In this document: piece after piece, positions 1 to 64,000 of the stretch | Layout: every line of letters starts with the position of its first letter | How positions within the stretch are numbered: position 1 is the first letter of the stretch | Origin: Acidobacteriota bacterium | GTDB lineage: Bacteria; Acidobacteriota; Thermoanaerobaculia; Thermoanaerobaculales; Sulfomarinibacteraceae | Length of the DNA stretch: 64,000 bases | Assembly: GCA_022340665.1 (NCBI GenBank) | Contig: JAJDNM010000012.1 | Span: forward strand, 1-64,000 | Direction of reading: 5' to 3' | Translations under genes and position numbers: made by a program | The notes under the pieces: model-generated | What the model was told of the DNA's origin: nothing | The model's input: the letters and a program-made list of their open reading frames with translations, nothing else | Database searches by the model: none

Positions 1-831
1 GATCTCGGTGGTGGTGAGCGAGGCGTGGCCGAGCATCATCTGCACCGCGCGCAAGTCGGCGCCGTTCTCGACCGAGTGGGTGGCGAAGGAGTGGCGGACG
101 ACGTGCGGGCTCAGAGGCGAAGTAATCTCGGCTTTCGCGGCGTGGCCGCGGAGGATCTTCCAAAAGCCCTGGCGGGTGAGGGGACCCCCGCGGTGGTTGA
201 GGTACAGAACCGATAGGCGCTTGGAATTGAGGTCGGGCCGGGCATGCTCGAGGTACTCATCGATCCATGAGATTGCGCTCTCGCCGAGGGGTACGAGCCG
301 CTCTTTGCGGCCCTTGCCGATCACCCTCACGTAGCCCGGATCGAGGCGCACCCGCTCCAGCGTCAATCCGACGAGCTCGGAGACCCGTAAGCCGGTCGCG
401 TACAGAGTTTCGAGCATGGCCCGATCGCGCAAGCCGAGCGTGGTGGAGGTGTCCGGTGCGGCCAATAGGGACTCGATCTCCCCCGAAGAGAGGGCGTGGG
501 GCACGGTTTTCCAGAGGCTCGGTGAGCGAAGGTTGGCAGTCGGATCGGTGGTTTGAACCTGGGTGTTGACCAGGAACCGGAAGAAGCCGCGCAGCGTGGA
601 GAGAGCTCGGGCGGATGAACGGGCTGAAAGACCCTGATCGCGGCGGTGTCCGAGATAGGAGCGAATCGTCGTGCGATCGACCCGGGCGAGATCGATGGCC
701 TGCACCTCGAGCCACGCCATGAACTGCAGGAGATCGCGCCGGTAGGACTCGATCGTGCGCGGGCTCAGGTTTCGCTCCACCGCCAGATGGGCGAGGTACT
801 CGTGGAGATGGTGTTCTGCGGAACGAGCCAT
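1..831 (-). CDS. xerD: Tyrosine recombinase XerD/XerC, C-terminus cut by the window edge
   Basis: This is a site-specific tyrosine recombinase of the Xer family, which resolves chromosome dimers at dif. I translated it by hand from ATG at 829-831; 277 codons are open to base 1. Residues 1-95 form the SAM-like core-binding domain (starting MARSAEHHLHEYLAHL) and residues 110 onward the catalytic domain. Catalytic residues visible are Arg149 (ATGLRVSEL), Lys173 (GKGRKER), His243/Arg246 (HVVRHSF) and His269 (LGHASL). The window ends just before the expected Tyr (TTTEI, then normally YTH). The truncation is an artefact of the window and not a mutation. It could equally be named xerC or xerA. Confidence 0.93.
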   Translation of the reverse strand, partial: MARSAEHHLHEYLAHLAVERNLSPRTIESYRRDLLQFMAWLEVQAIDLARVDRTTIRSYLGHRRDQGLSARSSARALSTLRGFFRFLVNTQVQTTDPTANLRSPSLWKTVPHALSSGEIESLLAAPDTSTTLGLRDRAMLETLYATGLRVSELVGLTLERVRLDPGYVRVIGKGRKERLVPLGESAISWIDEYLEHARPDLNSKRLSVLYLNHRGGPLTRQGFWKILRGHAAKAEITSPLSPHVVRHSFATHSVENGADLRAVQMMLGHASLTTTEI

Positions 832-837
832 GTGAAT

Positions 838-843
838 ATCGTA
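838..843 (-). promoter_or_regulatory. -10-like hexamer of xerD, leaderless arrangement
   Basis: TACGAT on the minus strand ends six bases before the xerD ATG, and there is no Shine-Dalgarno sequence. The spacing would put the transcription start at or next to the start codon. Inferred from spacing only. Confidence 0.35.
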
Positions 844-875
844 ACCGCATCCTGATTCCGTATGGGGAGCCCCGA

Positions 876-976
876 GTGTTGAGTTTTGAGTTACGAGTTT
901 TGAGTTCCGATCCTCCCCCGGAGGTGTTTTGGGTGTGTGGGGGTAACTCGAACCTCAAATCTGAAAACTCAAAACT
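876..976. repeat. Word-array inverted repeat (GAGTTTTGAGTT / AACTCAAAACT)
   Basis: The left arm (876-907) repeats GAGTT/TTGAG words, the middle (912-942) is C-rich then G-rich (CCTCCCCCGG, then GTGTGGGGG), and the right arm (944-976) carries the reverse-complement words AACTC and AAAACTC. It fills the space between divergent xerD and the moxR operon. Confidence 0.7.
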
Positions 977-1083
977 AACGCAGACCAGCGGCTCCGTTTC
1001 TTGCTTCCGAGGCAACGATGGCGAGACAGTTCCGTATACTGGTTAGTGGGGCGGCGAGGCCGCCCTGTTTCGTCGGAGAGAGA

Positions 1084-2043
1084 ATGAATCCTGTTTCGGA
1101 CACCATACTCGAACGCCTGGAACGGCTGCACGAGTCCATCGTGCGCGTCATCCGCGGCAAGACGGAGATCGTCGATGCCTTGATCGCCGCGCTTCTCGCC
1201 CGCGGCCACGTGCTCCTGGAAGACGTGCCCGGTGTCGGCAAAACGACCCTGGCGCAGGCCCTCGCGCGCTCGCTCGACCTCGATTTCAACCGTATTCAGT
1301 TCACGTCTGACACCCTGCCTTCGGACATCATCGGTATCTCGGTCTACCGGCAGGACCGCGGAGACTTCGAATTCATTCCGGGCCCGTTGTTCTCGAACGT
1401 GGTCCTCGCCGACGAGATCAATCGCGCGGCGCCGCGTACCCAGTCGGCGTTGCTCGAAGCCATGAGTGAACACTCGGTGACGGTTGAAAAGACGCGCCAC
1501 AGGTTGACCGAGCCGTTCTTCGTCGTGGCTACCCAGAACCCGGTCGAGTCGACAGGGACCTATCCTCTTCCGGAGTCGCAGCTCGACCGATTCCTGATGC
1601 GATTGTCGATGGGCTACCCGGGGCGCGAGGAGGAGCGCGAGCTGTTGCGGGCGAGCGGTGCGGAGCCGGAACTGGAGCAGTTGAAACCGGTAGTCGATGC
1701 GGGAGAGGTCCTCGAGATGCAGAATCTGGTGCCCGAGGTGTATGTGTCCTCGGTGCTCCTCGACTACTTGCTGGAGGTCGTGGAAACAACCCGCAAGCAC
1801 CCGGCCCTCGCGCTCGGTGTCTCAACGCGGGGGTGCCTCGCGTGGCAGAGATCGGCCCAAGCCCTGGCTCTGGTCAGGGGCCGCGCCTTTGTGTTGCCTG
1901 ACGATCTTCAGGACACTGCCGAGATGGTGCTCGCCCACCGCCTCCTGCACGCGGATCCTCTGGTCGGCGACGGCTGGGAACGGAGCCGCTCCGAGCGCGC
2001 GGTGATTCGGGCGATCCTTGAGTCGATTCCGGTACCGCGATGA
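1084..2043 (+). CDS. MoxR-family AAA+ ATPase
   Basis: AAA+ ATPase of the MoxR/RavA class, which acts as a chaperone and often assists maturation of partner proteins encoded next to it. The product is 319 residues. Walker A is GVGKT at about residues 51-54 and Walker B VVLADEIN at about 106-113; an arginine-finger region (SQLDRFLMR) and the C-terminal lid domain follow. I start it at ATG 1084 because GGAGAGAGA lies just upstream; an in-frame ORF reaches back to 1018 without family similarity. A -10-like TATACT is at 1035-1040. It is first in a MoxR-DUF58-transglutaminase cluster, a common arrangement whose substrate is generally unknown. Confidence 0.93.
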   Translation: MNPVSDTILERLERLHESIVRVIRGKTEIVDALIAALLARGHVLLEDVPGVGKTTLAQALARSLDLDFNRIQFTSDTLPSDIIGISVYRQDRGDFEFIPGPLFSNVVLADEINRAAPRTQSALLEAMSEHSVTVEKTRHRLTEPFFVVATQNPVESTGTYPLPESQLDRFLMRLSMGYPGREEERELLRASGAEPELEQLKPVVDAGEVLEMQNLVPEVYVSSVLLDYLLEVVETTRKHPALALGVSTRGCLAWQRSAQALALVRGRAFVLPDDLQDTAEMVLAHRLLHADPLVGDGWERSRSERAVIRAILESIPVPR

Positions 2044-2046
2044 CGT

Positions 2047-2166
2047 GGAGGAATGAGGAATGAGGAATGAGGAATTAGGAATTCCCGCCCGCTCCCCCGG
2101 TTTTCGTGAAACTCTTCGGGTGGGTGGGGGATCATTCCTCATTCCTCATTCCTAACTCCTCATTCA
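2047..2166. repeat. Word-array inverted repeat (GAATGAGG / CCTCATTC) with C/G core
   Basis: The left arm (2047-2083) is four to five copies of AATGAGG/ATTAGGA. The core begins CCCGCCCGCTCCCCC (2084-2098) and ends GGGTGGGTGGGGG (2118-2130). The right arm (2132-2166) repeats ATTCCTC. It starts four bases after the moxR stop and ends just before the next gene's ATG at 2174, leaving that gene without a recognisable Shine-Dalgarno sequence. Confidence 0.8.
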
Positions 2167-2173
2167 AAGCCTC

Positions 2174-3181
2174 ATGGCGTTCGCCGACTCCTTTCCCGGT
2201 TTTCGTCTCCGACTCACGAAATGGGGTGCCGCCTTCCTGGTGGCGTGCGTCATCCTCGGCCTGGCTGCGGTGAACACGGGCAATAACTCGCTGATGGCGT
2301 TGCTCGGCCTGGCACTCGGCAGCTATGTGGTGTCTGGGACCTGGTCGCGCCAGGTGCTCGGCGCAATCGAGGCGAAGCTTTTTCTGCCTCCGGATATCCA
2401 CGCAGAGCGCCCGGTCGTCGTGGATGTGGAACTCACCAACACCTCGAACGTGTTTCCCGCCTACGGACTGGTGGTCCGTGATGCCGGCGGAAGTGTCCTT
2501 CTCAAGGAGTTCTTGCTGGCAGGCGGTGCAACGCGGCGGCGTTCGGTAGAAATCAGCATGCCTCGCCGGGGCTGGCACGAGATCGGACCGTGGCGACTGG
2601 AAATCCTGCTGCCACTGGGTTTCTTCCTGAAATCGAAGAGCCTGATCCAAGGTCGAAGGGTTTTGGTCTACCCGAAGCTCCTCGCCTCGTCGGCTGCATC
2701 CGTGCGTCGCGGTGGTGGGCGGAGGTCTCCGGATGCGCTCGAGTCGCGGGGTCGCGAGGGCGATGTCACCCAGCTCCGTGACTTTCGGGAGGGGGACGAG
2801 GTCCGTGCGATGCACTGGAAGCAGACGGCGCGGCAGCAGCACCTGGTAGTCGTTGAACGACAGCAGGTGGCCGAAAAACCGGTCTTCTACGTGCTGGATC
2901 CGAGGGTCGATGATCCGGCCGATCCGCACCAGGTCGATCGGTTCGAGCGACTCGTGTCGGAGGTGGCAACCGGGGTCGTCCAGAGACTGCGCGAGGGTGT
3001 TCGGGTGGGATTAGTTGTGGGTCAACTGGTCGTACCTCCCGTCCGCGGATTTCGCAGGGCGCCGGCCCTCCTGCGGCCCCTAGCCGAGGTGGAGGGCGTG
3101 GCGAAGGATGGAAAGGCGCCTGCCGAGATGGGAAATGGTCGGACTATTGCCTTCGGTTTTGAAGGGGCAGGGTCCAAATGA
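2174..3181 (+). CDS. DUF58 domain protein
   Basis: A 335-residue membrane-associated protein with two hydrophobic helices near the N-terminus (about residues 18-50), then a beta-rich region and the DUF58 (von Willebrand A-like) domain with the family signature around HWKQTARQQHLVV at about residue 215. DUF58 proteins are regular partners of MoxR ATPases; the molecular role is not established. The ATG follows a repeat arm directly and lacks a visible ribosome binding site, so it may depend on translation of moxR or on the fold of the repeat. Its stop overlaps the next ATG by four bases (3178-3181), suggesting translational coupling. Confidence 0.9.
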   Translation: MAFADSFPGFRLRLTKWGAAFLVACVILGLAAVNTGNNSLMALLGLALGSYVVSGTWSRQVLGAIEAKLFLPPDIHAERPVVVDVELTNTSNVFPAYGLVVRDAGGSVLLKEFLLAGGATRRRSVEISMPRRGWHEIGPWRLEILLPLGFFLKSKSLIQGRRVLVYPKLLASSAASVRRGGGRRSPDALESRGREGDVTQLRDFREGDEVRAMHWKQTARQQHLVVVERQQVAEKPVFYVLDPRVDDPADPHQVDRFERLVSEVATGVVQRLREGVRVGLVVGQLVVPPVRGFRRAPALLRPLAEVEGVAKDGKAPAEMGNGRTIAFGFEGAGSK

Positions 3182-5154
3182 CGGTCGAGAACTACCGGAT
3201 GTTGCTCGGCTGCGCCTTTTTGTGGGCTCTTCTGCCGTTTCCCTTTCTCTACATCCTGATGCCGCCGTTCTGGATCACGGCTGCCGCGGTGGCTCTGACG
3301 GTCGTGCTGAAGCCGTCGGTGAGTCTCCGCCCCTCGGGGCTGGTCCTCAACCTGATCGGGGTGGCGGTTGTTCTGCTGGTCCTGGTCGCCGGCGGCATCC
3401 GGGTCGGACCACTGCGACCGCTGGGCCATCTGTTGGTGCTTCTGACCTCGGTCCGCGTACTGACGGTATCGGACAGACGGTCGTTTCTGCGCGCTCTCCT
3501 CCTGGTATTCATCGTGTGGGTGGTAGCCCTGACCTCGTCGACTCATGTGACGGTGGTTCTTTACTTTGCGGCCTCGGCAGCTCTTTGGTGGTGGATCGGC
3601 GTCACCGCCCACCTCGACGGCCTCGGTTTCGCCACGCAAGGACGGATCCCGGCCCCCAGAATCCGTCACGTCGCGGCAGCTGCGGTTGTGGCGCTACTGC
3701 TCTCGGTGCCGATCTTCATGGCCTTGCCTCGGCTGCGATCACCCTGGATCGCAGGTCGCGGAGGTGTCAGCAGTGTCACCGGCTTCACGAGCCACGTGGA
3801 CCTTGCGGGGGTGGGCACCATCCGGCAATCCCATCAAGTGGCGATGGTGGTCCGATCGGTGTCTGGCGAGGCGATCAGCCCCGACTGGATGCGCCTCAGG
3901 GCGACGGCGCTCCAGCGGGTGACCCTTGACTCGTGGGCGCCGCGAGGTGCGTACCAGGAACCGAAAATGGTAAACGGCGTGATCCGATTGCACGGAGACG
4001 ACCGCCGGCTTGCCGATGCCGCCGAGCTGGAAATCGAGCTGGTTCGGCCGCGGCGCTATCTCTTTCTGCCGGAAGGAGCCGTCGCCCTGGAATGCCCGGT
4101 GGCAGTGAAAATGGACCCGACGGGGGGTGTGGTGCTTGCGTCTCGCCCGTCCGGGCCGGTGACCTACCGGGTGTGGGTGGCTCGAGATGACCCGCCGAGG
4201 TTTGCCGACCCCCCGACTGGAAATGCCCCTGCATTCGAGCTCGACCCAGCCGTTCACCGGCTCGCATTGGATGTTGTCAGCGAGAGCCGGTCGGACGCAG
4301 AACGTGCGGCGACGATTGAAGCGTTCCTGAGAAAGAATTTCGGTTATTCATTGAGCGGGATGACCCTGCAACGTGCCGATCCTGTGTCGTGGTTCCTGCT
4401 GCACGAGCGACAGGGCCACTGCGAGTACTTTGCCGGAGCCATGGTGGCCCTGCTCAACGATGTCGGCGTGCCGGCGAGGATGGTCGCAGGGTATAGCGGC
4501 GGGAACCTTTCCCTCGACGGTGAAGAGGCCGTCATTCGGCAGGCAAACGCGCATACCTGGGTCGAGGCCTGGATCGGCGACGGCGACACCTGGTCCACCT
4601 TCGATCCCACGCCCGAGGCAGATATCCCGGCGCTCGCAAGACCGAGCGGGACTGAGCGGATCCGCTGGGCTGCGGATTGGGTGCAGTCTACATGGGACCG
4701 ACATGTACTGACCTTCGGTTTCGGCGAGCAGGTGCAACTGGTGACGGCGATGACACGAGGGTTCGAGGCGGTGCTCCGACCTTCGGCCTGGCGATACGCG
4801 GTGTGGATCCTGGTCGCGATAGTCGTCCTTGCCGTCGGGTGGTGGGCGACGGTCAGGCGCCGGACGCCGTCGGGCCGAATGGCAAGAACACTTTCGGGGC
4901 CGGCGGCGGATATGGTGGACCGGATTGCGCGCCGTCTCGAACGGAACGGCCTCACGGTGCCACCCGGTGCGACGATTCGTTGGATCTCGAGCGCAGCGCG
5001 GAGCGAGTGGCCGGGCGCTGGCGCAGCGATCAGCGACCTGGCTTGGCTGGCGGAAAGAGAGCTCTATGCCCGTGGAGGACCGAGGAAATCGGATCGCGCT
5101 TCGGTTCGAAACCTGTGGAAGCGCGCGCAAAAGGGCATGCGCAACACACGCTGA
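3178..5154 (+). CDS. Membrane-bound transglutaminase-like protein (TgpA type)
   Basis: A 658-residue protein with about six transmembrane helices in the first 185 residues, a periplasmic region, a transglutaminase-like cysteine peptidase domain, another helix near residue 545 and a C-terminal DUF4129-like tail. The catalytic triad is visible: Cys415 in GHCEYFAGAM, His459 in NAHTWVEAW and Asp476 in STFDPTPEA. This matches the TgpA family, whose members are encoded beside moxR and DUF58 genes. The true reaction is unknown; some members are essential membrane proteins. The stop codon TGA at 5152-5154 is the first base triplet of a 14-base tandem word array. Confidence 0.9.
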   Translation: MTVENYRMLLGCAFLWALLPFPFLYILMPPFWITAAAVALTVVLKPSVSLRPSGLVLNLIGVAVVLLVLVAGGIRVGPLRPLGHLLVLLTSVRVLTVSDRRSFLRALLLVFIVWVVALTSSTHVTVVLYFAASAALWWWIGVTAHLDGLGFATQGRIPAPRIRHVAAAAVVALLLSVPIFMALPRLRSPWIAGRGGVSSVTGFTSHVDLAGVGTIRQSHQVAMVVRSVSGEAISPDWMRLRATALQRVTLDSWAPRGAYQEPKMVNGVIRLHGDDRRLADAAELEIELVRPRRYLFLPEGAVALECPVAVKMDPTGGVVLASRPSGPVTYRVWVARDDPPRFADPPTGNAPAFELDPAVHRLALDVVSESRSDAERAATIEAFLRKNFGYSLSGMTLQRADPVSWFLLHERQGHCEYFAGAMVALLNDVGVPARMVAGYSGGNLSLDGEEAVIRQANAHTWVEAWIGDGDTWSTFDPTPEADIPALARPSGTERIRWAADWVQSTWDRHVLTFGFGEQVQLVTAMTRGFEAVLRPSAWRYAVWILVAIVVLAVGWWATVRRRTPSGRMARTLSGPAADMVDRIARRLERNGLTVPPGATIRWISSAARSEWPGAGAAISDLAWLAERELYARGGPRKSDRASVRNLWKRAQKGMRNTR

Positions 5155-5309
5155 ACTCGGAATTCTGAACCCGGAATTCGGAATGGGGGAAGGCGTTCCC
5201 ACGTAAAGAATGTTGACAACACTGAGGAGCTTGGAGGCCGTGTAGTGAGGAAACCGTTGTCGCATTCCGTTTCTCCGGGTGGTTGGGTGAGAATTCAGAA
5301 TTTGCCGAG
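5152..5309. repeat. Degenerate GAATTC-word array flanking the transglutaminase stop
   Basis: The left part (5152-5190) is two copies of TGAACNCGGAATTC followed by GGAATGGGGGAAGG. The right part (5275-5303) is GGGTGGTTGGGTGA followed by GAATTCAGAATTT. About 85 bases of unrelated sequence separate them, so the inverted pair is less tidy than elsewhere. Confidence 0.55.
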
Positions 5310-5358
5310 CGGCGGCGATCGCTTGTCGCGAGCCACATTCGGCTCTATCATCTTCGTT

Positions 5359-6666
5359 ATGCGATGCCCCCTGCGATGGTCCGTAGCGATGCTGACGATG
5401 CTGGTGTTCGCGGCTCCGGCGTGGAGCGCGGAGATCGTCCGCCTGAGGGTCGAGGACACGATCCAGCCGGCGTCACAACAGTTCATCGAACGGGGATTGG
5501 CCGAAGCCGTCGAACGAGATGCTTCGCTGGTCGTGCTAGAGCTCGATACGCCTGGTGGGTTGGTCGACACCACGCGGGATATCACGACCGCGATCACGAC
5601 CTGTTCGGTGCCGGTGGTCGTCTTTGTCAATCCGCCGGGCGCCCGCGCTGCGTCGGCCGGCTTTTTTATTCTGCTGTCGGCAGACGTGGCGGCGATGGCT
5701 CCGGGCACCAACACCGGTGCTGCACATCCGGTCGGTGGGCAGGGGGAGAATCTGCCGGAGGACGTTCGCGACAAGGTGACCAATGACGCCGCGGCGATGG
5801 TGCGTTCGCTTGCCGAGCATCGCGGACGCAATCCGGAAACCGCCGAGAAGACGGTCCTTGAAAGCATTTCGCTGACCGCCGAGGAAGCGCTCGAAGAGGG
5901 GTTGATCGACCTAATCGCAGACGATATCCACGATCTGCTGGAACAGCTCGACGGTCTGGAGATCGAACGATTCGACGGAGAAACGGAAACTCTCGCAACG
6001 AGTGGGACGCAGATGGTTGAAATCGAACCGAGCTTTGCCGAACGTCTTTTCTCGGTTCTCGCCAACCCCAACATCGCATACCTGCTGATGGCGCTGGGTG
6101 CGCTCGGCCTTTACGTCGAGATCACCCATCCGGGTGGCATCCTGCCGGGGGTGGTGGGTGTGATCTTCCTGCTGCTCGGCCTGTACTCGGTGTCTGTATT
6201 GCCGGTGAGCTGGGCGGGCATCGCGTTGATCTTCGTGGCCATGATGCTCTTCATCCTGGAGGTGAAGGTGACCAGCTACGGACTGCTAACGGTGGGCGGT
6301 GTGATCTCATTCGTGCTTGGCTCGTTGATGCTCTTCGACGGGCCGATCCCGGACATGCGGGTGAGTCTTGGAGTGGTTTTGCCGACCGCTGTAGTCGTGG
6401 CGATCCTGACCGGGTTCCTCCTCACCCGTGTACTCCGCGCCCACCGCGCCCGACCTCTGACCGGGCGAGAGGGGTTGGTTGGCAATGTGGGGCGGGCAAT
6501 CAGCGAGTTAACACCGAACGGAAAGGTCGCAGTGCACGGTGAATACTGGGACGGTCGGTCGGTCGGTGAAGCGATAGCGGCCGGAAGTAAAGTGCGCGTG
6601 GTTAGGGTACATGATCGCGTGATCGACGTCGTCGCTGTCGGTGATGACGAGGAAGGAAGTGGATGA
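5359..6666 (+). CDS. nfeD: NfeD-family membrane protein with ClpP/SppA-type serine protease domain
   Basis: Long-form NfeD protein of 435 residues. A signal peptide ([14 protein letters not shown]) precedes a ClpP-crotonase fold domain with the conserved [14 protein letters not shown] serine-region motif. Four to five transmembrane helices follow (about residues 235-365), then a C-terminal NfeD OB-fold. Long NfeD proteins are encoded with stomatin/slipin partners and in archaea cleave the partner's C-terminus; that role is assumed here. I chose ATG 5359 because it gives a proper signal peptide; the ORF is open further upstream. It overlaps the slipin gene by four bases. Confidence 0.93.
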
Positions 6667-7436
6667 TGTTGCAGGTTCTCGGACCCGGACTCGGGATCGC
6701 CGTATTCTTCGGCATTTTCGTGATATTCAAGTGGATCAACATCCTCAACGAGTATGAACGGGGTGTGATCTTCCGGCTCGGGCGGGTGCTTGAGGAACCC
6801 AAGGGGCCCGGATTCGTGTTCGTCTTCTGGCCGGTTGACCGGATGGTCAAGATCAGCCTGCGAACGGTCGTACACGACATTCCGCCGCAGGACGTAATCA
6901 CTCGCGACAACGTGTCGGTCAAGGTCAATGCTGTTGTCTACTTCCGAGTGATGAACCCGGTCAAGGCGGTGGTGGAGGTCGAGAACTACGTCTACGCGAC
7001 CTCCCAGCTTGCCCAGACTACCTTGCGCTCGGTGCTCGGCGAGGTGGAGCTCGATGACCTGCTGACCAAGCGCGAGGAGCTGAACGTTCGTTTGCAGTCG
7101 ATAATCGACGAACACTCTGACCCGTGGGGAGTCAAGGTCTCGATGGTCGAGGTCAAACACGTCGATCTGCCCCCGGATATGCAACGCGCGATGGCCAGGC
7201 AGGCCGAGGCGGAGCGCGAGAAGCGGGCCAAGATCATCCATGCCGAAGGCGAGCTTGTCGCGTCGACCAAGCTGGCGGAAGCGGCGGCCGTGATGTCGAA
7301 GAACCCGATCTCGGTCCAGCTGCGGTATATGCAGACGCTCTCGGAGATCTCCACCGAAAACGCCTCGACGATCGTCTTCCCGATGCCGATCGACTTTTTT
7401 GAAGGCTTCACGGTGACGCCAAATAGGAAAGAGTGA
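6663..7436 (+). CDS. Slipin (stomatin/prohibitin-like SPFH protein)
   Basis: A 257-residue SPFH/Band 7 protein. One N-terminal transmembrane helix (about residues 9-25) is followed by the Band 7 domain ([14 protein letters not shown] onward) and an alpha-helical coiled region ([17 protein letters not shown]) ending in IVFPMPIDF. It is the usual partner of NfeD and probably organises a membrane microdomain. The overlap of its ATG with the nfeD stop supports a two-gene operon. Confidence 0.94.
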
Positions 7437-7487
7437 GAAGATCGCGCGAGCGCGGACCCCGGAGAGAGAAATTCGTCGTGGATAACG

Positions 7488-7493
7488 TATCCT
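7488..7493 (+). promoter_or_regulatory. -10-like hexamer of the SPOR gene, leaderless arrangement
   Basis: TATCCT ends seven bases before ATG 7501, with no clear Shine-Dalgarno sequence between them. Suggests a leaderless transcript; no good -35 is seen. Confidence 0.3.
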
Positions 7494-7500
7494 GCGAGAC

Positions 7501-8064
7501 ATGAGTCGTAGCTACTACGTCATCGAGTTGAGCGCACGTTGGTTGACCGTGCTCCTGATCGCGTTGGCGTTGGTCATGGTCCTGGCCTTCGCGCTCGGCT
7601 ACGGGGCAGCCTGGTCAGTGTTGAGTTCCAGCGAGACCGGTGGGGAGGAGATGACCGCCCTGCAGGCGGCCGCGACGCCAACCGACATCCCCGAGGTCGT
7701 GATACCCACCACCGTGGCTCGAGCCACCGAACCACCGAAACCGACATCGACTCCGACGTCAACAGCGACACCGCTGCCCCCGACTCCGACCCGGCCGGCA
7801 CCGACCGCAGTTCAGGCATCGTCTGATTTCTTCGTGCAGGTGTTGGCGTCCGCCAGGAGAGAGTCCGTGGAAGCGGCGCGAAAAAAACTCGAAGGACTCG
7901 GCTTTCCTCGCGATCACCAGCACCTGATCACAGTGCAGGATGCCGGTGCGCCGACCCTTTTCAAAATCCGGTTGGGACCGTTCCCGGACCGATCCTCTGC
8001 CGACCGTGTGGCGCAACGGATGAGTGCCGCCGGGTTCCCCGACGCCTGGGTCGTCGTCCCATGA
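7501..8064 (+). CDS. SPOR-domain membrane protein
   Basis: A 187-residue single-pass protein. A transmembrane helix (residues about 13-38) is followed by a Pro/Thr-rich linker (EPPKPTSTPTSTATPLPPT, about 79-100) and a C-terminal SPOR domain (DFFVQVLASARRESVEAARKKL to the end), which in other proteins binds denuded peptidoglycan glycans at division sites. It is probably a cell-envelope or division-associated protein. The stop overlaps lipA by four bases, although there is no evident functional link between the two. Confidence 0.87.
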   Translation: MSRSYYVIELSARWLTVLLIALALVMVLAFALGYGAAWSVLSSSETGGEEMTALQAAATPTDIPEVVIPTTVARATEPPKPTSTPTSTATPLPPTPTRPAPTAVQASSDFFVQVLASARRESVEAARKKLEGLGFPRDHQHLITVQDAGAPTLFKIRLGPFPDRSSADRVAQRMSAAGFPDAWVVVP

Positions 8065-8945
8065 CGTTCGGCGGTCGTGCTCCCGGGCCGGCGTTGCCGG
8101 AGTGGATTCGGTCTCGGCGGCTGCGGCTGGGAGAGCTTCACGAGATCAAAACGCGTATGCGTTCGGGAGGGTTGCACACGGTCTGCGAGGAGGCACGTTG
8201 CCCCAACCGATCCGAGTGTTTCTCGCGCGGCACAGCGACCTTTCTGATCAACGGCAGGGTGTGTACGCGCAACTGTTCCTACTGCTCGATCGCCCACGGG
8301 CGACCATCACCCCTGGATCCCGAAGAGGCGCAGCAGCTCGTTGACGCAGTCGTGGAGATGGATCTCGAGCACGTCGTCATCACCGCAGTTGACAGGGACG
8401 ACCTTGCCGATGGTGGAGCCGGTGGGTTCGTGAGCTGTCTTCGCCGCCTGAACGAGCTCGAAAAACCGCCGACAGTGGAGGTTTTGACACCGGATTTCCG
8501 TGGCGATACGGAGGCCGTGGATCTGATCATCGATGCCGGTCCGGATGTTTACAACCACAACGTCGAGACTGTACCGCGGCTCTACCGCCGGGTGCGTCGG
8601 TCTGGGCGGTACGAATGGGCGATCGAAGTTCTGTCCAGGGTTGCAGAGCGCGCTCCGGAGATGATCCGCAAGTCCGGTCTGATGGTCGGGCTCGGCGAGA
8701 CCGAGGAGGAGATCGTCGAAGTGCTGACGGACCTTCGCGATGCGGGCTGCCAGGTTGTGACCGTAGGCCAGTATCTTCGGCCGACCCCCCAGCAAATCGA
8801 GGTGGCACGCTACTGGAAACCGGAGGAGTTCGAAAGACTCGAATCGGCTGGATCCGAAATCGGGCTGGAGGTATTTGCCGGGCCGTTCGTCCGCTCCTCC
8901 TACCGCGCCGAGGAGGCCTTCCTCCGCGTTGTCGGGCAGGGCTGA
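8061..8945 (+). CDS. lipA: Lipoyl synthase
   Basis: Radical-SAM lipoyl synthase, which inserts two sulfurs into octanoyl-lysine on lipoyl carrier proteins such as GcvH. It has both iron-sulfur motifs: the auxiliary cluster cysteines C42, C47 and C53 (CEEARCPNRSEC) and the radical-SAM CxxxCxxC at C68, C72 and C75 (CTRNCSYC). The length of 294 residues is normal. Its likely substrate, the glycine-cleavage H protein, is encoded at 23029-23412. No lipB or lplA is present in the window. Confidence 0.96.
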   Translation: MTFGGRAPGPALPEWIRSRRLRLGELHEIKTRMRSGGLHTVCEEARCPNRSECFSRGTATFLINGRVCTRNCSYCSIAHGRPSPLDPEEAQQLVDAVVEMDLEHVVITAVDRDDLADGGAGGFVSCLRRLNELEKPPTVEVLTPDFRGDTEAVDLIIDAGPDVYNHNVETVPRLYRRVRRSGRYEWAIEVLSRVAERAPEMIRKSGLMVGLGETEEEIVEVLTDLRDAGCQVVTVGQYLRPTPQQIEVARYWKPEEFERLESAGSEIGLEVFAGPFVRSSYRAEEAFLRVVGQG

Positions 8946-8954
8946 TTCCTACCA

Positions 8955-9100
8955 ATCCCCGTCCCGACCCCGATCCCGATCCCGCACGTGAAGAAAAAGG
9001 GACGCCTGTGCTCGGTATGAGCAATCTGTTGGTGCGAAACCCCGGAAAATTCGGTGTTCGATGTCACAACGCGGTCGTCGGGAGCGGGAGCGGGATCGGA
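8955..9100. repeat. CCCGAT-word inverted array
   Basis: The left arm (8955-8986) reads as repeats of CCCGAT/CCCGTC; the right arm (9078-9100) has GGGAGC, GGGAGC and GGGATC. They are separated by about 90 bases of sequence with no gene. Lies between lipA and tmk. Confidence 0.6.
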
Positions 9101-9116
9101 CAGTGGCCGGCGCAGC

Positions 9117-9122
9117 TATACT
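9117..9122 (+). promoter_or_regulatory. -10-like hexamer of tmk, leaderless arrangement
   Basis: TATACT ends seven bases before the tmk ATG. No Shine-Dalgarno sequence is present in that gap, so a leaderless mRNA is likely if this is the -10. Confidence 0.4.
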
Positions 9123-9129
9123 CACCCGG

Positions 9130-9765
9130 ATGTCGAACGGCTATTTCATCACCTTTGAGGGCGGCGAGGGGACCGGAAAGAGCACGCAGTTGGTCCTGCT
9201 CAACGACTGGCTGAGCACCATCGGTCATGAGACCATCGTCACCCGTGAACCCGGTGGCACCAGGCTCGCCGAGGCGGTGCGTGCGCTACTCCTCGACCCC
9301 GAGCTCGAGCCTGGCGGCTTGAGTGAGATCTTCCTTCTCGAGTCGGCCCGCCACGACCACGTCGAACGGGTGATCCGACCGGGCCTTGATGACGGCAAGG
9401 TAGTGCTCTGCGATCGATTCACCGACTCGTCGTTGGTCTATCAGGGCCTGGTTCGCGGCCTCGGCTGGGACGAGGTGGCGGCTCTCAATCGGCTGGCAAC
9501 GGGCGGGCTCGAGCCGGATCTGACGTTGGTCTTCGACATGGATCCGGAGGCTGCGCTTTCCCGGGCCCGCACCCGGAATTCCGAGGGGTCATCGCGCGAG
9601 AACCGGCTCGACGACGAACCAGCCGCGTTCCACCGCCGGGTTCGCGAGGGGTTTCTCGAACTCGCCGAACGTGAACCGGATCGTGTGCAGGTGGTCGATG
9701 CGAGCGGTTCGCCGGAGGAGGTGTTCGCGCGCGTCCATCCGCTTCTCCCTGAGGCCTTGAGGTGA
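9130..9765 (+). CDS. tmk: Thymidylate kinase
   Basis: dTMP kinase (dTMP to dTDP), 211 residues. The P-loop is FEGGEGTGKST at residues 7-17, the DR(Y/F/H) motif is CDRFTDSSLVYQG at about residue 95, and the LID region with arginines (RTRNSEGSSRENRLDDE) follows. I chose ATG 9130 because the nucleotide-binding strand begins immediately (MSNGYFITFEGGEG); the frame is open upstream but without similarity. Its TGA overlaps the holB GTG. The tmk-holB pair is a conserved bacterial arrangement. Confidence 0.95.
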   Translation: MSNGYFITFEGGEGTGKSTQLVLLNDWLSTIGHETIVTREPGGTRLAEAVRALLLDPELEPGGLSEIFLLESARHDHVERVIRPGLDDGKVVLCDRFTDSSLVYQGLVRGLGWDEVAALNRLATGGLEPDLTLVFDMDPEAALSRARTRNSEGSSRENRLDDEPAAFHRRVREGFLELAEREPDRVQVVDASGSPEEVFARVHPLLPEALR

Positions 9766-10676
9766 GTGACGCCCCTGTTTTCTGGTGGAACGGCAATGAG
9801 CTCGAGCGCGATCGCTGGGGGGCGATCGTCGAACCAGCCCTCGATCTTCTCCTTCTGGCTCGTGATCGTCATCGTCTGCCACACGCGCTGCTGCTGGTGG
9901 GGCCGGCCGGCCTCGGGCGAGAGCTGGCGGCGGTCGAGGCGGCGGCGTTGCTGGTGTGTCCCGGTGTGAATGTCCTTTGGAGTGACGACCCGTGCGCCGA
10001 AAGGGTGCGGAGAGGGGTGCATCCGGACGTTGTGGCCGTCCAGCCGGTCGGAGCGAAGGGCGTCATCAAGATCGATCAGGTGCGTGAGGTCGTGCGAACC
10101 GCTCGGAGCAGGCCCTATGAGGGTGAACGGCGGGTGTGGATCTTCGACGGTGTCGGGGCCGGAACCTTCGGTGCCGAGGCCGCAAACGCTTTTCTCAAGA
10201 CCCTCGAGGAGCCGCCACCGCATGCGATGTTCGTCCTCATGACGGACAACGAATCCGCCGTGTTGCCGACCATCCGATCACGTTGCCAACAGCTCTCGCT
10301 GCCGGGTGCGGTGGCCGTCGCGAGGCAATTGGATGGCGACCTCCCAGTGCCCGAGTTGGCAGGTTTCTCGATGATGTCGGATGATGCCGACAAATCGTTT
10401 GCAGGCATCCGCGCGGCCCTCGAAGCCGGGAAAACGGGTGACATGCGGGGCCTGTTACGTCTGCCCCACGTGTTGCCGAACGACGTTTCACCCTTCGCTT
10501 CGGTGGCGGCGGTTGCACTGGAAATGGCCGGTGAGGCGGAGGACGAACCACACGGCGAGGAGTTGGCGCTGCTGGCTACTGATCTGCTTGAGGTCGAGCG
10601 CCGCAGCCGCGCCCTCAACCTGAACCCGCGCACGCAGATGGTCTCGTGCCTCCTGCGCTGGTACCGGGAGCTGTGA
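9762..10676 (+). CDS. holB: DNA polymerase III delta-prime subunit
   Basis: Clamp-loader delta-prime subunit, 304 residues, AAA+ fold. The nucleotide site is degenerate (GPAGLGRELAAVEA in place of GxxGxGKT), as is normal for delta-prime. Also seen are the KIDQVREVVRTARSRPYEGERRV segment typical of HolB, the SRC motif (TIRSRCQQLSLP) and KTLEEPPPHAMF. The start is GTG at 9762, overlapping the tmk stop. The usual zinc-binding cysteine cluster is reduced to scattered cysteines. Confidence 0.9.
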   Translation: MSDAPVFWWNGNELERDRWGAIVEPALDLLLLARDRHRLPHALLLVGPAGLGRELAAVEAAALLVCPGVNVLWSDDPCAERVRRGVHPDVVAVQPVGAKGVIKIDQVREVVRTARSRPYEGERRVWIFDGVGAGTFGAEAANAFLKTLEEPPPHAMFVLMTDNESAVLPTIRSRCQQLSLPGAVAVARQLDGDLPVPELAGFSMMSDDADKSFAGIRAALEAGKTGDMRGLLRLPHVLPNDVSPFASVAAVALEMAGEAEDEPHGEELALLATDLLEVERRSRALNLNPRTQMVSCLLRWYREL

Positions 10677-10699
10677 GCTTGCGCCCTCCCTCCCTCCCG

Positions 10700-10796
10700 A
10701 TTCTGGATGCTGGATTCTGGATGCTGGATCCGCCTGACCACCTCGCAAGCGGCATCGGTGTACGGACATCCAGGATCGAGCATCGAGTATCCAGCA
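10700..10796. repeat. GGATGCT-word inverted repeat
   Basis: The left arm (10700-10731) has three copies of CTGGATNCTGGAT. The core begins CCGCCTGACCACC. The right arm (10766-10796) carries ATCCAG, GAGCATCGAG and TATCCAGCA. It lies 20 bases upstream of the TTG start of the symporter gene. Confidence 0.7.
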
Positions 10797-10815
10797 ACAA
10801 CGGAAGGAAATCGCG

Positions 10816-12324
10816 TTGAACGAGACATTATTGTCCTGGGTTCTTTTGATCGCGTACGCGGCTGTGATCATCTTCCTCGCCTGGCGAAACCGCAGACGGG
10901 CATCAGACATCAAATCCTTTTCGGTCGGCAGTCGGAGTGTGCCGCCATTCTTCGTGGGGCTTTCACTGGCAGCCAACATGACGTCGGTCGCCACCTTCGT
11001 CATCAACCCCGGGTTGATCCACGCCTACGGGTGGTCGGGCGTTGTCGGTTACGGCATGGCAGCACCGCTCGGAATATTCATCGGCCTGGTCGTGACCAGT
11101 AAGCGGTTCCGCCGGGTTGGCGACCGTTTCACCGTATTGACGGTGCCGCAGTGGCTGGGCGAGCGTTACGGAGACAGGCGATTGACAGTCTTCTTTGCCA
11201 TCGCCAGTATGCTGCAGGTCACCTTTCTGGTCCTCATAGTCACCGCCCTGGTGCTGGTCCTGATGAGCGTGTTGCAGATCGGGATGTGGCCGGCGCTGCT
11301 GATGGTCGTGATTTTCACCTTCGGCTACATACTTTTCGGCGGCGCCAGCCTCCACGTCTGGTCGAACAGTCTGCAGGCGATGACGATGCTGGCGGTTGCG
11401 GTGATCCTGGTGGTGTCTGGCGCGGCGCTCTTCGGTGATGGTCTGTCGGGTTTCTTCGGCCAACTCGATGCCGTGGCGCCTCATTACGGCAGCATGACCA
11501 ACCCTCAGAGCCTGCTCTTCCGAGATCTCTTCGAAGTCGTTGTCGCCAATTTTGTCATTGGTCTCGCCATCATCATGCAACCACACATCATCTCGAAATC
11601 GCTTTACCTGCGGTCGGAGCGAGACGTCAACACCTATCTCGTCACCGCCATGGTGGCTGGCACGATATTCACAGCCGTATTGCTGGTCGGGCTCTACGCG
11701 CGAATCGAGCTCGGTGGCGACCTGCCACCGGACCGGGTGGTTGCGACCTACATCGCCTCCAGCTTCACCCCCGGCTTGCGGGCGTTCATCATGGTCGGGG
11801 TGCTGGCAGCGGGATTCTCGACCCTCGAGGGCGTCATCCTCGCCCTGTCGACGATCTTCGGCAATGATTTCTTCGGGACTATCGCCAGGTCGCGCGGCGT
11901 GGACGAGGACCGCTTGCGCGGTCAGCTCCTGCAGGTCGGCAGGATATTCTTGGTGGCCCTCGCGCCGATCACTCTCGTTCTGGCGTGGCGGCAGATCGTC
12001 GCGCCTTCACTCTCGGTGGCGATCTTCGCCCAAAACGGTATCTACGGCCTGTTTGCCGCCACCTTCGCTCCAGTTCTGTTCGGGATTTTCTCCAAACGCG
12101 CTACGGCGCCGCTCGCCTTCCTCTCTGCGATCTCAGCCCTGATCGTTCACTTCGGCATGTATTACGGCGGCATCACTCCCTATCACAACAACCCGGCGGT
12201 GCCGGCGACCTGTGCGTTGGCGGTCAGCACGCTCATCCTCGGCGTTGGTGTTCTGGCAGCTCGTGGTCGGGCTGGAACAGCTTCCGGCGGGAACGGGTTA
12301 TCTACTTCGGGAGTAGACACATGA
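10816..12324 (+). CDS. Sodium:solute symporter (SSS family)
   Basis: A 502-residue membrane protein with about 13 hydrophobic helices and the SSS/SSF signature regions (GLSLAANMTSVATFVINPG near residue 50; GVLAAGFSTLEGVILALSTIFGNDFF near 335). Such proteins couple sodium entry to uptake of a small solute; the substrate cannot be read from the sequence. The start is TTG at 10816, preceded by GGAAGG; no ATG is better placed. The stop overlaps the phosphoesterase ATG by four bases, so the two are probably co-translated. Confidence 0.9.
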   Translation: MNETLLSWVLLIAYAAVIIFLAWRNRRRASDIKSFSVGSRSVPPFFVGLSLAANMTSVATFVINPGLIHAYGWSGVVGYGMAAPLGIFIGLVVTSKRFRRVGDRFTVLTVPQWLGERYGDRRLTVFFAIASMLQVTFLVLIVTALVLVLMSVLQIGMWPALLMVVIFTFGYILFGGASLHVWSNSLQAMTMLAVAVILVVSGAALFGDGLSGFFGQLDAVAPHYGSMTNPQSLLFRDLFEVVVANFVIGLAIIMQPHIISKSLYLRSERDVNTYLVTAMVAGTIFTAVLLVGLYARIELGGDLPPDRVVATYIASSFTPGLRAFIMVGVLAAGFSTLEGVILALSTIFGNDFFGTIARSRGVDEDRLRGQLLQVGRIFLVALAPITLVLAWRQIVAPSLSVAIFAQNGIYGLFAATFAPVLFGIFSKRATAPLAFLSAISALIVHFGMYYGGITPYHNNPAVPATCALAVSTLILGVGVLAARGRAGTASGGNGLSTSGVDT

Positions 12325-13496
12325 CGGTTTGCCAACGATCCATCAGACTCAAAACCCTGGCTGTTGCCGTAATTCTGTCGGCTCTGAGCGCACTGCCGGC
12401 CGCCGGCGCCGGAGAGCGCGTCGTGGCGGTGGGTGATATCCACGGGAACTTCGATGGCCTGGTATCGATTCTCAAACGCGCAGAACTTATCGACGAGGAC
12501 CTTCACTGGGTTGGTGGCTCCACGACCTTCGTCCAGACCGGCGATATTTTTGATCGCGGGGTCGAAGTGCGGAAGGTCCTCGACCTCCTGATGCGGTTGG
12601 AAGATGAGGCCGCAGGGGATGGCGGCAAGGTCGTCGTTCTGCTCGGGAATCACGAGGGCATGAATCTGATCGGGTTCTACCGGGATGTCAATCCCGAGGT
12701 CTTCGCGACCTTTGCCGACGAGGATTCCGAGAAGCGACGCAAGCGGGAATTCAAGGATTTCAAGAGGTACTGGCGTGCGCAGGCCGAGGCGCTGGGCGTC
12801 GAGAATCCGGTGATCACGGCCGAGGTCAAGAACGCCTGGATGGAGGCCTTCCCTCCTGGCTGGTTTGAGTACAACGACGCGCTCGGTCCGGAAGGGCGCT
12901 TTGGGGCCTGGCTTCGCGGACGACCGGTTGCGGTGATGATCGGCGACGTGCTCTTCGTTCACGGCGGCATCGGCCCGGATCTCGCGGGCCTCAGTGTGGC
13001 TGAAATCAACCAGGAAGTCGCGCAAGAGTTGGCCACCTACGATCGTCTGCGCGAGGAAATGGTTGCCGAGAGACTGGTGCCGTCGACCGCAAGCCTCATC
13101 TCGCTGGTGAAAGCGTACGGTCAGCAGGATCCGCCCGACCCGAAATATGCTGCGCTCGCAGGTGCCAACGATTGGCTGATCCAATCTCCCGGTGGGCCAC
13201 TCTGGTTCCGCGGCGGTGCGCGGTGGGACGAGGAGGTAGATGCCACAAGAATGGCCGACATCCTGGACGGAATTGGTGCAAAGAGAGTGGTTGAAGGCCA
13301 CACCGTCCAGGATGAGGGACGGATCGAGGTCCGATTCGGTGGCCGGGTCATACTGATCGACACCGGCATGCTGTCCTCGGTGTATCAGGGTGGTCGCCCG
13401 TCGGCGCTGGTGATCGAGGACGGGACCTACTCTGCCATTTACACCGACGGCAGCGAGGAAGTCCTGCTCGACGAAGCTCTGCCGGACGCGGCGTGA
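12321..13496 (+). CDS. Secreted calcineurin-like metallophosphoesterase
   Basis: A 391-residue protein with a signal peptide (about residues 1-33, ending LPAAGAGE). Metallophosphoesterase motifs are in order: GDIHGNFDG, GDIFDRG, GNHEGMN, then FVHGG and EGHTV. It resembles the PPP-like/Shewanella-type protein phosphatase group of secreted enzymes. The start is ATG 12321 from overlap with the symporter stop; the frame is open much further upstream, inside the symporter gene, but that part is a shadow. It may release phosphate or a solute taken up by the preceding transporter (inference). Confidence 0.88.
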   Translation: MTVCQRSIRLKTLAVAVILSALSALPAAGAGERVVAVGDIHGNFDGLVSILKRAELIDEDLHWVGGSTTFVQTGDIFDRGVEVRKVLDLLMRLEDEAAGDGGKVVVLLGNHEGMNLIGFYRDVNPEVFATFADEDSEKRRKREFKDFKRYWRAQAEALGVENPVITAEVKNAWMEAFPPGWFEYNDALGPEGRFGAWLRGRPVAVMIGDVLFVHGGIGPDLAGLSVAEINQEVAQELATYDRLREEMVAERLVPSTASLISLVKAYGQQDPPDPKYAALAGANDWLIQSPGGPLWFRGGARWDEEVDATRMADILDGIGAKRVVEGHTVQDEGRIEVRFGGRVILIDTGMLSSVYQGGRPSALVIEDGTYSAIYTDGSEEVLLDEALPDAA

Positions 13497-13503
13497 AACG
13501 GTC

Positions 13504-13571
13504 AAGAGTTTAGAGTTCCTCCCACACCCCCCGGAATTGAAGAGAAGAGACGCCTCTCAACTTTCAACCTT
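13504..13571. repeat. Short inverted word array between convergent genes
   Basis: The left arm is AAGAGTTTAGAGTT (13504-13517), the core is CCTCCCACACCCCCCGG, and the right arm is TCTCAACTTTCAACC (13555-13569). The stop codon of the downstream minus-strand methyltransferase (13564-13566) lies inside the right arm. Confidence 0.6.
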
Positions 13572-14544
13572 CTGGCTTTCGTCCACTGATGATCCACCGA
13601 TCGGAGCCGAGATCCGTGCGCTCGATCTCCTGAAGCCCCGCGTCCTCCATCCAGCGGCGGATAGCGGGCTCGGTCCAGGTGTCTCCGAAGGAACGCATGT
13701 TGATGGCGAAGAGAGCGCCGAGCAGGTGCTCGCGGCGGTCGTCGTCTATGGCGAAATCCACAACCGTCACACGCCCCCCGGGGGTCACGGCTTCGGCACC
13801 GCGCCTGATCAGCTCCGCCGCCCGGTCGGCCGTTTCTTGGTGCAGAACATTTGCGAAGAGCACGAGATCGTAGCCGGATCCATACTCGGTCTCGAGATAG
13901 TTCCCGGGAAGGAACTCGATCGCGTCCTCGAGCCCGGATACCTCGAGTTCGGCCCTGGCCTGGTCGACCACTTCCGGTCGGTCGAGGACCATCGCGTGAA
14001 GTCCCGGCCTAACTCGGCACATGGCTTGCGCGAACTGGCCCCAGCCCCCGCCGACATCGAGCACCCGTTCTACTCCGTCCAGATCGAGGGCGTCAGCGGC
14101 CCTACGCGCCATCTGCGCCCCCATGGCGCGCATCGCCGCGCCGAAACGGCGGGTTTCCTCCGGCGTGCGCTTGGCGACCGGCCAATCTTCCCCGCGTAAC
14201 CACGGTTCGAGCGTGTCGCCCCATCGTTCGTACATCGAGTGCGAGTGTTCGAGGAACGGGACGACGTCGTAGGCTCCGGGGAGGAAGTGGTCGCGGATGC
14301 CGTCTGCAGCGCGGTACCGGTCGCCGTCTGGAGTCGCGACACCGAGGGCTGCAAGAGCTCGAACGACCTTTCCGGTGGCGAACTCGTCGAGCCCGAGTTC
14401 CGCGGCGATCGCCTCTGTGGTAAGCGGCTTTTCCGCCAGCAGCCGGAGAATGCCGGTTCGACCGGCCACGGTGATCACGCGGTGGCTGGCGAATGACCAC
14501 AGAAGACGCTGAAAACTGTCGAGGTCCATTTCGGGTCGCTGCAC
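13564..14544 (-). CDS. SAM-dependent O-methyltransferase (acetylserotonin-OMT-like)
   Basis: A 326-residue class I methyltransferase. A winged-helix dimerisation domain (about residues 10-90, SFASHRVITVAGRTGILRLL) precedes the Rossmann domain with SAM motif LDVGGGWGQFA at about residue 170. FANVLHQETADRAAELIRRG and GGRVTVVDF follow, as in the hydroxyneurosporene/acetylserotonin O-methyltransferase family. The substrate is unknown. The listed start is a GTG; an in-frame ATG 15 bases later (14529) is equally possible. Confidence 0.85.
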   Translation of the reverse strand: MQRPEMDLDSFQRLLWSFASHRVITVAGRTGILRLLAEKPLTTEAIAAELGLDEFATGKVVRALAALGVATPDGDRYRAADGIRDHFLPGAYDVVPFLEHSHSMYERWGDTLEPWLRGEDWPVAKRTPEETRRFGAAMRAMGAQMARRAADALDLDGVERVLDVGGGWGQFAQAMCRVRPGLHAMVLDRPEVVDQARAELEVSGLEDAIEFLPGNYLETEYGSGYDLVLFANVLHQETADRAAELIRRGAEAVTPGGRVTVVDFAIDDDRREHLLGALFAINMRSFGDTWTEPAIRRWMEDAGLQEIERTDLGSDRWIISGRKPEG

Positions 14545-14650
14545 TGCTTACTCCCGGAGGCGTTTATACCGCAGACGGGGAATCTCTTTCAGGGAATCCC
14601 GTAGAATAGGCGTCCGGCCCGAACGGCCGACCCGTTTTTGGAGGGATTTT

Positions 14651-17600
14651 ATGCACAACCTGGCCCGTTGGCTCGTCCTCGGAAGCTTCATTCTGCTCAT
14701 CGCCGGCTCGGCCGGCGCCCAGATCGACGCCCGGCTCCTGCGCCAACCCGACGTCTCGGCGACCGATATTACTTTTGTATACGGTGGCGACATCTGGGTC
14801 GTCTCAAAGCAGGGCGGAATCGCAAACCGACTGAGCACACCGAAGGGAGAGGAGAGCTTCCCACGCTTCTCTCCGGATGGCCAGCACATTGCGTTCAGCG
14901 GGAATTATGACGGCAACCAGGACATCTTCGTAATGCCGACGGGGGGCGGCCTGCCGGCCCGTCTCACCCACCATCCAGATCCGGATCGCATGATCGACTG
15001 GTATCCCGGCGGGACGGACATTCTCTTCGCCACCCCGATGACGAGTGAGAAGCAGCGTTTCCGAAAGCTCTACCGAGTGCCGGTGAGCGGCGGCCTGCCC
15101 GAGGTCCTGCCGGTGCCCTACGGCGAGTTCGGCGCCATTTCGCCGGATGGGGCGACGCTCGCCTACATGCCGTTGTCGCGGGATTTCCGAACCTGGAAGA
15201 GGTACCGGGGCGGCTACGCGCCGGAGATCTGGCTCTTCGGGCTCGAGAGCCTTGAGGCCAGAAATCTCACCCATCACGAGGCCAACGACAGCCAGCCGAT
15301 GTGGCACGGTTCGACCCTCTACTTCCTGTCTGATCGTGACGCCAACATGAGGGCCAACATCTGGGCTTACGAGCTCGATACCGACACGGTTCGTCAGGTG
15401 ACGCTCTTCGAAGACTTCGATATCCACTTCCCGGCCATCGGCCCTCAGGACATGGTCTTCGAGTACGGCGGCAGGCTTTACGTCATGGACCTGGCGACCG
15501 AGACCGCGGAACCGGTGGAAATCCAGGTGGTGACCGACCGCGCCACCCTCCGCCCGCGGCCGGTCAACGTTGGCGAACAGATCAGTGACGGCGACATCTC
15601 GCCTAGCGGCATGCGGGCGCTGCTTGGAGCTCGCGGCGAGGTCTTTTCTCTGCCCGCCGAGCACGGCGTGGTGCGAAACCTGACCCAGACCTCCGGTGTT
15701 GCTGAACGCCACCCGGCCTGGTCGCCGGACGGTAAGACGATCGCCTATTTTTCGGATCGTACCGGGGAGTACGAGCTCACAATCCGCCCGGCCGACGGGT
15801 CGGGCGAAGAGAAGACCATCACCGAACTCGGATCCGGGTATCGCTACACGCCGATGTGGTCGCCGGACAGCAAAAAGGTAGTTTTCATCGACAACATGCA
15901 GGTCATTCATCTGCTCGACGTCGGCACTGGCGGATTGACCGAGGTAGATCGTGGGCGTTGGATGACCCACCCACCTCTGGGCAATTTCAAGGTGAGCTGG
16001 TCCGCGGACAGCCGCTGGTTCGCCTACTCGCGTGGCCTCGATAACCGGCAGCGGGCCATCTTCCTGTTTGACTCCAGTGCCGGCACGAGCCACCAGGTGA
16101 CATCGGGCTTCGTCAGCTGCTCCAATCCGGTGTTCGATCCCGACGGCAAGTATCTCTACTTTCTTTCCGATCGCACCTTCACGCCCAGCTACTCTGATTT
16201 CGACGCCACCTGGATCTACGCGAACTCGACCAACGTTATGGCCGTGCCGCTGAGGAAAGACGTGCCCTCGCCGCTGGCTCCTCGCAACGATGTCGAGGAA
16301 AACGGGGACGAGGACGACGAAAAGGAGGACGACAACGGCGAGAGCGACGAAGGCGGCGACGACACGAAGGCCGTGGAGATCGATCTCGAGGGTTTCGAGG
16401 CCCGGGCGGTGATCCTGCCGCCTGACGCGGGCAATTACTCGAGCCTGGATGCTGCCGAGGGCAAGGTGATCTACCACCGCCAGCCAAACACCGGATCGGC
16501 TGACGAGTCGTCGCCGATCGTGTATTGGGATCTCGAGGATCGCGAGGAAAAGACGATCCTCGACAACGCCGACGGGTATGTCATATCGGCCGACGGGAAG
16601 AAGATGCTCGTGATCGCCAACGGCAAGGTGGCGATCGTCGGCGTCGCTGAGAAACAGAAGATGGACAAACCGCTGGCCACTTCGTCGATGGAAATGGTCG
16701 TGAATCCGCCTGAAGAGTGGCGCCAGATCTTCAACGATGCCTGGCGGATCGAGCGCGACTATTTTTACGACCCCAACATGCACGGGGTCGACTGGCCGGC
16801 GATGCGCGAGCGCTACGGCGCGCTTCTCGACGATGCAGTCACCCGTTGGGATCTCAACTTCATCATCGGTGAACTGATCGGAGAGATGAACACCTCGCAT
16901 TCGTACCGCGGCGGCGGTGATCTCGAACGGGGCAAGCGCCGCGGTGTTGGCCTGCTCGGCGTCGATTGGGAGCTCGCTGACGGGGCGTATCGTATCTCCG
17001 GGATTGTGACCTCGGCTGCGTGGGATGCGGACGTCCGGTCGCCCCTGGCAGAGCCCGGCGTCGATATCGCGGAGGGAGACTGGGTGTTGGCGGTCAACGG
17101 TGCGCCAATCGATGCTTCAAAAGACCCTTGGGCTGCCTTCGAGGGGCTGGCCGGGTCCACGGTTCTGCTCACGGTCAACGACCGGCCGACTCCTGACGGC
17201 GCGCGTGAGGTGCTCGTCGAGACGATTGACAGCGAGGCGCGGCTTCGCAACCTCGCCTGGATCGAGCGGAACCGCCGAAAGGTGGACGAGGTCTCCGACG
17301 GAAGGGTCGGCTACATCTATGTGCCGAGCACCGGCCGCGGCGGCCAGACCGAGCTTTACCGGATGTTCCGCGCCCAGTACCACAAACAGGGCCTCATCAT
17401 CGACGAACGCTTCAACAACGGTGGGCAGGTACCGGACCGTTTCGTCGAGCTCCTCAATCGTCCGCTCTACAACTTCTGGGCCGTGCGGTCGGGCACCGAT
17501 TGGCAGACGCCGACGATCGCTCACACTGGACCCAAGGCGATGCTGATCAACGCCTGGAGTGGCTCGGGCGGCGATGCCTTTCCCTACTACTTCCGCGCAG

Positions 17601-17899
17601 CGGGAGCCGGGCCTCTGATCGGCACTCGCACGTGGGGCGGGCTGATCGGTTATTCGGGCTTTCCTGCCCTGATCGACGGCGGACGGGTGACCGTGCCCAC
17701 ATTCTCCTTTTACAACCTGGACGGTGAGTGGGATGTCGAGGGCCACGGCGTCGAGCCCGACATCGAGGTGGTGGATGACCCGTCGTTGATGTTGGACGGT
17801 GGCGATCCACAGCTCGATCGGGCGATCGCCGAAGTCCTCCGGGCGCTGGAGGAGAACCCGCCGTCTCGACCTGATCGGCCCGAATACCCAGTGAGGTAG
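14651..17899 (+). CDS. Tricorn-like S41 family peptidase with TolB-type propeller
   Basis: A 1082-residue exported protease. A signal peptide (ends GSAGAQ, about residue 24) is followed by two WD40/TolB-like beta-propeller parts (repeated SPDG, SPDSKK, DPDGKYLYFLSDR signatures, residues 35-550). An Asp/Glu-rich stretch covers residues about 547-573, and then come the tricorn C1 domain, a PDZ domain (about residues 755-850) and the S41 core with WSGSGGDAF at about 969-977 carrying the nucleophile. Tricorn-type proteases degrade peptides in the periplasm or cytoplasm. The start is supported by GGAGGG eight bases upstream of ATG. Length and domain order are normal for bacterial tricorn homologues. 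Confidence 0.93.
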   Translation: MHNLARWLVLGSFILLIAGSAGAQIDARLLRQPDVSATDITFVYGGDIWVVSKQGGIANRLSTPKGEESFPRFSPDGQHIAFSGNYDGNQDIFVMPTGGGLPARLTHHPDPDRMIDWYPGGTDILFATPMTSEKQRFRKLYRVPVSGGLPEVLPVPYGEFGAISPDGATLAYMPLSRDFRTWKRYRGGYAPEIWLFGLESLEARNLTHHEANDSQPMWHGSTLYFLSDRDANMRANIWAYELDTDTVRQVTLFEDFDIHFPAIGPQDMVFEYGGRLYVMDLATETAEPVEIQVVTDRATLRPRPVNVGEQISDGDISPSGMRALLGARGEVFSLPAEHGVVRNLTQTSGVAERHPAWSPDGKTIAYFSDRTGEYELTIRPADGSGEEKTITELGSGYRYTPMWSPDSKKVVFIDNMQVIHLLDVGTGGLTEVDRGRWMTHPPLGNFKVSWSADSRWFAYSRGLDNRQRAIFLFDSSAGTSHQVTSGFVSCSNPVFDPDGKYLYFLSDRTFTPSYSDFDATWIYANSTNVMAVPLRKDVPSPLAPRNDVEENGDEDDEKEDDNGESDEGGDDTKAVEIDLEGFEARAVILPPDAGNYSSLDAAEGKVIYHRQPNTGSADESSPIVYWDLEDREEKTILDNADGYVISADGKKMLVIANGKVAIVGVAEKQKMDKPLATSSMEMVVNPPEEWRQIFNDAWRIERDYFYDPNMHGVDWPAMRERYGALLDDAVTRWDLNFIIGELIGEMNTSHSYRGGGDLERGKRRGVGLLGVDWELADGAYRISGIVTSAAWDADVRSPLAEPGVDIAEGDWVLAVNGAPIDASKDPWAAFEGLAGSTVLLTVNDRPTPDGAREVLVETIDSEARLRNLAWIERNRRKVDEVSDGRVGYIYVPSTGRGGQTELYRMFRAQYHKQGLIIDERFNNGGQVPDRFVELLNRPLYNFWAVRSGTDWQTPTIAHTGPKAMLINAWSGSGGDAFPYYFRAAGAGPLIGTRTWGGLIGYSGFPALIDGGRVTVPTFSFYNLDGEWDVEGHGVEPDIEVVDDPSLMLDGGDPQLDRAIAEVLRALEENPPSRPDRPEYPVR

Positions 17900-17902
17900 G
17901 GA

Positions 17903-17945
17903 CCTCAGATACGAACGACTGGACGTATCAGGTGATAACCTGAGG
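17903..17945. other. Nested inverted repeat between the S41 peptidase and DUF2157 genes
   Basis: CCTCAGATACG (17903-17913) pairs in two parts with CGTATC (17924-17929) and CTGAGG (17940-17945), leaving a bulge. It could be a small mRNA hairpin over the ribosome binding region of the next gene. Function unproven. Confidence 0.35.
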
Positions 17946-17950
17946 CGGTC

Positions 17951-19279
17951 ATGAGACAGCTGTCTGTCAAATGGTTGCTGCGCGAACTGCCGAAGCTGGA
18001 GGCCGGGGGCGTTGTTGACGCTGCCGCCGCCGAGCGCCTGCGCGCCCATTACACCGACACCTCTGAAACGGGCCGCCAACTCATGGTCGCCATCTTCGCG
18101 GTCTTCGGTGCCGTGCTGATCGGCGGAGGCGTGATTCTTTTGCTGGCGCACAACTGGGAGTCGTTCGGCCGTGGAACGCGAGCCGCCATCGCCCTTTCAC
18201 CACTGGTGGCGACCCAGGTGCTTGTTGGCTGGATGATCGTCAAGAGGTTCGGCTCGACGGCGTGGCGGGAGGGCTCGGCGACCCTGCTCGCGCTGACGGT
18301 GGCCGAGGCAATTGCCCTGGTCGACCAGACCTACCACACCGGCGGGGATCTCGCGTCCTTCCTATGGCGTTGGGCCCTCCTCCTGGCACCACTGCCGTGG
18401 CTGCTCGACTCGACGGCGGTGGCGGTGATATTCCTCGCTGCACTCACCTGTTGGGCGGGTGCGGCAAAGGCTGAGGGCTCGCAGATTCTCGTGATCTGGC
18501 CGCTGGCGGCGGCAGTCGTCCCGCACCTGATCCAGGTCCTGCGCTCTGATCGGCGCGGTCTGCGCGCCGCCAATCTCCAGTGGGCAATTGCCCTGTTCGT
18601 GTGTGTTGCCGCGGGCCTCGGACTCGAGCACAGGGTGCCTGGCCTGTGGATTCTGATTTACGTTGGGCTCTTCGCCCTCTTGATCACACTCGGTACCGCA
18701 TTCCGGCGCGACGAGGAGAGCTTGTGGCGGAGACCGTTCGAAGTGGTCGGTGTCGCCGGCAGCGTCATTCTCTGGACCATCCTGAGTTTCGAAGAGCCCT
18801 GGAAAAACATAGGCTGGCAGCACATCATCACGGCGGAACAGCTCAACGAAATTGCCTCGTGGGTTGATGTGCTCCTTGCCGTCGGTCTGCCAACTGCAGC
18901 GATGGTGGCGATCGCGTTCATCATCGACCGCCAGCGAGATCGCCTCGTCCTCCTGTGGGTAATTTCGGTCCCGTTGGTCGCGGTCGTGTGGCCGGTGACG
19001 GCGGCGACAGACATCGACTGGCTGGGAGCGTTGGCGTTCAACCTCCTTCTCTTCGTAGTGGGTGTCGCGACCCTTTCAGAAGGCGTGAGAGGCCAGAACC
19101 TGGCGGTGGTCAATCTCGGAATGGCGGTGGTGGCGTTGCTCATCATCGTGCGGTTCTTCGACTCCGACCTCGGTTTCATCTTCAAAGGCCTTGCCTTCAT
19201 CTTCGTTGGCATCGGTTTCCTGGTCGCCAACATGCTCCTGTCACGGCGCAATCGCGCGGTCGGGGGGAGTGGGCCATGA
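17951..19279 (+). CDS. DUF2157 membrane protein
   Basis: A 442-residue protein. A soluble N-terminal helical region (residues 1-45, WLLRELPKLEAGGVVD) is typical of DUF2157, followed by about 12 transmembrane helices. The function of the family is unknown. It overlaps the next gene by four bases; the DUF2157 plus GDYXXLXY pair is a recurring combination in many bacteria, often fused or adjacent, so the two products probably act together in the membrane. Confidence 0.85.
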   Translation: MRQLSVKWLLRELPKLEAGGVVDAAAAERLRAHYTDTSETGRQLMVAIFAVFGAVLIGGGVILLLAHNWESFGRGTRAAIALSPLVATQVLVGWMIVKRFGSTAWREGSATLLALTVAEAIALVDQTYHTGGDLASFLWRWALLLAPLPWLLDSTAVAVIFLAALTCWAGAAKAEGSQILVIWPLAAAVVPHLIQVLRSDRRGLRAANLQWAIALFVCVAAGLGLEHRVPGLWILIYVGLFALLITLGTAFRRDEESLWRRPFEVVGVAGSVILWTILSFEEPWKNIGWQHIITAEQLNEIASWVDVLLAVGLPTAAMVAIAFIIDRQRDRLVLLWVISVPLVAVVWPVTAATDIDWLGALAFNLLLFVVGVATLSEGVRGQNLAVVNLGMAVVALLIIVRFFDSDLGFIFKGLAFIFVGIGFLVANMLLSRRNRAVGGSGP

Positions 19280-19851
19280 AATCGTCGAGGCTCGCCCTGT
19301 TCGTTCTGGTCGCGCTTGTACAGCTGGCCGTGGCGGGTGGTGCGATCGTGAAGCACGAGCTCACTCTGCGCTACGGGGAGGCGTTCCGTTTCCGCATCCA
19401 GCCGGTCGACCCGGTGGATGCCTTCCGCGGCCGCTATGTGGCGATCCGTTTCGCGGAAGACCGTGCGCCGGTGGCGGATGATCTCGACATCGGTTCCGGC
19501 AAGCGTGTCTTCGTACCGATCGAGGTCGGGATCGACGGGTTCGCCAGACTGGGACAGGTCGACGTGGAACCGCCGTCGAACGGCGCGTACCTGCGTCTGC
19601 GGGCCGGAATCATCGCGCCGGACGAGGATGGCACTCGTCATGCCTGGGTGTCGATGCCGTCGCAACGGTTTTACATGGACGAGGATCTGGCGCCGGAAAC
19701 AGAGCGCGCCGTGTGGGGTGTTTCTGGCGGTCGTCGCCAGGCCTCCGTCAGCGTTCGAGTGCGAAACGGCATCGGCGTGATCGAGGAGCTGTACATCGAC
19801 GACGTTCCGGTCCACCAGTGGCTGGCCGAGAACGCCGAGTCCACCGAGTGA
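19276..19851 (+). CDS. GDYXXLXY-domain protein
   Basis: A 191-residue protein with an N-terminal signal anchor (residues 5-25) and the short family motif region. Here it reads DAFRGRYVAIRF (about residues 54-65), where the glycine-Asp-Tyr of the family name is replaced by RGRYVAI, as in many relatives. The start at ATG 19276 is set by the four-base overlap with DUF2157. Function unknown; probably a periplasmic or membrane-anchored partner of DUF2157. Confidence 0.78.
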   Translation: MKSSRLALFVLVALVQLAVAGGAIVKHELTLRYGEAFRFRIQPVDPVDAFRGRYVAIRFAEDRAPVADDLDIGSGKRVFVPIEVGIDGFARLGQVDVEPPSNGAYLRLRAGIIAPDEDGTRHAWVSMPSQRFYMDEDLAPETERAVWGVSGGRRQASVSVRVRNGIGVIEELYIDDVPVHQWLAENAESTE

Positions 19852-19858
19852 CACCGAG

Positions 19859-20140
19859 ATGGGCCGAACCCGCCGTCAGCGAATCGTCGTTCTGCTGAAA
19901 GAAGGCGAGTGGGAATTCGACGATCTGCGCCGGGATCTCGGCCTGACCGTCAGTGTCCTCGAAGAAGACCTCCGCCACATCGAACGCAGCGTTCGGCCGG
20001 AGGGACGTCGTCTGAAGGTCAGGCCGGCACAGTGTGAAGCCTGTGGTTTCGATTTCAAAAGCACCGCCTTGCATCCACCTGGCCGTTGTCCGGCATGCCG
20101 AGACCGCCGCATCACCGGCCCTTGGTTTCGAATCGCCTGA
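19859..20140 (+). CDS. Small HTH plus zinc-ribbon transcriptional regulator (COG3357-like)
   Basis: A 93-residue protein. Residues 4-55 form a winged-helix-like domain (RRQRIVVLLKEGEWEFDDLRRDL); residues 58-88 form a zinc ribbon with four cysteines in two knuckles (CEACGFDF and CPACRDRR). This layout matches a group of predicted archaeal/bacterial regulators. It begins seven bases after the GDYXXLXY gene and so is probably in the same transcript. Targets are unknown. Confidence 0.75.
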   Translation: MGRTRRQRIVVLLKEGEWEFDDLRRDLGLTVSVLEEDLRHIERSVRPEGRRLKVRPAQCEACGFDFKSTALHPPGRCPACRDRRITGPWFRIA

Positions 20141-20192
20141 GTGAATTGGTGGTTTCGATAATGCGCCGTTGAGCCGTGCCGCCGTCGGGCCG

Positions 20193-21674
20193 TCAGCCCT
20201 CCTCGTCGGGCGTCCAAGTGATCTTCAGGTTCCGTGCAGCCCGCACTTCGTCGACCCGTCCGATCGGCGTGTCGTGAGGGGCCGATCTGACCAGCTCCGG
20301 GTCCGTCTCGACCTCGTGGGCGATCGCCAGCATGGCTTGGCAGAAGGCCTCTATCTCTTCCGGGGAAACGCTCTCGGCAGGCTCGATCATCAGCGCTCCG
20401 TGAACGATCAGCGGAAAGGACATCGTCGGCGGATGGAAACCGAAATCGAGAAGGCGCTTGGCGATGTCGACGTTGTGCACCTCGTGGCGGGTCTGGTTGC
20501 TGTCGTCGAAGACCACCTCGTGCAGGCTTGGAGCATCGAACTTGAGGTGATACGCGCCCGAGAGGCGATGGCGAATCAGGTTCGCGTAGAGAACCGCGAC
20601 CTCGGACATCGTGCGCAGGCCATCGGCGCCGAGGCCCCAGATATAAGTGAGCGCCCGCACCAGGACCAGGAAGTTCCCGTAGAAGCCTCGCATGTGCCCG
20701 ATCGACGACGTGTCTTCCCATTGGAGTCCGAACAGGTCGCCCTCACGCCGGACTCTGGGCAGCGGGAGGTGCGCAACGAGCGTGTCGGATACCGTGACCG
20801 GCCCGGCGCCCGGCCCACCGCCGCCGTGCGGTGTCGAGAAGGTCTTGTGCAGGTTGATGTGCATCGCGTCGGCGCCCATCAATCCGGGCAGTGCGCGGCC
20901 CACGAAGGAGTTCAGGTTGGCGCCGTCGATGTAGATCAAGCCGCCACGGCGGTGCACGAGGTCGGCAACCTCGACGATGTGGTGCTCGAACACACCGAGG
21001 GTGTTCGGAACCGTGAGCATGACGGCGGCAACTTTGTCGTCCATCATGCTGTCCAGGGCTCCAAGATCTACCGTGCCGTCTTCAGCCGAAGGGATTTCCT
21101 GCGCACGATAGCCCGCAAAGGTTGCTGTCGCGGGGTTCGTGCCGTGGGCGGAGTCCGGCGTCAGAACGATTTCGCGGTCTTCCCCCCGTGTTTCGAGGGC
21201 CTTGCGAATCATGAGGATGCCGGTCAGCTCTCCGTGAGCTCCGGCCGCAGGTTGTAGGGTCGCGCCGGGCATCCCGGTGATCGTCTTGAGCGCTTCCTCG
21301 AGTTCCCAGATGAGCCGAAGCGCACCCTGGATCTGCGACTCGGGCTGGAGCGGGTGGAGCGAGGCGAAGCCGGGCAAACGGGCGATTTGCTCGTTGATGC
21401 GCGGGTTGTACTTCATGGTGCACGAGCCGAGGGGATAGAGGCCCTCGTCCACGGCATAGTTGAGCTGGCTCAACCGGTGAAAGTGCTGGACGACCTCCAT
21501 CTCGGCGATGTCAGGGTAGTCGGGGTCCGGTTCGCGAAGGAGTTCGACCGGGAGCAGGGCAGTAGGGTCGACCTCAGGCACCTCGAGAGATGGCAACAAG
21601 TAGCCTTGCCGCCGTACGCGGTGCGGGTTGCGTTCGAAAAAGAGCGGCTCGGACCGGATCGCGCGCCGCTTCAT
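20193..21674 (-). CDS. gcvPB: Glycine dehydrogenase (decarboxylating) subunit 2
   Basis: The C-terminal half of the split P-protein of the glycine cleavage system. It decarboxylates glycine with pyridoxal phosphate and passes the aminomethyl group to lipoyl-GcvH. Length 493 residues; the PLP lysine is Lys277 in INLHKTFSTPHGGGGPG. The GSCTMKYNP and HGTNPAT motifs are present. It overlaps gcvPA by four bases. The split into two subunits is the normal form in many bacteria and archaea and is not a frameshift. Last gene of gcvT-gcvH-gcvPA-gcvPB. Confidence 0.96.
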   Translation of the reverse strand: MKRRAIRSEPLFFERNPHRVRRQGYLLPSLEVPEVDPTALLPVELLREPDPDYPDIAEMEVVQHFHRLSQLNYAVDEGLYPLGSCTMKYNPRINEQIARLPGFASLHPLQPESQIQGALRLIWELEEALKTITGMPGATLQPAAGAHGELTGILMIRKALETRGEDREIVLTPDSAHGTNPATATFAGYRAQEIPSAEDGTVDLGALDSMMDDKVAAVMLTVPNTLGVFEHHIVEVADLVHRRGGLIYIDGANLNSFVGRALPGLMGADAMHINLHKTFSTPHGGGGPGAGPVTVSDTLVAHLPLPRVRREGDLFGLQWEDTSSIGHMRGFYGNFLVLVRALTYIWGLGADGLRTMSEVAVLYANLIRHRLSGAYHLKFDAPSLHEVVFDDSNQTRHEVHNVDIAKRLLDFGFHPPTMSFPLIVHGALMIEPAESVSPEEIEAFCQAMLAIAHEVETDPELVRSAPHDTPIGRVDEVRAARNLKITWTPDEEG

Positions 21675-23029
21675 CTCAGTGTCTCCAGGGCTTTGGCGAA
21701 GGCTTCGATATCAGACGCCGAGTTTCGTTCGGTAACCGCCACCAGAATACCGTCGGGCCAGGAGCCGGCCCAACCGGTGGTTGGAACGCCCGCAAGTACC
21801 CCCTCGGCGAACAGCTTCTCCACGAGTTCCCGACCGGTCCCCGGCCCGGTCAACAGGAACTCGTTGAAGGTCGGACTGGTGGGGTAGGCAATTGTCCACG
21901 AACCACCGATCGCCCGAACCCTTCTCTTGAGCTCCTCGGCACCCGCGAGACTCGCCGTGGCGACATCATGCAGCCCGCTTCCGCCGACTACCTCGAGCCA
22001 GACGGTGGCGGCGAGCGCCATCAATCCCTGGTTGGTACAGATGTTGGAGGTCGCCTTGGCGCGTCGGATGTGTTGCTCGCGGGTGGCGAGCGTGAGGCAG
22101 AACGCGCGGTTCCCGCCCTCGTCCACCGTCTCTCCAGCCAGTCGGCCAGGCATCTGGCGAATATGCTTCGAGGCGCAGGCAAAGAAACCGAGGTGCGGTC
22201 CTCCAAATCCGGGAGCGATCCCGAATGACTGTGCCTCACCACAGACGACGTCGAAACCGAAGCTGCCTCCGCCTTTCAGCAGGCCGAGAGACGCGGCCTC
22301 GGTCACGACCTCGACCGCCAGCGCACCACATTCGTGGGCGGCCTCTGCCAGCGATGGCAAGTCTTCGACGATTCCGAGGAAATTCGGCGACTGAACAGCG
22401 ACGCAGCAGGCCCCATCACCAGCTGCCTCACGCACCGCGTTCGAATCGAGCCGGCCGTCGTCGCCCGGCGCGACCACCATGACTTCGATCTCTGCGGCGT
22501 GGGCGTAGGTGTCGAGAACTGCGCGATACATCGGGTGGACGGTTTCCGCGACCACCACCAGATCGTGCTTGCCGCGGAGAATTCGGTGACTGAAGAGCAC
22601 CGCCTCTACGAGCGAGGTAGCTCCGTCGTACAGTGAAGCATTTGCCGCATCGAGGCCCGTGAGACGGCTGATCAGGGTCTGAAACTCGAAGATCGCTTGC
22701 AGGGTGCCCTGCGAGATCTCGGGCTGGTACGGGGTGTACGAGGTAAAGAACTCGGCCCGCGACAAGACCGCGTCGACGACGCTCGGTTGGATGTGGCGAT
22801 ATACGCCCGCACCGAGGAAACACGGGAGTGAGTCCATCGCGACGTTGGCCGATGCCATCTCGTCGAACGCGCGCCGGAGCCAACCCTCGTCGCGCGGCGG
22901 CGGCAGGTCGAGCCCGTCGACGCACACCCCGGACGGTATCGAGCCGAAGAGACCATCGATCGAGCTCAGACCCAGCACCGAGAGGATGTGCTGTTGATCT
23001 TCGGGACCGGCACCGATCCACGGATGCAT
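21671..23029 (-). CDS. gcvPA: Glycine dehydrogenase (decarboxylating) subunit 1
   Basis: The N-terminal half of the split glycine decarboxylase P-protein, 452 residues. Family segments include PCFLGAGVYRH, TPYQPEISQGTLQAIFEFQT, YDGATSLVEA and SFGIAPGFGGPHLGFFA. It forms an alpha2-beta2 enzyme with GcvPB. I start it at the ATG overlapping the gcvH stop (TGATG); a TTG lies one codon upstream. Both ends overlap neighbours, so the cluster is tightly coupled. Confidence 0.96.
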   Translation of the reverse strand: MHPWIGAGPEDQQHILSVLGLSSIDGLFGSIPSGVCVDGLDLPPPRDEGWLRRAFDEMASANVAMDSLPCFLGAGVYRHIQPSVVDAVLSRAEFFTSYTPYQPEISQGTLQAIFEFQTLISRLTGLDAANASLYDGATSLVEAVLFSHRILRGKHDLVVVAETVHPMYRAVLDTYAHAAEIEVMVVAPGDDGRLDSNAVREAAGDGACCVAVQSPNFLGIVEDLPSLAEAAHECGALAVEVVTEAASLGLLKGGGSFGFDVVCGEAQSFGIAPGFGGPHLGFFACASKHIRQMPGRLAGETVDEGGNRAFCLTLATREQHIRRAKATSNICTNQGLMALAATVWLEVVGGSGLHDVATASLAGAEELKRRVRAIGGSWTIAYPTSPTFNEFLLTGPGTGRELVEKLFAEGVLAGVPTTGWAGSWPDGILVAVTERNSASDIEAFAKALETLR

Positions 23030-23412
23030 CAATCGTCCTCCTGCTCCAGAAGTTCCTGGTAGGCGGTTGCGTCGAGCAGATTGTCGTCATCGATGGACCC
23101 GCTCAGCTTGACCAGCCAGCCATCGCCATAGGGATCGTCGTTGACGAGGTTAGGCTCGTCTTCGAGCCGTTCGTTGACCTCGATCACCTCACCGGCGACC
23201 GGCGACAGGAACTCGGCGACGGCTTTGACTGATTCGAGGGTGCCCAGTTCGTCCCCGGCATCGAAACCGTTGCCGACCTCCGGCAGCTCGACATACACGA
23301 CCTCGCCGAGTTGGTCCTGTGCGTAATGGGAAATGCCCATAACGACCGATTCACCCTCGGCCCTGGCCCATTCGTGCGTACGTGCGTACTTGAGTTCCTC
23401 AGGAACAGTCAT
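23029..23412 (-). CDS. gcvH: Glycine cleavage system H protein
   Basis: Lipoyl carrier protein of the glycine cleavage system, 127 residues. The lipoylated residue is Lys63 in TLESVKAVAEF, flanked by the expected DELGTLESVK context, and the C-terminal half contains the usual NDDPYGDGWLVKL. The start at ATG 23412 follows AGGAGC; the same frame is open far upstream, within gcvT in another frame, which is a shadow. The lipoyl group would be completed by LipA from 8061-8945. Confidence 0.96.
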   Translation of the reverse strand: MTVPEELKYARTHEWARAEGESVVMGISHYAQDQLGEVVYVELPEVGNGFDAGDELGTLESVKAVAEFLSPVAGEVIEVNERLEDEPNLVNDDPYGDGWLVKLSGSIDDDNLLDATAYQELLEQEDD

Positions 23413-23446
23413 CAGAAGCTCCTCCTTGATCGGTTGCCCATAAACC

Positions 23447-24568
23447 TCATTCTTTTTTCCGCGAGTAGAACGGCACCTCGACAACGCGAGCCGGTACAAT
23501 GCGTTTGCGAATTCGAACGAAAAACTCCGTGCCGACCTTTGTTGCCTCGATTGGAAGATAGGCCAGCCCGAGGGCCTTACCGAGGGTCGGGGATTGCGTT
23601 CCGGAGGTGACAACGCCAGCCGGTTCCGAGTCGTCCTCGTGCAAAAACACCGGGTAGCCGTGTCTGGCGATGCCTCGCTCGCGCAACTCAAATCCGACCA
23701 GCTTTCGCTCGATGCCCTCCTCTTTCTGACGTTCGAGAACATCTCGACCGATGAAATCACCCTTGCCGAGCTTGACGATCCAACCGAGGTTGGCTTCGAG
23801 CGGTGTCGTAGTGTGGTCGATCTCGTGGCCGTAGAGACACATTCCGGCCTCGAACCTGAGGGTGTCACGAGCGCCGAGACCGGCCGGCTGCAAGCCGTGC
23901 GGCGCGCCCTCCCTCAAAAGCGAACGCCACAGGCCCGGAGCGGCCGAGGGAGCAATATAGACCTCGAAGCCGTCCTCACCCGTGTAACCGGTCCGGGCGA
24001 TGATGGCGCTCGCTCCGGCCACTTCACCGTTGGTGAAACGGTAGTACTTGAGCTCGCCGAGGTTCTCTTCGGTGAGGGGTTGCAGGATCTGCTGAGCGAG
24101 CGGTCCCTGAACGGCGATCTGAGCGTAGATGTCGGAAAGATCCTCTACGGCGACCCCATCCATCCCGCCGGCCACCTCGGTCAAATAGGCAAAGTCCTTG
24201 ACACGGTTGGCGGCGTTGACCACCAGGAGGAACTCGTCATCGGCCGTCTTGTGCACCAGCACGTCGTCAACGAATGTTCCCTCCGGATACATCAGGCCGG
24301 TGTACTGGGCGCGACCGACTGTCATTTTCTGGTGGTCATTGCACGAAACCTTCTGCACGAATTCGAGCGCGGCAGGTCCCCGAACCACGATCTCGCCCAT
24401 GTGGGATACGTCGAATAGCCCTGCCCGCTGACGCACGGCGTGATGTTCTTCGGTGAGGCCCGCATATTGAACCGGCATCTCGTAACCGGCGAACTCGACC
24501 ATCCTGCCGCCAGCTGCGATGTGTTCGTCATGAAGGGGTGTTTTTGCCGCCGAACCGGACTTGCTCAT
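23447..24568 (-). CDS. gcvT: Aminomethyltransferase (glycine cleavage T protein)
   Basis: Transfers the methylene group from aminomethyl-GcvH to tetrahydrofolate, releasing ammonia. It has 373 residues in a folate-binding GcvT domain (VEFAGYEMPVQYAGLTEEH, FDVSHMGE, TGYTGEDGFEVY) and a C-terminal barrel domain. The start ATG 24568 has GGAGG ten bases upstream; the frame runs further but without similarity. First gene of the gcv operon. I looked upstream for a glycine riboswitch and did not see one. Confidence 0.95.
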   Translation of the reverse strand: MSKSGSAAKTPLHDEHIAAGGRMVEFAGYEMPVQYAGLTEEHHAVRQRAGLFDVSHMGEIVVRGPAALEFVQKVSCNDHQKMTVGRAQYTGLMYPEGTFVDDVLVHKTADDEFLLVVNAANRVKDFAYLTEVAGGMDGVAVEDLSDIYAQIAVQGPLAQQILQPLTEENLGELKYYRFTNGEVAGASAIIARTGYTGEDGFEVYIAPSAAPGLWRSLLREGAPHGLQPAGLGARDTLRFEAGMCLYGHEIDHTTTPLEANLGWIVKLGKGDFIGRDVLERQKEEGIERKLVGFELRERGIARHGYPVFLHEDDSEPAGVVTSGTQSPTLGKALGLAYLPIEATKVGTEFFVRIRKRIVPARVVEVPFYSRKKE

Positions 24569-24655
24569 AGGCCCGCATTCCTCCCTGCTCGCATCAGGGT
24601 GAAGATTACCACCACCGAGAGAATTTGCGGATTCGCGCGCCTGAGAACTGGCCCG

Positions 24656-24821
24656 CATTATTCATGAGGGTTCAACGCGAAAGGCGTGAGGTACAAGCGT
24701 GGCTGTGATTTCGCAAGACGAGCGAGCGGAGGCGTACTTGCGGTACGTCGAGCGAGCGAATCGAGAAAGCACAGCCACGCGCAGTGAATCGCGCCTTGCA
24801 GCGGAAGAGTCATGAATAATG
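24656..24821. repeat. 166-bp imperfect palindrome with perfect 12-bp ends (MITE/REP-like)
   Basis: The termini are perfect inverted repeats (CATTATTCATGA at 24656-24667 and TCATGAATAATG at 24810-24821). A second perfect pair, GCGTGGCTGTG (24697-24707) and CACAGCCACGC (24770-24780), shares exactly the same centre. The middle holds GGCGTACTTGCGGTACGTCG flanked by two direct copies of CGAGCGAGCG. It contains no gene. It lies between the bactofilin-like gene's stop and gcvT. The structure fits a non-autonomous mobile or REP-type element; it could also act as a terminator. Confidence 0.75.
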
Positions 24822-24825
24822 GGGG

Positions 24826-25611
24826 CTATGCTTTGGCCAACAGTCTGCCGAGAATCTCTCGTGCCCTTTCCAGCTCATCGGTCGGGCTCGCAATCTGGGA
24901 GATCAGGTAGAGGTACTCCTCGCCCAACTCTTCGAGGTCGTCGGCACGGACGAGCTCGAGCAGGCGTTCAAGAGCCTGGCGCTCACCGCCCTCGGAACCG
25001 ACCCGTCCGATTTCCCGTTCGAGGATGACGCGAACCAGGGAGATGACCTCGCTCTGTTCCTGGCGACGCTGCGGCGTCGGTTCGTTTCCACCATTCTGGT
25101 TCACGAACGGTTCCTCCGATGTGGTGGCGGCGGGACCGGCCGCGGGGACCTGGCTCGGTATTCGAGCACCAGCTTCCTGACCTGCGAAGATGCCGTTGGG
25201 GAGATCGCGAAGCTCGCGGCTGAATCGGCCGAGCATCAGGTAAAGCTCCTTCTCGGAAGAGAAATTCCCGACCAGGCGAGCGTTGCGGTCGAGCTCGAGC
25301 GATTCCGACTCCTGGAGCATGATATTTGCCTGTGCGCCCCGTTCCAAGGTGATGGTTTTTGCGCGCACCCTCCATGCGGTGAGCTCGCCGGCGACGAAAC
25401 ATGAATCGGCAGCCTGTACCGAGATCGCCTCGACTTTGACTTCGGGGTCAATACGCACCGAACCGCTGCCGGACTCGATCACCGAGTACACCCCGGAGTT
25501 CTGGATGACAAGGTTCCCGGGGGTTCTGATCGACAACTGGCCGTTCTCGTTGACCGATACGTCGGTCCCATTGGGGATGATCATGGTTGGAAAGTTCTTT
25601 GCCTCTTCCAT
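24826..25611 (-). CDS. Bactofilin-like beta-helical protein (hypothetical)
   Basis: A 261-residue soluble protein of no firmly recognised family. Residues 10-115 are a run of short alternating beta strands with regular turns (DVSVNENGQLSIRTPGNLV, IRTPG, VRIDPEVKVEAISVQAA), like a bactofilin beta-helix. A helical segment (SSEKELYLMLGRFSREL) and a charged linker lead to a helical C-terminus (RVILEREIGRVGSEGGERQAL). It starts four bases after the M23 peptidase stop, and bactofilins are commonly encoded next to M23 peptidases, which supports the idea. The start is ATG 25611, with an ORF open to a TTG at 25650. Confidence 0.6.
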   Translation of the reverse strand: MEEAKNFPTMIIPNGTDVSVNENGQLSIRTPGNLVIQNSGVYSVIESGSGSVRIDPEVKVEAISVQAADSCFVAGELTAWRVRAKTITLERGAQANIMLQESESLELDRNARLVGNFSSEKELYLMLGRFSRELRDLPNGIFAGQEAGARIPSQVPAAGPAATTSEEPFVNQNGGNEPTPQRRQEQSEVISLVRVILEREIGRVGSEGGERQALERLLELVRADDLEELGEEYLYLISQIASPTDELERAREILGRLLAKA

Positions 25612-25615
25612 CGTG

Positions 25616-26635
25616 TTATCTCCCTCGCATCCGCGATGGCAGCGGGTCAAACGCCGGCGGCGGTGCGGTGCGCGCCTGGATCAGAAGTTCCTCGTGACCG
25701 GTCCACTGGTAATTGAGGATATAGATGCGTGGATCCACGGGCACCGGCTCCTCATCGCCCTCGGTCCTCACCCGGACTTCGTAGTGGAGATGAGGTGATG
25801 TGCTCCATCCGGTATTTCCGACGGTGCCCAACTCTTCACCCCTTCGCAACGTCGCGCCTCGCCGCACCGAAATTTCATGCAGGTGGGCGTAAATGGTGAG
25901 ATATCGGTCGCCGTGGGCGGCGACGACAACGTTGCCGTATCGCCACCAGCGCACATTCCTGCGCAACGGATATCGACCCGCAAATACCACCCGGCCGCCG
26001 CCCGACGCAAGCACCGGTGTGCCCTCACGAGCGGCAAGGTCGATGCCCGAATGGAAGTCGACTGTGTTCGTGAAAGGAGATGTACGATTGCCGAATGGCG
26101 AGGTGAGGACGAAGGAGCCGATCGGCAGGGGACAAATGGACGGCACGGCGAGCGACAGATCGGCGTTCGAACGGGCGAAGCTCGCCAGCTCATCCGCCAG
26201 GGTCAGAAGGGCCTTGGTGTCCGAATCGAGTTTGAGTCCGCGGCGGACCGCAATCTGCGTCTCGGGCAGAAGCAGATCGCCGGGGTTTGGCTCGGGGTAC
26301 CCTCCCGGACCTTCGGATCCTTGCGGTGAGCCGAGGATCAGGCTCATTTGTTGCTGCAGTGCCCGAGCCTGAGCAACCTCTCGGTCCAATCGATCCAGAG
26401 TCATGATTCGTTGGTCGAGGATTTCGTGCTGGAGTGCATGCTGTTGGCTCAACGAGTGGAGCTTGCCGGTCAAAAGGAGTGACTGGATCCCGAGGGGAGC
26501 GAGCACAATGCCTGCCACCAACACGAGGGCCAGCACGACACCGAGCGCGACAAGGCGACGAAAGCCCTTTCGGCTCAGAAAGTAATAGCGGACCTGCTTG
26601 CGAATGTCCGCCGGGTGGAGTTGAATCTCGTACAT
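25616..26635 (-). CDS. M23 family metallopeptidase (LytM/peptidoglycan endopeptidase)
   Basis: A 339-residue membrane-anchored peptidase. An N-terminal cytoplasmic stretch (MYEIQLHPADIRKQVRYYFLSRKGFRR) and one transmembrane helix (about residues 31-52) are followed by a coiled-coil region and a C-terminal M23 domain. Zinc-ligand motifs are intact: HSGIDLAAREGTPV, and HLHYEVRV with a preceding histidine (YLTIYAHLHE). It would cut peptidoglycan cross-links in the periplasm. I chose ATG 26635 at the conserved-looking MYEIQLHP; the ORF extends to a GTG at 26698. Followed closely by the bactofilin-like gene. Confidence 0.87.
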   Translation of the reverse strand: MYEIQLHPADIRKQVRYYFLSRKGFRRLVALGVVLALVLVAGIVLAPLGIQSLLLTGKLHSLSQQHALQHEILDQRIMTLDRLDREVAQARALQQQMSLILGSPQGSEGPGGYPEPNPGDLLLPETQIAVRRGLKLDSDTKALLTLADELASFARSNADLSLAVPSICPLPIGSFVLTSPFGNRTSPFTNTVDFHSGIDLAAREGTPVLASGGGRVVFAGRYPLRRNVRWWRYGNVVVAAHGDRYLTIYAHLHEISVRRGATLRRGEELGTVGNTGWSTSPHLHYEVRVRTEGDEEPVPVDPRIYILNYQWTGHEELLIQARTAPPPAFDPLPSRMRGR

Positions 26636-26819
26636 TCCAGATTCCAATGATGGTGTGACCTTCCGCTGCCGGCTGTGGCGGTGCTCACGCCGGACCACGG
26701 TTAGGTTTCACAGCCCTGAGAGCCTATCATGTGATCTCGCGGGTTTTCAGGGGTTTCAACCTGTGGAATAAAACTGCGTCGCAATTTCAGTGGATTCGAT
26801 TTCTTGTCGGCTGGGCATC

Positions 26820-28010
26820 TTACGCTGCGCGCAGCGAAGAGACCGGGTCTTGACGAGAAGTCTTCCAGGCTGGCCAGAACGAGGACAATAATACGATTAG
26901 AAAGCCGACGGCGGCGATAGCCACGATGTGGAGGGTGGTTGGGATCAGGGGAATCGAATCGACCATGTAGACACGTGCGAGGTCCGGTGGAAACCGGACT
27001 GCTCTGGTGGCCGTCATGATCCAGCTGACGACACATCCGAAAACGATGCCACCGACGACGCCGGCGCCACCGAGCAGAAGACCCGAATAGACCAGGATAC
27101 GGCGAATGCGTGCGGGCGTGGCCCCCAGCGCCTGCAGCATCCCCGAGGAGCGCTGCTTGTCGATGGCGAGTACCACCAGCGCTGAGCTGACCTGAAACGA
27201 GGCCACCGCTATGACCAGGCTGAGGACCACGAAAAGGGACAGAGTCAGCCATCGGTGGGCGGCGAAAAGAGAGCTGTTCATCTCCTGCCAGTCGGTGAAC
27301 AGTAGACGAGGGTCGAGGTCGCTGAGTTTCTCCCTGGCCTCACCCACAGCCATCGGGTCGGTGAGCTCGATCTCGATCCCGGCAACAGCCGTATCCGGCA
27401 GCAACAACAGGGTGTCCGCCAGCGGGATCGTGATCCATTGTTCGTCGAACTCAGCGAATGCGAGACTGAAAGTTCCCACCACCTGGAGACGGAGGGCGGG
27501 CAGAATCCAGGAGTTTCCCGCGGGAGGGAGCCGAACAAGCGCGGTGTCTCCGGTCCCGAGTCCCACCTTCTGTGACAGTCGCTCGCCAAGGACTGCAACC
27601 AGGCCGTCGCCTTTCGGCCAGTGTTCGAAGCCGGTGTAGGAGGGTGGGTCAGCCACCGCCTTGAGGGTGACGGGGATCGGACTGGTGGGTTCTGCGGGGT
27701 CGTCCAGGAGACCCGTCAGATAGGTGACCGGAGTTGCCCGCACGACTCCATCCTCCTCGGCGATTTGCAGGGAAAGGTCATGGGCCTCTCCGGGCTCCAG
27801 CGAACCGAGGGCGAATCCGACCATGTGCGCGTTCCCACGTTGGAGGGCAGTTGCGATCGCACTCGAGTAGCCATTCATCAGGGCCAGTGTGATCACCAGC
27901 GCCGCGACGGCGACGGCAACGCTGATGAAGGCCGCCAGGGAGGTCCCGCGAAGCAGCACCCCGGTCCGCCGGCGGAGAAAGCGCAGGGCGAGCTCGAGCT
28001 CCAGGTTCAC
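26820..28010 (-). CDS. LolC/LolE-like ABC transporter permease
   Basis: A 396-residue permease with the MacB-PCD/FtsX layout. One helix near the N-terminus (about residues 22-46, AAFISVAVAVAALVITLALMNG) is followed by a large periplasmic domain and three C-terminal helices (from about residue 255). The N-terminal segment LELALRFLRRRTG is typical of lipoprotein-releasing LolC/E proteins. The matching ATPase (LolD) is not adjacent. The 184 bases between its 3' end and the M23 start hold no gene. Likely role: outer-membrane lipoprotein release, by family. Confidence 0.85.
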   Translation of the reverse strand: MNLELELALRFLRRRTGVLLRGTSLAAFISVAVAVAALVITLALMNGYSSAIATALQRGNAHMVGFALGSLEPGEAHDLSLQIAEEDGVVRATPVTYLTGLLDDPAEPTSPIPVTLKAVADPPSYTGFEHWPKGDGLVAVLGERLSQKVGLGTGDTALVRLPPAGNSWILPALRLQVVGTFSLAFAEFDEQWITIPLADTLLLLPDTAVAGIEIELTDPMAVGEAREKLSDLDPRLLFTDWQEMNSSLFAAHRWLTLSLFVVLSLVIAVASFQVSSALVVLAIDKQRSSGMLQALGATPARIRRILVYSGLLLGGAGVVGGIVFGCVVSWIMTATRAVRFPPDLARVYMVDSIPLIPTTLHIVAIAAVGFLIVLLSSFWPAWKTSRQDPVSSLRAA

Positions 28011-28030
28011 CGTGGCAGTCTACTTCAGAC

Positions 28031-28066
28031 CTTCGAAACGTTCGAACGTTCAACGTTCTAACGTTT
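28031..28066. repeat. AACGTT-word array
   Basis: Four AACGTT words, mostly joined by two to four bases (AACGTTCGAACGTTCAACGTT...). The stop codon of arsM (CTA on the plus strand, 28058-28060) lies between the last two words. No second inverted arm is seen. Confidence 0.65.
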
Positions 28067-28909
28067 TCGGGCGCGATAGGTCACCGACCGCACGATCCCC
28101 GCAACCGCGTTCCTCGATATCCCCTCCGATTCCATGATCGAGATGATCTCTGCCGGGGATGCCCTTTCAGTCATGTCGAGGAAATCGACATCTTTGAGGA
28201 CCTCGACGTCGCCAAGACCCGCCTCATCGAGCATCTCGAAGTACCGTTCCCTGCGTTCGCCGCCGGCCACACATCCCACGTACGCGAGCACGTTGTCACG
28301 GATGGCGTCCGGCAGTCTGCCGTCGAGCACGACGTCGGAAATCACCAGCCGACCGCCGGTGCGAAGCACACGGGCGATCTCGGCGAAGACAAGCGCCTTG
28401 TCCGGCACCAGATTGATGACGCAATTGCTGGTCACGGCGTCCACGGAGGCATCTTCCACCGGCAGGTCCTCGAGTCTGCCTTCGCGGAAATCGACCTGAT
28501 TGGCGCCTACGGCTATCGCGTTCTTTCGCGCAACTGAGAGCATTTCCGGCGTCATATCGACGCCGATGACCTTGCCCTCGGGCCCGACCTTGGCGGCGGC
28601 GATCAGCGCGTCGATGCCCGCTCCGGAACCGAGGTCAAGGACGGTCTCACCGAGCTCCAGATCGAGATGGTCGAGAGGGGCGCCGCAACCAAGTCCAAGG
28701 TTGGCGCCATCAGGAAGAAGATCGAGATCGACCTTGTCGTATCCGAGGGTGGTCGCGATCTCGACCGTGTTTCCACAGCAACTGGTTGGCTGCGGCCCGC
28801 AGCACGAAGTGCCGGCTGTCGCAAAGACTCCGTATCGTTCACGCACCTTCTTCACCACCGATTCGTCGTCGGTCTCGATGTTGTCGGGCTGGAAATTTTC
28901 TTCACTCAT
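28058..28909 (-). CDS. arsM: Arsenite S-adenosylmethionine methyltransferase
   Basis: Methylates As(III) to volatile or exportable methylarsenicals. It has 283 residues; the SAM motif VLDLGSGAGID is at about 90-100 and the arsenite-binding cysteines are at Cys75 (GLGCGAP), Cys163 (SNCVINLVPD) and Cys213 (YVGCVAG). Two extra pairs, CC36-37 and CC44-45, sit near the N-terminus as in other ArsM proteins. The gene overlaps the marR stop by eight bases, so it is the second gene of a marR-arsM operon. No ars transporter or arsC is nearby. Confidence 0.95.
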   Translation of the reverse strand: MSEENFQPDNIETDDESVVKKVRERYGVFATAGTSCCGPQPTSCCGNTVEIATTLGYDKVDLDLLPDGANLGLGCGAPLDHLDLELGETVLDLGSGAGIDALIAAAKVGPEGKVIGVDMTPEMLSVARKNAIAVGANQVDFREGRLEDLPVEDASVDAVTSNCVINLVPDKALVFAEIARVLRTGGRLVISDVVLDGRLPDAIRDNVLAYVGCVAGGERRERYFEMLDEAGLGDVEVLKDVDFLDMTERASPAEIISIMESEGISRNAVAGIVRSVTYRARKR

Positions 28910-29435
28910 CGCTTCCTCCTGGGGAACAGGAATTTACCGTGGGCATGAGGTGGTCGTAGGCGCCGGGGCAACACGCTTCGGTCGCGCCTCGTACCGCCAA
29001 TAGCAGATCCTCGAGCACCGACAGCGTTTCGGATGCCGTGCTCAGCGGCAGGCAATCGAGAACAGAACGGGCGAATGCCTGCTCCTGCCGCCTGACGTCT
29101 CCTGCAGCCGTCTCACCCGCTGCGGTAAGAGCGACCGTCTGGGCGCGGCCGTCGACCGGATCCGGTTCTTTCTCAATCAACCCGCGCTCTTCGAGGCGAG
29201 CGAGGTTGCGGCTCAACGTGCTGGGAGCGATGCCGAGCCGGTTTCCGAGGTCACGCAGCCTCATTGCGCCGTCGGACAGCGCGTCGAGGGTGGCAGCCTG
29301 GGCGACCGTCATGCCGCAACAGTTCATGTCGGCCCGCTCGGCGAGGGAAAAGCGGCGGACGAGAGCACGGATGATCTCGCGCAGCCGCTGTGCCTGGATG
29401 TCTGCCAGTGTGAAGGATTCAGCCATCTCGCTCAC
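28902..29435 (-). CDS. MarR-family regulator with cysteine pairs
   Basis: A 177-residue winged-helix protein. The MarR core runs from about residue 20 to 150, with recognition helix GIAPSTLSRNLARLEERGLI and wing EKEPDPVDGRAQT. Unusual features are two Cys-Cys pairs, Cys39-40 (DMNCCGMTVAQ) and Cys155-156 (EACCPGAY), plus Cys128 and Cys170, which could bind a thiophilic ligand such as As(III). This is inferred from its overlap with arsM. The start may be the GTG listed or an ATG nine bases later (29426). A perfect palindrome overlaps its -10, so it probably represses itself. Confidence 0.87.
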   Translation of the reverse strand: MSEMAESFTLADIQAQRLREIIRALVRRFSLAERADMNCCGMTVAQAATLDALSDGAMRLRDLGNRLGIAPSTLSRNLARLEERGLIEKEPDPVDGRAQTVALTAAGETAAGDVRRQEQAFARSVLDCLPLSTASETLSVLEDLLLAVRGATEACCPGAYDHLMPTVNSCSPGGSDE

Positions 29436-29442
29436 GGAATTT

Positions 29443-29459
29443 ATTTGTATAATACAAAT
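29443..29459 (-). promoter_or_regulatory. Palindromic operator overlapping the marR-arsM promoter
   Basis: ATTTGTAT-A-ATACAAAT is a perfect 8-1-8 palindrome. It covers the proposed -10 and ends eight bases before the GTG start, the expected position for a MarR autorepressor site. Binding is inferred. Confidence 0.6.
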
Positions 29460-29472
29460 ATAAGCTTGTCAA
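29446..29472 (-). promoter_or_regulatory. Promoter of marR-arsM
   Basis: The -35 is a full-consensus TTGACA (29472-29467 on the minus strand). With a 15-base spacer the -10 is TATACA (29451-29446). The short spacer is a weakness. It reads towards marR. Confidence 0.5.
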
Positions 29473-29592
29473 GGGTGAGTCGCTATTCTTTCGATAGAAC
29501 TGGATTTATGCTGTAAGTGTTCACGTGTAAGGGTTTAAAGATCAGAAGAGACGATTCCGCTCGCTCCGCCGAAAGCTATTTCCGCCCTCGGT

Positions 29593-29637
29593 CCTCAAAT
29601 CTCGACTCTGAGCTCACGGCTCGCAACTCTGGACTCC
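29593..29637. repeat. Single-arm array of ACTC words
   Basis: CTCAAATCTCGACTCTGAGCTC... continues as CTCGCAACTCTGGACTC, repeating nine- to ten-base units without an inverted second arm. The rest of 29473-29674, between the marR promoter and the DAHP synthase promoter, shows no gene. Confidence 0.4.
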
Positions 29638-29674
29638 CGGCCCATCGCAGGTTTCAGCTATAGGGGTTTGGGTG

Positions 29675-29680
29675 TACTAT
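29675..29680 (+). promoter_or_regulatory. -10-like hexamer of DAHP synthase gene, leaderless arrangement
   Basis: TACTAT ends nine bases before ATG 29690; a partial -35 (TTTCAG) is 17 bases upstream. There is no Shine-Dalgarno sequence. Confidence 0.35.
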
Positions 29681-29689
29681 TCCGACCTT

Positions 29690-31039
29690 ATGGCGAAATG
29701 GTCACCCGATTCGTGGAAGAGCAAGCCTGCGGGACAGCAGCCGGTCTACCCGGACCAGGGAAACCTAACGGCCACCGTCGAGCAGCTTGCATCTCTTCCG
29801 CCGCTCGTCACCTCGTGGGAGATCGAACGGCTGCGAGCCCAGCTCGCCGACGCGGCTGTCGGCAAGCGATTCCTGCTCCAGGGAGGCGCCTGCGCGGAGC
29901 GATTCGATCAGTGCAACGCCAGCATCATCACCAATAAGATCAAGATTCTCTTGCAGATGAGCCTGGTGCTGACCTTCGGGCTCAAACGCCAGATCATCCG
30001 GGTCGGGCGATTCGCCGGCCAGTACGCGAAACCCAGAAGTTCTGACAGCGAAGAGCGAAACGGCGTCACGCTGCCGAGCTATCGGGGCGAGATCGTCAAC
30101 GGACCGGAATTCACCGCCGAAGCTCGGACGCCCAATCCCAGGCGAATGCTTATCGGCTATGAGCACGCCGCCCTGACCCTCAACTTCATTCGTTCGTTGG
30201 TGGATGGCGGTTTCGCTGATCTTCACCATCCCGAGTATTGGGACCTCGATTTCGTCAATCACTCTCCGCGAGCCAAGGAATACCAGGAGTTGGTGGCCCA
30301 TCTTTCCGACTCGCTTCGTTTCATGGAAACGCTGGCGGGGATCCAGGCCGGGGAGATCAGTCGGGTCGATTTCTTCACCAGCCACGAAGCGCTGCTCCTG
30401 CCCTATGAGCAGGCGGTGACGCGCCAAGTGCCGCGGCGGGAGGGCTGGTACAACCTCGGCACCCATCTACCCTGGGTCGGACTGCGGACTGCGGAGGTCG
30501 ACGGCGCGCACGTCGATTATTTTCGCGGCATCCGCAATCCGATCGGCGTGAAGGTCGGCCCGTCGATGACGCCGGAATGGCTTTTGGATTTGCTCGACAT
30601 CCTCGATCCGGATATCGAACCGGGTCGTATCACGCTGATTCATCGCATGGGATACGACAAGGTGGCGCAAAGGCTCCCGCCCTTGATCGAGGCGGTTCAG
30701 CGAGCGGGACGGCTGGTCCTGTGGTGCTGCGACCCGATGCACGGCAACACCGAGAAGACGGCAAGCGGCCGCAAGACCAGGAAGTTCGACAACATTCTTT
30801 CCGAGCTCGAACAGAGCTTCGACATCCATGCTCAACTCGAGTCCTATCTGGGCGGCGTTCATTTCGAGCTCTCGGGTGACAACGTCACCGAGTGCATCGG
30901 TGGGGCCCGAGGACTCTCGGAGGTCGATCTCGACCGCGCCTACGAATCGAGGGTCGACCCGAGGTTGAACTACGAACAGGCGCTGGAAATGGCGATCCTG
31001 ATCGGTCGAAAGGTCGAGAAGATGAACGGCAATTCCTGA
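29690..31039 (+). CDS. aroF: Class II 3-deoxy-7-phosphoheptulonate synthase
   Basis: Plant-type DAHP synthase, the first step of the shikimate pathway (phosphoenolpyruvate plus erythrose 4-phosphate). It has 449 residues; the N-terminus WSPDSWKSKPAGQQPVYPD is diagnostic, followed by LLQGGACAERF, RVGRFAGQYAKPRS, FTSHEALLLPYE and VLWCCDPMHGNT with the metal-binding cysteines and histidine. The conserved N-terminus sets the start at ATG 29690, not at the upstream GTG 29672. It stands alone, with no other aro gene here. The gene symbol follows a common usage for class II enzymes and may be given as aroG or aroH elsewhere. Confidence 0.94.
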   Translation: MAKWSPDSWKSKPAGQQPVYPDQGNLTATVEQLASLPPLVTSWEIERLRAQLADAAVGKRFLLQGGACAERFDQCNASIITNKIKILLQMSLVLTFGLKRQIIRVGRFAGQYAKPRSSDSEERNGVTLPSYRGEIVNGPEFTAEARTPNPRRMLIGYEHAALTLNFIRSLVDGGFADLHHPEYWDLDFVNHSPRAKEYQELVAHLSDSLRFMETLAGIQAGEISRVDFFTSHEALLLPYEQAVTRQVPRREGWYNLGTHLPWVGLRTAEVDGAHVDYFRGIRNPIGVKVGPSMTPEWLLDLLDILDPDIEPGRITLIHRMGYDKVAQRLPPLIEAVQRAGRLVLWCCDPMHGNTEKTASGRKTRKFDNILSELEQSFDIHAQLESYLGGVHFELSGDNVTECIGGARGLSEVDLDRAYESRVDPRLNYEQALEMAILIGRKVEKMNGNS

Positions 31040-31083
31040 CGTTCGGTGACCGCCAGCGGCTGTCGACTGGATTCAGGAATTGC
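31029..31083 (+). terminator. Perfect 11-bp inverted repeat containing the DAHP synthase stop codon
   Basis: GCAATTCCTGA (31029-31039) and TCAGGAATTGC (31073-31083) are exact inverted copies with a 33-base loop. The stop TGA is inside the left stem. There is no T-run after it, so factor-independent termination is uncertain. Confidence 0.4.
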
Positions 31084-31085
31084 GG

Positions 31086-31094
31086 TGCTACACT
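31086..31094 (+). promoter_or_regulatory. Extended -10 (TGCTACACT) before the M28 peptidase gene
   Basis: TGC plus TACACT 26 bases upstream of ATG 31121 fits an extended -10. No -35 is visible, which an extended -10 can tolerate. Confidence 0.4.
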
Positions 31095-31120
31095 CCCTTG
31101 GTTGAATTTGGGGGGGCCGC

Positions 31121-32710
31121 ATGCGCCATATCTGGGTTTTCGCTCTCGTCTCTGTTTTGTCTTTCATCATTCCCGCCGTTTCGGCAGAAGAAACCGTCGA
31201 TCTCGATGCCGTCACGAAGATCCGAGACCAGGGTTTTCGCCACTCGAAGGTCATGGATTATGCGTGGCACCTGACCGAGGGAGTCGGTCCGCGACTCACC
31301 GGGACGCCTCAGGAACTCGAGGCCCATGAGTGGGCCAAGGGTGCGTTCGCCGAGTTGGGGATGGATGCCTGGGTCGAGGACTATGACTTCGGTCGTGGCT
31401 GGGTCGTGGATCGGGTTCAGGTTCGGATGACGAGCCCTTACATCCAGCCCCTCGAGGCCTTGCCCCAGGCGTGGACTCCGGGAACCGATGGAACGGTCCG
31501 TGGGCAAGTGGTCCGCGCAACCCTCGAATCCGAGGAGGATCTCGAGAAATGGACCGGCAAGCTGGCGGGCAAAATCGTGCTGCTGGAAGATGCCGCCGAA
31601 CCGAAGCAAATCGATTCCCAGCTCTTCAAGCGCTGGAATGACGAGGGACTCGAGGAGCTTTCGAAGTACGACATTCCGAGCGAGCGGCGGAGCCAATGGC
31701 GCAAGCGGATGCTCAAGCGGTTCACGTTCTGGAAGAGGTATGCGACGTTCCTCGAAGACGAGGGCGTGGTGGCGACCATCGAGCCGAGCTCCCGCGACAA
31801 CGGTCTGGTCCGGGTTACCGGAAACAGGTCCAATCGCGAGAGCGAGAGACCGCTCGGGGTCGCCGGACTGGTGATGACGACCGAACATTACAACCGTCTT
31901 ATTCGGATGCTGGATCGGGAAATCGAGCCGGAGATCGAGATCGACGTCGAGGTGCGTTGGTTCGAGGAGCCCGGCAAGGCATACAACACAATCGCCGAGC
32001 TGGGCGGTTCGGACCTCGCCGGCGAAACCGTGATGGTCGGCGGCCACCTCGACTCCTGGCACTCCGGCACCGGCGCCACCGACAACGGAGGCAACTGCGC
32101 GGTGGTCATGGAAGCACTGCGGATCCTCAAGGATGCGGGACTCCAACCGCGTCGAACGATCCGTGTCGGATTGTGGAGCGGCGAGGAACAGGGTTATCTC
32201 GGTTCGAGGGAGTACATCGAGCGCCACCTCGCCACGCGACCCGAGCATACCGACCCCGAACAGCTCGCTCTGCCAGAGTTCGCCCGCGAGCAGACGTGGC
32301 CCATCCAACCGACGGCTGAGCATGCCAAAGTTTCGGCGTATTTCAACATCGACAACGGCGGTGGCCGGATTCGGGGCATCTACGCCCAGGAGAACGCCGG
32401 CGTCGTGCCGATCTTCAGGGCCTGGCTCGAGCCGTTCGCAGACGTTGGAGCGGACACAGTGACGATGGAGAACACCGGCGGGACCGATCACCAGCCGTTC
32501 GATTGGGTTGGCATCCCGGGCTTTCAATTCATCCAGGACGGCATGGACTACATGGGTCGTACGCACCACTCGAACGTCGACACCTACGATCATCTCGATG
32601 GGGATGACCTGAAGCAGTCTGCAGTGGTGCTCGCCTCATTCCTCTGGCACGCGGCCAACCGCGACGAGCTGCTCCCGCGCAAACCGATGCCGACCAAGCC
32701 CGAAGAGTGA
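31121..32710 (+). CDS. Secreted M28 family zinc aminopeptidase/carboxypeptidase
   Basis: A 529-residue exported peptidase. It has a signal peptide (residues 1-22, ending AVSAEE), a PA-like insert domain (about residues 115-270, with KIVLLEDAAEPKQ) and an M28 domain. Zinc ligands are His and Asp in GGHLDSWHSGTGATDNGG, the catalytic Glu pair in WSGEEQGYLGS, Asp in FNIDNGGG and His in GRTHHSNVDTYDHL. It resembles the glutamate carboxypeptidase-like/peptidase Q group. It probably degrades external peptides together with the S41 enzyme. Its stop codon TGA is the first part of a GAATTC-word array. Confidence 0.92.
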   Translation: MRHIWVFALVSVLSFIIPAVSAEETVDLDAVTKIRDQGFRHSKVMDYAWHLTEGVGPRLTGTPQELEAHEWAKGAFAELGMDAWVEDYDFGRGWVVDRVQVRMTSPYIQPLEALPQAWTPGTDGTVRGQVVRATLESEEDLEKWTGKLAGKIVLLEDAAEPKQIDSQLFKRWNDEGLEELSKYDIPSERRSQWRKRMLKRFTFWKRYATFLEDEGVVATIEPSSRDNGLVRVTGNRSNRESERPLGVAGLVMTTEHYNRLIRMLDREIEPEIEIDVEVRWFEEPGKAYNTIAELGGSDLAGETVMVGGHLDSWHSGTGATDNGGNCAVVMEALRILKDAGLQPRRTIRVGLWSGEEQGYLGSREYIERHLATRPEHTDPEQLALPEFAREQTWPIQPTAEHAKVSAYFNIDNGGGRIRGIYAQENAGVVPIFRAWLEPFADVGADTVTMENTGGTDHQPFDWVGIPGFQFIQDGMDYMGRTHHSNVDTYDHLDGDDLKQSAVVLASFLWHAANRDELLPRKPMPTKPEE

Positions 32711-32817
32711 ATTCGGAATTCTGAAATAGGAATTCTGAATTCCCACCCACCCTCTCCCCGACCCGGAAGGTGGGGGGAGGGCGAGATTCAGAATTCCGAA
32801 CTCCGAATTCCCAATTC
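32708..32817. repeat. GAATTC-word inverted repeat with C/G core between convergent genes
   Basis: The left arm (32708-32742) reads TGAATTCGGAATTCTGAAAT... with three GAATTC-type words. The core is CCCACCCACCCTCTCCCC then GGTGGGGGGAGGGCG. The right arm (32785-32817) reads ATTCAGAATTCCGAA... with three words. A long stable hairpin is expected; the position between two stops suits a bidirectional terminator. Confidence 0.8.
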
Positions 32818-32859
32818 GAGAGAAGCTTGATTTTCCCCGACAGTGTGTCGATCTGTCGG

Positions 32860-33531
32860 TCAGTCGTTCAGCTTCTTGTTCTTCCAGTACTTGGTGCCTG
32901 ACAGGTCGGCGTTGAGCATCAAACCCTTCTCTGTGAGCTGGTAGATGGCGAGGCCGTTGACGAAGTCGGTCCTCACCTCGGTCGCAGCCTTCCCAGCCGC
33001 CGCTGTGGCCCCGGCGTCCGCCTGCCAGCCCTGGTTGACGAAGCTGTCGAATGTCTTCGGGTCCTCCATCAGGAACACTACCTGGTACTTGTCGATGCCG
33101 GCCCCGAATCCAACGCCGCCGGTGCCCATCTTCATGTAGGTGCGTTCGCCGGTTTTCTTATTCACAGCCACCCCGTTGCCGCCACCGCCGGAGAATCCCC
33201 AGGCGAGCTTGAGGTTGTCGAAGACCGCCCAGCCATAGGCGTGGGAGTAGAGATCTTTCGCCTTGCTGTTCTCGGCGAAGAGCTCGTCGAGGCTCTCCTT
33301 GGCCATCGCATCGATCTTGGCCGCTTTGGCCTCCTGTTTCATCGTCTCCCACTCCGGCTCGTCGGCGGGTGCTTGCTGGGCCGGTGCTTGAGCCGCTGGC
33401 GCTTCATTTTTCACGGCCTCGGCCTCGCGGGCGACCTCGGTAGACTCCTCCTTCGAACAGCCCAGTCCGGGCAGAACGAGCAGCCCGACGACCACCACCA
33501 TCACGATGCCCATTGCCTCTTTCCTCATCAT
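32860..33531 (-). CDS. Lipoprotein with SYLF/YSC84 lipid-binding domain
   Basis: A 223-residue lipoprotein. Signal peptide and lipobox LPGLGC give a lipidated Cys at about residue 25. An Ala/Glu-rich linker follows, then the SYLF domain (about residues 85-220; KAKDLYSHAYGWAVFDNLKLAWGFSGGGGNG, MKMGTGGVGFGAGIDKYQVVFLMED). SYLF domains bind phosphoinositide or other lipids in eukaryotes; in bacteria the role is unknown. A good promoter lies just upstream (33571-33598). The start could be any of three Met codons near 33531; GGAGG precedes the first. Confidence 0.88.
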   Translation of the reverse strand: MMRKEAMGIVMVVVVGLLVLPGLGCSKEESTEVAREAEAVKNEAPAAQAPAQQAPADEPEWETMKQEAKAAKIDAMAKESLDELFAENSKAKDLYSHAYGWAVFDNLKLAWGFSGGGGNGVAVNKKTGERTYMKMGTGGVGFGAGIDKYQVVFLMEDPKTFDSFVNQGWQADAGATAAAGKAATEVRTDFVNGLAIYQLTEKGLMLNADLSGTKYWKNKKLND

Positions 33532-33570
33532 TATCCTCCTTGTGTATGCAGGCTTCGAGAGAGAAAGCTC

Positions 33571-33598
33571 ACTATAGCGTAGAATGCGGCATCAACAA
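33571..33598 (-). promoter_or_regulatory. Promoter of the SYLF lipoprotein gene
   Basis: On the minus strand TTGTTG (33598-33593), 16 bases, then TATAGT (33576-33571). The leader of about 35 bases ends with GGAGGATAATG. Confidence 0.55.
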
Positions 33599-33698
33599 AG
33601 AAGTAGCCGGGCTATGATCTGACCGATGGCATCGGCAAGGACGGGCAGCTCCGCGACGAGTGCCTCTCGCGCATCCCGACACCCCTGCGATGCTGGAA

Positions 33699-33792
33699 GA
33701 ATGAGGAAGCAGGAGTCTGGCAATCGGGAATCCCACTCCTCCTCATCCAACCTGAGGGGTGGGAGATCCAAAATTCGAAATTCGAAATTCAG
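33699..33792. repeat. Mixed-word array at the 3' end of the DUF4097 gene
   Basis: The left arm (33699-33735) has GAATGAGG/AGGAGTCTGG/GGGAATCCC words. The core is CCACTCCTCCTCATCC then GAGGGGTGGGAG. The right arm (33769-33792) is three copies of AAATTCG. The words of the two arms differ. The DUF4097 stop (33789-33791) is inside the right arm. Confidence 0.55.
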
Positions 33793-34715
33793 TTCGACAG
33801 CAACTTGATGTTTCCTGACGACGTGTCGACGTGCACATCGATTGCGTTCGGTCCGCCGTCGAGCTTGAGCTCGTCCTTTCCCCGAATCAGGGCGGGGAAG
33901 TCCGAGTGAATCCCCCCGGAGCTCACCTCTACCAGACCCGAGATCTTGGTGTATTCCGGGAAGGTCAGGGTCACGTTTCCGGACGACGCGCTTGCACGGA
34001 CGGTGGTGTTGGGAGGGATCTCGTCCCATTGGGCCTTGATATTGCCCGAGGACGCGCTGAACTTCCCCACTCCGGTCAGACCGGAAACGTCGATGCTTCC
34101 AGACGAGGTGTCGACCTTTGCCAGCGCCGCGCCGCCTTCGAGGCGTACGGAGCCCGAAGAAGCATCAGCGGTGAATTCCGCCAGCGGGCGGGTCACGTTG
34201 GCGTGGATTGAGCCTGACGAGAGGTCTGAGTGCAGCTCTCGCATTGCGCCGTCGACCATCAAGCCCCCCGAAGAGGCATCGAACGTGACTTTGGAGTTTC
34301 CGAAATCCCCGATGATCTTGGCTTCCCCAGATGAAGAGTCGATGAGTAGGTTGACGTCAGGAGGCATCAGGACGGTCACCTGGCCTTTCGCCTTGACGTT
34401 CTTCCAGCTCCAGCCTTTGCTGCGCGTCGAGCGGATGAGGAGACGATTGCCCTGGTCTTCGAAGACTGGACTCAGGTCCTGGGCCGCCTTGGCCGATGAA
34501 CTTCCGTCGCCCTTGACGGTGATATCGACGGTCACGTCGACCGATCCGCCGGGCTGAGTGCGCACCTCGACATTGTGGAACGACACGTCGACTACTACCG
34601 TGTCTCCCGGGCTGGCGTCGAAGCGGTGCTTTTTATGGATATCGATGTCGGCAGCGGCACTGCCGGCCAGCAGGAAACACACAGCGGCTGCGATCAAGAT
34701 GGAACGTACTCGCAT
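33789..34715 (-). CDS. DUF4097 beta-repeat protein, exported
   Basis: A 308-residue protein with a signal peptide (MRVRSILIAAAVCFLLAGSAAA). The mature part is a repetitive beta structure in which S-S-G followed by a short strand occurs nine times from about residue 125 to the end (SSGEAKI, SSGGLMV, SSGSIHA, SSGSVRL, SSGSIDV, SSGNIKA, SSGNVTL, SSGGIHS, SSGNIKL), at intervals of about 17-31 residues. This is typical of DUF4097/putative adhesin beta-helices. AAGGAGGT upstream of ATG 34715 sets the start. It is co-oriented with a small lipoprotein gene 56 bases upstream. Function unknown. Confidence 0.87.
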   Translation of the reverse strand: MRVRSILIAAAVCFLLAGSAAADIDIHKKHRFDASPGDTVVVDVSFHNVEVRTQPGGSVDVTVDITVKGDGSSSAKAAQDLSPVFEDQGNRLLIRSTRSKGWSWKNVKAKGQVTVLMPPDVNLLIDSSSGEAKIIGDFGNSKVTFDASSGGLMVDGAMRELHSDLSSGSIHANVTRPLAEFTADASSGSVRLEGGAALAKVDTSSGSIDVSGLTGVGKFSASSGNIKAQWDEIPPNTTVRASASSGNVTLTFPEYTKISGLVEVSSGGIHSDFPALIRGKDELKLDGGPNAIDVHVDTSSGNIKLLSN

Positions 34716-34771
34716 GTCACATACCTCCTTCGTTCGCCGAAACGGGGGCTGTCCTCTGCCGTCACGGCCTT

Positions 34772-35260
34772 TTACTGCAACTTGAACGAAAAGTTGCGGC
34801 CGGTGTCGTTCGTGACCGTCACTCTGATGGACGAGTTGATGGTCTCGTCGGTCGACGTCGTGTTGCCGAGCATGCACTCCGCGACCGCCCAGGGCATGGT
34901 GGCCTCGATCTTCCCGGAGCCCGCACCACGGATCACGAGATCGAATTTGCGGCCGCGCCTTCGACCTTCAACCGTGGCCTCACCGTCGCGATAGCTGGCG
35001 CGACTTCGCGGACCTCGGCCGTCCAGCGTTTCGAGGAGGGCCCTCATCTGACCATCAGCCCCTCCTTCGCACTCGAGGTTGGCGCCGATCAGATCCTCGA
35101 CCAGACCACGGGCAACGGTCTCCGAGATCGCGACCGAGATCTCGTCGTCATCGACAGCCAGCTCGAAGTCGGACTTGGGCTCAGAACTTGCGCACGAGAA
35201 CGAAAACGCAACGACCATCAGAATAATCAAGATGTGGCTGCATCGACATACCTTTGGCAT
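34772..35260 (-). CDS. Small lipoprotein, function unknown
   Basis: A 162-residue protein with a signal peptide and a probable lipobox (AFSFSC, Cys at about residue 23). The mature part is acidic, with one interior Cys pair candidate (LECEGG, AECMLGN) and a C-terminal beta-rich part (SSIRVTVTNDTGRNFSFKLQ). I do not recognise a family. AGGAGGTC precedes the ATG. Probably in one transcript with the DUF4097 gene; the two may form an envelope complex (inference). Confidence 0.7.
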   Translation of the reverse strand: MPKVCRCSHILIILMVVAFSFSCASSEPKSDFELAVDDDEISVAISETVARGLVEDLIGANLECEGGADGQMRALLETLDGRGPRSRASYRDGEATVEGRRRGRKFDLVIRGAGSGKIEATMPWAVAECMLGNTTSTDETINSSIRVTVTNDTGRNFSFKLQ

Positions 35261-35305
35261 TTGACCTCCTACCCGATCTGGACAACGCAGAACGAGGGAA
35301 AAGGT

Positions 35306-36724
35306 TCAATCGAGTTCGAGGACCCGGATTAAATTGGTCCTGTCCGAGTATCCGAGAGGCAGTCCGGCGGTCACGAGGATCCGGTCACCCGATTTGCCGA
35401 TCTCATGCCTCGTCAATTCTTCGAGGACCATGTCACCGAGGTCCAGGGTGTCGTCGATCGTCCTGCCGACTGCCGGGATCACGCCCCAGGAGAGGTCGAG
35501 TTGACGAGCGACCTCTGCGGAAGTCGTGATTCCGAGGATTGGCGCAGCCGGGCGGTGGCGGGCGACCAAACGTGCGGTGCTGCCGGTCGAGGTCGTGGTC
35601 ACGATGGCTGCTGCACCGATCGAGGCAGCTAGGTCGCAGGTCGCGCGACTGATTGCGCCGGTCAACTCCGGCACCAAGGGTGAGGTGGAGTCGGCGAGCA
35701 TTTGGTCGTGGTCGATTTTCGCTTCAGCCTGCAGAGCGACCCGATGTAGGACGCCCACCGCTTCGGTAGGATAACGCCCGATCGCGGTTTCTTCGGACAA
35801 CATCACGGCGTCCGTTCCATCGAGGACCGCGTTGGCGACGTCAGACGCCTCGGCACGCAGCGGGCGGGGGCTGTCGACCATCGAGCGGAGCATCTGAGTG
35901 GCGGTGATCACGGGCCGCCCGGCGCGGCGAGAGGCAGCGATGATGTCCTTCTGGATCATCGGTACGGTCTCCGGGGGCATTTCGACGCCGAGGTCGCCTC
36001 GCGCGACCATCACGCCATCCACCGCTTCGAGGATGTGGTTCAGTCGTTCCACCGCCTGGGGTTTCTCGATCTTGGCGATGAGCAGCGGCGGATGGCTCTG
36101 TTGGAGAAGACGTTTCCTAACCGGGGCGAGGTCATCCTCGTGCCGAACGAAGGAGAGGGCGACGAAATCCACACCCTCCTCGATCCCGACCTCGAGATCT
36201 TCACGGTCCTTTCCGGTGAACGCATCGACCCGAAGGTGTGCTTGAGGCAAGTTGACGCCCTTCCGGGAAGTCACGGTACCGCCGATGACCACATCACACA
36301 GGAGACGGTCGTCCGCCACTTCGCGGACCTCGAGCTCGGCGAGGCCATCGGCGAGGAGGATCCGTTCGCCGACGCCCACATCTTCGAGCAGGTACGGATA
36401 GCTGACGGGGATGACACCGTCCGCCACGCGCCCCCCGACGCCTAGCGCCACGGTTGAACCGGCTTCGAGGTGAACACCCTCTTCCGGGAGGTGTCCGACC
36501 CGGATCTTGGGACCACCGAGGTCCTGCAGAATGCCGATCTCCCGTCCGGCGTTGCGCGAGAACTCGCGAATTCTCCGAATCGTTTCGCGGTGGGCTTCAC
36601 GGTCACCGTGCGAGAAATTCAAACGAGCGACGTCCATCCCGGCCTCGATCAGTGCGGAGATCCCGTCTACCGAATCCGTGGCCGGGCCGAGGGTGCAGAC
36701 GATCTTTGTTTTCCGTTGCTGCAT
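35306..36724 (-). CDS. pyk: Pyruvate kinase
   Basis: Last step of glycolysis: phosphoenolpyruvate plus ADP to pyruvate plus ATP. It has 472 residues. The N-terminus RKTKIVCTLGPATDS, substrate motif LNFSHGD, LQDLGGPKIRVG, the catalytic-lysine signature IAKIEKPQAVERL and VMVARGDLGVEMP are all present, with a normal C-terminal allosteric domain. GGAGG lies upstream of the ATG. It stands alone as a single transcription unit. Confidence 0.96.
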   Translation of the reverse strand: MQQRKTKIVCTLGPATDSVDGISALIEAGMDVARLNFSHGDREAHRETIRRIREFSRNAGREIGILQDLGGPKIRVGHLPEEGVHLEAGSTVALGVGGRVADGVIPVSYPYLLEDVGVGERILLADGLAELEVREVADDRLLCDVVIGGTVTSRKGVNLPQAHLRVDAFTGKDREDLEVGIEEGVDFVALSFVRHEDDLAPVRKRLLQQSHPPLLIAKIEKPQAVERLNHILEAVDGVMVARGDLGVEMPPETVPMIQKDIIAASRRAGRPVITATQMLRSMVDSPRPLRAEASDVANAVLDGTDAVMLSEETAIGRYPTEAVGVLHRVALQAEAKIDHDQMLADSTSPLVPELTGAISRATCDLAASIGAAAIVTTTSTGSTARLVARHRPAAPILGITTSAEVARQLDLSWGVIPAVGRTIDDTLDLGDMVLEELTRHEIGKSGDRILVTAGLPLGYSDRTNLIRVLELD

Positions 36725-36766
36725 GATGCCTCCAAGGAGTCCGTGTCGGCGTCCAGAGTAGAACGA

Positions 36767-36880
36767 TACTGGATGCTAGATGCTTGATGCTGGATCCGCC
36801 CACCCCCTTGTGAGATCTTTGAAAGGAACTGCTTTCTCATGTATCGAGTATCCAGCATCGAGCATCCAGCATCCAGAATC
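36767..36880. repeat. GGATGCT-word inverted repeat
   Basis: The left arm (36767-36797) has three CTGGATGCT-type words. The core starts CCGCCCACCCCC. The right arm (36841-36880) has TATCCAGCATCGAGCATCC and AGCATCCAG words. It separates divergent pyk and the GYD gene. Confidence 0.75.
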
Positions 36881-36962
36881 CCGACGAGTTTTCGCCACTG
36901 AAGTGTGCATCACGACGACCAAGGTATTATCTTTGAAACGAAAACCGAACAGGAGGTGCCCG

Positions 36963-37265
36963 ATGCCGCGATTCGTCCTCATGACCCGTCTCGCTCCGGA
37001 GAGCCTGAAGGACGCAGATGTGCGTCGCGCCATGGGTAGGGCGTGGCTGAAGAAGGTCGAAGCCGCCTGTCCTGAGGTCGATTGGGTGGCACACTACGCC
37101 ATCCTGGGCCCGTATGACTTCATGGACGTCTACGATGCTCCGTCGATCGAAACGGCCCACAAGGTCTCGCTGATCACCCGGGCCGAGGGAGCGGTCTCGG
37201 CCGAGAGTTGGCAGGCGCTGGAGTACGACGACTTCCTGAAATTGCTCGAAGAAGTCGAACCCTGA
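36963..37265 (+). CDS. GYD-domain protein
   Basis: A 100-residue protein of the GYD family (named for a conserved Gly-Tyr-Asp; here GPYDFMDVYDAP at about residue 49). These are small ferredoxin-fold proteins of unknown function, often homo-oligomeric. AGGAGGTG just upstream fixes ATG 36963. It converges with parC, and the gap of 60 bases contains an AACGTT array. Confidence 0.85.
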   Translation: MPRFVLMTRLAPESLKDADVRRAMGRAWLKKVEAACPEVDWVAHYAILGPYDFMDVYDAPSIETAHKVSLITRAEGAVSAESWQALEYDDFLKLLEEVEP

Positions 37266-37289
37266 GCTGCGATTCACGTGGTTATGCCA

Positions 37290-37328
37290 GAACGTTTAAA
37301 CGTTCGAACGTTTCAAGGTTGAACGTTA
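37290..37328. repeat. AACGTT-word array between convergent genes
   Basis: AACGTTTAAACGTTCGAACGTTTCAAGGTTGAACGTTAA. The final TTAA provides the parC stop codon (37326-37328). AACGTT is self-complementary, so the whole array is close to palindromic. Confidence 0.65.
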
Positions 37329-39326
37329 ATCCTCGAACGGCAACGCGACGTCCTCGCCGTCCATTGCCGGCCGTGATTCTCCGCTGTTCGAGCCATTTCC
37401 GCCGTTGCCTCCGTTGTCGCCGTTCCTGATCCGTCTGACCTTGGAAGCTGGTTTGGACGCGAGGCGCCGTCCCCGGGCCGAGACGCCGGTTGGCTCGAGG
37501 ATCGACAGGTCGAACTCCGCCTCGTGCACCCGCTGTCTCTTCTTGGGCACGAAGGTCACATGGATGACGTCATTGCAGTCGCCCGGGATCAGATAATCGA
37601 CGCGGCCACTCTTGCCCTTGATGAGCTCGTACTCGCGATCGCGAATGAATGCCTTGATGTGGATCTTCTTGCCCCAGGCGATCTTGTCTTTGTCGCGGTA
37701 CACGACGGTGAAGGGCGCGCCCTGCTCCTGGTCGAAAACCTCGGCGTGGATGGCCTTGTCCGGGATCAGCACCTTGTCATCGGGGCCGATAATCCGGAAC
37801 GACCCGTCGCGGCTGACAATCAGGATGCGGTCATACTCGCTGACCGTGAACTGATACTTGGAGCCCTTGACCGCCGAGCCGAAGAAGCCGGTGTCCGGGT
37901 CGTACGAAACCTTTATGTTCTGGCGCGCAACCGCCCGCACGTCAACCGCCTGGAATGTCCCGATCTCCGATTGCCTGGGATAGAGCTCGCCGTAGGTCTC
38001 CAGCAGGTGCTCCAGGTAGACGATGGTGGTCGGTGTGAGCTTGCGGAGCTTGGCGCGGACACCCTTGATGGCCTTGACCGTGGTCTTGAGGTCCTTTCGG
38101 TTCCTGTCGATGTCGTACCGGGAGATTCGCCGGATCTGGATCTTGAGAAGTCCGTCGATGTCCTCGTCGGTGACCTCGCGCTCAAGCTCCTCGAGGTGGG
38201 GCTCGAGACCCGTGCGGACAGCTGACACGACTCCTTTCGCAGTCTTGGCTTTTTCGATCCTTTTGTAGACCCGGTTCTCGATGAATATCCGTTCGAGGTC
38301 GAGCCAGTGCTTGCGGTCGCCGAGCTGATCGAGCTCGTACTGGAGCTCGGCCTTGATCAGGCCGCGCAGCTGGTCGGTGAGATAGCAGAGGACTTCGGAA
38401 ACCCCCATTTCGACGGGCTGCCGATCCTTGATCATCACCATGTTGGAAGTCAGTGAGATCTCGCAGTCGGTGTGGGCGTAGAGCTGGGGAATGACTTCGT
38501 CCGCGTAGACACCGCGCGGCAGTTCGACTTCGATTTCGACCTCGTCAGTGGTGAAGTCGTTGATCCCGCTGATCTTGACCTTGCCCTTCTGCGCGGCGGA
38601 CTCGATCGACGCGATCAGGCTCTCGGTTGTGGTGCCGAAGGCGATCTCGCGGATCACGACCGTCTTCTTGTCGCGCTTGTTGACCCGTGCCCGCACCTTG
38701 ATCTTGCCGACACCGTCGTCGTAGTCGCCGGTGTCGATGATCCCGCCGGTCGGGAAATCGGGATAGATTTCGAACGGCTCGTTCTTGAGGATCCTTATCT
38801 GCGCCTCGAGCAGCTCGCAGAAGTTGTGCGGGAGGATGCGGGTGGACATGCCGACCGCGATGCCCTCGGCACCGAGCATCAGCAACACCGGCAGTTTGGC
38901 GGGAAGCGCCACCGGTTCCTCATTGCGTCCGTCGTAGCTCGGGCGGTACTCGGTCAGAGCCTTGCGGAAGAGCGTTTCCTTGGCGAGATCGGTGAGCCGG
39001 CACTCGATGTAGCGCGGTGCTGCCGGCGAGTGCCCGGTCACCGGATTGCCGAAGTTCCCCTGTTTTTCGATGAAGTAATCCTTGTTCGCGAGCACGACAA
39101 GCGCGTCGCCGATCGAGGCATCTCCGTGGGGGTGGAGCTTCATGGTGTCACCGATGACGTTGGCGACCTTGTGGAACTTGCCGTCATCCATCTTCGAAAG
39201 GGTGGCAAGGATGCGGCGTTGAACAGGCTTCAGCCCGTCACGGATATCAGGAATCGCACGATCGACGATCACGTAGCTCGCGTACTCGATGAAGTTCTGG
39301 CCCATCAGTGGGGCGATGCGTGTCAT
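37326..39326 (-). CDS. parC: Topoisomerase IV subunit A (short type)
   Basis: Type IIA topoisomerase cutting subunit, 666 residues, shorter than Escherichia coli ParC and with the layout known from Bacteroidetes-type enzymes. The active-site Tyr is Tyr106 (SPAAPRYIECRL). The region equivalent to the quinolone pocket reads HPHGDASIGDAL, with Ala70 where sensitive gyrases have Ser. A coiled-coil gate lies around residues 330-450. The C-terminal domain is degenerate and ends in a Gly/Asn-rich tail (NGGNGGNGSN). Its partner gene parE is immediately upstream. No gyrA/gyrB is in the window. Confidence 0.92.
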   Translation of the reverse strand: MTRIAPLMGQNFIEYASYVIVDRAIPDIRDGLKPVQRRILATLSKMDDGKFHKVANVIGDTMKLHPHGDASIGDALVVLANKDYFIEKQGNFGNPVTGHSPAAPRYIECRLTDLAKETLFRKALTEYRPSYDGRNEEPVALPAKLPVLLMLGAEGIAVGMSTRILPHNFCELLEAQIRILKNEPFEIYPDFPTGGIIDTGDYDDGVGKIKVRARVNKRDKKTVVIREIAFGTTTESLIASIESAAQKGKVKISGINDFTTDEVEIEVELPRGVYADEVIPQLYAHTDCEISLTSNMVMIKDRQPVEMGVSEVLCYLTDQLRGLIKAELQYELDQLGDRKHWLDLERIFIENRVYKRIEKAKTAKGVVSAVRTGLEPHLEELEREVTDEDIDGLLKIQIRRISRYDIDRNRKDLKTTVKAIKGVRAKLRKLTPTTIVYLEHLLETYGELYPRQSEIGTFQAVDVRAVARQNIKVSYDPDTGFFGSAVKGSKYQFTVSEYDRILIVSRDGSFRIIGPDDKVLIPDKAIHAEVFDQEQGAPFTVVYRDKDKIAWGKKIHIKAFIRDREYELIKGKSGRVDYLIPGDCNDVIHVTFVPKKRQRVHEAEFDLSILEPTGVSARGRRLASKPASKVRRIRNGDNGGNGGNGSNSGESRPAMDGEDVALPFED

Positions 39327-39398
39327 TTCGGCTCCGGCATTTGCTGTGGGTGGTTCCAGGTGGTCGGCTTCGGCGACAGCGTGCCCCTTGTGCGGACA

Positions 39399-39502
39399 CG
39401 AATTCGGAATTCGGAGTTAGGAATTAGGAATTCCCGAACTTCCCCCCGGCAGTACCCCACATCATTCTGAAACTCAAAACTCAAGACTCAAAACTCTCAA
39501 CT
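39399..39502. repeat. Mixed-word inverted array (GAATTCGG/ATTAGGA left, AAAACTC right)
   Basis: The left arm (39399-39433) combines GAATTCGG with ATTAGGA words. The core is CCCGAACTTCCCCCC. The right arm (39465-39502) consists of ACTCAAA repeats, a different word from the left arm. It lies between parE and parC, which read in the same direction. Confidence 0.7.
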
Positions 39503-39509
39503 TGCGACG

Positions 39510-41333
39510 TCACGCGATGTCCGCGATGAGGTTGTCGATAATGTACTCCTTACGGGCCGGAGTGTTCTTGCCCATGAAGAAGTCGAGCGCCCGCTTGACG
39601 TCGCCCAACGAGCCGGTCGTGACCCGCTTCATGTGGTCGTCGTCGGCGATGAACTGCTTGAACTCCGCAGGGGAGATCTCGCCGAGTCCCTTGAAGCGCG
39701 TAATCTCGTGATTGCGCAAGCGCTCGGCGGCCTCGTCTCGCTCGGCCTCGGAAAAGCAGTAAACGGTTTCCTGTTTGTTGCGCACCCGGAAGATCGGGGT
39801 CTCGAGGATGAAGACGTGGCCGGTGAAAACCAGCTCTTCGAAAAAGCGCAGGAAGTAGGTGAGCAGCAAGTTGCGGATGTGCATCCCGTCGACGTCCGCG
39901 TCGGTGGCGATGACCACTTTGTTGTAGCGCAGGCCCTCCATGTCCTCTTCGACACCGAGCGCCCGCATGATGTTGTAGAGCTCCTCGTTCTTGTAGACCG
40001 CCTCACGGCCGAGACCGTGGGTGTTGAGGGGCTTGCCTTTGAGCGAGTAGATGGCCTGGGTCTGAACGTCCCGGGCCTGGATCATGGCGCCGCCGGCCGA
40101 GTCGCCCTCGGTGAGGAAGATCGTCGTCTCCTCACGCCGGTCGCCCTTGACGTCCGAAAGGTGAACCTTGCAGTCGATCAGCTTGGGGATGCGGATTGCG
40201 ACCTTCTTCGCCCGCTCCTTCGCCTCCTTCTTGATTGCCGACAGCTCCTTGCGCACTCTCTGGTTGTTCTTGACCTTCTCGAGAAGCTTTTCGGCCTCCT
40301 TGGGCTCCTTGTGGAGCCACAGAACCACCTGGTCCTTCACCGAGTTGACAATCCAGGAACGGATCTCGGTCGAACCGAGCTTGTTCTTGGTTTGGGACTC
40401 GAAGACCGGGTCCTGAATCTTGACCGCCACCGCACCAACCAGGCCGTCACGCACGTCTTCACCCGCGAAGCCGTTCTTGGCGAACTCGTTGACGCCCTTC
40501 AGCACGCCCTCACGAAATGCGCTCTGGTGGGTACCGCCGTCTTTGGTGTACTGGCCGTTGACGAAGCTGAAATATGTCTCTCCGTAGGCGTGGGTGTGAG
40601 TGAAGGCGAACTCGAGCCGGTCGAGCTTGCAGTGGAAGGCGTCGTAGACGGTCGGCTCGCCGCCGAGTTCGTAGGCCAGGAGGTCGGCGAGGCCGTTCTT
40701 CGACACATATTTTTCGCCGTTGTAGTCGAGGGTCAGGCCGCTGTTGAGAAAGGCGTAATAGCGGAGGCGATGCTCGAGATACTCCTCCTGCCAACCGTAG
40801 TCCTCGAATATCTCGGGATCGGGGATGAAGCGGATGAAGGTGCCGTTTCTCTCCTTGGCCTTCGAGCCGCCCTTCTCCTCCTTCTTCCTGCCCTTGCTGA
40901 AGAGGCCGCGCTTGAACTTGCCGTCGCGATAGCTGATGACCTCGAAATCGGACGACAGGGCGTTGACCGCCTTGTTGCCGACTCCGTTGAGTCCGACCGA
41001 GAACTGGAACACATCGTCGTTGTACTTGCCGCCGGTGTTGATCTTGGAGACACAGTCGATGACTTTGCCGAGTGGAATTCCACGGCCGTAGTCACGCACC
41101 GACACCTCGGGGCCATGGCGCTTGATGATGATGCGCTTACCGTGGCCCATGATGAACTCGTCAACGGCGTTGTCGATGACCTCCTTGAGCATCACGTAGA
41201 TGCCGTCGGCCGGGTTCGATCCGTCGCCGATGCGGCCGATGTACATACCGGTGCGTAGCCGGATGTGCTCGAGAGCGTCCAGGGTCTGGATGGTCTTCTC
41301 GTCGTAAATGATTTCCTGTTTGGAATTCGCCAT
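39510..41333 (-). CDS. parE: Topoisomerase IV subunit B
   Basis: ATPase subunit of topoisomerase IV, 607 residues. The GHKL ATP site includes EVIDNAVDEF (about residues 50-59), RDYGRGIP and VGLNGVGNKAVNAL; the transducer and TOPRIM domain follow with FLTEGDSAGG and TDADVDGMHIR. It contains an unusual lysine-rich insertion (KGRKKEEKGGSKAKER, about residues 150-165). A promoter lies at 41365-41393. It forms a transcription unit with parC, interrupted by a word array. Confidence 0.93.
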   Translation of the reverse strand: MANSKQEIIYDEKTIQTLDALEHIRLRTGMYIGRIGDGSNPADGIYVMLKEVIDNAVDEFIMGHGKRIIIKRHGPEVSVRDYGRGIPLGKVIDCVSKINTGGKYNDDVFQFSVGLNGVGNKAVNALSSDFEVISYRDGKFKRGLFSKGRKKEEKGGSKAKERNGTFIRFIPDPEIFEDYGWQEEYLEHRLRYYAFLNSGLTLDYNGEKYVSKNGLADLLAYELGGEPTVYDAFHCKLDRLEFAFTHTHAYGETYFSFVNGQYTKDGGTHQSAFREGVLKGVNEFAKNGFAGEDVRDGLVGAVAVKIQDPVFESQTKNKLGSTEIRSWIVNSVKDQVVLWLHKEPKEAEKLLEKVKNNQRVRKELSAIKKEAKERAKKVAIRIPKLIDCKVHLSDVKGDRREETTIFLTEGDSAGGAMIQARDVQTQAIYSLKGKPLNTHGLGREAVYKNEELYNIMRALGVEEDMEGLRYNKVVIATDADVDGMHIRNLLLTYFLRFFEELVFTGHVFILETPIFRVRNKQETVYCFSEAERDEAAERLRNHEITRFKGLGEISPAEFKQFIADDDHMKRVTTGSLGDVKRALDFFMGKNTPARKEYIIDNLIADIA

Positions 41334-41364
41334 TTCGCCTCAGTTACACCCCTCGCCTGTGCCT

Positions 41365-41393
41365 AGAATAGCACCACGACCATTGGCTCGACA
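41365..41393 (-). promoter_or_regulatory. Promoter of parE
   Basis: On the minus strand TGTCGA (41393-41388), a 17-base spacer and TATTCT (41370-41365). A leader of about 25 bases contains GAGG before the ATG. Confidence 0.45.
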
Positions 41394-41513
41394 GAGTTTT
41401 GATGGACGTAGCCGGTTCTGAGAATGAACGCACACGCCGTGCGCGTCGCCAATGATAGCCTACCGTGGAATAGGGACGCCTGATTCTCAGGACGGACCCC
41501 TCGAAAGGAAGCA

Positions 41514-42566
41514 ATGAAGCCCACTCGAAGACACCGCAGGATGTTCGCCTTGATTTTGGTGCTGGCGGTTGCCGCAACGGCAGCGGCCGAGGGTCAAGGG
41601 GACGGCACTGCAGCTGGAGCAGGTCATATCGGCTACGGGCCCTTCAGCCTTCGCGGTCAGTCGGCCTTCCAGGCACTGCGGCTCGGGATCCTGCCGAGAT
41701 TGCCATCCAACCAGAGGCACGGCGAACACCAGCTGCAGATCGGCGCGACCTGGTCCAATATCTGGGTCATCGACGAAGAGTGGTTCGACCCGCAGAACGG
41801 GAGCTACGGCGACTACTTCCTCGATCATGAGACGCTCGATGCTCATGTTGCCTACGCCTACGGCGTCAGCGAAACGGTGCAGCTCGAAGTGGCGTACGAA
41901 CAGCGGTGGCGGTTCGGCGGCAGCCTGGACGGACTTGTCGAAAATTTTCACGATCTGATCGGAATCAACCAGAACGGTCGGGATCTGGTTCCGCGCAACG
42001 GATTCGAAATCTACCTGGATCCCCTCGATGGGAACGGCGCGGTCCACCTCAACGATAGCTCGAAAGGGTCGTTTGCACGCAACGTCCTCGTGACCTTCAA
42101 CCACGAGATCAGCCAGGGCACCGGCAACTGGCCGGCGATCTCGTATGCCGTGACCGCGCGTCACTCGGATGCTGACTCGGATGGCGGCTCGGGATGGGCC
42201 GCAGCGCTGTCGGCCGGAGCGTCCCGTCGTTTCGGGAAGTTCTACCTTTATATCGCCGCCGGCTATGAGCGGTATTCGGATGACACGTTTTACGGAATCG
42301 AGCTTCCCGGCTCACAGCTCACCATCCTCGCGGCCGCGGAGTGGCGGTTCAAGCCACGCATGTCCCTGGTCTTCGAGTGGCTACGGATGAAGGACGAGGA
42401 GACGAGCACGGATTTCTTCCCCGAGATCTCCAATCAGATCATTTTCGGTTGGAAATGGGAGGTGCGTCAATCCGGGGTGATCGAGGTCGGGATGCTCCAG
42501 AACGGCGTGCCCTTTGACGGGAGCCCTGATTTCGGGTGGCACGCGGCGTTCACGCAGCGATTCTGA
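41514..42566 (+). CDS. DUF3187-like outer-membrane protein
   Basis: A 350-residue exported protein. The signal peptide ends near residue 25 (AATAAAEG). The mature part alternates aromatic-rich strands (LQIGATWSNIWVIDEEW, VAYAYGVSETVQLEVAYEQRW, FYLYIAAGYERY) and ends in Phe (TQRF), as outer-membrane barrels do. The early motif GYGPFSLRGQSAFQ resembles DUF3187 proteins (GP, R-Q near the start). Function unknown. The AAGGAAG upstream of the ATG is a fair ribosome site. Confidence 0.75.
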   Translation: MKPTRRHRRMFALILVLAVAATAAAEGQGDGTAAGAGHIGYGPFSLRGQSAFQALRLGILPRLPSNQRHGEHQLQIGATWSNIWVIDEEWFDPQNGSYGDYFLDHETLDAHVAYAYGVSETVQLEVAYEQRWRFGGSLDGLVENFHDLIGINQNGRDLVPRNGFEIYLDPLDGNGAVHLNDSSKGSFARNVLVTFNHEISQGTGNWPAISYAVTARHSDADSDGGSGWAAALSAGASRRFGKFYLYIAAGYERYSDDTFYGIELPGSQLTILAAAEWRFKPRMSLVFEWLRMKDEETSTDFFPEISNQIIFGWKWEVRQSGVIEVGMLQNGVPFDGSPDFGWHAAFTQRF

Positions 42567-42582
42567 CCACCCGTCCGAACAT

Positions 42583-42700
42583 TGGATCCTCGATGCTGGA
42601 TGCTCGATGCTGGATCCGCCCATCCACCCGTGTTGACCCGATATGGCGAGTCAACTCGAACGATCGAGTATCGAGAAACGAGAATCGAGGATCAAGAACC
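42583..42700. repeat. GGATGCT/CGAGTATC-word inverted repeat
   Basis: The left arm (42583-42618) has GGATCCTCGATGCTGGATGCT-type words. The core is CCGCCCATCCACCCG. The right arm (42663-42700) has ATCGAGTATCGAGAAACGAG-type words. It sits between convergent genes. Confidence 0.75.
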
Positions 42701-42716
42701 GATGTTCGCGAAGCTC

Positions 42717-43835
42717 TCAGCGACCTCTCACCGGCTGCCACTCGTCCACCACCTCGGTACCGCGCAGGACGTGATAGCGGCCGAAGCAGGCTGAAGACAG
42801 GCAGGAATGGTTGGGGACGACGCGGATGCAAGTTCCGGGGCGGAGGGCCTCGACACCGGGGCCAGCCAGGGTCCCGTGCTCCTGGGTGAGTGCGACGAGG
42901 CGGAGGCCGGGTAGAGGGTGTTGGTCCCAGACAGTCACCGGCAGACCGTAACCGCACTCGGGATCGACATGGGTCGGACTCCTGTCCAAGCTCAGGGCGA
43001 GCGCACCGGCGTCGATGACGGCACGCGAGCGGTCCGGATCGACGCTGATCACGGTCGCCAGAACCGAAAAGGCCACGTCATCCACATCACAGCTGCCGAT
43101 TGCGAGCTGGAAGGCATCGAAAAAGACGTAGTTTCCGGGCCGGACCTCTGTGATTTGGGTGAGGTCGTCGACTGCACGAATAGTCGGGGTCGAGCCGATG
43201 CTGACCTCGGGGATATCGACCCCAAGGTCGCGAATCTCGGCCGCGAATGCGGCCATCAGGTTTCGCTCTTCGCAGGCGATGTCGTACACCTCCGATCGAG
43301 AGCGCGCGGAGTAGGCGTGGCCGGCGTGAGTCAAGAGGCCGCGGAAATCGATGTGGTCGGAGTCCGCCAGCCGGCGTACCAGGAACTGTGCGACATCGGT
43401 CGCAGGGTCGACGCCTGACCGTCCACCGCCGCAATCGACCTCGAGCAGGACCGGAAGGTGTGTTCGTCGCGAGGATGCAATCTCTTCGATCGCTCGCGCG
43501 GTCTCGGGGTGATCCACCAGTAGATTCAGGCTGTGGATCTCGGCGTGAAGATCCGCCGCGTCGTTGATCTTCTGTGGAGCGACGGGCACCGCATAAGTAA
43601 TGTCGCTGAAGCCTCGCGCGGCGAACGCGTGGGCCTCGGCCAGAGTCGACACGGTGATGCCGCCGAAATGGAGACCGGTTTGAATTCGGGCGATCTCCAC
43701 GCACCTGTGGGTCTTGACGTGGGGACGCAACCGCACGCCGAGCCGCAGAGCCTTTTCCGCCATTCTCCTGGCATTCGCCTCGAGCCGATCGAGGTCGACC
43801 AGCGCGCACGGTGTCGACAGCGCGTCAACCTGCAT
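42717..43835 (-). CDS. PLP-dependent D-serine dehydratase/D-threonine aldolase-like protein
   Basis: A 372-residue enzyme of the fold-III (alanine-racemase-like) PLP family in the DSD1/D-threonine aldolase group. An N-terminal TIM barrel carries the PLP lysine at about Lys41 (RPHVKTHRCVEIA); the C-terminal beta domain has the metal-site motif PNHSCLSSACFGRYHVL, where His and Cys bind zinc. Members split D-serine or D-threonine type 3-hydroxy amino acids; which one is not determinable. GATACT eight bases before the ATG suggests a leaderless mRNA. Confidence 0.87.
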   Translation of the reverse strand: MQVDALSTPCALVDLDRLEANARRMAEKALRLGVRLRPHVKTHRCVEIARIQTGLHFGGITVSTLAEAHAFAARGFSDITYAVPVAPQKINDAADLHAEIHSLNLLVDHPETARAIEEIASSRRTHLPVLLEVDCGGGRSGVDPATDVAQFLVRRLADSDHIDFRGLLTHAGHAYSARSRSEVYDIACEERNLMAAFAAEIRDLGVDIPEVSIGSTPTIRAVDDLTQITEVRPGNYVFFDAFQLAIGSCDVDDVAFSVLATVISVDPDRSRAVIDAGALALSLDRSPTHVDPECGYGLPVTVWDQHPLPGLRLVALTQEHGTLAGPGVEALRPGTCIRVVPNHSCLSSACFGRYHVLRGTEVVDEWQPVRGR

Positions 43836-43843
43836 TGGCGGAG

Positions 43844-43849
43844 AGTATC
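43844..43849 (-). promoter_or_regulatory. -10-like hexamer of the D-amino-acid lyase gene, leaderless arrangement
   Basis: GATACT on the minus strand ends eight bases before ATG 43835; no Shine-Dalgarno sequence. Confidence 0.35.
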
Positions 43850-43860
43850 AGAGCGCGGCG

Positions 43861-43898
43861 ACGTTCGAACGTTGACCGTCAAAACGTTTAAACGTTTC
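43861..43898. repeat. AACGTT-word array
   Basis: ACGTTCGAACGTTGACCGTC followed by AAAACGTTTAAACGTTT: four ACGTT words between the acyl-CoA ligase 3' end and the start of the lyase gene. Confidence 0.6.
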
Positions 43899-43941
43899 CC
43901 TCGTGGAATCCTCGGCGGTCGCCCTATCTCGGGCATTGCAG

Positions 43942-45909
43942 TTACTGGTACTTTCGGCGCAGCTCGCGGCGCACGAGCTTGTTGGAGGCGGTGCGGGGAA
44001 GGGATTCAACTACCACCAGATCGTGCAGCTTGAACAGGGGGTTGAGTTCCTGCGCGATGGTTGTGCCGAGGATTCTCTGCAAATCGTCCGGTGCACGGTC
44101 ATCGGCAAGGACCGCGAAGACGACGAGCTGCTCAGCGCCTTCGCCTCCCGGCTGCACGCCTATCGCGGCCGCTTCGTATACCGATGGGTGACTCTCGATG
44201 ACCCGCTCGATCTCGAGCGACGAAACCTTGATGCCACCGAGATTCATGGTGTCGTCGGCGCGGCCCTGGGCGCGGAAATACCCGCCCGGGAATCTGGCCA
44301 CGAGATCTCCGTGGCGGCGCAGGACCTCTCCGTCGGGTCCGGCCGGGCATCCCTCGTAGTACACCTCGTCGTGGTCGCGGTTGAGCAATGTCTGCGAAAG
44401 CCCGATCGATGGAGGAACCAGGTACAGCTCGCCCTCCTCCCGCGCGGCTACGGGCTGTCCATCATCGTCGAGCACGACGAGGTCCAGACCGAGCGCCGGG
44501 GTCGTGAAACTGGCGGGGGAGGCGGGCTGAAGAACCGTACCGGTGAGGTGGCCGCCGCCGATCTCGGTGCCGCCGCAGTATTCGATAATCGGTGCGCGAT
44601 AACCGGTGCGGCTCATGAGCCACAGGTAGTCCTGCCGATTGGAGGGCTCTCCGGTCGAGCTCAGAACGTTGATGCGGGACCAGTCGATGCCGTCACAGGC
44701 GCCCGAGTCGCGCCAGGCGCGCACTAATGACGGCACGACGCCGAGCATGCTGACGCCGACTTTCGCGACGAATTCGGCGAAGCCCCGTCCCGTAGGAACA
44801 CCCTCGTAGAGGGCGATGCAGCCACGGTTGATGAGGGTGGCGTAGATCAACCACGGGCCCATCATCCAGCCGATGTTGGTCGGCCAGGCGACCACGTCGC
44901 CACGCTGGATGTCATGGTGGAAGTGGCCATCCATTGCGCACTTCATCGGCGTCAGATGGGTCCACGGGATGGCCTTCGGGTCGCCGGTCGTGCCCGAGGA
45001 GAACAGGATGTTGGTGATTGCTTCAGGATGTGCGGTAAGTGCCTCGAACTCGGTTTCGTCGCTCAGGAAATCCCACCATAGAATGTCTCCGTCGCGCAGG
45101 GACGCCACCGAGAAGTCCTCGGACGCGATCACGATCGCGCGCACGGAACCCGCGTCACGCACCGTGTCATAGAGCCCGATGGTGCGCGCGCCGCGCTCAA
45201 AGCTCGAAACAGTGATGATAGCGGCGGCATGCGATATCTCGAGACGGCGAGCGACCTCTGGAGCGGCGAAGCTGTCGGCGATCGAAACGACAACGCATCC
45301 AGCGCGAATGATTCCCAGATATGCGGCGACGCACTCGAGGTTCATCGGCATGTAGAGAGCGATGGCGTCGCCGGGTGAGAAGCCGGCAGCCGCGAGGCCG
45401 TTGGCGACCAGATTGGAGAGCATGTCGAGTTCATCGTAGGTGACCGCTTCCACCTGTTCGGATGCCTCGTGTCCGATGACGACGGCGATCTCGAATCCGT
45501 CGTCCGGGAAGCAGCTGGAAACAATGTTGAGCTCTGCGCCTGGGAGCCATCTTGGCTGCCGGGCGCCTGCGGAGATATCGAGAACCTGACTCGGCGGCCG
45601 GGAGAATACGACGCCGAGCCGATCGATGACTCGTTGCCAAAATTCGGCTCGGTTGGCGGAGGTCCAGCGGTGAAATGCGCGGTAGTCATCAAAACCGAGC
45701 TGGTTCATCAGCGCGGTGAGATTGGCGTGACGAACGCGGTCGTTCCCAGGCAACCAGACCGGCGGTGGGGGGAGAGAGAGATCGCGATTCGCGAAGATTT
45801 CGTTGAAACGTTCCCACTGCTCGTGAAAGGAGATTTCCGGATCTCGTTGGACGGTCTCGAGGTACCGCTGCCAGTTTTCCGCCTGTGGATCGTTGCCGAA
45901 ATCCGTCAA
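43942..45909 (-). CDS. Acyl/acetyl-CoA synthetase-like AMP-dependent ligase
   Basis: A 655-residue ANL-superfamily enzyme. The acetyl-CoA-synthetase N-terminal domain (RAFHRWTSANRAEFWQRVID, about residues 70-90) precedes the adenylation domain: phosphate loop LFSSGTTGDPKAIPWTH, ADP-contacting EYCGGTEIGGG, GDLVARFPGGYFRAQGRAD and the catalytic-lysine motif PRTASNKLVRREL near the end. It is most like the plant AAE17/AAE18-type and acetoacetate/acetate ligases; the acid substrate is unknown. I start it at a TTG whose last bases overlap the cinA-like stop (TTGA) with GGTGGA upstream; no ATG is in the right place. Confidence 0.88.
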   Translation of the reverse strand: MTDFGNDPQAENWQRYLETVQRDPEISFHEQWERFNEIFANRDLSLPPPPVWLPGNDRVRHANLTALMNQLGFDDYRAFHRWTSANRAEFWQRVIDRLGVVFSRPPSQVLDISAGARQPRWLPGAELNIVSSCFPDDGFEIAVVIGHEASEQVEAVTYDELDMLSNLVANGLAAAGFSPGDAIALYMPMNLECVAAYLGIIRAGCVVVSIADSFAAPEVARRLEISHAAAIITVSSFERGARTIGLYDTVRDAGSVRAIVIASEDFSVASLRDGDILWWDFLSDETEFEALTAHPEAITNILFSSGTTGDPKAIPWTHLTPMKCAMDGHFHHDIQRGDVVAWPTNIGWMMGPWLIYATLINRGCIALYEGVPTGRGFAEFVAKVGVSMLGVVPSLVRAWRDSGACDGIDWSRINVLSSTGEPSNRQDYLWLMSRTGYRAPIIEYCGGTEIGGGHLTGTVLQPASPASFTTPALGLDLVVLDDDGQPVAAREEGELYLVPPSIGLSQTLLNRDHDEVYYEGCPAGPDGEVLRRHGDLVARFPGGYFRAQGRADDTMNLGGIKVSSLEIERVIESHPSVYEAAAIGVQPGGEGAEQLVVFAVLADDRAPDDLQRILGTTIAQELNPLFKLHDLVVVESLPRTASNKLVRRELRRKYQ

Positions 45910-46640
45910 GATCGTTCCACCCGCACGACCTCCTCGTCGTCCAGGAGGTCGAGCAATCGGTCGGTGGCGGTCTTCACGCATTCGACGTCGACGGACTCGA
46001 TCGAGATCCAGAGCCGGTGGTCGAACCCCTCACCGAATCGGGGATAGGAGCCGATCTTGACCTCGGTGCATTCCTCAGCCACTTGGGCGAGCAACGGGGC
46101 GATCCGGCTCTCGTCCGAGTTCAGGAAGACTCCGTGTACCACCTTGGGTGTTCCGCTGAGCTCTCCACGGAGGCTCGGGAGCTTGGCTGCGAAGAGCCGG
46201 GGCACCCCTGGGAAGAGGTAGACGTTCTCGTAGACGACTAACGGCAGGAGACCGTCGTCGCCATGGAAGAGCCGCGAGCCCTCGGGCACGTCCGCCATCC
46301 GGAGGGCGGACTCTGTGAAGCGATCGCCCCAATAGCCGCGGATCATCTCCGCAATGTTCGGGTGGTTGACCACGCCGATCCCGAACGCCTGGGCGACGCC
46401 CTGTACCGTGCGGTCGTCGTGGGTCGGGCCAACACCTCCCGAGGTGATGACGATGTCGAATTTCTCCGAACAGGCTGCGACCTCCGCTGCGATGGACTCG
46501 AGATCGTCGCCGATGATGACGATCCGCTCGAGATCGATCCCGAGATCGGCGAGGAAATCGATCAGCAGCGGGGTGTTGACGTCGCGAACCTTGGCGCTGA
46601 GGATCTCGTCGCCGATGATGATCGCCGCTGCCGTGGTCAT
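45906..46640 (-). CDS. CinA-type MoaB/molybdopterin-binding fold protein
   Basis: A 244-residue protein with the COG1058 (CinA N-terminal) domain: IIIGDEILSAKVRDVN, TSGGVGPTHDDRT and LFPGVPRLF. Full CinA proteins also have a C-terminal nicotinamide-nucleotide amidase; that domain is absent here. COG1058 proteins have ADP-ribose pyrophosphatase activity in several species. ATG 46640 is chosen because the family begins with MTTAAAIIIGDEI; the open frame continues into a repeat hairpin. It runs directly into the acyl-CoA ligase gene. Confidence 0.88.
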   Translation of the reverse strand: MTTAAAIIIGDEILSAKVRDVNTPLLIDFLADLGIDLERIVIIGDDLESIAAEVAACSEKFDIVITSGGVGPTHDDRTVQGVAQAFGIGVVNHPNIAEMIRGYWGDRFTESALRMADVPEGSRLFHGDDGLLPLVVYENVYLFPGVPRLFAAKLPSLRGELSGTPKVVHGVFLNSDESRIAPLLAQVAEECTEVKIGSYPRFGEGFDHRLWISIESVDVECVKTATDRLLDLLDDEEVVRVERS

Positions 46641-46646
46641 CCAGCG

Positions 46647-46652
46647 AGTATA
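46647..46652 (-). promoter_or_regulatory. -10-like hexamer of the cinA-like gene, leaderless arrangement
   Basis: TATACT on the minus strand ends six bases before ATG 46640. Preceded by the CACAGAT hairpin. Confidence 0.45.
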
Positions 46653-46676
46653 ACGCTGCCCACCCGCCCAAGACTG

Positions 46677-46740
46677 CCCACAGATGACACAGATATGCAC
46701 AGATCCACACAGAATCGATCATCTGTGTCATATCTGTGGA
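46677..46740. repeat. CACAGAT-word hairpin
   Basis: The left side has CCACAGATGACACAGAT, GCACAGAT and CCACACAGA; the right side, ATCATCTGTGTCATATCTGTGG, is its near-exact complement. It lies between the NnrU stop and the cinA-like promoter. Similar CACAGAT/ATCTGTG intergenic words are seen in many genomes; the function is unknown to me. Confidence 0.7.
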
Positions 46741-46752
46741 CGTAGATCGCTA

Positions 46753-47430
46753 TTAGAAGATTTCGCCTCCGAAAAAGCGATCGTGGAAGAAGAGGAGAGC
46801 GACAAAAGCGGCCGTCGAAATGAGAGCGAGCGGGAACGAGAGTTCGTCGAGAGCGAGGCGGTTGCGACCACGGAGTATGGCACCGAAGGGCAGCACCGAG
46901 GTCTGTTTGCAGAACTCGGTGAACTCCTCACCCTTGTTCCGTTTATGGCGCGCGTCCAGGTGATACGGGCCGATGATCCCGACGACGACGAACGACCCGA
47001 AAAAGGCGATGTCGCCGACTGTCCCGTTGGCCAGGAGGTGGGCCAGGCCCCAGAGGGCGAGGCCCATGTTCATCGGGTGGCGGGTGACACGGAGGATGCC
47101 GCGGGCCTCGGCCTTGGCCGGCATCATGCCGGCCGGGCTCGGTGTCGCCAGGAGCTGGAAGAGGAGGAAAAGCCCGAAGAACACCAACACGCCCGCGATG
47201 GTCCTCTCGGTCCAAAACGGAAGCTCCCACAGCACCGCACCGAGGTGCCGGTTCTGCCACCAGAGAACCGCGGCCGGACCGAGGGTCAGGAAGGACACCA
47301 CCGAGTAGAGTCCTCGGAACGGCCACTCGCCGATCGTGTCCACCACACCGTGCCGGATCGGGTCGTGCGACAGCCCGAGGTGGGTCACCACGAAAAGGGC
47401 CGAGAACAGGACGACCAGTGTGAGGGTCAT
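46753..47430 (-). CDS. NnrU-family membrane protein
   Basis: A 225-residue integral membrane protein with about six helices and the NnrU/isoprenylcysteine-methyltransferase-like signature VTRHPMNMGLALWGLAHLLANG (about residues 115-137), plus HLGLSHDPIR near the N-terminus. NnrU was named from a nitric-oxide-related gene cluster, but its function is unproven; the HP-N motif suggests a methyltransferase-like SAM or lipid site. A TATACT lies six bases before the start, with an ATTAGGA tandem array at the -35 position. Confidence 0.82.
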   Translation of the reverse strand: MTLTLVVLFSALFVVTHLGLSHDPIRHGVVDTIGEWPFRGLYSVVSFLTLGPAAVLWWQNRHLGAVLWELPFWTERTIAGVLVFFGLFLLFQLLATPSPAGMMPAKAEARGILRVTRHPMNMGLALWGLAHLLANGTVGDIAFFGSFVVVGIIGPYHLDARHKRNKGEEFTEFCKQTSVLPFGAILRGRNRLALDELSFPLALISTAAFVALLFFHDRFFGGEIF

Positions 47431-47436
47431 GGGGGG

Positions 47437-47442
47437 AGTATA
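47437..47442 (-). promoter_or_regulatory. -10-like hexamer of the NnrU gene, leaderless arrangement
   Basis: TATACT on the minus strand; only CCCCCC separates it from ATG 47430. The -35 position falls in the ATTAGGA tandem array. Confidence 0.45.
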
Positions 47443-47452
47443 GCTTTGTTGA

Positions 47453-47480
47453 ATTAGGAATTAGGAATTAGGAATTAGGA
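47453..47480. repeat. Four perfect tandem copies of ATTAGGA
   Basis: A pure 7-base tandem repeat with no inverted partner. It covers and precedes the -35 position of the NnrU gene and follows the 3' end of the GT-C gene by about 16 bases. Confidence 0.85.
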
Positions 47481-47495
47481 ATGGAAGAAATCGCT

Positions 47496-49133
47496 TCAGT
47501 CCGATTCCTCCGGGAGGAAGAGCATTTCGATTGTGGCGTCAGGGGGTGGGAGAGCGGGGACTCCCGGCTCGCGATGCCAGTTGCCCGATTTCGAGAGGTA
47601 CGTGTCGAGTGCTTCATCGTAGGCGCCACCGATCAAGCGGATGCTCTGACCCACGCGCGAGGCCGACCACACCGGGCCCCGGGTCACCGACCACACGACC
47701 CGGCAGTACTCCTCGAGGTCGGGGTCTTCGAGCGACAGATGCCCGGACTGGAGGCTGTCCTCGTAGCCCTTCGGGATGCGTCGTTCGAAATGGCCGATCC
47801 TCGACTCCGACATCGCAGGCAAATGGCTCAGTAGGGGATCGCCGAGGGCGTTGACGTCGAGAACGTGAACGTTCGGCCCGCCGTAGTAACCGACCACTCC
47901 AACCGCGATCGCCCGCATGACCGAATGGCCGGTCTCACCGAGCCCCCGCGCAGCGCGAACCCAGGAAACCCTTTGGATCGGGCGGCCGTCGTGGAGTGCC
48001 GCGAGGGAGAGTGCAGGCGCATAGACTCGTCGTTCGTCGGCGATTCCGTTGCGGCTGATGTTGTCCCTCACAAACCCGTCGAATCCGATGACGTGAAAGA
48101 AGACCAGGATCACAGCTGCGGCGCACACGCCTGGGAATCTGTCGGACAGCGGCCTCTCCTCTTTACCGTTGGCGCGGATCGACTCGACCACGGCGAGAAA
48201 CACAGGGACCGCAAAGAACCGCCCGCTCATGAAATCGCCGCCGATGATGACGATGTAGACCAGGTAAAGGACAATTCCGGCGGCAGCCAGACGGGCTTGG
48301 AGATCCCCGCGGCGAACGATCAGGATGAGGAGGCAGGTGACAAGCCCGACCGCCCCGGCCGGGTCACGGAGAACGAAGTCGACGGCGTATTGAAGCCCCT
48401 GGAGGACCCTGCCGAAGAACGGCAGACCCGTGTTCAGTTTTGCCAGCGCGGTGTTCGGGACCAGGCTGCCATAGTAGACCAACGAAAAGGTCTCCCAGAG
48501 GGCGAAGACTGCTGCTGCTGCGGCCACCGGTACCGTTGCCCGACGGATGCCCTTCCTGCACACCCAGGCAATGCAAAGAGGGGCCACGATGAGCACGAAG
48601 TCTTGGCGGGTCAGTACCACGGTGGCCGCCAGCAGGGGCACCCAGCGGTCCCAACGACTCCATTCGGGTCGAAGGCCTCCGCACGCCAGGATCAACAGGA
48701 CGAGCAGGAGATAGGCGAGAGGGCCCTCGAGACCGGAGGTTGCGAACTGCACCACTGCCTTCGAGGCCGGAATCAACAGCGCGAGGAGCACGAGATCGAG
48801 CTCGTTGCGGTGGGGTCTGGGCACGATGAGGGCGAAGGCCATGATCGAAAGGAAGACGGATAGCCATATTGCGGCCAGCGGCAGATTCGAAAAGACGCCG
48901 CCGACGACAACCAGTACAAGACACCAGAGCGGGTGGGTGAAGACCTGAACACGATCGACAACGTTCCATCGGAGCCCAAAGCCGTTGTGAATGTTGTCGA
49001 CCACCCTGAAGGTGATGAAGGCGTCATCGCACAGCCACGCGTCGCGGATCACCAGCCAGGCGAAGACAGCGATCACGGCAATGAAGACGGCCCAGCGGAT
49101 GTGGCGTTGCGAGAGGGGGGATTCTCCGTTCAC
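47496..49133 (-). CDS. GT-C fold membrane glycosyltransferase (AftB-like)
   Basis: A 545-residue polytopic protein with about 11 helices. The first loop has the acidic pair of GT-C enzymes in AWLCDDAFITFRVVDN (residues about 32-47), followed by GFGLRWNVVDRVQVFTHPLWC. This resembles mycobacterial arabinofuranosyltransferase AftB and related proteins, which use a polyprenyl-phosphate sugar donor at the outer face of the inner membrane. The soluble C-terminal domain has few recognisable motifs. Donor and acceptor are unknown. The start is GTG 49133. Confidence 0.75.
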   Translation of the reverse strand: MNGESPLSQRHIRWAVFIAVIAVFAWLVIRDAWLCDDAFITFRVVDNIHNGFGLRWNVVDRVQVFTHPLWCLVLVVVGGVFSNLPLAAIWLSVFLSIMAFALIVPRPHRNELDLVLLALLIPASKAVVQFATSGLEGPLAYLLLVLLILACGGLRPEWSRWDRWVPLLAATVVLTRQDFVLIVAPLCIAWVCRKGIRRATVPVAAAAAVFALWETFSLVYYGSLVPNTALAKLNTGLPFFGRVLQGLQYAVDFVLRDPAGAVGLVTCLLILIVRRGDLQARLAAAGIVLYLVYIVIIGGDFMSGRFFAVPVFLAVVESIRANGKEERPLSDRFPGVCAAAVILVFFHVIGFDGFVRDNISRNGIADERRVYAPALSLAALHDGRPIQRVSWVRAARGLGETGHSVMRAIAVGVVGYYGGPNVHVLDVNALGDPLLSHLPAMSESRIGHFERRIPKGYEDSLQSGHLSLEDPDLEEYCRVVWSVTRGPVWSASRVGQSIRLIGGAYDEALDTYLSKSGNWHREPGVPALPPPDATIEMLFLPEESD

Positions 49134-49172
49134 GACGACTCAATGGTAACGGAAGTCGGAGGCGGAGAGGAG

Positions 49173-50147
49173 TCAGGCCCGATCGATCGGGAACGATACG
49201 ACCTTTGAGAGGTCGCGGGTGCCGGAGGCCACCATGAGCAGGCGATCGACGCCGAGAGCCACGCCCGCGCATTCCGGCAAGCCGTGCGCGAGAGCGGCGA
49301 GCAGGCGCCCATCTACCGGAATCTCGGGCAGTTCTCGCCCTGTTCTCGCCTCGAGGTCCGCCTCGAATCGGCGCTGCTGCTCCGCCGGATCCGTCAGCTC
49401 ATGGTAGCCGTTTGCGAGCTCGACGCCCTCGACGAAGACCTCGAAGCGCTCCGCAAACGGTGGGTCGCCGTCCCGCACCCTGGCCAGGGCCGCCTGCGAT
49501 GCCGGGTAGTCATGAATGATCGTCGGCTGGCAGTGGCCGAGCCTGGGTTCGATGACGTGCGTCAACACGAGGTCGAGCAAATCGTCCCTCGACAGATCAG
49601 CGAAGTTCTCGACGCCGAACTCTTCGACCAGTCGCCGAAGTGCATCATCCGTGTCGGCGAATGGGTTGACATTTGCGTAGCGCTCGAAGGCCTCGGTGTA
49701 GGTGATGCGTTCAGACGATCTACTACCGAGGAGAAACGCCAACAGTGCGTCGATTTCATCCATGAGGTGATAGTGGTCCCATCCGGGGCGGTACCATTCA
49801 AGGATCGTAAATTCCGGGTTGTGGCGGCTTCCGGCCTCGCCATCACGAAATGCCTTACAGACCTGGAATATCGGACCGCTATCAGCAGCCAGAAGCCTCT
49901 TCATCGCGAACTCGGGTGAGGTCTGGAGGTAGAGCGTGCGGCCGTCAGCGGCTCCAGGCCCCCTGTACTGGCAGCTCAGGGCGTGGAGGTGGAGGTCGGT
50001 GACCGGGGCCGAGCCGAGGAGCGGCGTTTCGACCTCCATCACACCTCGTTCGGAAAAGAAGGTGCGGATCTTGGCGAGGATCTGGGCGCGAAGGCGGAGA
50101 GCATCCTCGGAAGCTGTCGGGCGCCAATCAGGCGGCAGGTCGACCAT
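49173..50147 (-). CDS. epmA: EF-P lysine ligase (truncated lysyl-tRNA synthetase, EpmA/GenX/PoxA)
   Basis: A 324-residue class II aaRS catalytic core without an anticodon-binding domain. Motif 2 and 3 regions are seen: TSPEFAMKRLLA, FRDGEAGSRHNPEFTILEWYRPG, ELANGYHELTDPAEQQRRFE and ALGVDRLLM. EpmA activates (R)-beta-lysine and attaches it to EF-P. The complete set is here: its target efp is just downstream on the same strand and epmB is divergent from efp. Confidence 0.93.
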   Translation of the reverse strand: MVDLPPDWRPTASEDALRLRAQILAKIRTFFSERGVMEVETPLLGSAPVTDLHLHALSCQYRGPGAADGRTLYLQTSPEFAMKRLLAADSGPIFQVCKAFRDGEAGSRHNPEFTILEWYRPGWDHYHLMDEIDALLAFLLGSRSSERITYTEAFERYANVNPFADTDDALRRLVEEFGVENFADLSRDDLLDLVLTHVIEPRLGHCQPTIIHDYPASQAALARVRDGDPPFAERFEVFVEGVELANGYHELTDPAEQQRRFEADLEARTGRELPEIPVDGRLLAALAHGLPECAGVALGVDRLLMVASGTRDLSKVVSFPIDRA

Positions 50148-50172
50148 TGATGCTCACGGTAGGAAAGGTTCT

Positions 50173-50203
50173 CACGTTCAAACGCCGAAACGTTCCAACG
50201 TTG
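50173..50203. repeat. Degenerate AACGTT-word array
   Basis: CACGTTCAAACGCC then GAAACGTTCCAACGTTGG, between the epmA start and the efp stop (50210-50212). Weaker than the other AACGTT arrays. Confidence 0.4.
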
Positions 50204-50209
50204 GTTCCG

Positions 50210-50773
50210 TTAGGCGCGAGAGACATATTCCCCGGTGCGAGTATCCACCTTGATTTTCTCGCCGATCTGGACGAAAAGCGGTACACGGATGACCGCACCC
50301 GTCTCGGTGGTCGCGGGTTTATTGCCGCCGGAAGAGGTATCGCCCTTGACTCCGGGATCGGTTTCGGTGATCTCGAGGATGACGAAATTGGGGGGCGTGA
50401 CGACGATCGGATTGCCTTCCCACAAGGTCACCATGCAGAGATCCTCCTCCTTGAGCCACTGCTGAGAATCACCGACCGCGTTGCTGTCGGCTTCGACCTG
50501 CTCGTAGGACTCCTGGTCCATGAAGGTCCAGGTGCGTCCGTCCGTGTAAAGGTACTGCATCTCTTTTTCCATCACGTCGGCGCCTTCGAAGGAGTCAGAT
50601 GCCTTGAGCGTCTTTTCGTTGACTCGCTCTGTCTTGAAGTTCTTGTACTTGACCTTGGTGAAGGCCTGGCCCTTGCCCGGCTTGACGAAATCGGTGCCGA
50701 CGATCACGCACGGGTCTCCGTCGACCATGATCTTGAGTCCGACCTTGACCTGATTCATGTTGTAGGAAGCCAT
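50210..50773 (-). CDS. efp: Translation elongation factor P
   Basis: Relieves ribosome stalling at polyproline runs. It has 187 residues in three beta-barrel domains. The modified lysine is Lys34 in VKPGKGQAF at the tip of domain I, matching the EpmA/EpmB beta-lysylation type (PGKG with Lys). AAGGAGA upstream of ATG 50773 sets the start; a TATGAT -10 lies in the 53-base divergent gap shared with epmB. Confidence 0.96.
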
Positions 50774-50826
50774 ATTTCGATCTCCTTGCTTGCGCCGATC
50801 ATACCGAAGCTGCGAGACTGAGCCGG

Positions 50827-51843
50827 ATGAAACGGAAGCATGAAGCCCCCTGGTCAACCGGCGCATGGAGGAAGCAGCTCGCCGATGTCATTACCGACGT
50901 GGGCGAGCTGCTGCAGATCCTCGAGCTCCAAGGCGGCACTCCGACGGGAATACCCTCCGCCCTGCGCAGATTCCCGCTCAGGGTACCACGTGCGTTCGTC
51001 GATCGGATGCGGCGAGGTGACCCTGCTGATCCGTTGCTGAGACAGGTCCTGCCGATTCTCGAGGAGGATCGCAAAGTGCCGGGTTTCACCACCGATCCTG
51101 TCGGCGAGTTGGTGTCGCCGCCTCGAGACGCCGTGCTCCAGAAATACCGCGGGCGCGCGCTGCTCATGGTCACAGGCACCTGTGCAGTCCACTGCCGCTA
51201 CTGTTTCAGGCGCCATTCTCCCTGTGCCGACCGTGAAACAGTTGCACGGGTTTTCGATGCTGCGATCCGCAGGATCGCCGCAGATCCAACGATCGCCGAA
51301 GTCATCCTCTCCGGCGGAGATCCGCTGACCCTGCCCGATACCGAACTTGGAGTGCTGGCGATGCGGCTGGCAGCGTTGCCGAACGTCCGGCGGCTGCGGA
51401 TCCACAGCAGGATGCCAATCGTATTACCACAGAGGGTGGACACGAGACTCACGACCTGGATTGGTGGCCTTGAGGTGCCGGCAATCGTCGTGGTGCACGT
51501 CAACCACGCCAACGAGATCGATGATGACGTGCGGCGCGCCCTTGCCGCGCTGGCTGCGACCGGAGCGATCCTGCTCAACCAGGCGGTGCTGCTCCGAGGC
51601 GTCAATGACACGGCGGATGTGCTTTCGAACCTCAGCCAATCACTTTTCGACGCCGACGTGCTGCCCTACTACCTCCACATGCTGGACGCGGTAGAAGGAG
51701 CAGCCCACTTTCGGGTGCCGGACGAGGCGGCGAAGAACCTCTACGGGGAGCTGACCGCGAGGCTGCCGGGCTACCTGGTGCCGAAGCTGGTGCGGGAGGT
51801 CCCGGGCGCACCCGCCAAGATCGGCGTGGACCTTTGGTCGTGA
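50827..51843 (+). CDS. epmB: EF-P (R)-beta-lysine synthase (lysine 2,3-aminomutase family, EpmB)
   Basis: A 338-residue radical-SAM PLP enzyme that converts L-lysine to (R)-beta-lysine for EF-P modification. The CxxxCxxC motif is Cys119, Cys123 and Cys126 ([12 protein letters not shown]). [15 protein letters not shown] and the PLP-lysine region near the C-terminus ([11 protein letters not shown]) are present. The short length matches EpmB and not full lysine 2,3-aminomutase. Divergent from efp with a 53-base gap. Confidence 0.93.
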
Positions 51844-51845
51844 AT

Positions 51846-51898
51846 CGTTCGAACGTTGCAACGTCGAACGTTCAAACGTCAAACGTTAGGCGTTCAAA
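51846..51898. repeat. AACGTT-word array between convergent genes
   Basis: CGTTCGAACGTTGCAACGTC then GAACGTTCAAACGTCAAACG. Six to seven words in 53 bases. It starts three bases after the epmB stop and includes the stop codon of the amidinohydrolase (51894-51896). Confidence 0.7.
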
Positions 51899-52763
51899 TG
51901 TGTGAACGCAGAATCGGCCGCGTGAGGCACGTGGCTCCGCCCTCGGCCTTGAGTGAAAGCTCCTTACCGCGGTAAGTGAGCACCTCGCAGCCGGCGGCTT
52001 CGAGTCGTTTCCTGGTGACTGGATTCCCTTCGATCATCAGACACTTTCGCGGCGCCAGGGCGAGCACGTTCGGGCCCATGGTTGGATACTCCTCGTCGGG
52101 GACCTCGACCAGGTCGATGCCACGTTCCGCGAGAGCCTCGACGAACGGCACCGGCAGCAGGGGGAGATAGACCACCGCCAGATCGAGGTCCAGCATGGAA
52201 ATGAACGACATCAGGTGGAGACAGGATTCGGGTCCGTCTCCGTGCGGCAGCTGCACCTCGAGGGTTTCGGCGCCGAGCGGCCGGAGAGCGGCGGTGAGTT
52301 GGCGCAGACCTTCTGTGTTGGTCCGGTAACCGCGGCCGACGGCCAGGGTGTCGTGGTCCAGCCACATGAGATCGCCGCCCTCGGCTGTGGCCTCGCCTTC
52401 GAGGGTGGTAAGGGTCGGCACTCCCAGTTCTTCCAGAGTCGCTCCGATCGCGATTTCTTCGCCGCGCCGCTGCTTCTTGCCCATGCGCAGGATGATCGAC
52501 CCCTCGTCGGTGATGATCACCGGGTCATGGGTGAAGATGCTGTCGGCGAGCTCGGGCAAGGGGGTGTCGTGATAGAGCACTTCACAGCCCGCTTGGCGGA
52601 GTGTGGCGACCAGATCGTCGTGCTCTCGTTGCGCTTCCGGGAGATTGGGCTGCGATATGTAATGCCATTGATCCGGGTCCGCATTTCCGAAGGCTTCGTC
52701 GGGGCGTCGAACCAGGACCCGTCGAAGCGGATCGACCATGCTCTGACATCCGTACGCTTTCAC
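51894..52763 (-). CDS. Dimethylarginine dimethylaminohydrolase/arginine deiminase-family protein
   Basis: A 289-residue amidinotransferase-fold enzyme. Active-site elements are EGGDLMWLDHDTLAVG (Glu-Gly-Gly-Asp), His in ESCLHLMSF and the catalytic Cys in GGATCLTRPI near the C-terminus. It is closest to DDAH/citrullinase-like hydrolases acting on guanidino compounds; the substrate is not certain. It overlaps the NFACT-R gene by four bases, an unexplained pairing. Confidence 0.85.
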   Translation of the reverse strand: MKAYGCQSMVDPLRRVLVRRPDEAFGNADPDQWHYISQPNLPEAQREHDDLVATLRQAGCEVLYHDTPLPELADSIFTHDPVIITDEGSIILRMGKKQRRGEEIAIGATLEELGVPTLTTLEGEATAEGGDLMWLDHDTLAVGRGYRTNTEGLRQLTAALRPLGAETLEVQLPHGDGPESCLHLMSFISMLDLDLAVVYLPLLPVPFVEALAERGIDLVEVPDEEYPTMGPNVLALAPRKCLMIEGNPVTRKRLEAAGCEVLTYRGKELSLKAEGGATCLTRPILRSHI

Positions 52764-53200
52764 GGTTTTTCCTCCTCATCGAGCCGTCGGGGTCTGGCAT
52801 ATATGGTCGTGAAGCGCCGCAGGCGGACTTTGCCCGGTGCGAGGCCACGCGACTTGCTGACGTCCCCGGCGCGCGCCATGTGGACCGCAACCTTGCCGCC
52901 GCGACGAGCTTTGGAGTATGCGGCGGCCAACGCGGCGGCGAAGCGCTTGGTTTCGCGCGGCGGCGCATCGAGTCGGTCCGGGTTACGAACCACGACGTGC
53001 GAGCCGGACTCGCCGGCGACGTGAAACCAGAAGTCTCCTGGGGCCGCGAGCTTGAGTGACAAGACATCATTGTCGCGGGCTGTCCGGCCGACAAGGATGA
53101 TCATACCGTCCGGGCTTTTCGCTACCCGAGCGACCGATTTCCCCCGCCAGATCCCGGCATCTGGGTCGGTTTCGCCTCGAGGCTCGTTGACTTTTCCCAC
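52760..53200 (-). CDS. Stand-alone NFACT-R (DUF814) RNA-binding protein
   Basis: A 146-residue protein consisting essentially of one NFACT-R domain. The core is ILVGRTARDNDVLSLKLAAP followed by DFWFHVAGESGSHVVVRNP, the signature seen in RqcH/FbpA/Tae2 proteins. The NFACT-N, HhH and coiled-coil parts of RqcH are absent. NFACT-R domains bind tRNA or RNA in ribosome-associated quality control. The start is GTG 53200 with a TAAGAT six bases upstream. Confidence 0.85.
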   Translation of the reverse strand: MGKVNEPRGETDPDAGIWRGKSVARVAKSPDGMIILVGRTARDNDVLSLKLAAPGDFWFHVAGESGSHVVVRNPDRLDAPPRETKRFAAALAAAYSKARRGGKVAVHMARAGDVSKSRGLAPGKVRLRRFTTIYARPRRLDEEEKP

Positions 53201-53206
53201 GCCCGT

Positions 53207-53212
53207 ATCTTA
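53207..53212 (-). promoter_or_regulatory. -10-like hexamer of the NFACT-R gene, leaderless arrangement
   Basis: TAAGAT on the minus strand ends six bases before the GTG start. No Shine-Dalgarno sequence. Confidence 0.35.
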
Positions 53213-53213
53213 T

Positions 53214-53303
53214 CCGCTCCCGATTCCGCTCCCGATTCCGACCGAATGAAGAGGCGAGTGAGTCCTTTGGCTGGCCATCGGGATCGGGTGCGGGATCGAA
53301 CGG
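53214..53303. repeat. CCCGATT-word inverted array
   Basis: The left arm (53214-53243) has two copies of CGCTCCCGATTC. The right arm (53277-53303) reads ATCGGGATCGGGTGCGGGAT. It lies between the GDPD stop (53309) and the NFACT-R promoter. Confidence 0.65.
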
Positions 53304-53308
53304 GCGGA

Positions 53309-54070
53309 TCAGCGGCGATCATGGAAAACCGGCGCGATCAGCGCCGGATCATCGCTCATGATTCCGGTCGCTCCGAGGTCCAGTAGCCGGCGCGCTTCGT
53401 CTGGATCGTCCACCACCCAGTATTCGACCCGTAGACCGAGATCCCGGCAACGTCTGATGAACGACCCGCCATCGAGTCGGATTCCGCCCCTTGCCACCGG
53501 GATGTGAGCGGCATCGCCCTTGATGTGGCGTTTCGCCAACGCGCCAGGGAGAAAACGAACCAACGCGACTTCCTGCTTCGACAGGGTCGTTCTCCCCGGA
53601 TAGCCGAGTGCGCGGATTCGGTTGACGACCGGGGTGCTGAAGCTTGCCAGCGTCACTCGCTGCTCAGCGTTGTGCCGGGCCACTACCTCGAGCAGGCCGG
53701 GAACCACCCGGGGATCGTTCGGCTTGAGGTCGACGCTCATCGGCACGTCCGGGAAGGCCTCCAATGTTTCCGACAGGGTCGGCACGCTATGGTCGACGAG
53801 ATCGGCGCACTCGAACCCGGCCCCTACATTCCAACTCCTCACTTGGGCCAGAGTACAGGTTCTGATCTGCTCGCTGACGCCGGCCATTCGCTGGCCATCA
53901 TCGTCGTGTGCGACCACGAAGTGGCCGTCCGCCGTCGGGTGGACATCGAGCTCCAGTGCATTCGCGCCGTCCGCCAGCGCCCGCTCGAAGGCCGGCAGGG
54001 TGTTCTCCGGTAGACGAGCGCGTGCTCCTCGGTGGCCGTAGAGCCGAAGTTTGAACTGTTTCGTGTTCAT
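53309..54070 (-). CDS. ugpQ: Glycerophosphodiester phosphodiesterase
   Basis: A 253-residue GDPD-family TIM barrel, which hydrolyses glycerophosphodiesters to glycerol 3-phosphate and an alcohol. It begins LRLYGHRGARARLPENTL, with the catalytic His and Arg, then ELDVHPTADGHFVVAHDDD with acidic metal ligands and a second His, and SVDLKPN. It lacks a signal peptide, so it is probably cytoplasmic. The symbol is by family and could be glpQ-like. TAATAG lies seven bases before the ATG. Confidence 0.9.
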   Translation of the reverse strand: MNTKQFKLRLYGHRGARARLPENTLPAFERALADGANALELDVHPTADGHFVVAHDDDGQRMAGVSEQIRTCTLAQVRSWNVGAGFECADLVDHSVPTLSETLEAFPDVPMSVDLKPNDPRVVPGLLEVVARHNAEQRVTLASFSTPVVNRIRALGYPGRTTLSKQEVALVRFLPGALAKRHIKGDAAHIPVARGGIRLDGGSFIRRCRDLGLRVEYWVVDDPDEARRLLDLGATGIMSDDPALIAPVFHDRR

Positions 54071-54077
54071 TGAATGA

Positions 54078-54083
54078 CTATTA
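54078..54083 (-). promoter_or_regulatory. -10-like hexamer of the GDPD gene, leaderless arrangement
   Basis: TAATAG on the minus strand ends seven bases before ATG 54070. No Shine-Dalgarno sequence. Confidence 0.3.
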
Positions 54084-54161
54084 AAACACCGCAGCCTCTA
54101 ATTGGAAATTGAGAATCAGAAAGTCGAAGGGCCACCCACTCGTGACGCGCGATGGTGAGGA

Positions 54162-54203
54162 GAGTTCAGAATTCCGAATTCAGAATTCCGAAATCCGAAT
54201 TCA
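54162..54203. repeat. GAATTC-word array containing the sufT stop
   Basis: AGTTCAGAATTCCGAATTCA then GAATTCCGAAATCCGAATTCA: four near-copies of an eight-base word. The final TCA is the sufT stop codon on the minus strand. A weak opposite part with CCACCC and AATTG words lies at 54095-54137. Confidence 0.65.
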
Positions 54204-54509
54204 AAACATGCCGAGCTCGAGCTTGGCGGCTTCGGACATCATGTCCGGGTCCCAAGGCGGGTCCCAGGTGATCTCGACCGTGGCCGATGTGACACCCTCG
54301 ATCGCCGCTACCTTCTCTTCGACCTCGGGCGGCAGGCTTTCAGCAACGGGGCACATCGGCGAGGTCAGGGTCATGAGCACGTGGATGTTGGCCTCGTCAT
54401 CAACGTTGACCTCGTAGATCAGACCGATCTCGTAGATGTTGACGGGAATCTCGGGGTCGAAAATCGTTTTCAAAACGCCGATGATTTGATCGCGCAGGGT
54501 AGAACTCAT
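54201..54509 (-). CDS. sufT: SufT/MIP18-family Fe-S assembly factor (DUF59)
   Basis: A 102-residue protein with the DUF59 signature FDPEIPVNIYEIGLIYEV (about residues 17-34) and the conserved cysteine region TSPMCPVAESLP (Cys about 53). SufT helps maturation of Fe-S proteins, including those with lipoyl-related functions in some bacteria. Last gene of sufB-C-D-S-U-T; 137 bases, mostly a word array, separate it from sufU. Confidence 0.92.
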   Translation of the reverse strand: MSSTLRDQIIGVLKTIFDPEIPVNIYEIGLIYEVNVDDEANIHVLMTLTSPMCPVAESLPPEVEEKVAAIEGVTSATVEITWDPPWDPDMMSEAAKLELGMF

Positions 54510-54524
54510 TGTCGTGCTGATCCC

Positions 54525-54653
54525 GAATTAGGAATTAGGAATTAGGAATGAGGAATTAGGAATGCCGCCCACAAACCCGAGACGATGGCGGGGAGTCACG
54601 ACGCCCGAAGGGCGTCCGTAATTCCTAATGCCTAACTCCTCATTCCTCATTCT
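54525..54653. repeat. ATTAGGA/AATGAGG-word inverted repeat containing the sufU stop
   Basis: The left arm (54525-54563) has five ATTAGGA/AATGAGG words. The core is GCCGCCCACAAACCC with an inner GACGCCCGAAGGGCGTC hairpin (54599-54615). The right arm (54618-54653) has ATTCCTA, ATGCCTA, ACTCCTC and ATTCCTC. The sufU stop (54647-54649) is inside the right arm. Confidence 0.8.
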
Positions 54654-55093
54654 GTTGTCACCGACTCGTCGTCGCCATCCATAGCAGCGTTGAGCGTGTG
54701 CCAGGCGAGGGTGGCGCACTTGACTCGGACCGGGTACTCGCGCACGCCCTCGAAGACCTGCAGCTTGCCGAGTTCGACCCCCTGCTCCTTGGCGACGCCG
54801 GTGAGCATGTCATGGAAGCCGTCGAAGATCTCCTTGACCTCGGCCACTGACCTGCCCTTGACCGATTCGGTCATCAGCGAGGTCGAGGCGGTGCAGATGG
54901 CGCAGCCCTCACCCTGGAAGCTGATCTCCTCGATAACCCCGTCCTCGATCCGCAGGTAAACCTTGACTGTGTCGCCGCAGAGCGGGTTGTGGCCGTCGGC
55001 AGTTCGTGTCGCGCAGTCCATGACGTAGCAGTTCCGCGGCTTCTTGTTGTGATCGAGGATGATTTCCTGGTAGAGCTCGCGCATGTCGGACAT
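54647..55093 (-). CDS. sufU: Fe-S assembly sulfur-transfer protein SufU
   Basis: A 148-residue SufU/IscU-like protein. Cysteine ligands are Cys39 (NPLCGD), Cys64 (GCAICTAS) and Cys126 (VKCATLAW), with the SufU-specific insertion between the second and third that distinguishes it from IscU. SufU accepts persulfide from SufS through a zinc site. It overlaps the sufS stop by one base. The C-terminal codons blend into the word array. Confidence 0.95.
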   Translation of the reverse strand: MSDMRELYQEIILDHNKKPRNCYVMDCATRTADGHNPLCGDTVKVYLRIEDGVIEEISFQGEGCAICTASTSLMTESVKGRSVAEVKEIFDGFHDMLTGVAKEQGVELGKLQVFEGVREYPVRVKCATLAWHTLNAAMDGDDESVTTE

Positions 55094-56346
55094 CAGCCGA
55101 AGACCTCCTGGACTTTTTTCAGCCCTGTCACGAGTGCGTCGATTTCGCGCTCGGTGTTGTAAAGAGCGAATGAAGCCCTCACGGTCGCCGACAATCCGTA
55201 GCGAGCCATCACCGGCTGTGCGCAGTGGTGGCCGGCGCGGACGGCGACGCCCTCGCTGTCGAGGATGGTCCCGATATCGTGAGGGTGGATACCGTCGACG
55301 ACGAAGGACAGGACCGACGCCTTGTCGCGAGCCGTTCCAACAAGCCGGACGCCGGGCACCTCGAGCACCGCCTCGGTGGCGGCGGCCAGCAACTCGGCTT
55401 CGTGAGCGGCAACCGCGTCGAGCCCGATATCCTCGAGATACATCAGCGCAGCCGCGAAGCCGATTGCGCCTTCGATGTTGGGCGTGCCGGCCTCGAAGCG
55501 GTGAGGTGGCTCGGCGTAGGTGGTGCGGTCGAAGCTCACCGACAGGATCATGTCGCCGCCGCCCTGATAGGGCACCATGTCGAGCAGATGCTCGCGCTTG
55601 CCGTAAAGAGCGCCGATACCGGTCGGCCCGTAGGCCTTGTGGGCCGAACAGACGAAGAAGTCACAGTCGAGGTCCCTGACGTCGACCGATAGATGAGGCA
55701 GCGCCTGAGCACCGTCGACCAGAACCGGTACGCCGCGGTGGTGGGCGATCTTGATGATCTCGCGCACCGGGTTGATCGTTCCGAGGGCGTTGGAGACGTG
55801 GACGATTCCGACGATTCTGGTGCGCTCTGACAGTAGCTTCTCATACTCATCGAGCACGATGTCCCCGTCGTCGTCGATCGGGATCACCTTGAGATTGGCG
55901 CCCTTCTCCTCGCACAGAAGCTGCCAGGGCACGATGTTGGAGTGGTGCTCCATATGGGATATCAGGATCTCGTCGCCAGCCTCGAGTCGGGGGCGAAGAA
56001 AGCTCCAGGCGACCAGGTTGATGCCTTCGGTGGTCGAACGCGTGAAGACAATCTCGCGACTGTCGGCCGCCCCGAGGTGAGTCTTGATCGTTGTCCGGGC
56101 CTGTTCGTAGGCGACCGTGGCACGTTGCGACAGCAGGTGAACGCCTCGATGCACGTTCGAGCAATCACGCTCGTAGAAGCTGCGAACGGCATCGATGACT
56201 GCCCGCGGTTTTTGGGTTGTGGCAGCGTTGTCGAGATACGCGAGTGGGTGACCGTGCGATTCCTGGTGGAGCGCCGGGAAGTCGGAACGAATCTTCTCGA
56301 CATCGAGGGTCGTCGCGCCGGCCGCGGTCGCGGTTGATATGGTCAC
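55093..56346 (-). CDS. sufS: Cysteine desulfurase SufS
   Basis: A PLP-dependent group II cysteine desulfurase, 417 residues, that supplies sulfur for Fe-S clusters. The PLP lysine is in FFVCSAHKAYGPTGIGALYG; the active-site Cys is in RAGHHCAQPVM. It starts in the stop region of sufD (four-base overlap). Partner SufU follows directly. Confidence 0.96.
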   Translation of the reverse strand: MTISTATAAGATTLDVEKIRSDFPALHQESHGHPLAYLDNAATTQKPRAVIDAVRSFYERDCSNVHRGVHLLSQRATVAYEQARTTIKTHLGAADSREIVFTRSTTEGINLVAWSFLRPRLEAGDEILISHMEHHSNIVPWQLLCEEKGANLKVIPIDDDGDIVLDEYEKLLSERTRIVGIVHVSNALGTINPVREIIKIAHHRGVPVLVDGAQALPHLSVDVRDLDCDFFVCSAHKAYGPTGIGALYGKREHLLDMVPYQGGGDMILSVSFDRTTYAEPPHRFEAGTPNIEGAIGFAAALMYLEDIGLDAVAAHEAELLAAATEAVLEVPGVRLVGTARDKASVLSFVVDGIHPHDIGTILDSEGVAVRAGHHCAQPVMARYGLSATVRASFALYNTEREIDALVTGLKKVQEVFG

Positions 56347-57640
56347 TCGGAGTTCGCCTTGTCGGTCATCGCAGCGAGGCGTTCGGCGACCACGTCTTCG
56401 AGGCGTTGCCGAAGGTCGGTTACCGGGATGCGGTCGAGGATCTCGCCGGCGAAGGCCAGCGTCAGGAGTTGGGCCGCCTCGTCGCGACCGATGCCGCGTG
56501 AGCGCAGGTAGAAGACGGCCTCCTCGTCGAGCTGACCGACTGTGGATCCGTGGGTGCAGCGGACATCGTCGGCAAAGATTTCGAGCTGCGGGTTGGAGTT
56601 GACGACCGCGTCCTCGGAAAGCAACAGGTTTCGGTTCGACTGGTTGGCGTCAGTCTTCTGGGCGTCCTGGTCGACGATGATCCGGCCGTTGAAGACCGCT
56701 TTGGCTCGACCGCCGAGGATGCCTTTGTAGAGCTGATGGCTCTCGCAGTTTGGCGAGGCGTGGCGCATCGTCAGGTGGGTGTCGGCCTGTTGCTTGTCAT
56801 CTCCGAGATAGAGGCCGTCGAGGGATGCATTCGCGCCTTCACCCTCGAGCACCACACCGATATCGGTGCGAGCCAACGCACCGCCGAGAGAGATCGCCTG
56901 GGCGGAGTATCGGCTGCCGGCGGCCAGTCGAGCCTGGCGCACCGCCAGGTGGTGGGCCGATGGGTGTTCCTCCTGGACGATGACGTGATCCAGAGTGGAG
57001 TTCTCGGCAAGAACCACCTCGGTTACCGGACAGCTGAGGGAAGAAACTTTGCCGACGTGATGCTCGACCACGGTTGCCCGGCTGCCAGCCTCGGCGACAA
57101 TCAGGATTCGAGGCGCGTTGAGGGTTGGTCGCGCATCGGTGCCGGAGACGAAGATCAACTGGATCGGGCGCTCCAGCTCGACGCCGGTGGGCAGGTGGAT
57201 GAACGCGCCGTCGGCGATGAGAGCGGAGTTGAGCGCTGCGAAGGGATGTTGATCGAGGGGCGCCAGGCTCCCGAGGTGCTGGGCAACGGTCTCTGATCCC
57301 GAGGTGGCGCCGATCACGAGATTGGAAACGACCACGCCGTCTGGACGATCGCCGATCTGGGATACATCTGGCGAGGAAATGCCGTCGACGAAGACCAACA
57401 GGTGGGCATCGGCGAGCTGCCATTGAGTCACATCCACGCGGGGTGCGACCGCTCTGGGAGCGACAAAATCTGTATCACCGATCCCTGTGAGGCGCGTGAA
57501 TCGCCAGGCTTCCTGTCGCCTGTTCGGCAGGCCCTGTTCCGCAAAGCTCTCGCGGCCCTTGAGCCGCAGCCCCTGTAACAGCTCTGGCGCCGGCAGAGCG
57601 GCGGCTGCGTCGAGAGCGTCCGAAAAAGCAGTCGTCTGTG

Positions 57641-57644
<4 letters not shown>
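56343..57644 (-). CDS. sufD: Fe-S cluster assembly protein SufD
   Basis: A 433-residue SufD subunit of the SufBCD scaffold. The C-terminal half is the right-handed beta-helix with CTHGSTVGQLDEEAVFYLRSRGI, including the conserved His. The start ATG 57644 overlaps the sufC stop (ATGA); the frame is open a little upstream without similarity. Confidence 0.95.
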
Positions 57645-58411
<767 letters not shown>

Positions 58412-58440
58412 GAGTTCTCCGTAACAAATGAATCGTTCTT

Positions 58441-58497
58441 CCGATCCCGAAAACTGCCTTCCATGCCACACGTCGGGTACGGGATCGGGAGCGGAGT
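58441..58497. repeat. Short CCCGAT-word inverted array between sufB and sufC
   Basis: CCGATCCCGA (58441-58450) against GGGTACGGGATCGGGAGC (58475-58492), about 55 bases overall, ending a few bases before the sufB stop at 58500. Confidence 0.5.
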
Positions 58498-58499
58498 GG

Positions 58500-59942
<1,443 letters not shown>

Positions 59943-60293
59943 CTTCCCCTCGATACGACGCGACAAATGCTCGCGGTGACGTCTTCATATCGCCGACCCC
60001 GCCTCGTTGAGACCCGGTTTCACGCCGGCACCTTCTAGAATCGTGAAAACGGTGAACATATTCCTCCCCCGTCGATCCCGATCCCGTGCCCGCTCCCGCT
60101 CCCGACGATATCTGGAACGGGCAGACAATATGAATTGGAGCCGGGCGGGTTGACGGTCCGAGAATCGGCAGCGAAATCTGCTGAATAACCCTATTGGATT
60201 GAACCTGCCGGCTGCTGCAGGGGGATATTCGGGAGTGGAATCGGGAACGGGCGCGGGATCGGAAAGGCTGAGCGGAAGCTCGAGTGTGGTGAA
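59943..60293. other. Intergenic region between divergent sufB and nitrilase genes
   Basis: 351 bases without a convincing gene. It holds a CCCGAT-type inverted word array (about 60070-60262) and presumably both divergent promoters, which I could not place with confidence. No IscR-like box was recognised. Confidence 0.6.
60070..60262. repeat. CCCGAT/CCCGCT-word inverted array
   Basis: The left arm (60070-60106) reads CGTCGATCCCGATCCCGTGC plus CCGCTCCCGCTCCCGAC. The right arm (60230-60262) reads GGAGTGGAATCGGGAACGGG then CGCGGGATCGG. The arms are about 120 bases apart. Confidence 0.6.
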
Positions 60294-61046
60294 ATGTCCC
60301 CCATGAAGATTCACCTTTCACGTTGGGTCTGCACTGATGTCGAATCGAATCTGAACCGTTTTCGAGAAGAGGCTGTTGGAGCGGCAACGGGCGGCGCAGA
60401 AATCGTCGTCTTTCCCGAGCTCTTCCTGACGGGGTATTCGCGGCCGCTCGATCCGCAGAAGGCGAGGGAGGTGTTCGAGGAGATTTCGAATGCAGTGCCG
60501 GGTGCGCTGTTCGTCTTCGGGTCAATCAGCGAGGCCCGGCATAATCGGGTCACGGTGTGGACGCGAGGGTCCCAGCTCGCCTTCTACGACAAGGTTCATC
60601 TCTTTCAGCCCAACGGCGAGGACGAGCTGTGGGAAGTTGGCGGCAGCTACGTGGCGTTCGAGTGGCGGGATCTTCGCATCGGTTTGATGAACTGCAACGA
60701 CATCCGTTTTCCGGAACAGGCGCGCGCGCTCAAGCTCGGGGCGCTTTGCGATGCGCTCATCGTGCCGGCCTGGTGGCCGTGGCGGCGCGACCACATCTGG
60801 AGCACTCTGTTGCAGGCGAGGGCGGCCGAGAACCAGCTCTGGGTACTCGGCTGTTGTATCGCCGGATCGATCGGGGGGGGCGAGTTCGCCGGGGCGGGCA
60901 ATCACGTCTTCGATCCGTCGGGCGAACCGGTCCGCACCGCCGACGACCGGACCTACGAGCTCGACTTCGAAAACCCACCACCCACCGTCGTCGATCCCAT
61001 TGAGCGCTACGTCGAAATCGATCGCGTCGAAATAGTTAAGAATTAG
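60294..61046 (+). CDS. Carbon-nitrogen hydrolase (nitrilase superfamily)
   Basis: A 250-residue amidase of the nitrilase superfamily. The catalytic triad is Glu42 (FPELFLTGY), Lys100 (YDKVHLFQP) and Cys134 (GLMNCNDIRFPEQAR). It has no extra domains; the substrate is probably a small amide or omega-amide. The start is ATG 60294, but ATG 60303 is as likely. The stop TAG (61044-61046) is part of the next word array. Confidence 0.88.
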   Translation: MSPMKIHLSRWVCTDVESNLNRFREEAVGAATGGAEIVVFPELFLTGYSRPLDPQKAREVFEEISNAVPGALFVFGSISEARHNRVTVWTRGSQLAFYDKVHLFQPNGEDELWEVGGSYVAFEWRDLRIGLMNCNDIRFPEQARALKLGALCDALIVPAWWPWRRDHIWSTLLQARAAENQLWVLGCCIAGSIGGGEFAGAGNHVFDPSGEPVRTADDRTYELDFENPPPTVVDPIERYVEIDRVEIVKN

Positions 61047-61130
61047 GAGTTTAGAGTTGAGAGATCCCGCCCGCCCCTCACAAGGCGGCGGGTGGGCGGG
61101 GGATAACTCTCAACTCTCAATTCTCAATTT
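61040..61130. repeat. Mixed ATTAGGA/GAGTT-word inverted repeat with C/G core
   Basis: The left arm (61040-61063) is GAATTAGGAGTTTAGAGTTG; the core is ATCCCGCCCGCCCCTC then GGCGGGTGGGCGGGGGAT; the right arm (61105-61130) repeats AACTCTC. It lies between convergent genes and would form a very stable hairpin. Confidence 0.8.
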
Positions 61131-61137
61131 ACTTCGA

Positions 61138-63600
61138 TCAGTGCTGAAGGCCGGGGGACGACCCCTTCTTCGGATCCGAGTTGGTGAACTGCAGCCTGCC
61201 TTCGCGGAACTCGCCGCCACGCAGGGTGTGTGCGAGCGCCTCCCCGAGCTCTTCCACCATGTGGAAGGTCAGCCGGTCCCGGACTTCCTCCGGCAGGTCT
61301 TCGAGGTCGGCTTCGTTGACCTTTGGCAGGACGATGGTCGTGATGCCCGCGCGAACTGCACCCAGGATCTTTTCCTTGACGCCGCCGATCGGCAGAACAC
61401 GTCCGGAGAGGGTGATCTCCCCGGTCATCGCTACATCGTTGCGCGCAGGTCGCCCGGACAACGCCGACACCAGAGCGGTAGCCATGGTGACTCCGGCCGA
61501 TGGCCCGTCCTTCGGAATGGCGCCGGCCGGCACGTGGATGTGGACATCCTGCTCGAATGCCTTGTCCCGGATGAAGAGTTCATCGGCGTGTGCCTTGGCA
61601 TAGGTCCAGGCAGCCTGTGCGGACTCCTTCATGACGTCGCCGAGCTGTCCGGTGAGAACGAGGTTGCCCTTGCCCGCCATCGGCGAGGCTTCGACGAACA
61701 TGATGTCGCCACCGACCGGGGTGTAGAACATCCCGGTTGCGACGCCGATCTGATCGCTGTCCGCCGCCTGCTCGGGGTGGACCTTGGGCCGGCCGAGCAG
61801 CTCATGGACCTCCTTGGCTGAAATCTCGGCGAACTCGAGCTCTTGCGCCGCAATCTTGCGCGCCACCTTGCGGGCGAGGCGACCGATCTCGCGTTCGAGT
61901 TGGCGCACGCCCGACTCGCGCGTATAGCCGGTAATGACCTCGTGCACGGCGTCGTCCGTGATGACGATCTGCCCGTTGGTCAGTCCGGTTTGTTTGATCT
62001 GTCTCGGTGTCAGGTAACGCCTGGCGATCTCGAGCTTCTCGGCTTCGGTGTAGCCGGCGAACTCGACCACCTCCATACGATCCTGCAGCGGGCCCGGGAT
62101 GTTCTGCAGGTAGTTGGCGGTGCAGATGAACTGCACATCCGAAAGGTCGAAGGGCACGCCCAGATAGTGATCGGTGAAGCTGTCGTTCTGGGCCGGGTCG
62201 AGAACTTCGAGCAACGCTGCACCCGGGTCGCCCTGGTACGACGCACCGAGCTTATCGACCTCATCGAGCAGAAAGACGGGGTTCTTCGAGCCTGCCTGCT
62301 TCATGCCCTGGATGATTCGGCCAGGCATGGCGCCGACGTAGGTGCGACGGTGGCCCCGCACGTCGGCCTCGTCGCGCACGCCGCCGAGCGATATGCGCAC
62401 ATACTCGCGGTCCATCGCGCGGGCGATGCTCTTCGCAACCGAGGTCTTCCCGACTCCGGGAGGCCCGGCGAAGAGCAGGATGGGGTTTCGGCTCGCGGTG
62501 TCGTGGATCGAAGGTTCTTCGGACTCCTCCTCCACCTCGAAGAGCTCTGCATCGGCCTCCGCTTGTTCGGCCTTCTTCTGTAAAATCCGGACCGCCAGGA
62601 ACTCGAGAATCCGGTCCTTGACGTCGCCAAGGGCGTAGTGGTCCTCTTCGAGGATCTCCGCCGCTCGCGCAACGTCCATCCGTTCTTCGGAGCGTCCCGT
62701 CCAGGGCAGCTCGCAGATGGTTTCGAGATAGGTGCGGATGACCTGGGCCTCCATGCCTTCGGGCCCCATGCGTTCGAGACGCCCGAGTTCGCGGTCGACC
62801 TCCTTGCGAGCAGCCTGCGGAAGTTCGAGAGCTTCCACCTTTTGGCGCAGCCCTTCGAGGTCTTCGCGACCGCCGTCCTCGCCTAGCTCGCGCTGGATCG
62901 CCTTGAGCTGTTGCCGAAGAAACATTTCCCGCTGACGGTCACCCAGCTCCTCCTGGACCTGGGACTTGATGTCCTCCCGCGCGTCGAGAACTGCGACGGC
63001 TTTCTGAATGAGGAGCAGAACGGAGCGGAGCCGATCTTCCACCGACAATGCTTCGAGCAGCTTCTGTGCTTCCGCAGGTTTGAGATCGAGATGACCGGAA
63101 ACGAGGTCGGCAAATCGTCCTGGTTCCGTCGTTTCGGCGAGAAATTGCTGCACTGCCTCCTTGGGCATGCCGGCCCGGCGGCCAAGCTCGGCGGCCCGCT
63201 CTCGAGTCTCGTGATAGAGAGCGGTGAAGGCGGGTGCCTCGGAGTCGATCGGCGGTAGTTCTTCCGCAGGGTGCACGGATGCCACCAGGTATTCGTCCTG
63301 CTCCTCGTAGCGCACCGCGACCGCTCGGTAGTCGCCGTTCAGCAGCAGCCGCATCCCCGAAGGTCCGCGCTGGACCGGTCCGATGGTCGCGACCGTTCCC
63401 ATGTTGTAGAGGATTTCTGGTGTGACTTCCTCGAGGTTTTCCCGTTGGGAGACCACGAAAATCTGCTTGTCTTCGGTACGCAGAGCGGCCTCGATGGCAC
63501 GCAGGGTTCCTGGTCGTCCGGCAGCGATGGGCGACGTGACCTCGGGGAAAAGGACCGCCTCCCGCAGGGGTATGACCGGCAGGGTCGTGATTTCTGTCAT
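61138..63600 (-). CDS. lon: Lon protease
   Basis: ATP-dependent cytoplasmic protease, 820 residues. The N-terminal substrate-binding domain (LPVIPLREAVLFPEVTSPI) and coiled-coil region are followed by the AAA+ module with Walker A GPPGVGKTSVAKS and Walker B VFLLDEVDKLG. The serine protease domain has Ser701 (PKDGPSAGV) and Lys744 (GGVKEKIL). AGGAGGC lies upstream of the ATG. The C-terminal extension after the protease domain is short and Lys/Ser-rich. Degrades misfolded and regulatory proteins. Confidence 0.97.
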   Translation of the reverse strand: MTEITTLPVIPLREAVLFPEVTSPIAAGRPGTLRAIEAALRTEDKQIFVVSQRENLEEVTPEILYNMGTVATIGPVQRGPSGMRLLLNGDYRAVAVRYEEQDEYLVASVHPAEELPPIDSEAPAFTALYHETRERAAELGRRAGMPKEAVQQFLAETTEPGRFADLVSGHLDLKPAEAQKLLEALSVEDRLRSVLLLIQKAVAVLDAREDIKSQVQEELGDRQREMFLRQQLKAIQRELGEDGGREDLEGLRQKVEALELPQAARKEVDRELGRLERMGPEGMEAQVIRTYLETICELPWTGRSEERMDVARAAEILEEDHYALGDVKDRILEFLAVRILQKKAEQAEADAELFEVEEESEEPSIHDTASRNPILLFAGPPGVGKTSVAKSIARAMDREYVRISLGGVRDEADVRGHRRTYVGAMPGRIIQGMKQAGSKNPVFLLDEVDKLGASYQGDPGAALLEVLDPAQNDSFTDHYLGVPFDLSDVQFICTANYLQNIPGPLQDRMEVVEFAGYTEAEKLEIARRYLTPRQIKQTGLTNGQIVITDDAVHEVITGYTRESGVRQLEREIGRLARKVARKIAAQELEFAEISAKEVHELLGRPKVHPEQAADSDQIGVATGMFYTPVGGDIMFVEASPMAGKGNLVLTGQLGDVMKESAQAAWTYAKAHADELFIRDKAFEQDVHIHVPAGAIPKDGPSAGVTMATALVSALSGRPARNDVAMTGEITLSGRVLPIGGVKEKILGAVRAGITTIVLPKVNEADLEDLPEEVRDRLTFHMVEELGEALAHTLRGGEFREGRLQFTNSDPKKGSSPGLQH

Positions 63601-63875
63601 GAATGCCTCCTGTGGTGTGCTCCCACCACCGTGTGTTCAAGATGATACGCCGCGTCCCATGGGTCAAGCCCCTGAACGCGTGTATTATCCTAAACCTGAG
63701 TATAGTCTTATCATATTCCCGGAATTTGACTGATTTTTTGACTGTTGCCTTCTGAGGGTTGAGACGCCACCCGATCTGTTCCAAAGGGTCGGTCCGAACT
63801 CAATACTCAGTGCGGAAACGCAAATCTGAACAGGTGGTTGGGATGGGCTGATACCATTCGCGAGCGGAGGTTTGG

Positions 63876-64000
63876 TTGATTTATCGACAACAACAAAAGG
63901 GTGGTGTGGCGTTTGGTGGTTTCGCAGGATCCGGCCTGCCTGTGCCAAAGGACCTCGTCGGCATCCTGGTCGCCCTTTTCGTCACGTTTTCGCTCCAGTT
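63876..64000 (+). CDS. Start of a membrane protein, possibly rhomboid-like; cut by the window edge
   Basis: Starting at TTG 63876, with GGAGG five bases upstream (63866-63870), 41 complete codons are open to the window end (the last two bases belong to a 42nd). The translation begins with Gln/Lys/Gly-rich residues (IYRQQQKGGVAFGGFAGSG), then LPVPKDLVGILVALFVTFSL, the beginning of a transmembrane helix. A Gly-rich start before a first helix is seen in bacterial rhomboid proteases, but the segment is too short to name. Divergent from lon; the 275-base gap 63601-63875 shows no other gene. Confidence 0.5.
   Translation, partial: MIYRQQQKGGVAFGGFAGSGLPVPKDLVGILVALFVTFSLQ

Follow-up and report, generated by a model that had tools for sequence, protein, structure and literature searches.

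Introduction

Intergenic 7-bp repeats are found in several phyla and are without an accepted explanation. Among the described systems, the paired GGGAATC arrays of Xanthomonas are the closest kind to the elements reported here, followed by REPINs/BIMEs and by the cyanobacterial STRR and the TAACTGA repeats. The Xanthomonas GGGAATC or (GGGANTN)n arrays are intergenic, and each genome has some 70-75 pairs of them in convergent orientation (Rehm et al., 2015; PMC4692102). They lie 28 nt from the 5' neighbouring gene and 160 nt from the next, and are scarcer between divergent genes (PMC4692102).

The elements analysed here, hundreds of short sequences able to form hairpins in a genus of uncultured Acidobacteriota, lie in the window, a stretch of 64,000 nucleotides, and elsewhere in the same genome and its congeners. 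Judged by the published description only (PMC4692102), they resemble the Xanthomonas arrays in being convergent pairs of purine-rich 7-bp arrays that are intergenic and placed just behind genes. Xanthomonas uses one word, however, whereas several interchangeable words are used here; its G runs lie in the words, which can themselves form a G-quadruplex, and not in a core; and no separate period-4 core, mixed arms or stacking is reported there. REPINs and BIMEs (PMC3116915, PMC2817692) are likewise high-copy intergenic inverted doublets with hairpins, occurring with singlets and composites, proximal to stop codons and in genome-specific families, but the arms are tandem 7-bp arrays here and no RAYT gene is flanked by elements. 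A scan that was not exhaustive found no GTAG/CGTC REP tag in the unit consensus, the aligned cores or the junctions. The STRR/LTRR heptamers of Calothrix and Nostoc are also intergenic tandem 7-bp words with several classes per genome, although inverted repeats come from few pairs in Nostoc and a shared CCCN core is not reported there. TAACTGA repeats of Beggiatoaceae, Cyanobacteria and Bacteroidetes are abundant intergenic heptamer arrays too (MacGregor, 2015; PMC4679880), but they are direct, built from a single word and placed before start codons, whereas the arrays here stand behind stop codons. In the open-access literature we found no description, for any of these known relatives, of a core with its own period of 4, of words that can be exchanged or of modules that are stacked, and searches there for the exact words gave two chance matches to one word, none relevant.

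We propose, at a probability of about 0.5, that the elements belong to a single class of palindromic intergenic sequences, specific to the genus, that their half-units turn over at the core and that they have a role as 3'-end hairpins. By analogy, the best reading is of REPIN/BIME-like or Xanthomonas-GGGAATC-like doublets that would act as bidirectional 3'-end hairpins. Four congeners, compared at the same gaps, show replacement of the sequence with no change in position, geometry, phase or core. The constrained part, a C/G-tipped hairpin behind a gene, can thus be separated from the unconstrained part, the words. Which process writes heptamer repeats thereby becomes a testable question within one genus.

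Genomes and array classification

The window lies on contig C12 of a Thermoanaerobaculales MAG (G000; 3.95 Mb, 153 contigs), of which 753 kb, or 19% of the genome, was sampled; 90% of this sequence is coding. Judged by the topoisomerase B subunit, the named genomes closest to it are Thermoanaerobaculales (Acidobacteriota) MAGs in public assemblies. The comparison set consisted of contigs from four genomes of the same genus (G001-G004), which are species-level relatives rather than strains and are about 25% divergent in coding DNA; all five are MAG assemblies, those of the congeners less complete. Gene boundaries were taken from a home-made caller. Arrays were classed by their best match to a word list picked after inspection of the data, both in fine classes and in superclasses A (GGAATTN-type), B (TGAGTTT), C (CGAATTT-type) and D (GATGCTG). 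The periodicity of half-cores was judged against composition-preserving shuffles.

Element anatomy

Exact-lag matching over the 753 kb of G000 returned 197 arrays with a period of 7; of the other lags between 4 and 30, multiples of 7 excluded, none gave more than 13. By the gene calls in this genome, 276 of 313 arrays (88%) are intergenic. Most arrays are built from GGAATTA/GGAATGA, GGAATTC, TGAATTC/T, TGAGTTT, AGAGTTG, CGAATTT/CGGATTT or TGGATGC/TCGATGC, and single substitutions connect these words to one another. Merging of 116 adjacent array pairs gave 100 elements in the sampled sequence, and 80 inverted pairs have cores of 24-62 bp, present in high copy, intergenic and with a spacer between the units. 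The usual layout is a word array, TTCCCACCCACCCTCCC, a loop (often GGTTCTC), GGGAGGGTGGGTGGAA and a complementary word array. Those of the window are listed in Table 1. All the sequences quoted in an earlier note on this DNA were found, two of them (CCGCCCACCCCC and CCGCCCATCCACCC) 1-2 bp from where it had placed them.

Table 1. Elements and neighbouring genes in the window (positions in nucleotides)
Feature	Position	Strand	Remarks
TGAGTTT/TGAGTTT element, concordant	874-976	.	
GAATGAG/GAATTAG element, concordant	2048-2165	.	core CCCGCCCGCTCCCCC / GGGTGGGTGGGGG; genes end at 2043 and start at 2174
Class D (GATGCTG) element	10699-10794	.	
GAATTCT/GAATTCG element	32708-32817	.	canonical CCCACCCACCCTCTCC core
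Mixed element	33699-33792	.	left arm degenerate GAATGAG-type; right arm AAATTCG (class C) at 33771-33790
Class D (GATGCTG) element	36765-36884	.	core CCGCCCACCCCC at 36796-36807
DNA topoisomerase IV subunit A	37326-39326	-	NF007209 above cut-off; gene downstream
Focal element, left arm	39400-39432	+	GAATTCG then GAATTAG words, class A, running into the core
Focal element, core	39433-39469	.	CCCGAACTTCCCCCC ... loop; G half badly decayed, without GGGTGGG, unlike most copies
Focal element, right arm	39470-39502	-	class B words, ACTCAAA (TGAGTTT in the opposite strand)
Type IIA topoisomerase B subunit	39510-41333	-	gyrB/parE-like, below curated cut-offs; stop codon adjoins focal element
Class D (GATGCTG) element	42583-42702	.	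core CCGCCCATCCACCC at 42616-42629
Lone half-unit, partnerless GAATTAG array	47451-47482	+	shorter at the same site in G001
Right arm of decayed element	54161-54202	-	GAATTCAG/GAATTCCG; GAATTAG words in the same gap of G003
GAATTAG element, concordant	54525-54652	.	G003 has the same words and a different core
Weakly mixed element	61036-61129	.	left GAATTAG/GAGTTTA-GAGTTGA, right CTCAACT; perfect CCCGCCCGCCCC / GGGTGGGCGGGGG core

The core of all word classes is (CCCN)n-loop-(GGGN)n. Two periods stand side by side, the arms repeating every 7 bp and the core every 4. In G000, the half-core z value at lag 4 against shuffles was 12.7, 6.9, 4.3 and 5.2 for superclasses A, B, C and D taken separately; in each class the non-C positions repeat at lags 4 and 8 far over shuffles, and the half-cores of the congeners have period 4 again (z = 9.0). 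When each class was scored with a position matrix built from the remaining ones, half-cores exceeded shuffles by 6 s.d. in A, 3 s.d. in C and 2.4 s.d. in D, and without clear excess in B. The claim of the earlier note that different words share the same core is thus borne out by a period of 4 in all four superclasses and in the congeners. Random G/C-rich sequence would align less well than these cores do, class B being unclear with the matrix, and the first refuting condition of that note is thereby answered. Polarity is nearly invariant: the C core lies 3' of the word in 163 arrays and the G core in one, the word phase is fixed relative to the core, and the unit consensus is (NGRRTNN)n + (CCCN)n with the purine strand directed inward. 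The G runs are located in the core and not in words such as GGAATTA, GGAATTC, TGAGTTT and CGAATTT. A canonical four-run G-quadruplex is present in only 11 of 100 elements, and G-quadruplex formation was for that reason discarded as the defining feature.

Class D shares the core motif and geometry of the others while having its own conserved interior (TCAACAAATCGATAWATCGTC..GCTGAATTGTCAAGGGG). Its members are dispersed 150-200 bp repeats (e.g. L025 15554-15755) whose homologous copies are 74-87% identical, and neither a parent transposon nor a target duplication was identified for them; from its sequence, class D looks like a separate MITE-like subfamily. The earlier proposal of one element type in place of seven unrelated repeats accordingly holds for core, phase, polarity, the words joined by single substitutions and the sites kept while words change, and has to be narrowed with regard to class D.

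The arm/core junction GRRTTCCCRCCCRCCC occurs 33 times in G000 and 1-10 times in each of G001-G004. None of 296 further genomes from the phylum has it more than three times, and other genera of the family have it at most once; it is essentially confined to one genus. Rfam covariance models gave no match in the window.

Mixed arms and word turnover between species

Arms of one element frequently differ. In G000, 39 of 95 arm pairs differ when scored by fine class and 25 of 95 when superclasses are used; most class C arms have a partner from another class, and many A/B, A/C and B/C combinations were found. Agreement is nonetheless far above expectation in this genome (56 of 95 pairs vs 16 expected), while in the small sample from the congeners 17 of 28 pairs differ and the 11 that agree, against 8.0 expected, are not a significant excess. 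The element at 39399-39502, as described in the earlier note, is mixed, and so is that at 33699-33792; the third example given there, at 61040-61130, is so only weakly, GAATTAG plus TAGAGTT facing CTCAACT.

Comparison with the congeners dates the mixture at the focal site. The orthologous gap of G004 has the same pair (GGAATTC/GGAATTA left, TGAGTTT right) with the same left boundary, and that of G002 has TGAATTT/TGAATTC. Because the mixed arms are common to G000 and G004, they are old and not a chance juxtaposition, and two separate elements inserted next to each other, the condition under which the earlier reading would have failed, are rejected for the focal case. Mixed elements also have one shared core that folds (core-only z of -2.3), which argues against the side-by-side reading. 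At the 50148-50209 gap, all four congeners have TGAGTTT on the left, combined on the right with CGAATTT (G003, G004), GGAATTC (G001) or a composite (G002); G000 differs there and has a GAACGTT palindrome. Arms can thus differ stably, and a change in one arm need not be accompanied by a change in its partner. The L025 4344-4470 gap presents another pattern, with TGAGTTT (G000), GGAATTA (G003), GGAATTC (G001) or TGAATTT (G002) in both arms each time; at this gap the two arms have changed together.

Word use is species-specific, TGAATTT and GGAATTA standing at 11:1 in G002 and 0:17 in G003 (p = 3e-7). Different species keep elements in the same gaps (21/6/18/31, odds ratio 6.0, p = 8e-4, with congeners that are not fully independent).

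Other repeats occupy some of the same places. At several G004 sites, including the topoisomerase gap (L226, G004:C132) and L303 (G004:C68), a hairpin repeat of ~115 bp, GCGCCCTGCGGGCGC ... GCGGCCACCCGCTCGC ... GACGGGAGCGG, lies inside TGAGTTT arrays and is apparently a separate mobile repeat targeting word arrays. A GGCAGCCGGGACGGCTGCCCCACAA ... TTGTGGGGCAGGCGTCTCGCCTGCC hairpin is nested in the C/G core of heptamer elements at L224 (G003:C311) and L219 (G002:C354), in gaps orthologous to window 50148 and 39327. In G001-G003, gaps orthologous to window 43836, 28011 and 19852 and to L042 18940 have other hairpin families (AACCACAGAGACACAGAG, CCGCAAAGACGCGAAG, TATCGCTATCGC) instead of heptamer elements, sometimes beside GGGTGGGTGGGC.

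How arms may be replaced

Some elements contain same-orientation stacks, in which an outer array and a C core are followed by an inner array, a second C core and the loop; at L025 13246, G002 has three left modules stacked in this way. Across three genomes, stacks of A and C words have the GGAATTN-type outside and the CGAATTT-type inside in 12 of 13 cases and the reverse in one (p = 0.003). At L025 3584, G003 has A arms on both sides whereas G000 has A-C on one side and A on the other, with the extra C module at the core. These stacks and the L025 3584 comparison suggest that half-units are added at the core and that outer arms are lost later; stacked modules would be concrete intermediates for the replacement of one word family by another.

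The mechanism we propose takes the element as a doublet of half-units, each consisting of a 7-bp word array and a (CCCN)n half-core, inverted and joined tip to tip; its core and arms can form a hairpin or cruciform. The currently active family would contribute a further half-unit or doublet, which would enter an existing element at its C/G core; the old arm would later be lost, and slippage would then fix the length of the array. Mixed arms would be steps on the way, and the outcome would be an old site with new arms that agree. RAYT mobilisation was considered and rejected: Y1 (RAYT-like) transposase genes are present in four of the five genomes, and their flanks are without elements except for incidental arrays. 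As congeners are ~25% apart in coding DNA, no sufficiently clean empty site was available for detecting a target duplication.

Ectopic recombination or gene conversion among dispersed elements at the shared C/G core, without transposition, is improbable as the whole account and still a serious rival, and may also act. Core and flanking phase are common to all classes, so that crossovers there would swap arms while keeping the geometry, and the many A/B, A/C and B/C combinations fit such exchange. It leaves unexplained the same-side stacking with its directional order (A outer, C inner, 12:1) and the new elements at empty gaps.

The earlier note suggested that arms are rewritten by slippage or templated copying. 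Copying in place, in which template switching within the hairpin would let one arm serve to correct the other, would account for the concordance of arm classes in G000 (56 of 95 vs 16) and for the L025 4344-4470 gap, where both arms switched together in each of four species. We regard it as unlikely, since own arms in G000 match each other no more closely than permuted arms of the same class (17.6 vs 18.4), the two halves of a core pair no better than permuted halves do (7.3 vs 7.5 matches), and mixed states last across species at the 39399 and 50148 gaps. Own-arm complementarity, looked for as a sign of compensatory change, was absent on the same comparison. On these sequences, addition and loss of modules is favoured over arm-to-arm templated copying.

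The other half of that suggestion fares better, in that array length, highly variable between elements, is plausibly set by slippage. As a complete explanation, neutral slippage with low-complexity drift, in which a polymerase slips in 7-nt steps at stop-proximal hairpins and no modules disperse, has little probability. Such 7-nt steps were proposed by Mrazek and co-workers, as cited in PMC4679880. A period of 7 whatever the word, the variable array length and the words one substitution apart are what slippage would produce; yet a few identical words come back at dozens of unrelated loci with their phase fixed to a constant core, and slippage is unable to spread a core. The intergenic bias by itself could be purifying selection. 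We give similarly little weight to a new mobile or repeat-writing system that is no REP relative, in which the (CCCN)n/(GGGN)n core would be the landing or priming site for dedicated machinery installing 7-bp arrays as cassette arms with words of each lineage's own.

Position behind genes and proposed function

Elements are placed with respect to gene ends. Between co-directional genes they start at a median of 7 bp past the stop codon and leave 37 bp up to the following start, being nearer the stop in 47 of 56 cases (p = 3e-7). In convergent gaps both element ends lie ~8 bp from stops, and in divergent gaps ~50 bp from starts; among gaps of at least 90 bp, an element is present in 25 of 49 convergent vs 16 of 67 divergent ones (p = 0.003). 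Altogether 27% of gene ends with a spacer carry an element. Terminator-like hairpins with a T tract occur at 2 of 91 element-bearing ends vs 31 of 247 element-free ends (p = 0.003), a difference to which lack of room may contribute. The elements themselves have no T tract of a rho-independent terminator after the hairpin, words such as AATTCCT coming after the core. Words are not biased between the stop side and the start side (p = 0.86), and an asymmetry oriented by transcription was rejected on this result.

The median folding z is -5.9 for concordant and -2.9 for mixed elements, whereas the cores alone fold better in mixed than in concordant elements. Since mixed arms pair weakly and concordance in the relatives is not significant, pairing of the arms seems not to be strictly needed. 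Position, folding and the exclusion of terminators fit a 3'-end hairpin that works in both directions and is not constrained in its letters. The elements would act as RNA hairpins in both directions at transcript 3' ends, in termination or in 3'-end protection, and selection would preserve a hairpin at the site and not its letters. Such a function is suggested by these sequence features. The least probable alternative, DNA-level binding sites for proteins or G-quadruplexes (in nucleoid structure, supercoiling or replication) that are stop-proximal only through insertion tolerance, agrees with the strand symmetry of the element, the lack of stop-side/start-side word bias and the enrichment of GGGNGGGNGGG (42 of 84 occurrences inside elements, which make up 1.6% of the sequence), but canonical four-run motifs are present in only 11 of 100 elements, and insertion tolerance alone does not predict terminator exclusion.

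In other genera of the family, the topoisomerase gap has unrelated hairpins, word pairs or no gap at all, which suggests that a hairpin is retained across genera while its sequence is unrelated. In these genera (L055, L056, L057, L058, L061) the gap contains perfect hairpins that are not built of repeats, GTCCGC words of 6 bp, or GCTGTCA/GCTATCA words. Palindromic GAACGTT/AACGTTC words at 7/8-bp spacing likewise stand at gene ends in the window (28037-28065, 37290-37327, 51849-51887), and a G003 copy, in the gap orthologous to 26636-26819, has a GGGTGGTTGGGTGG core.
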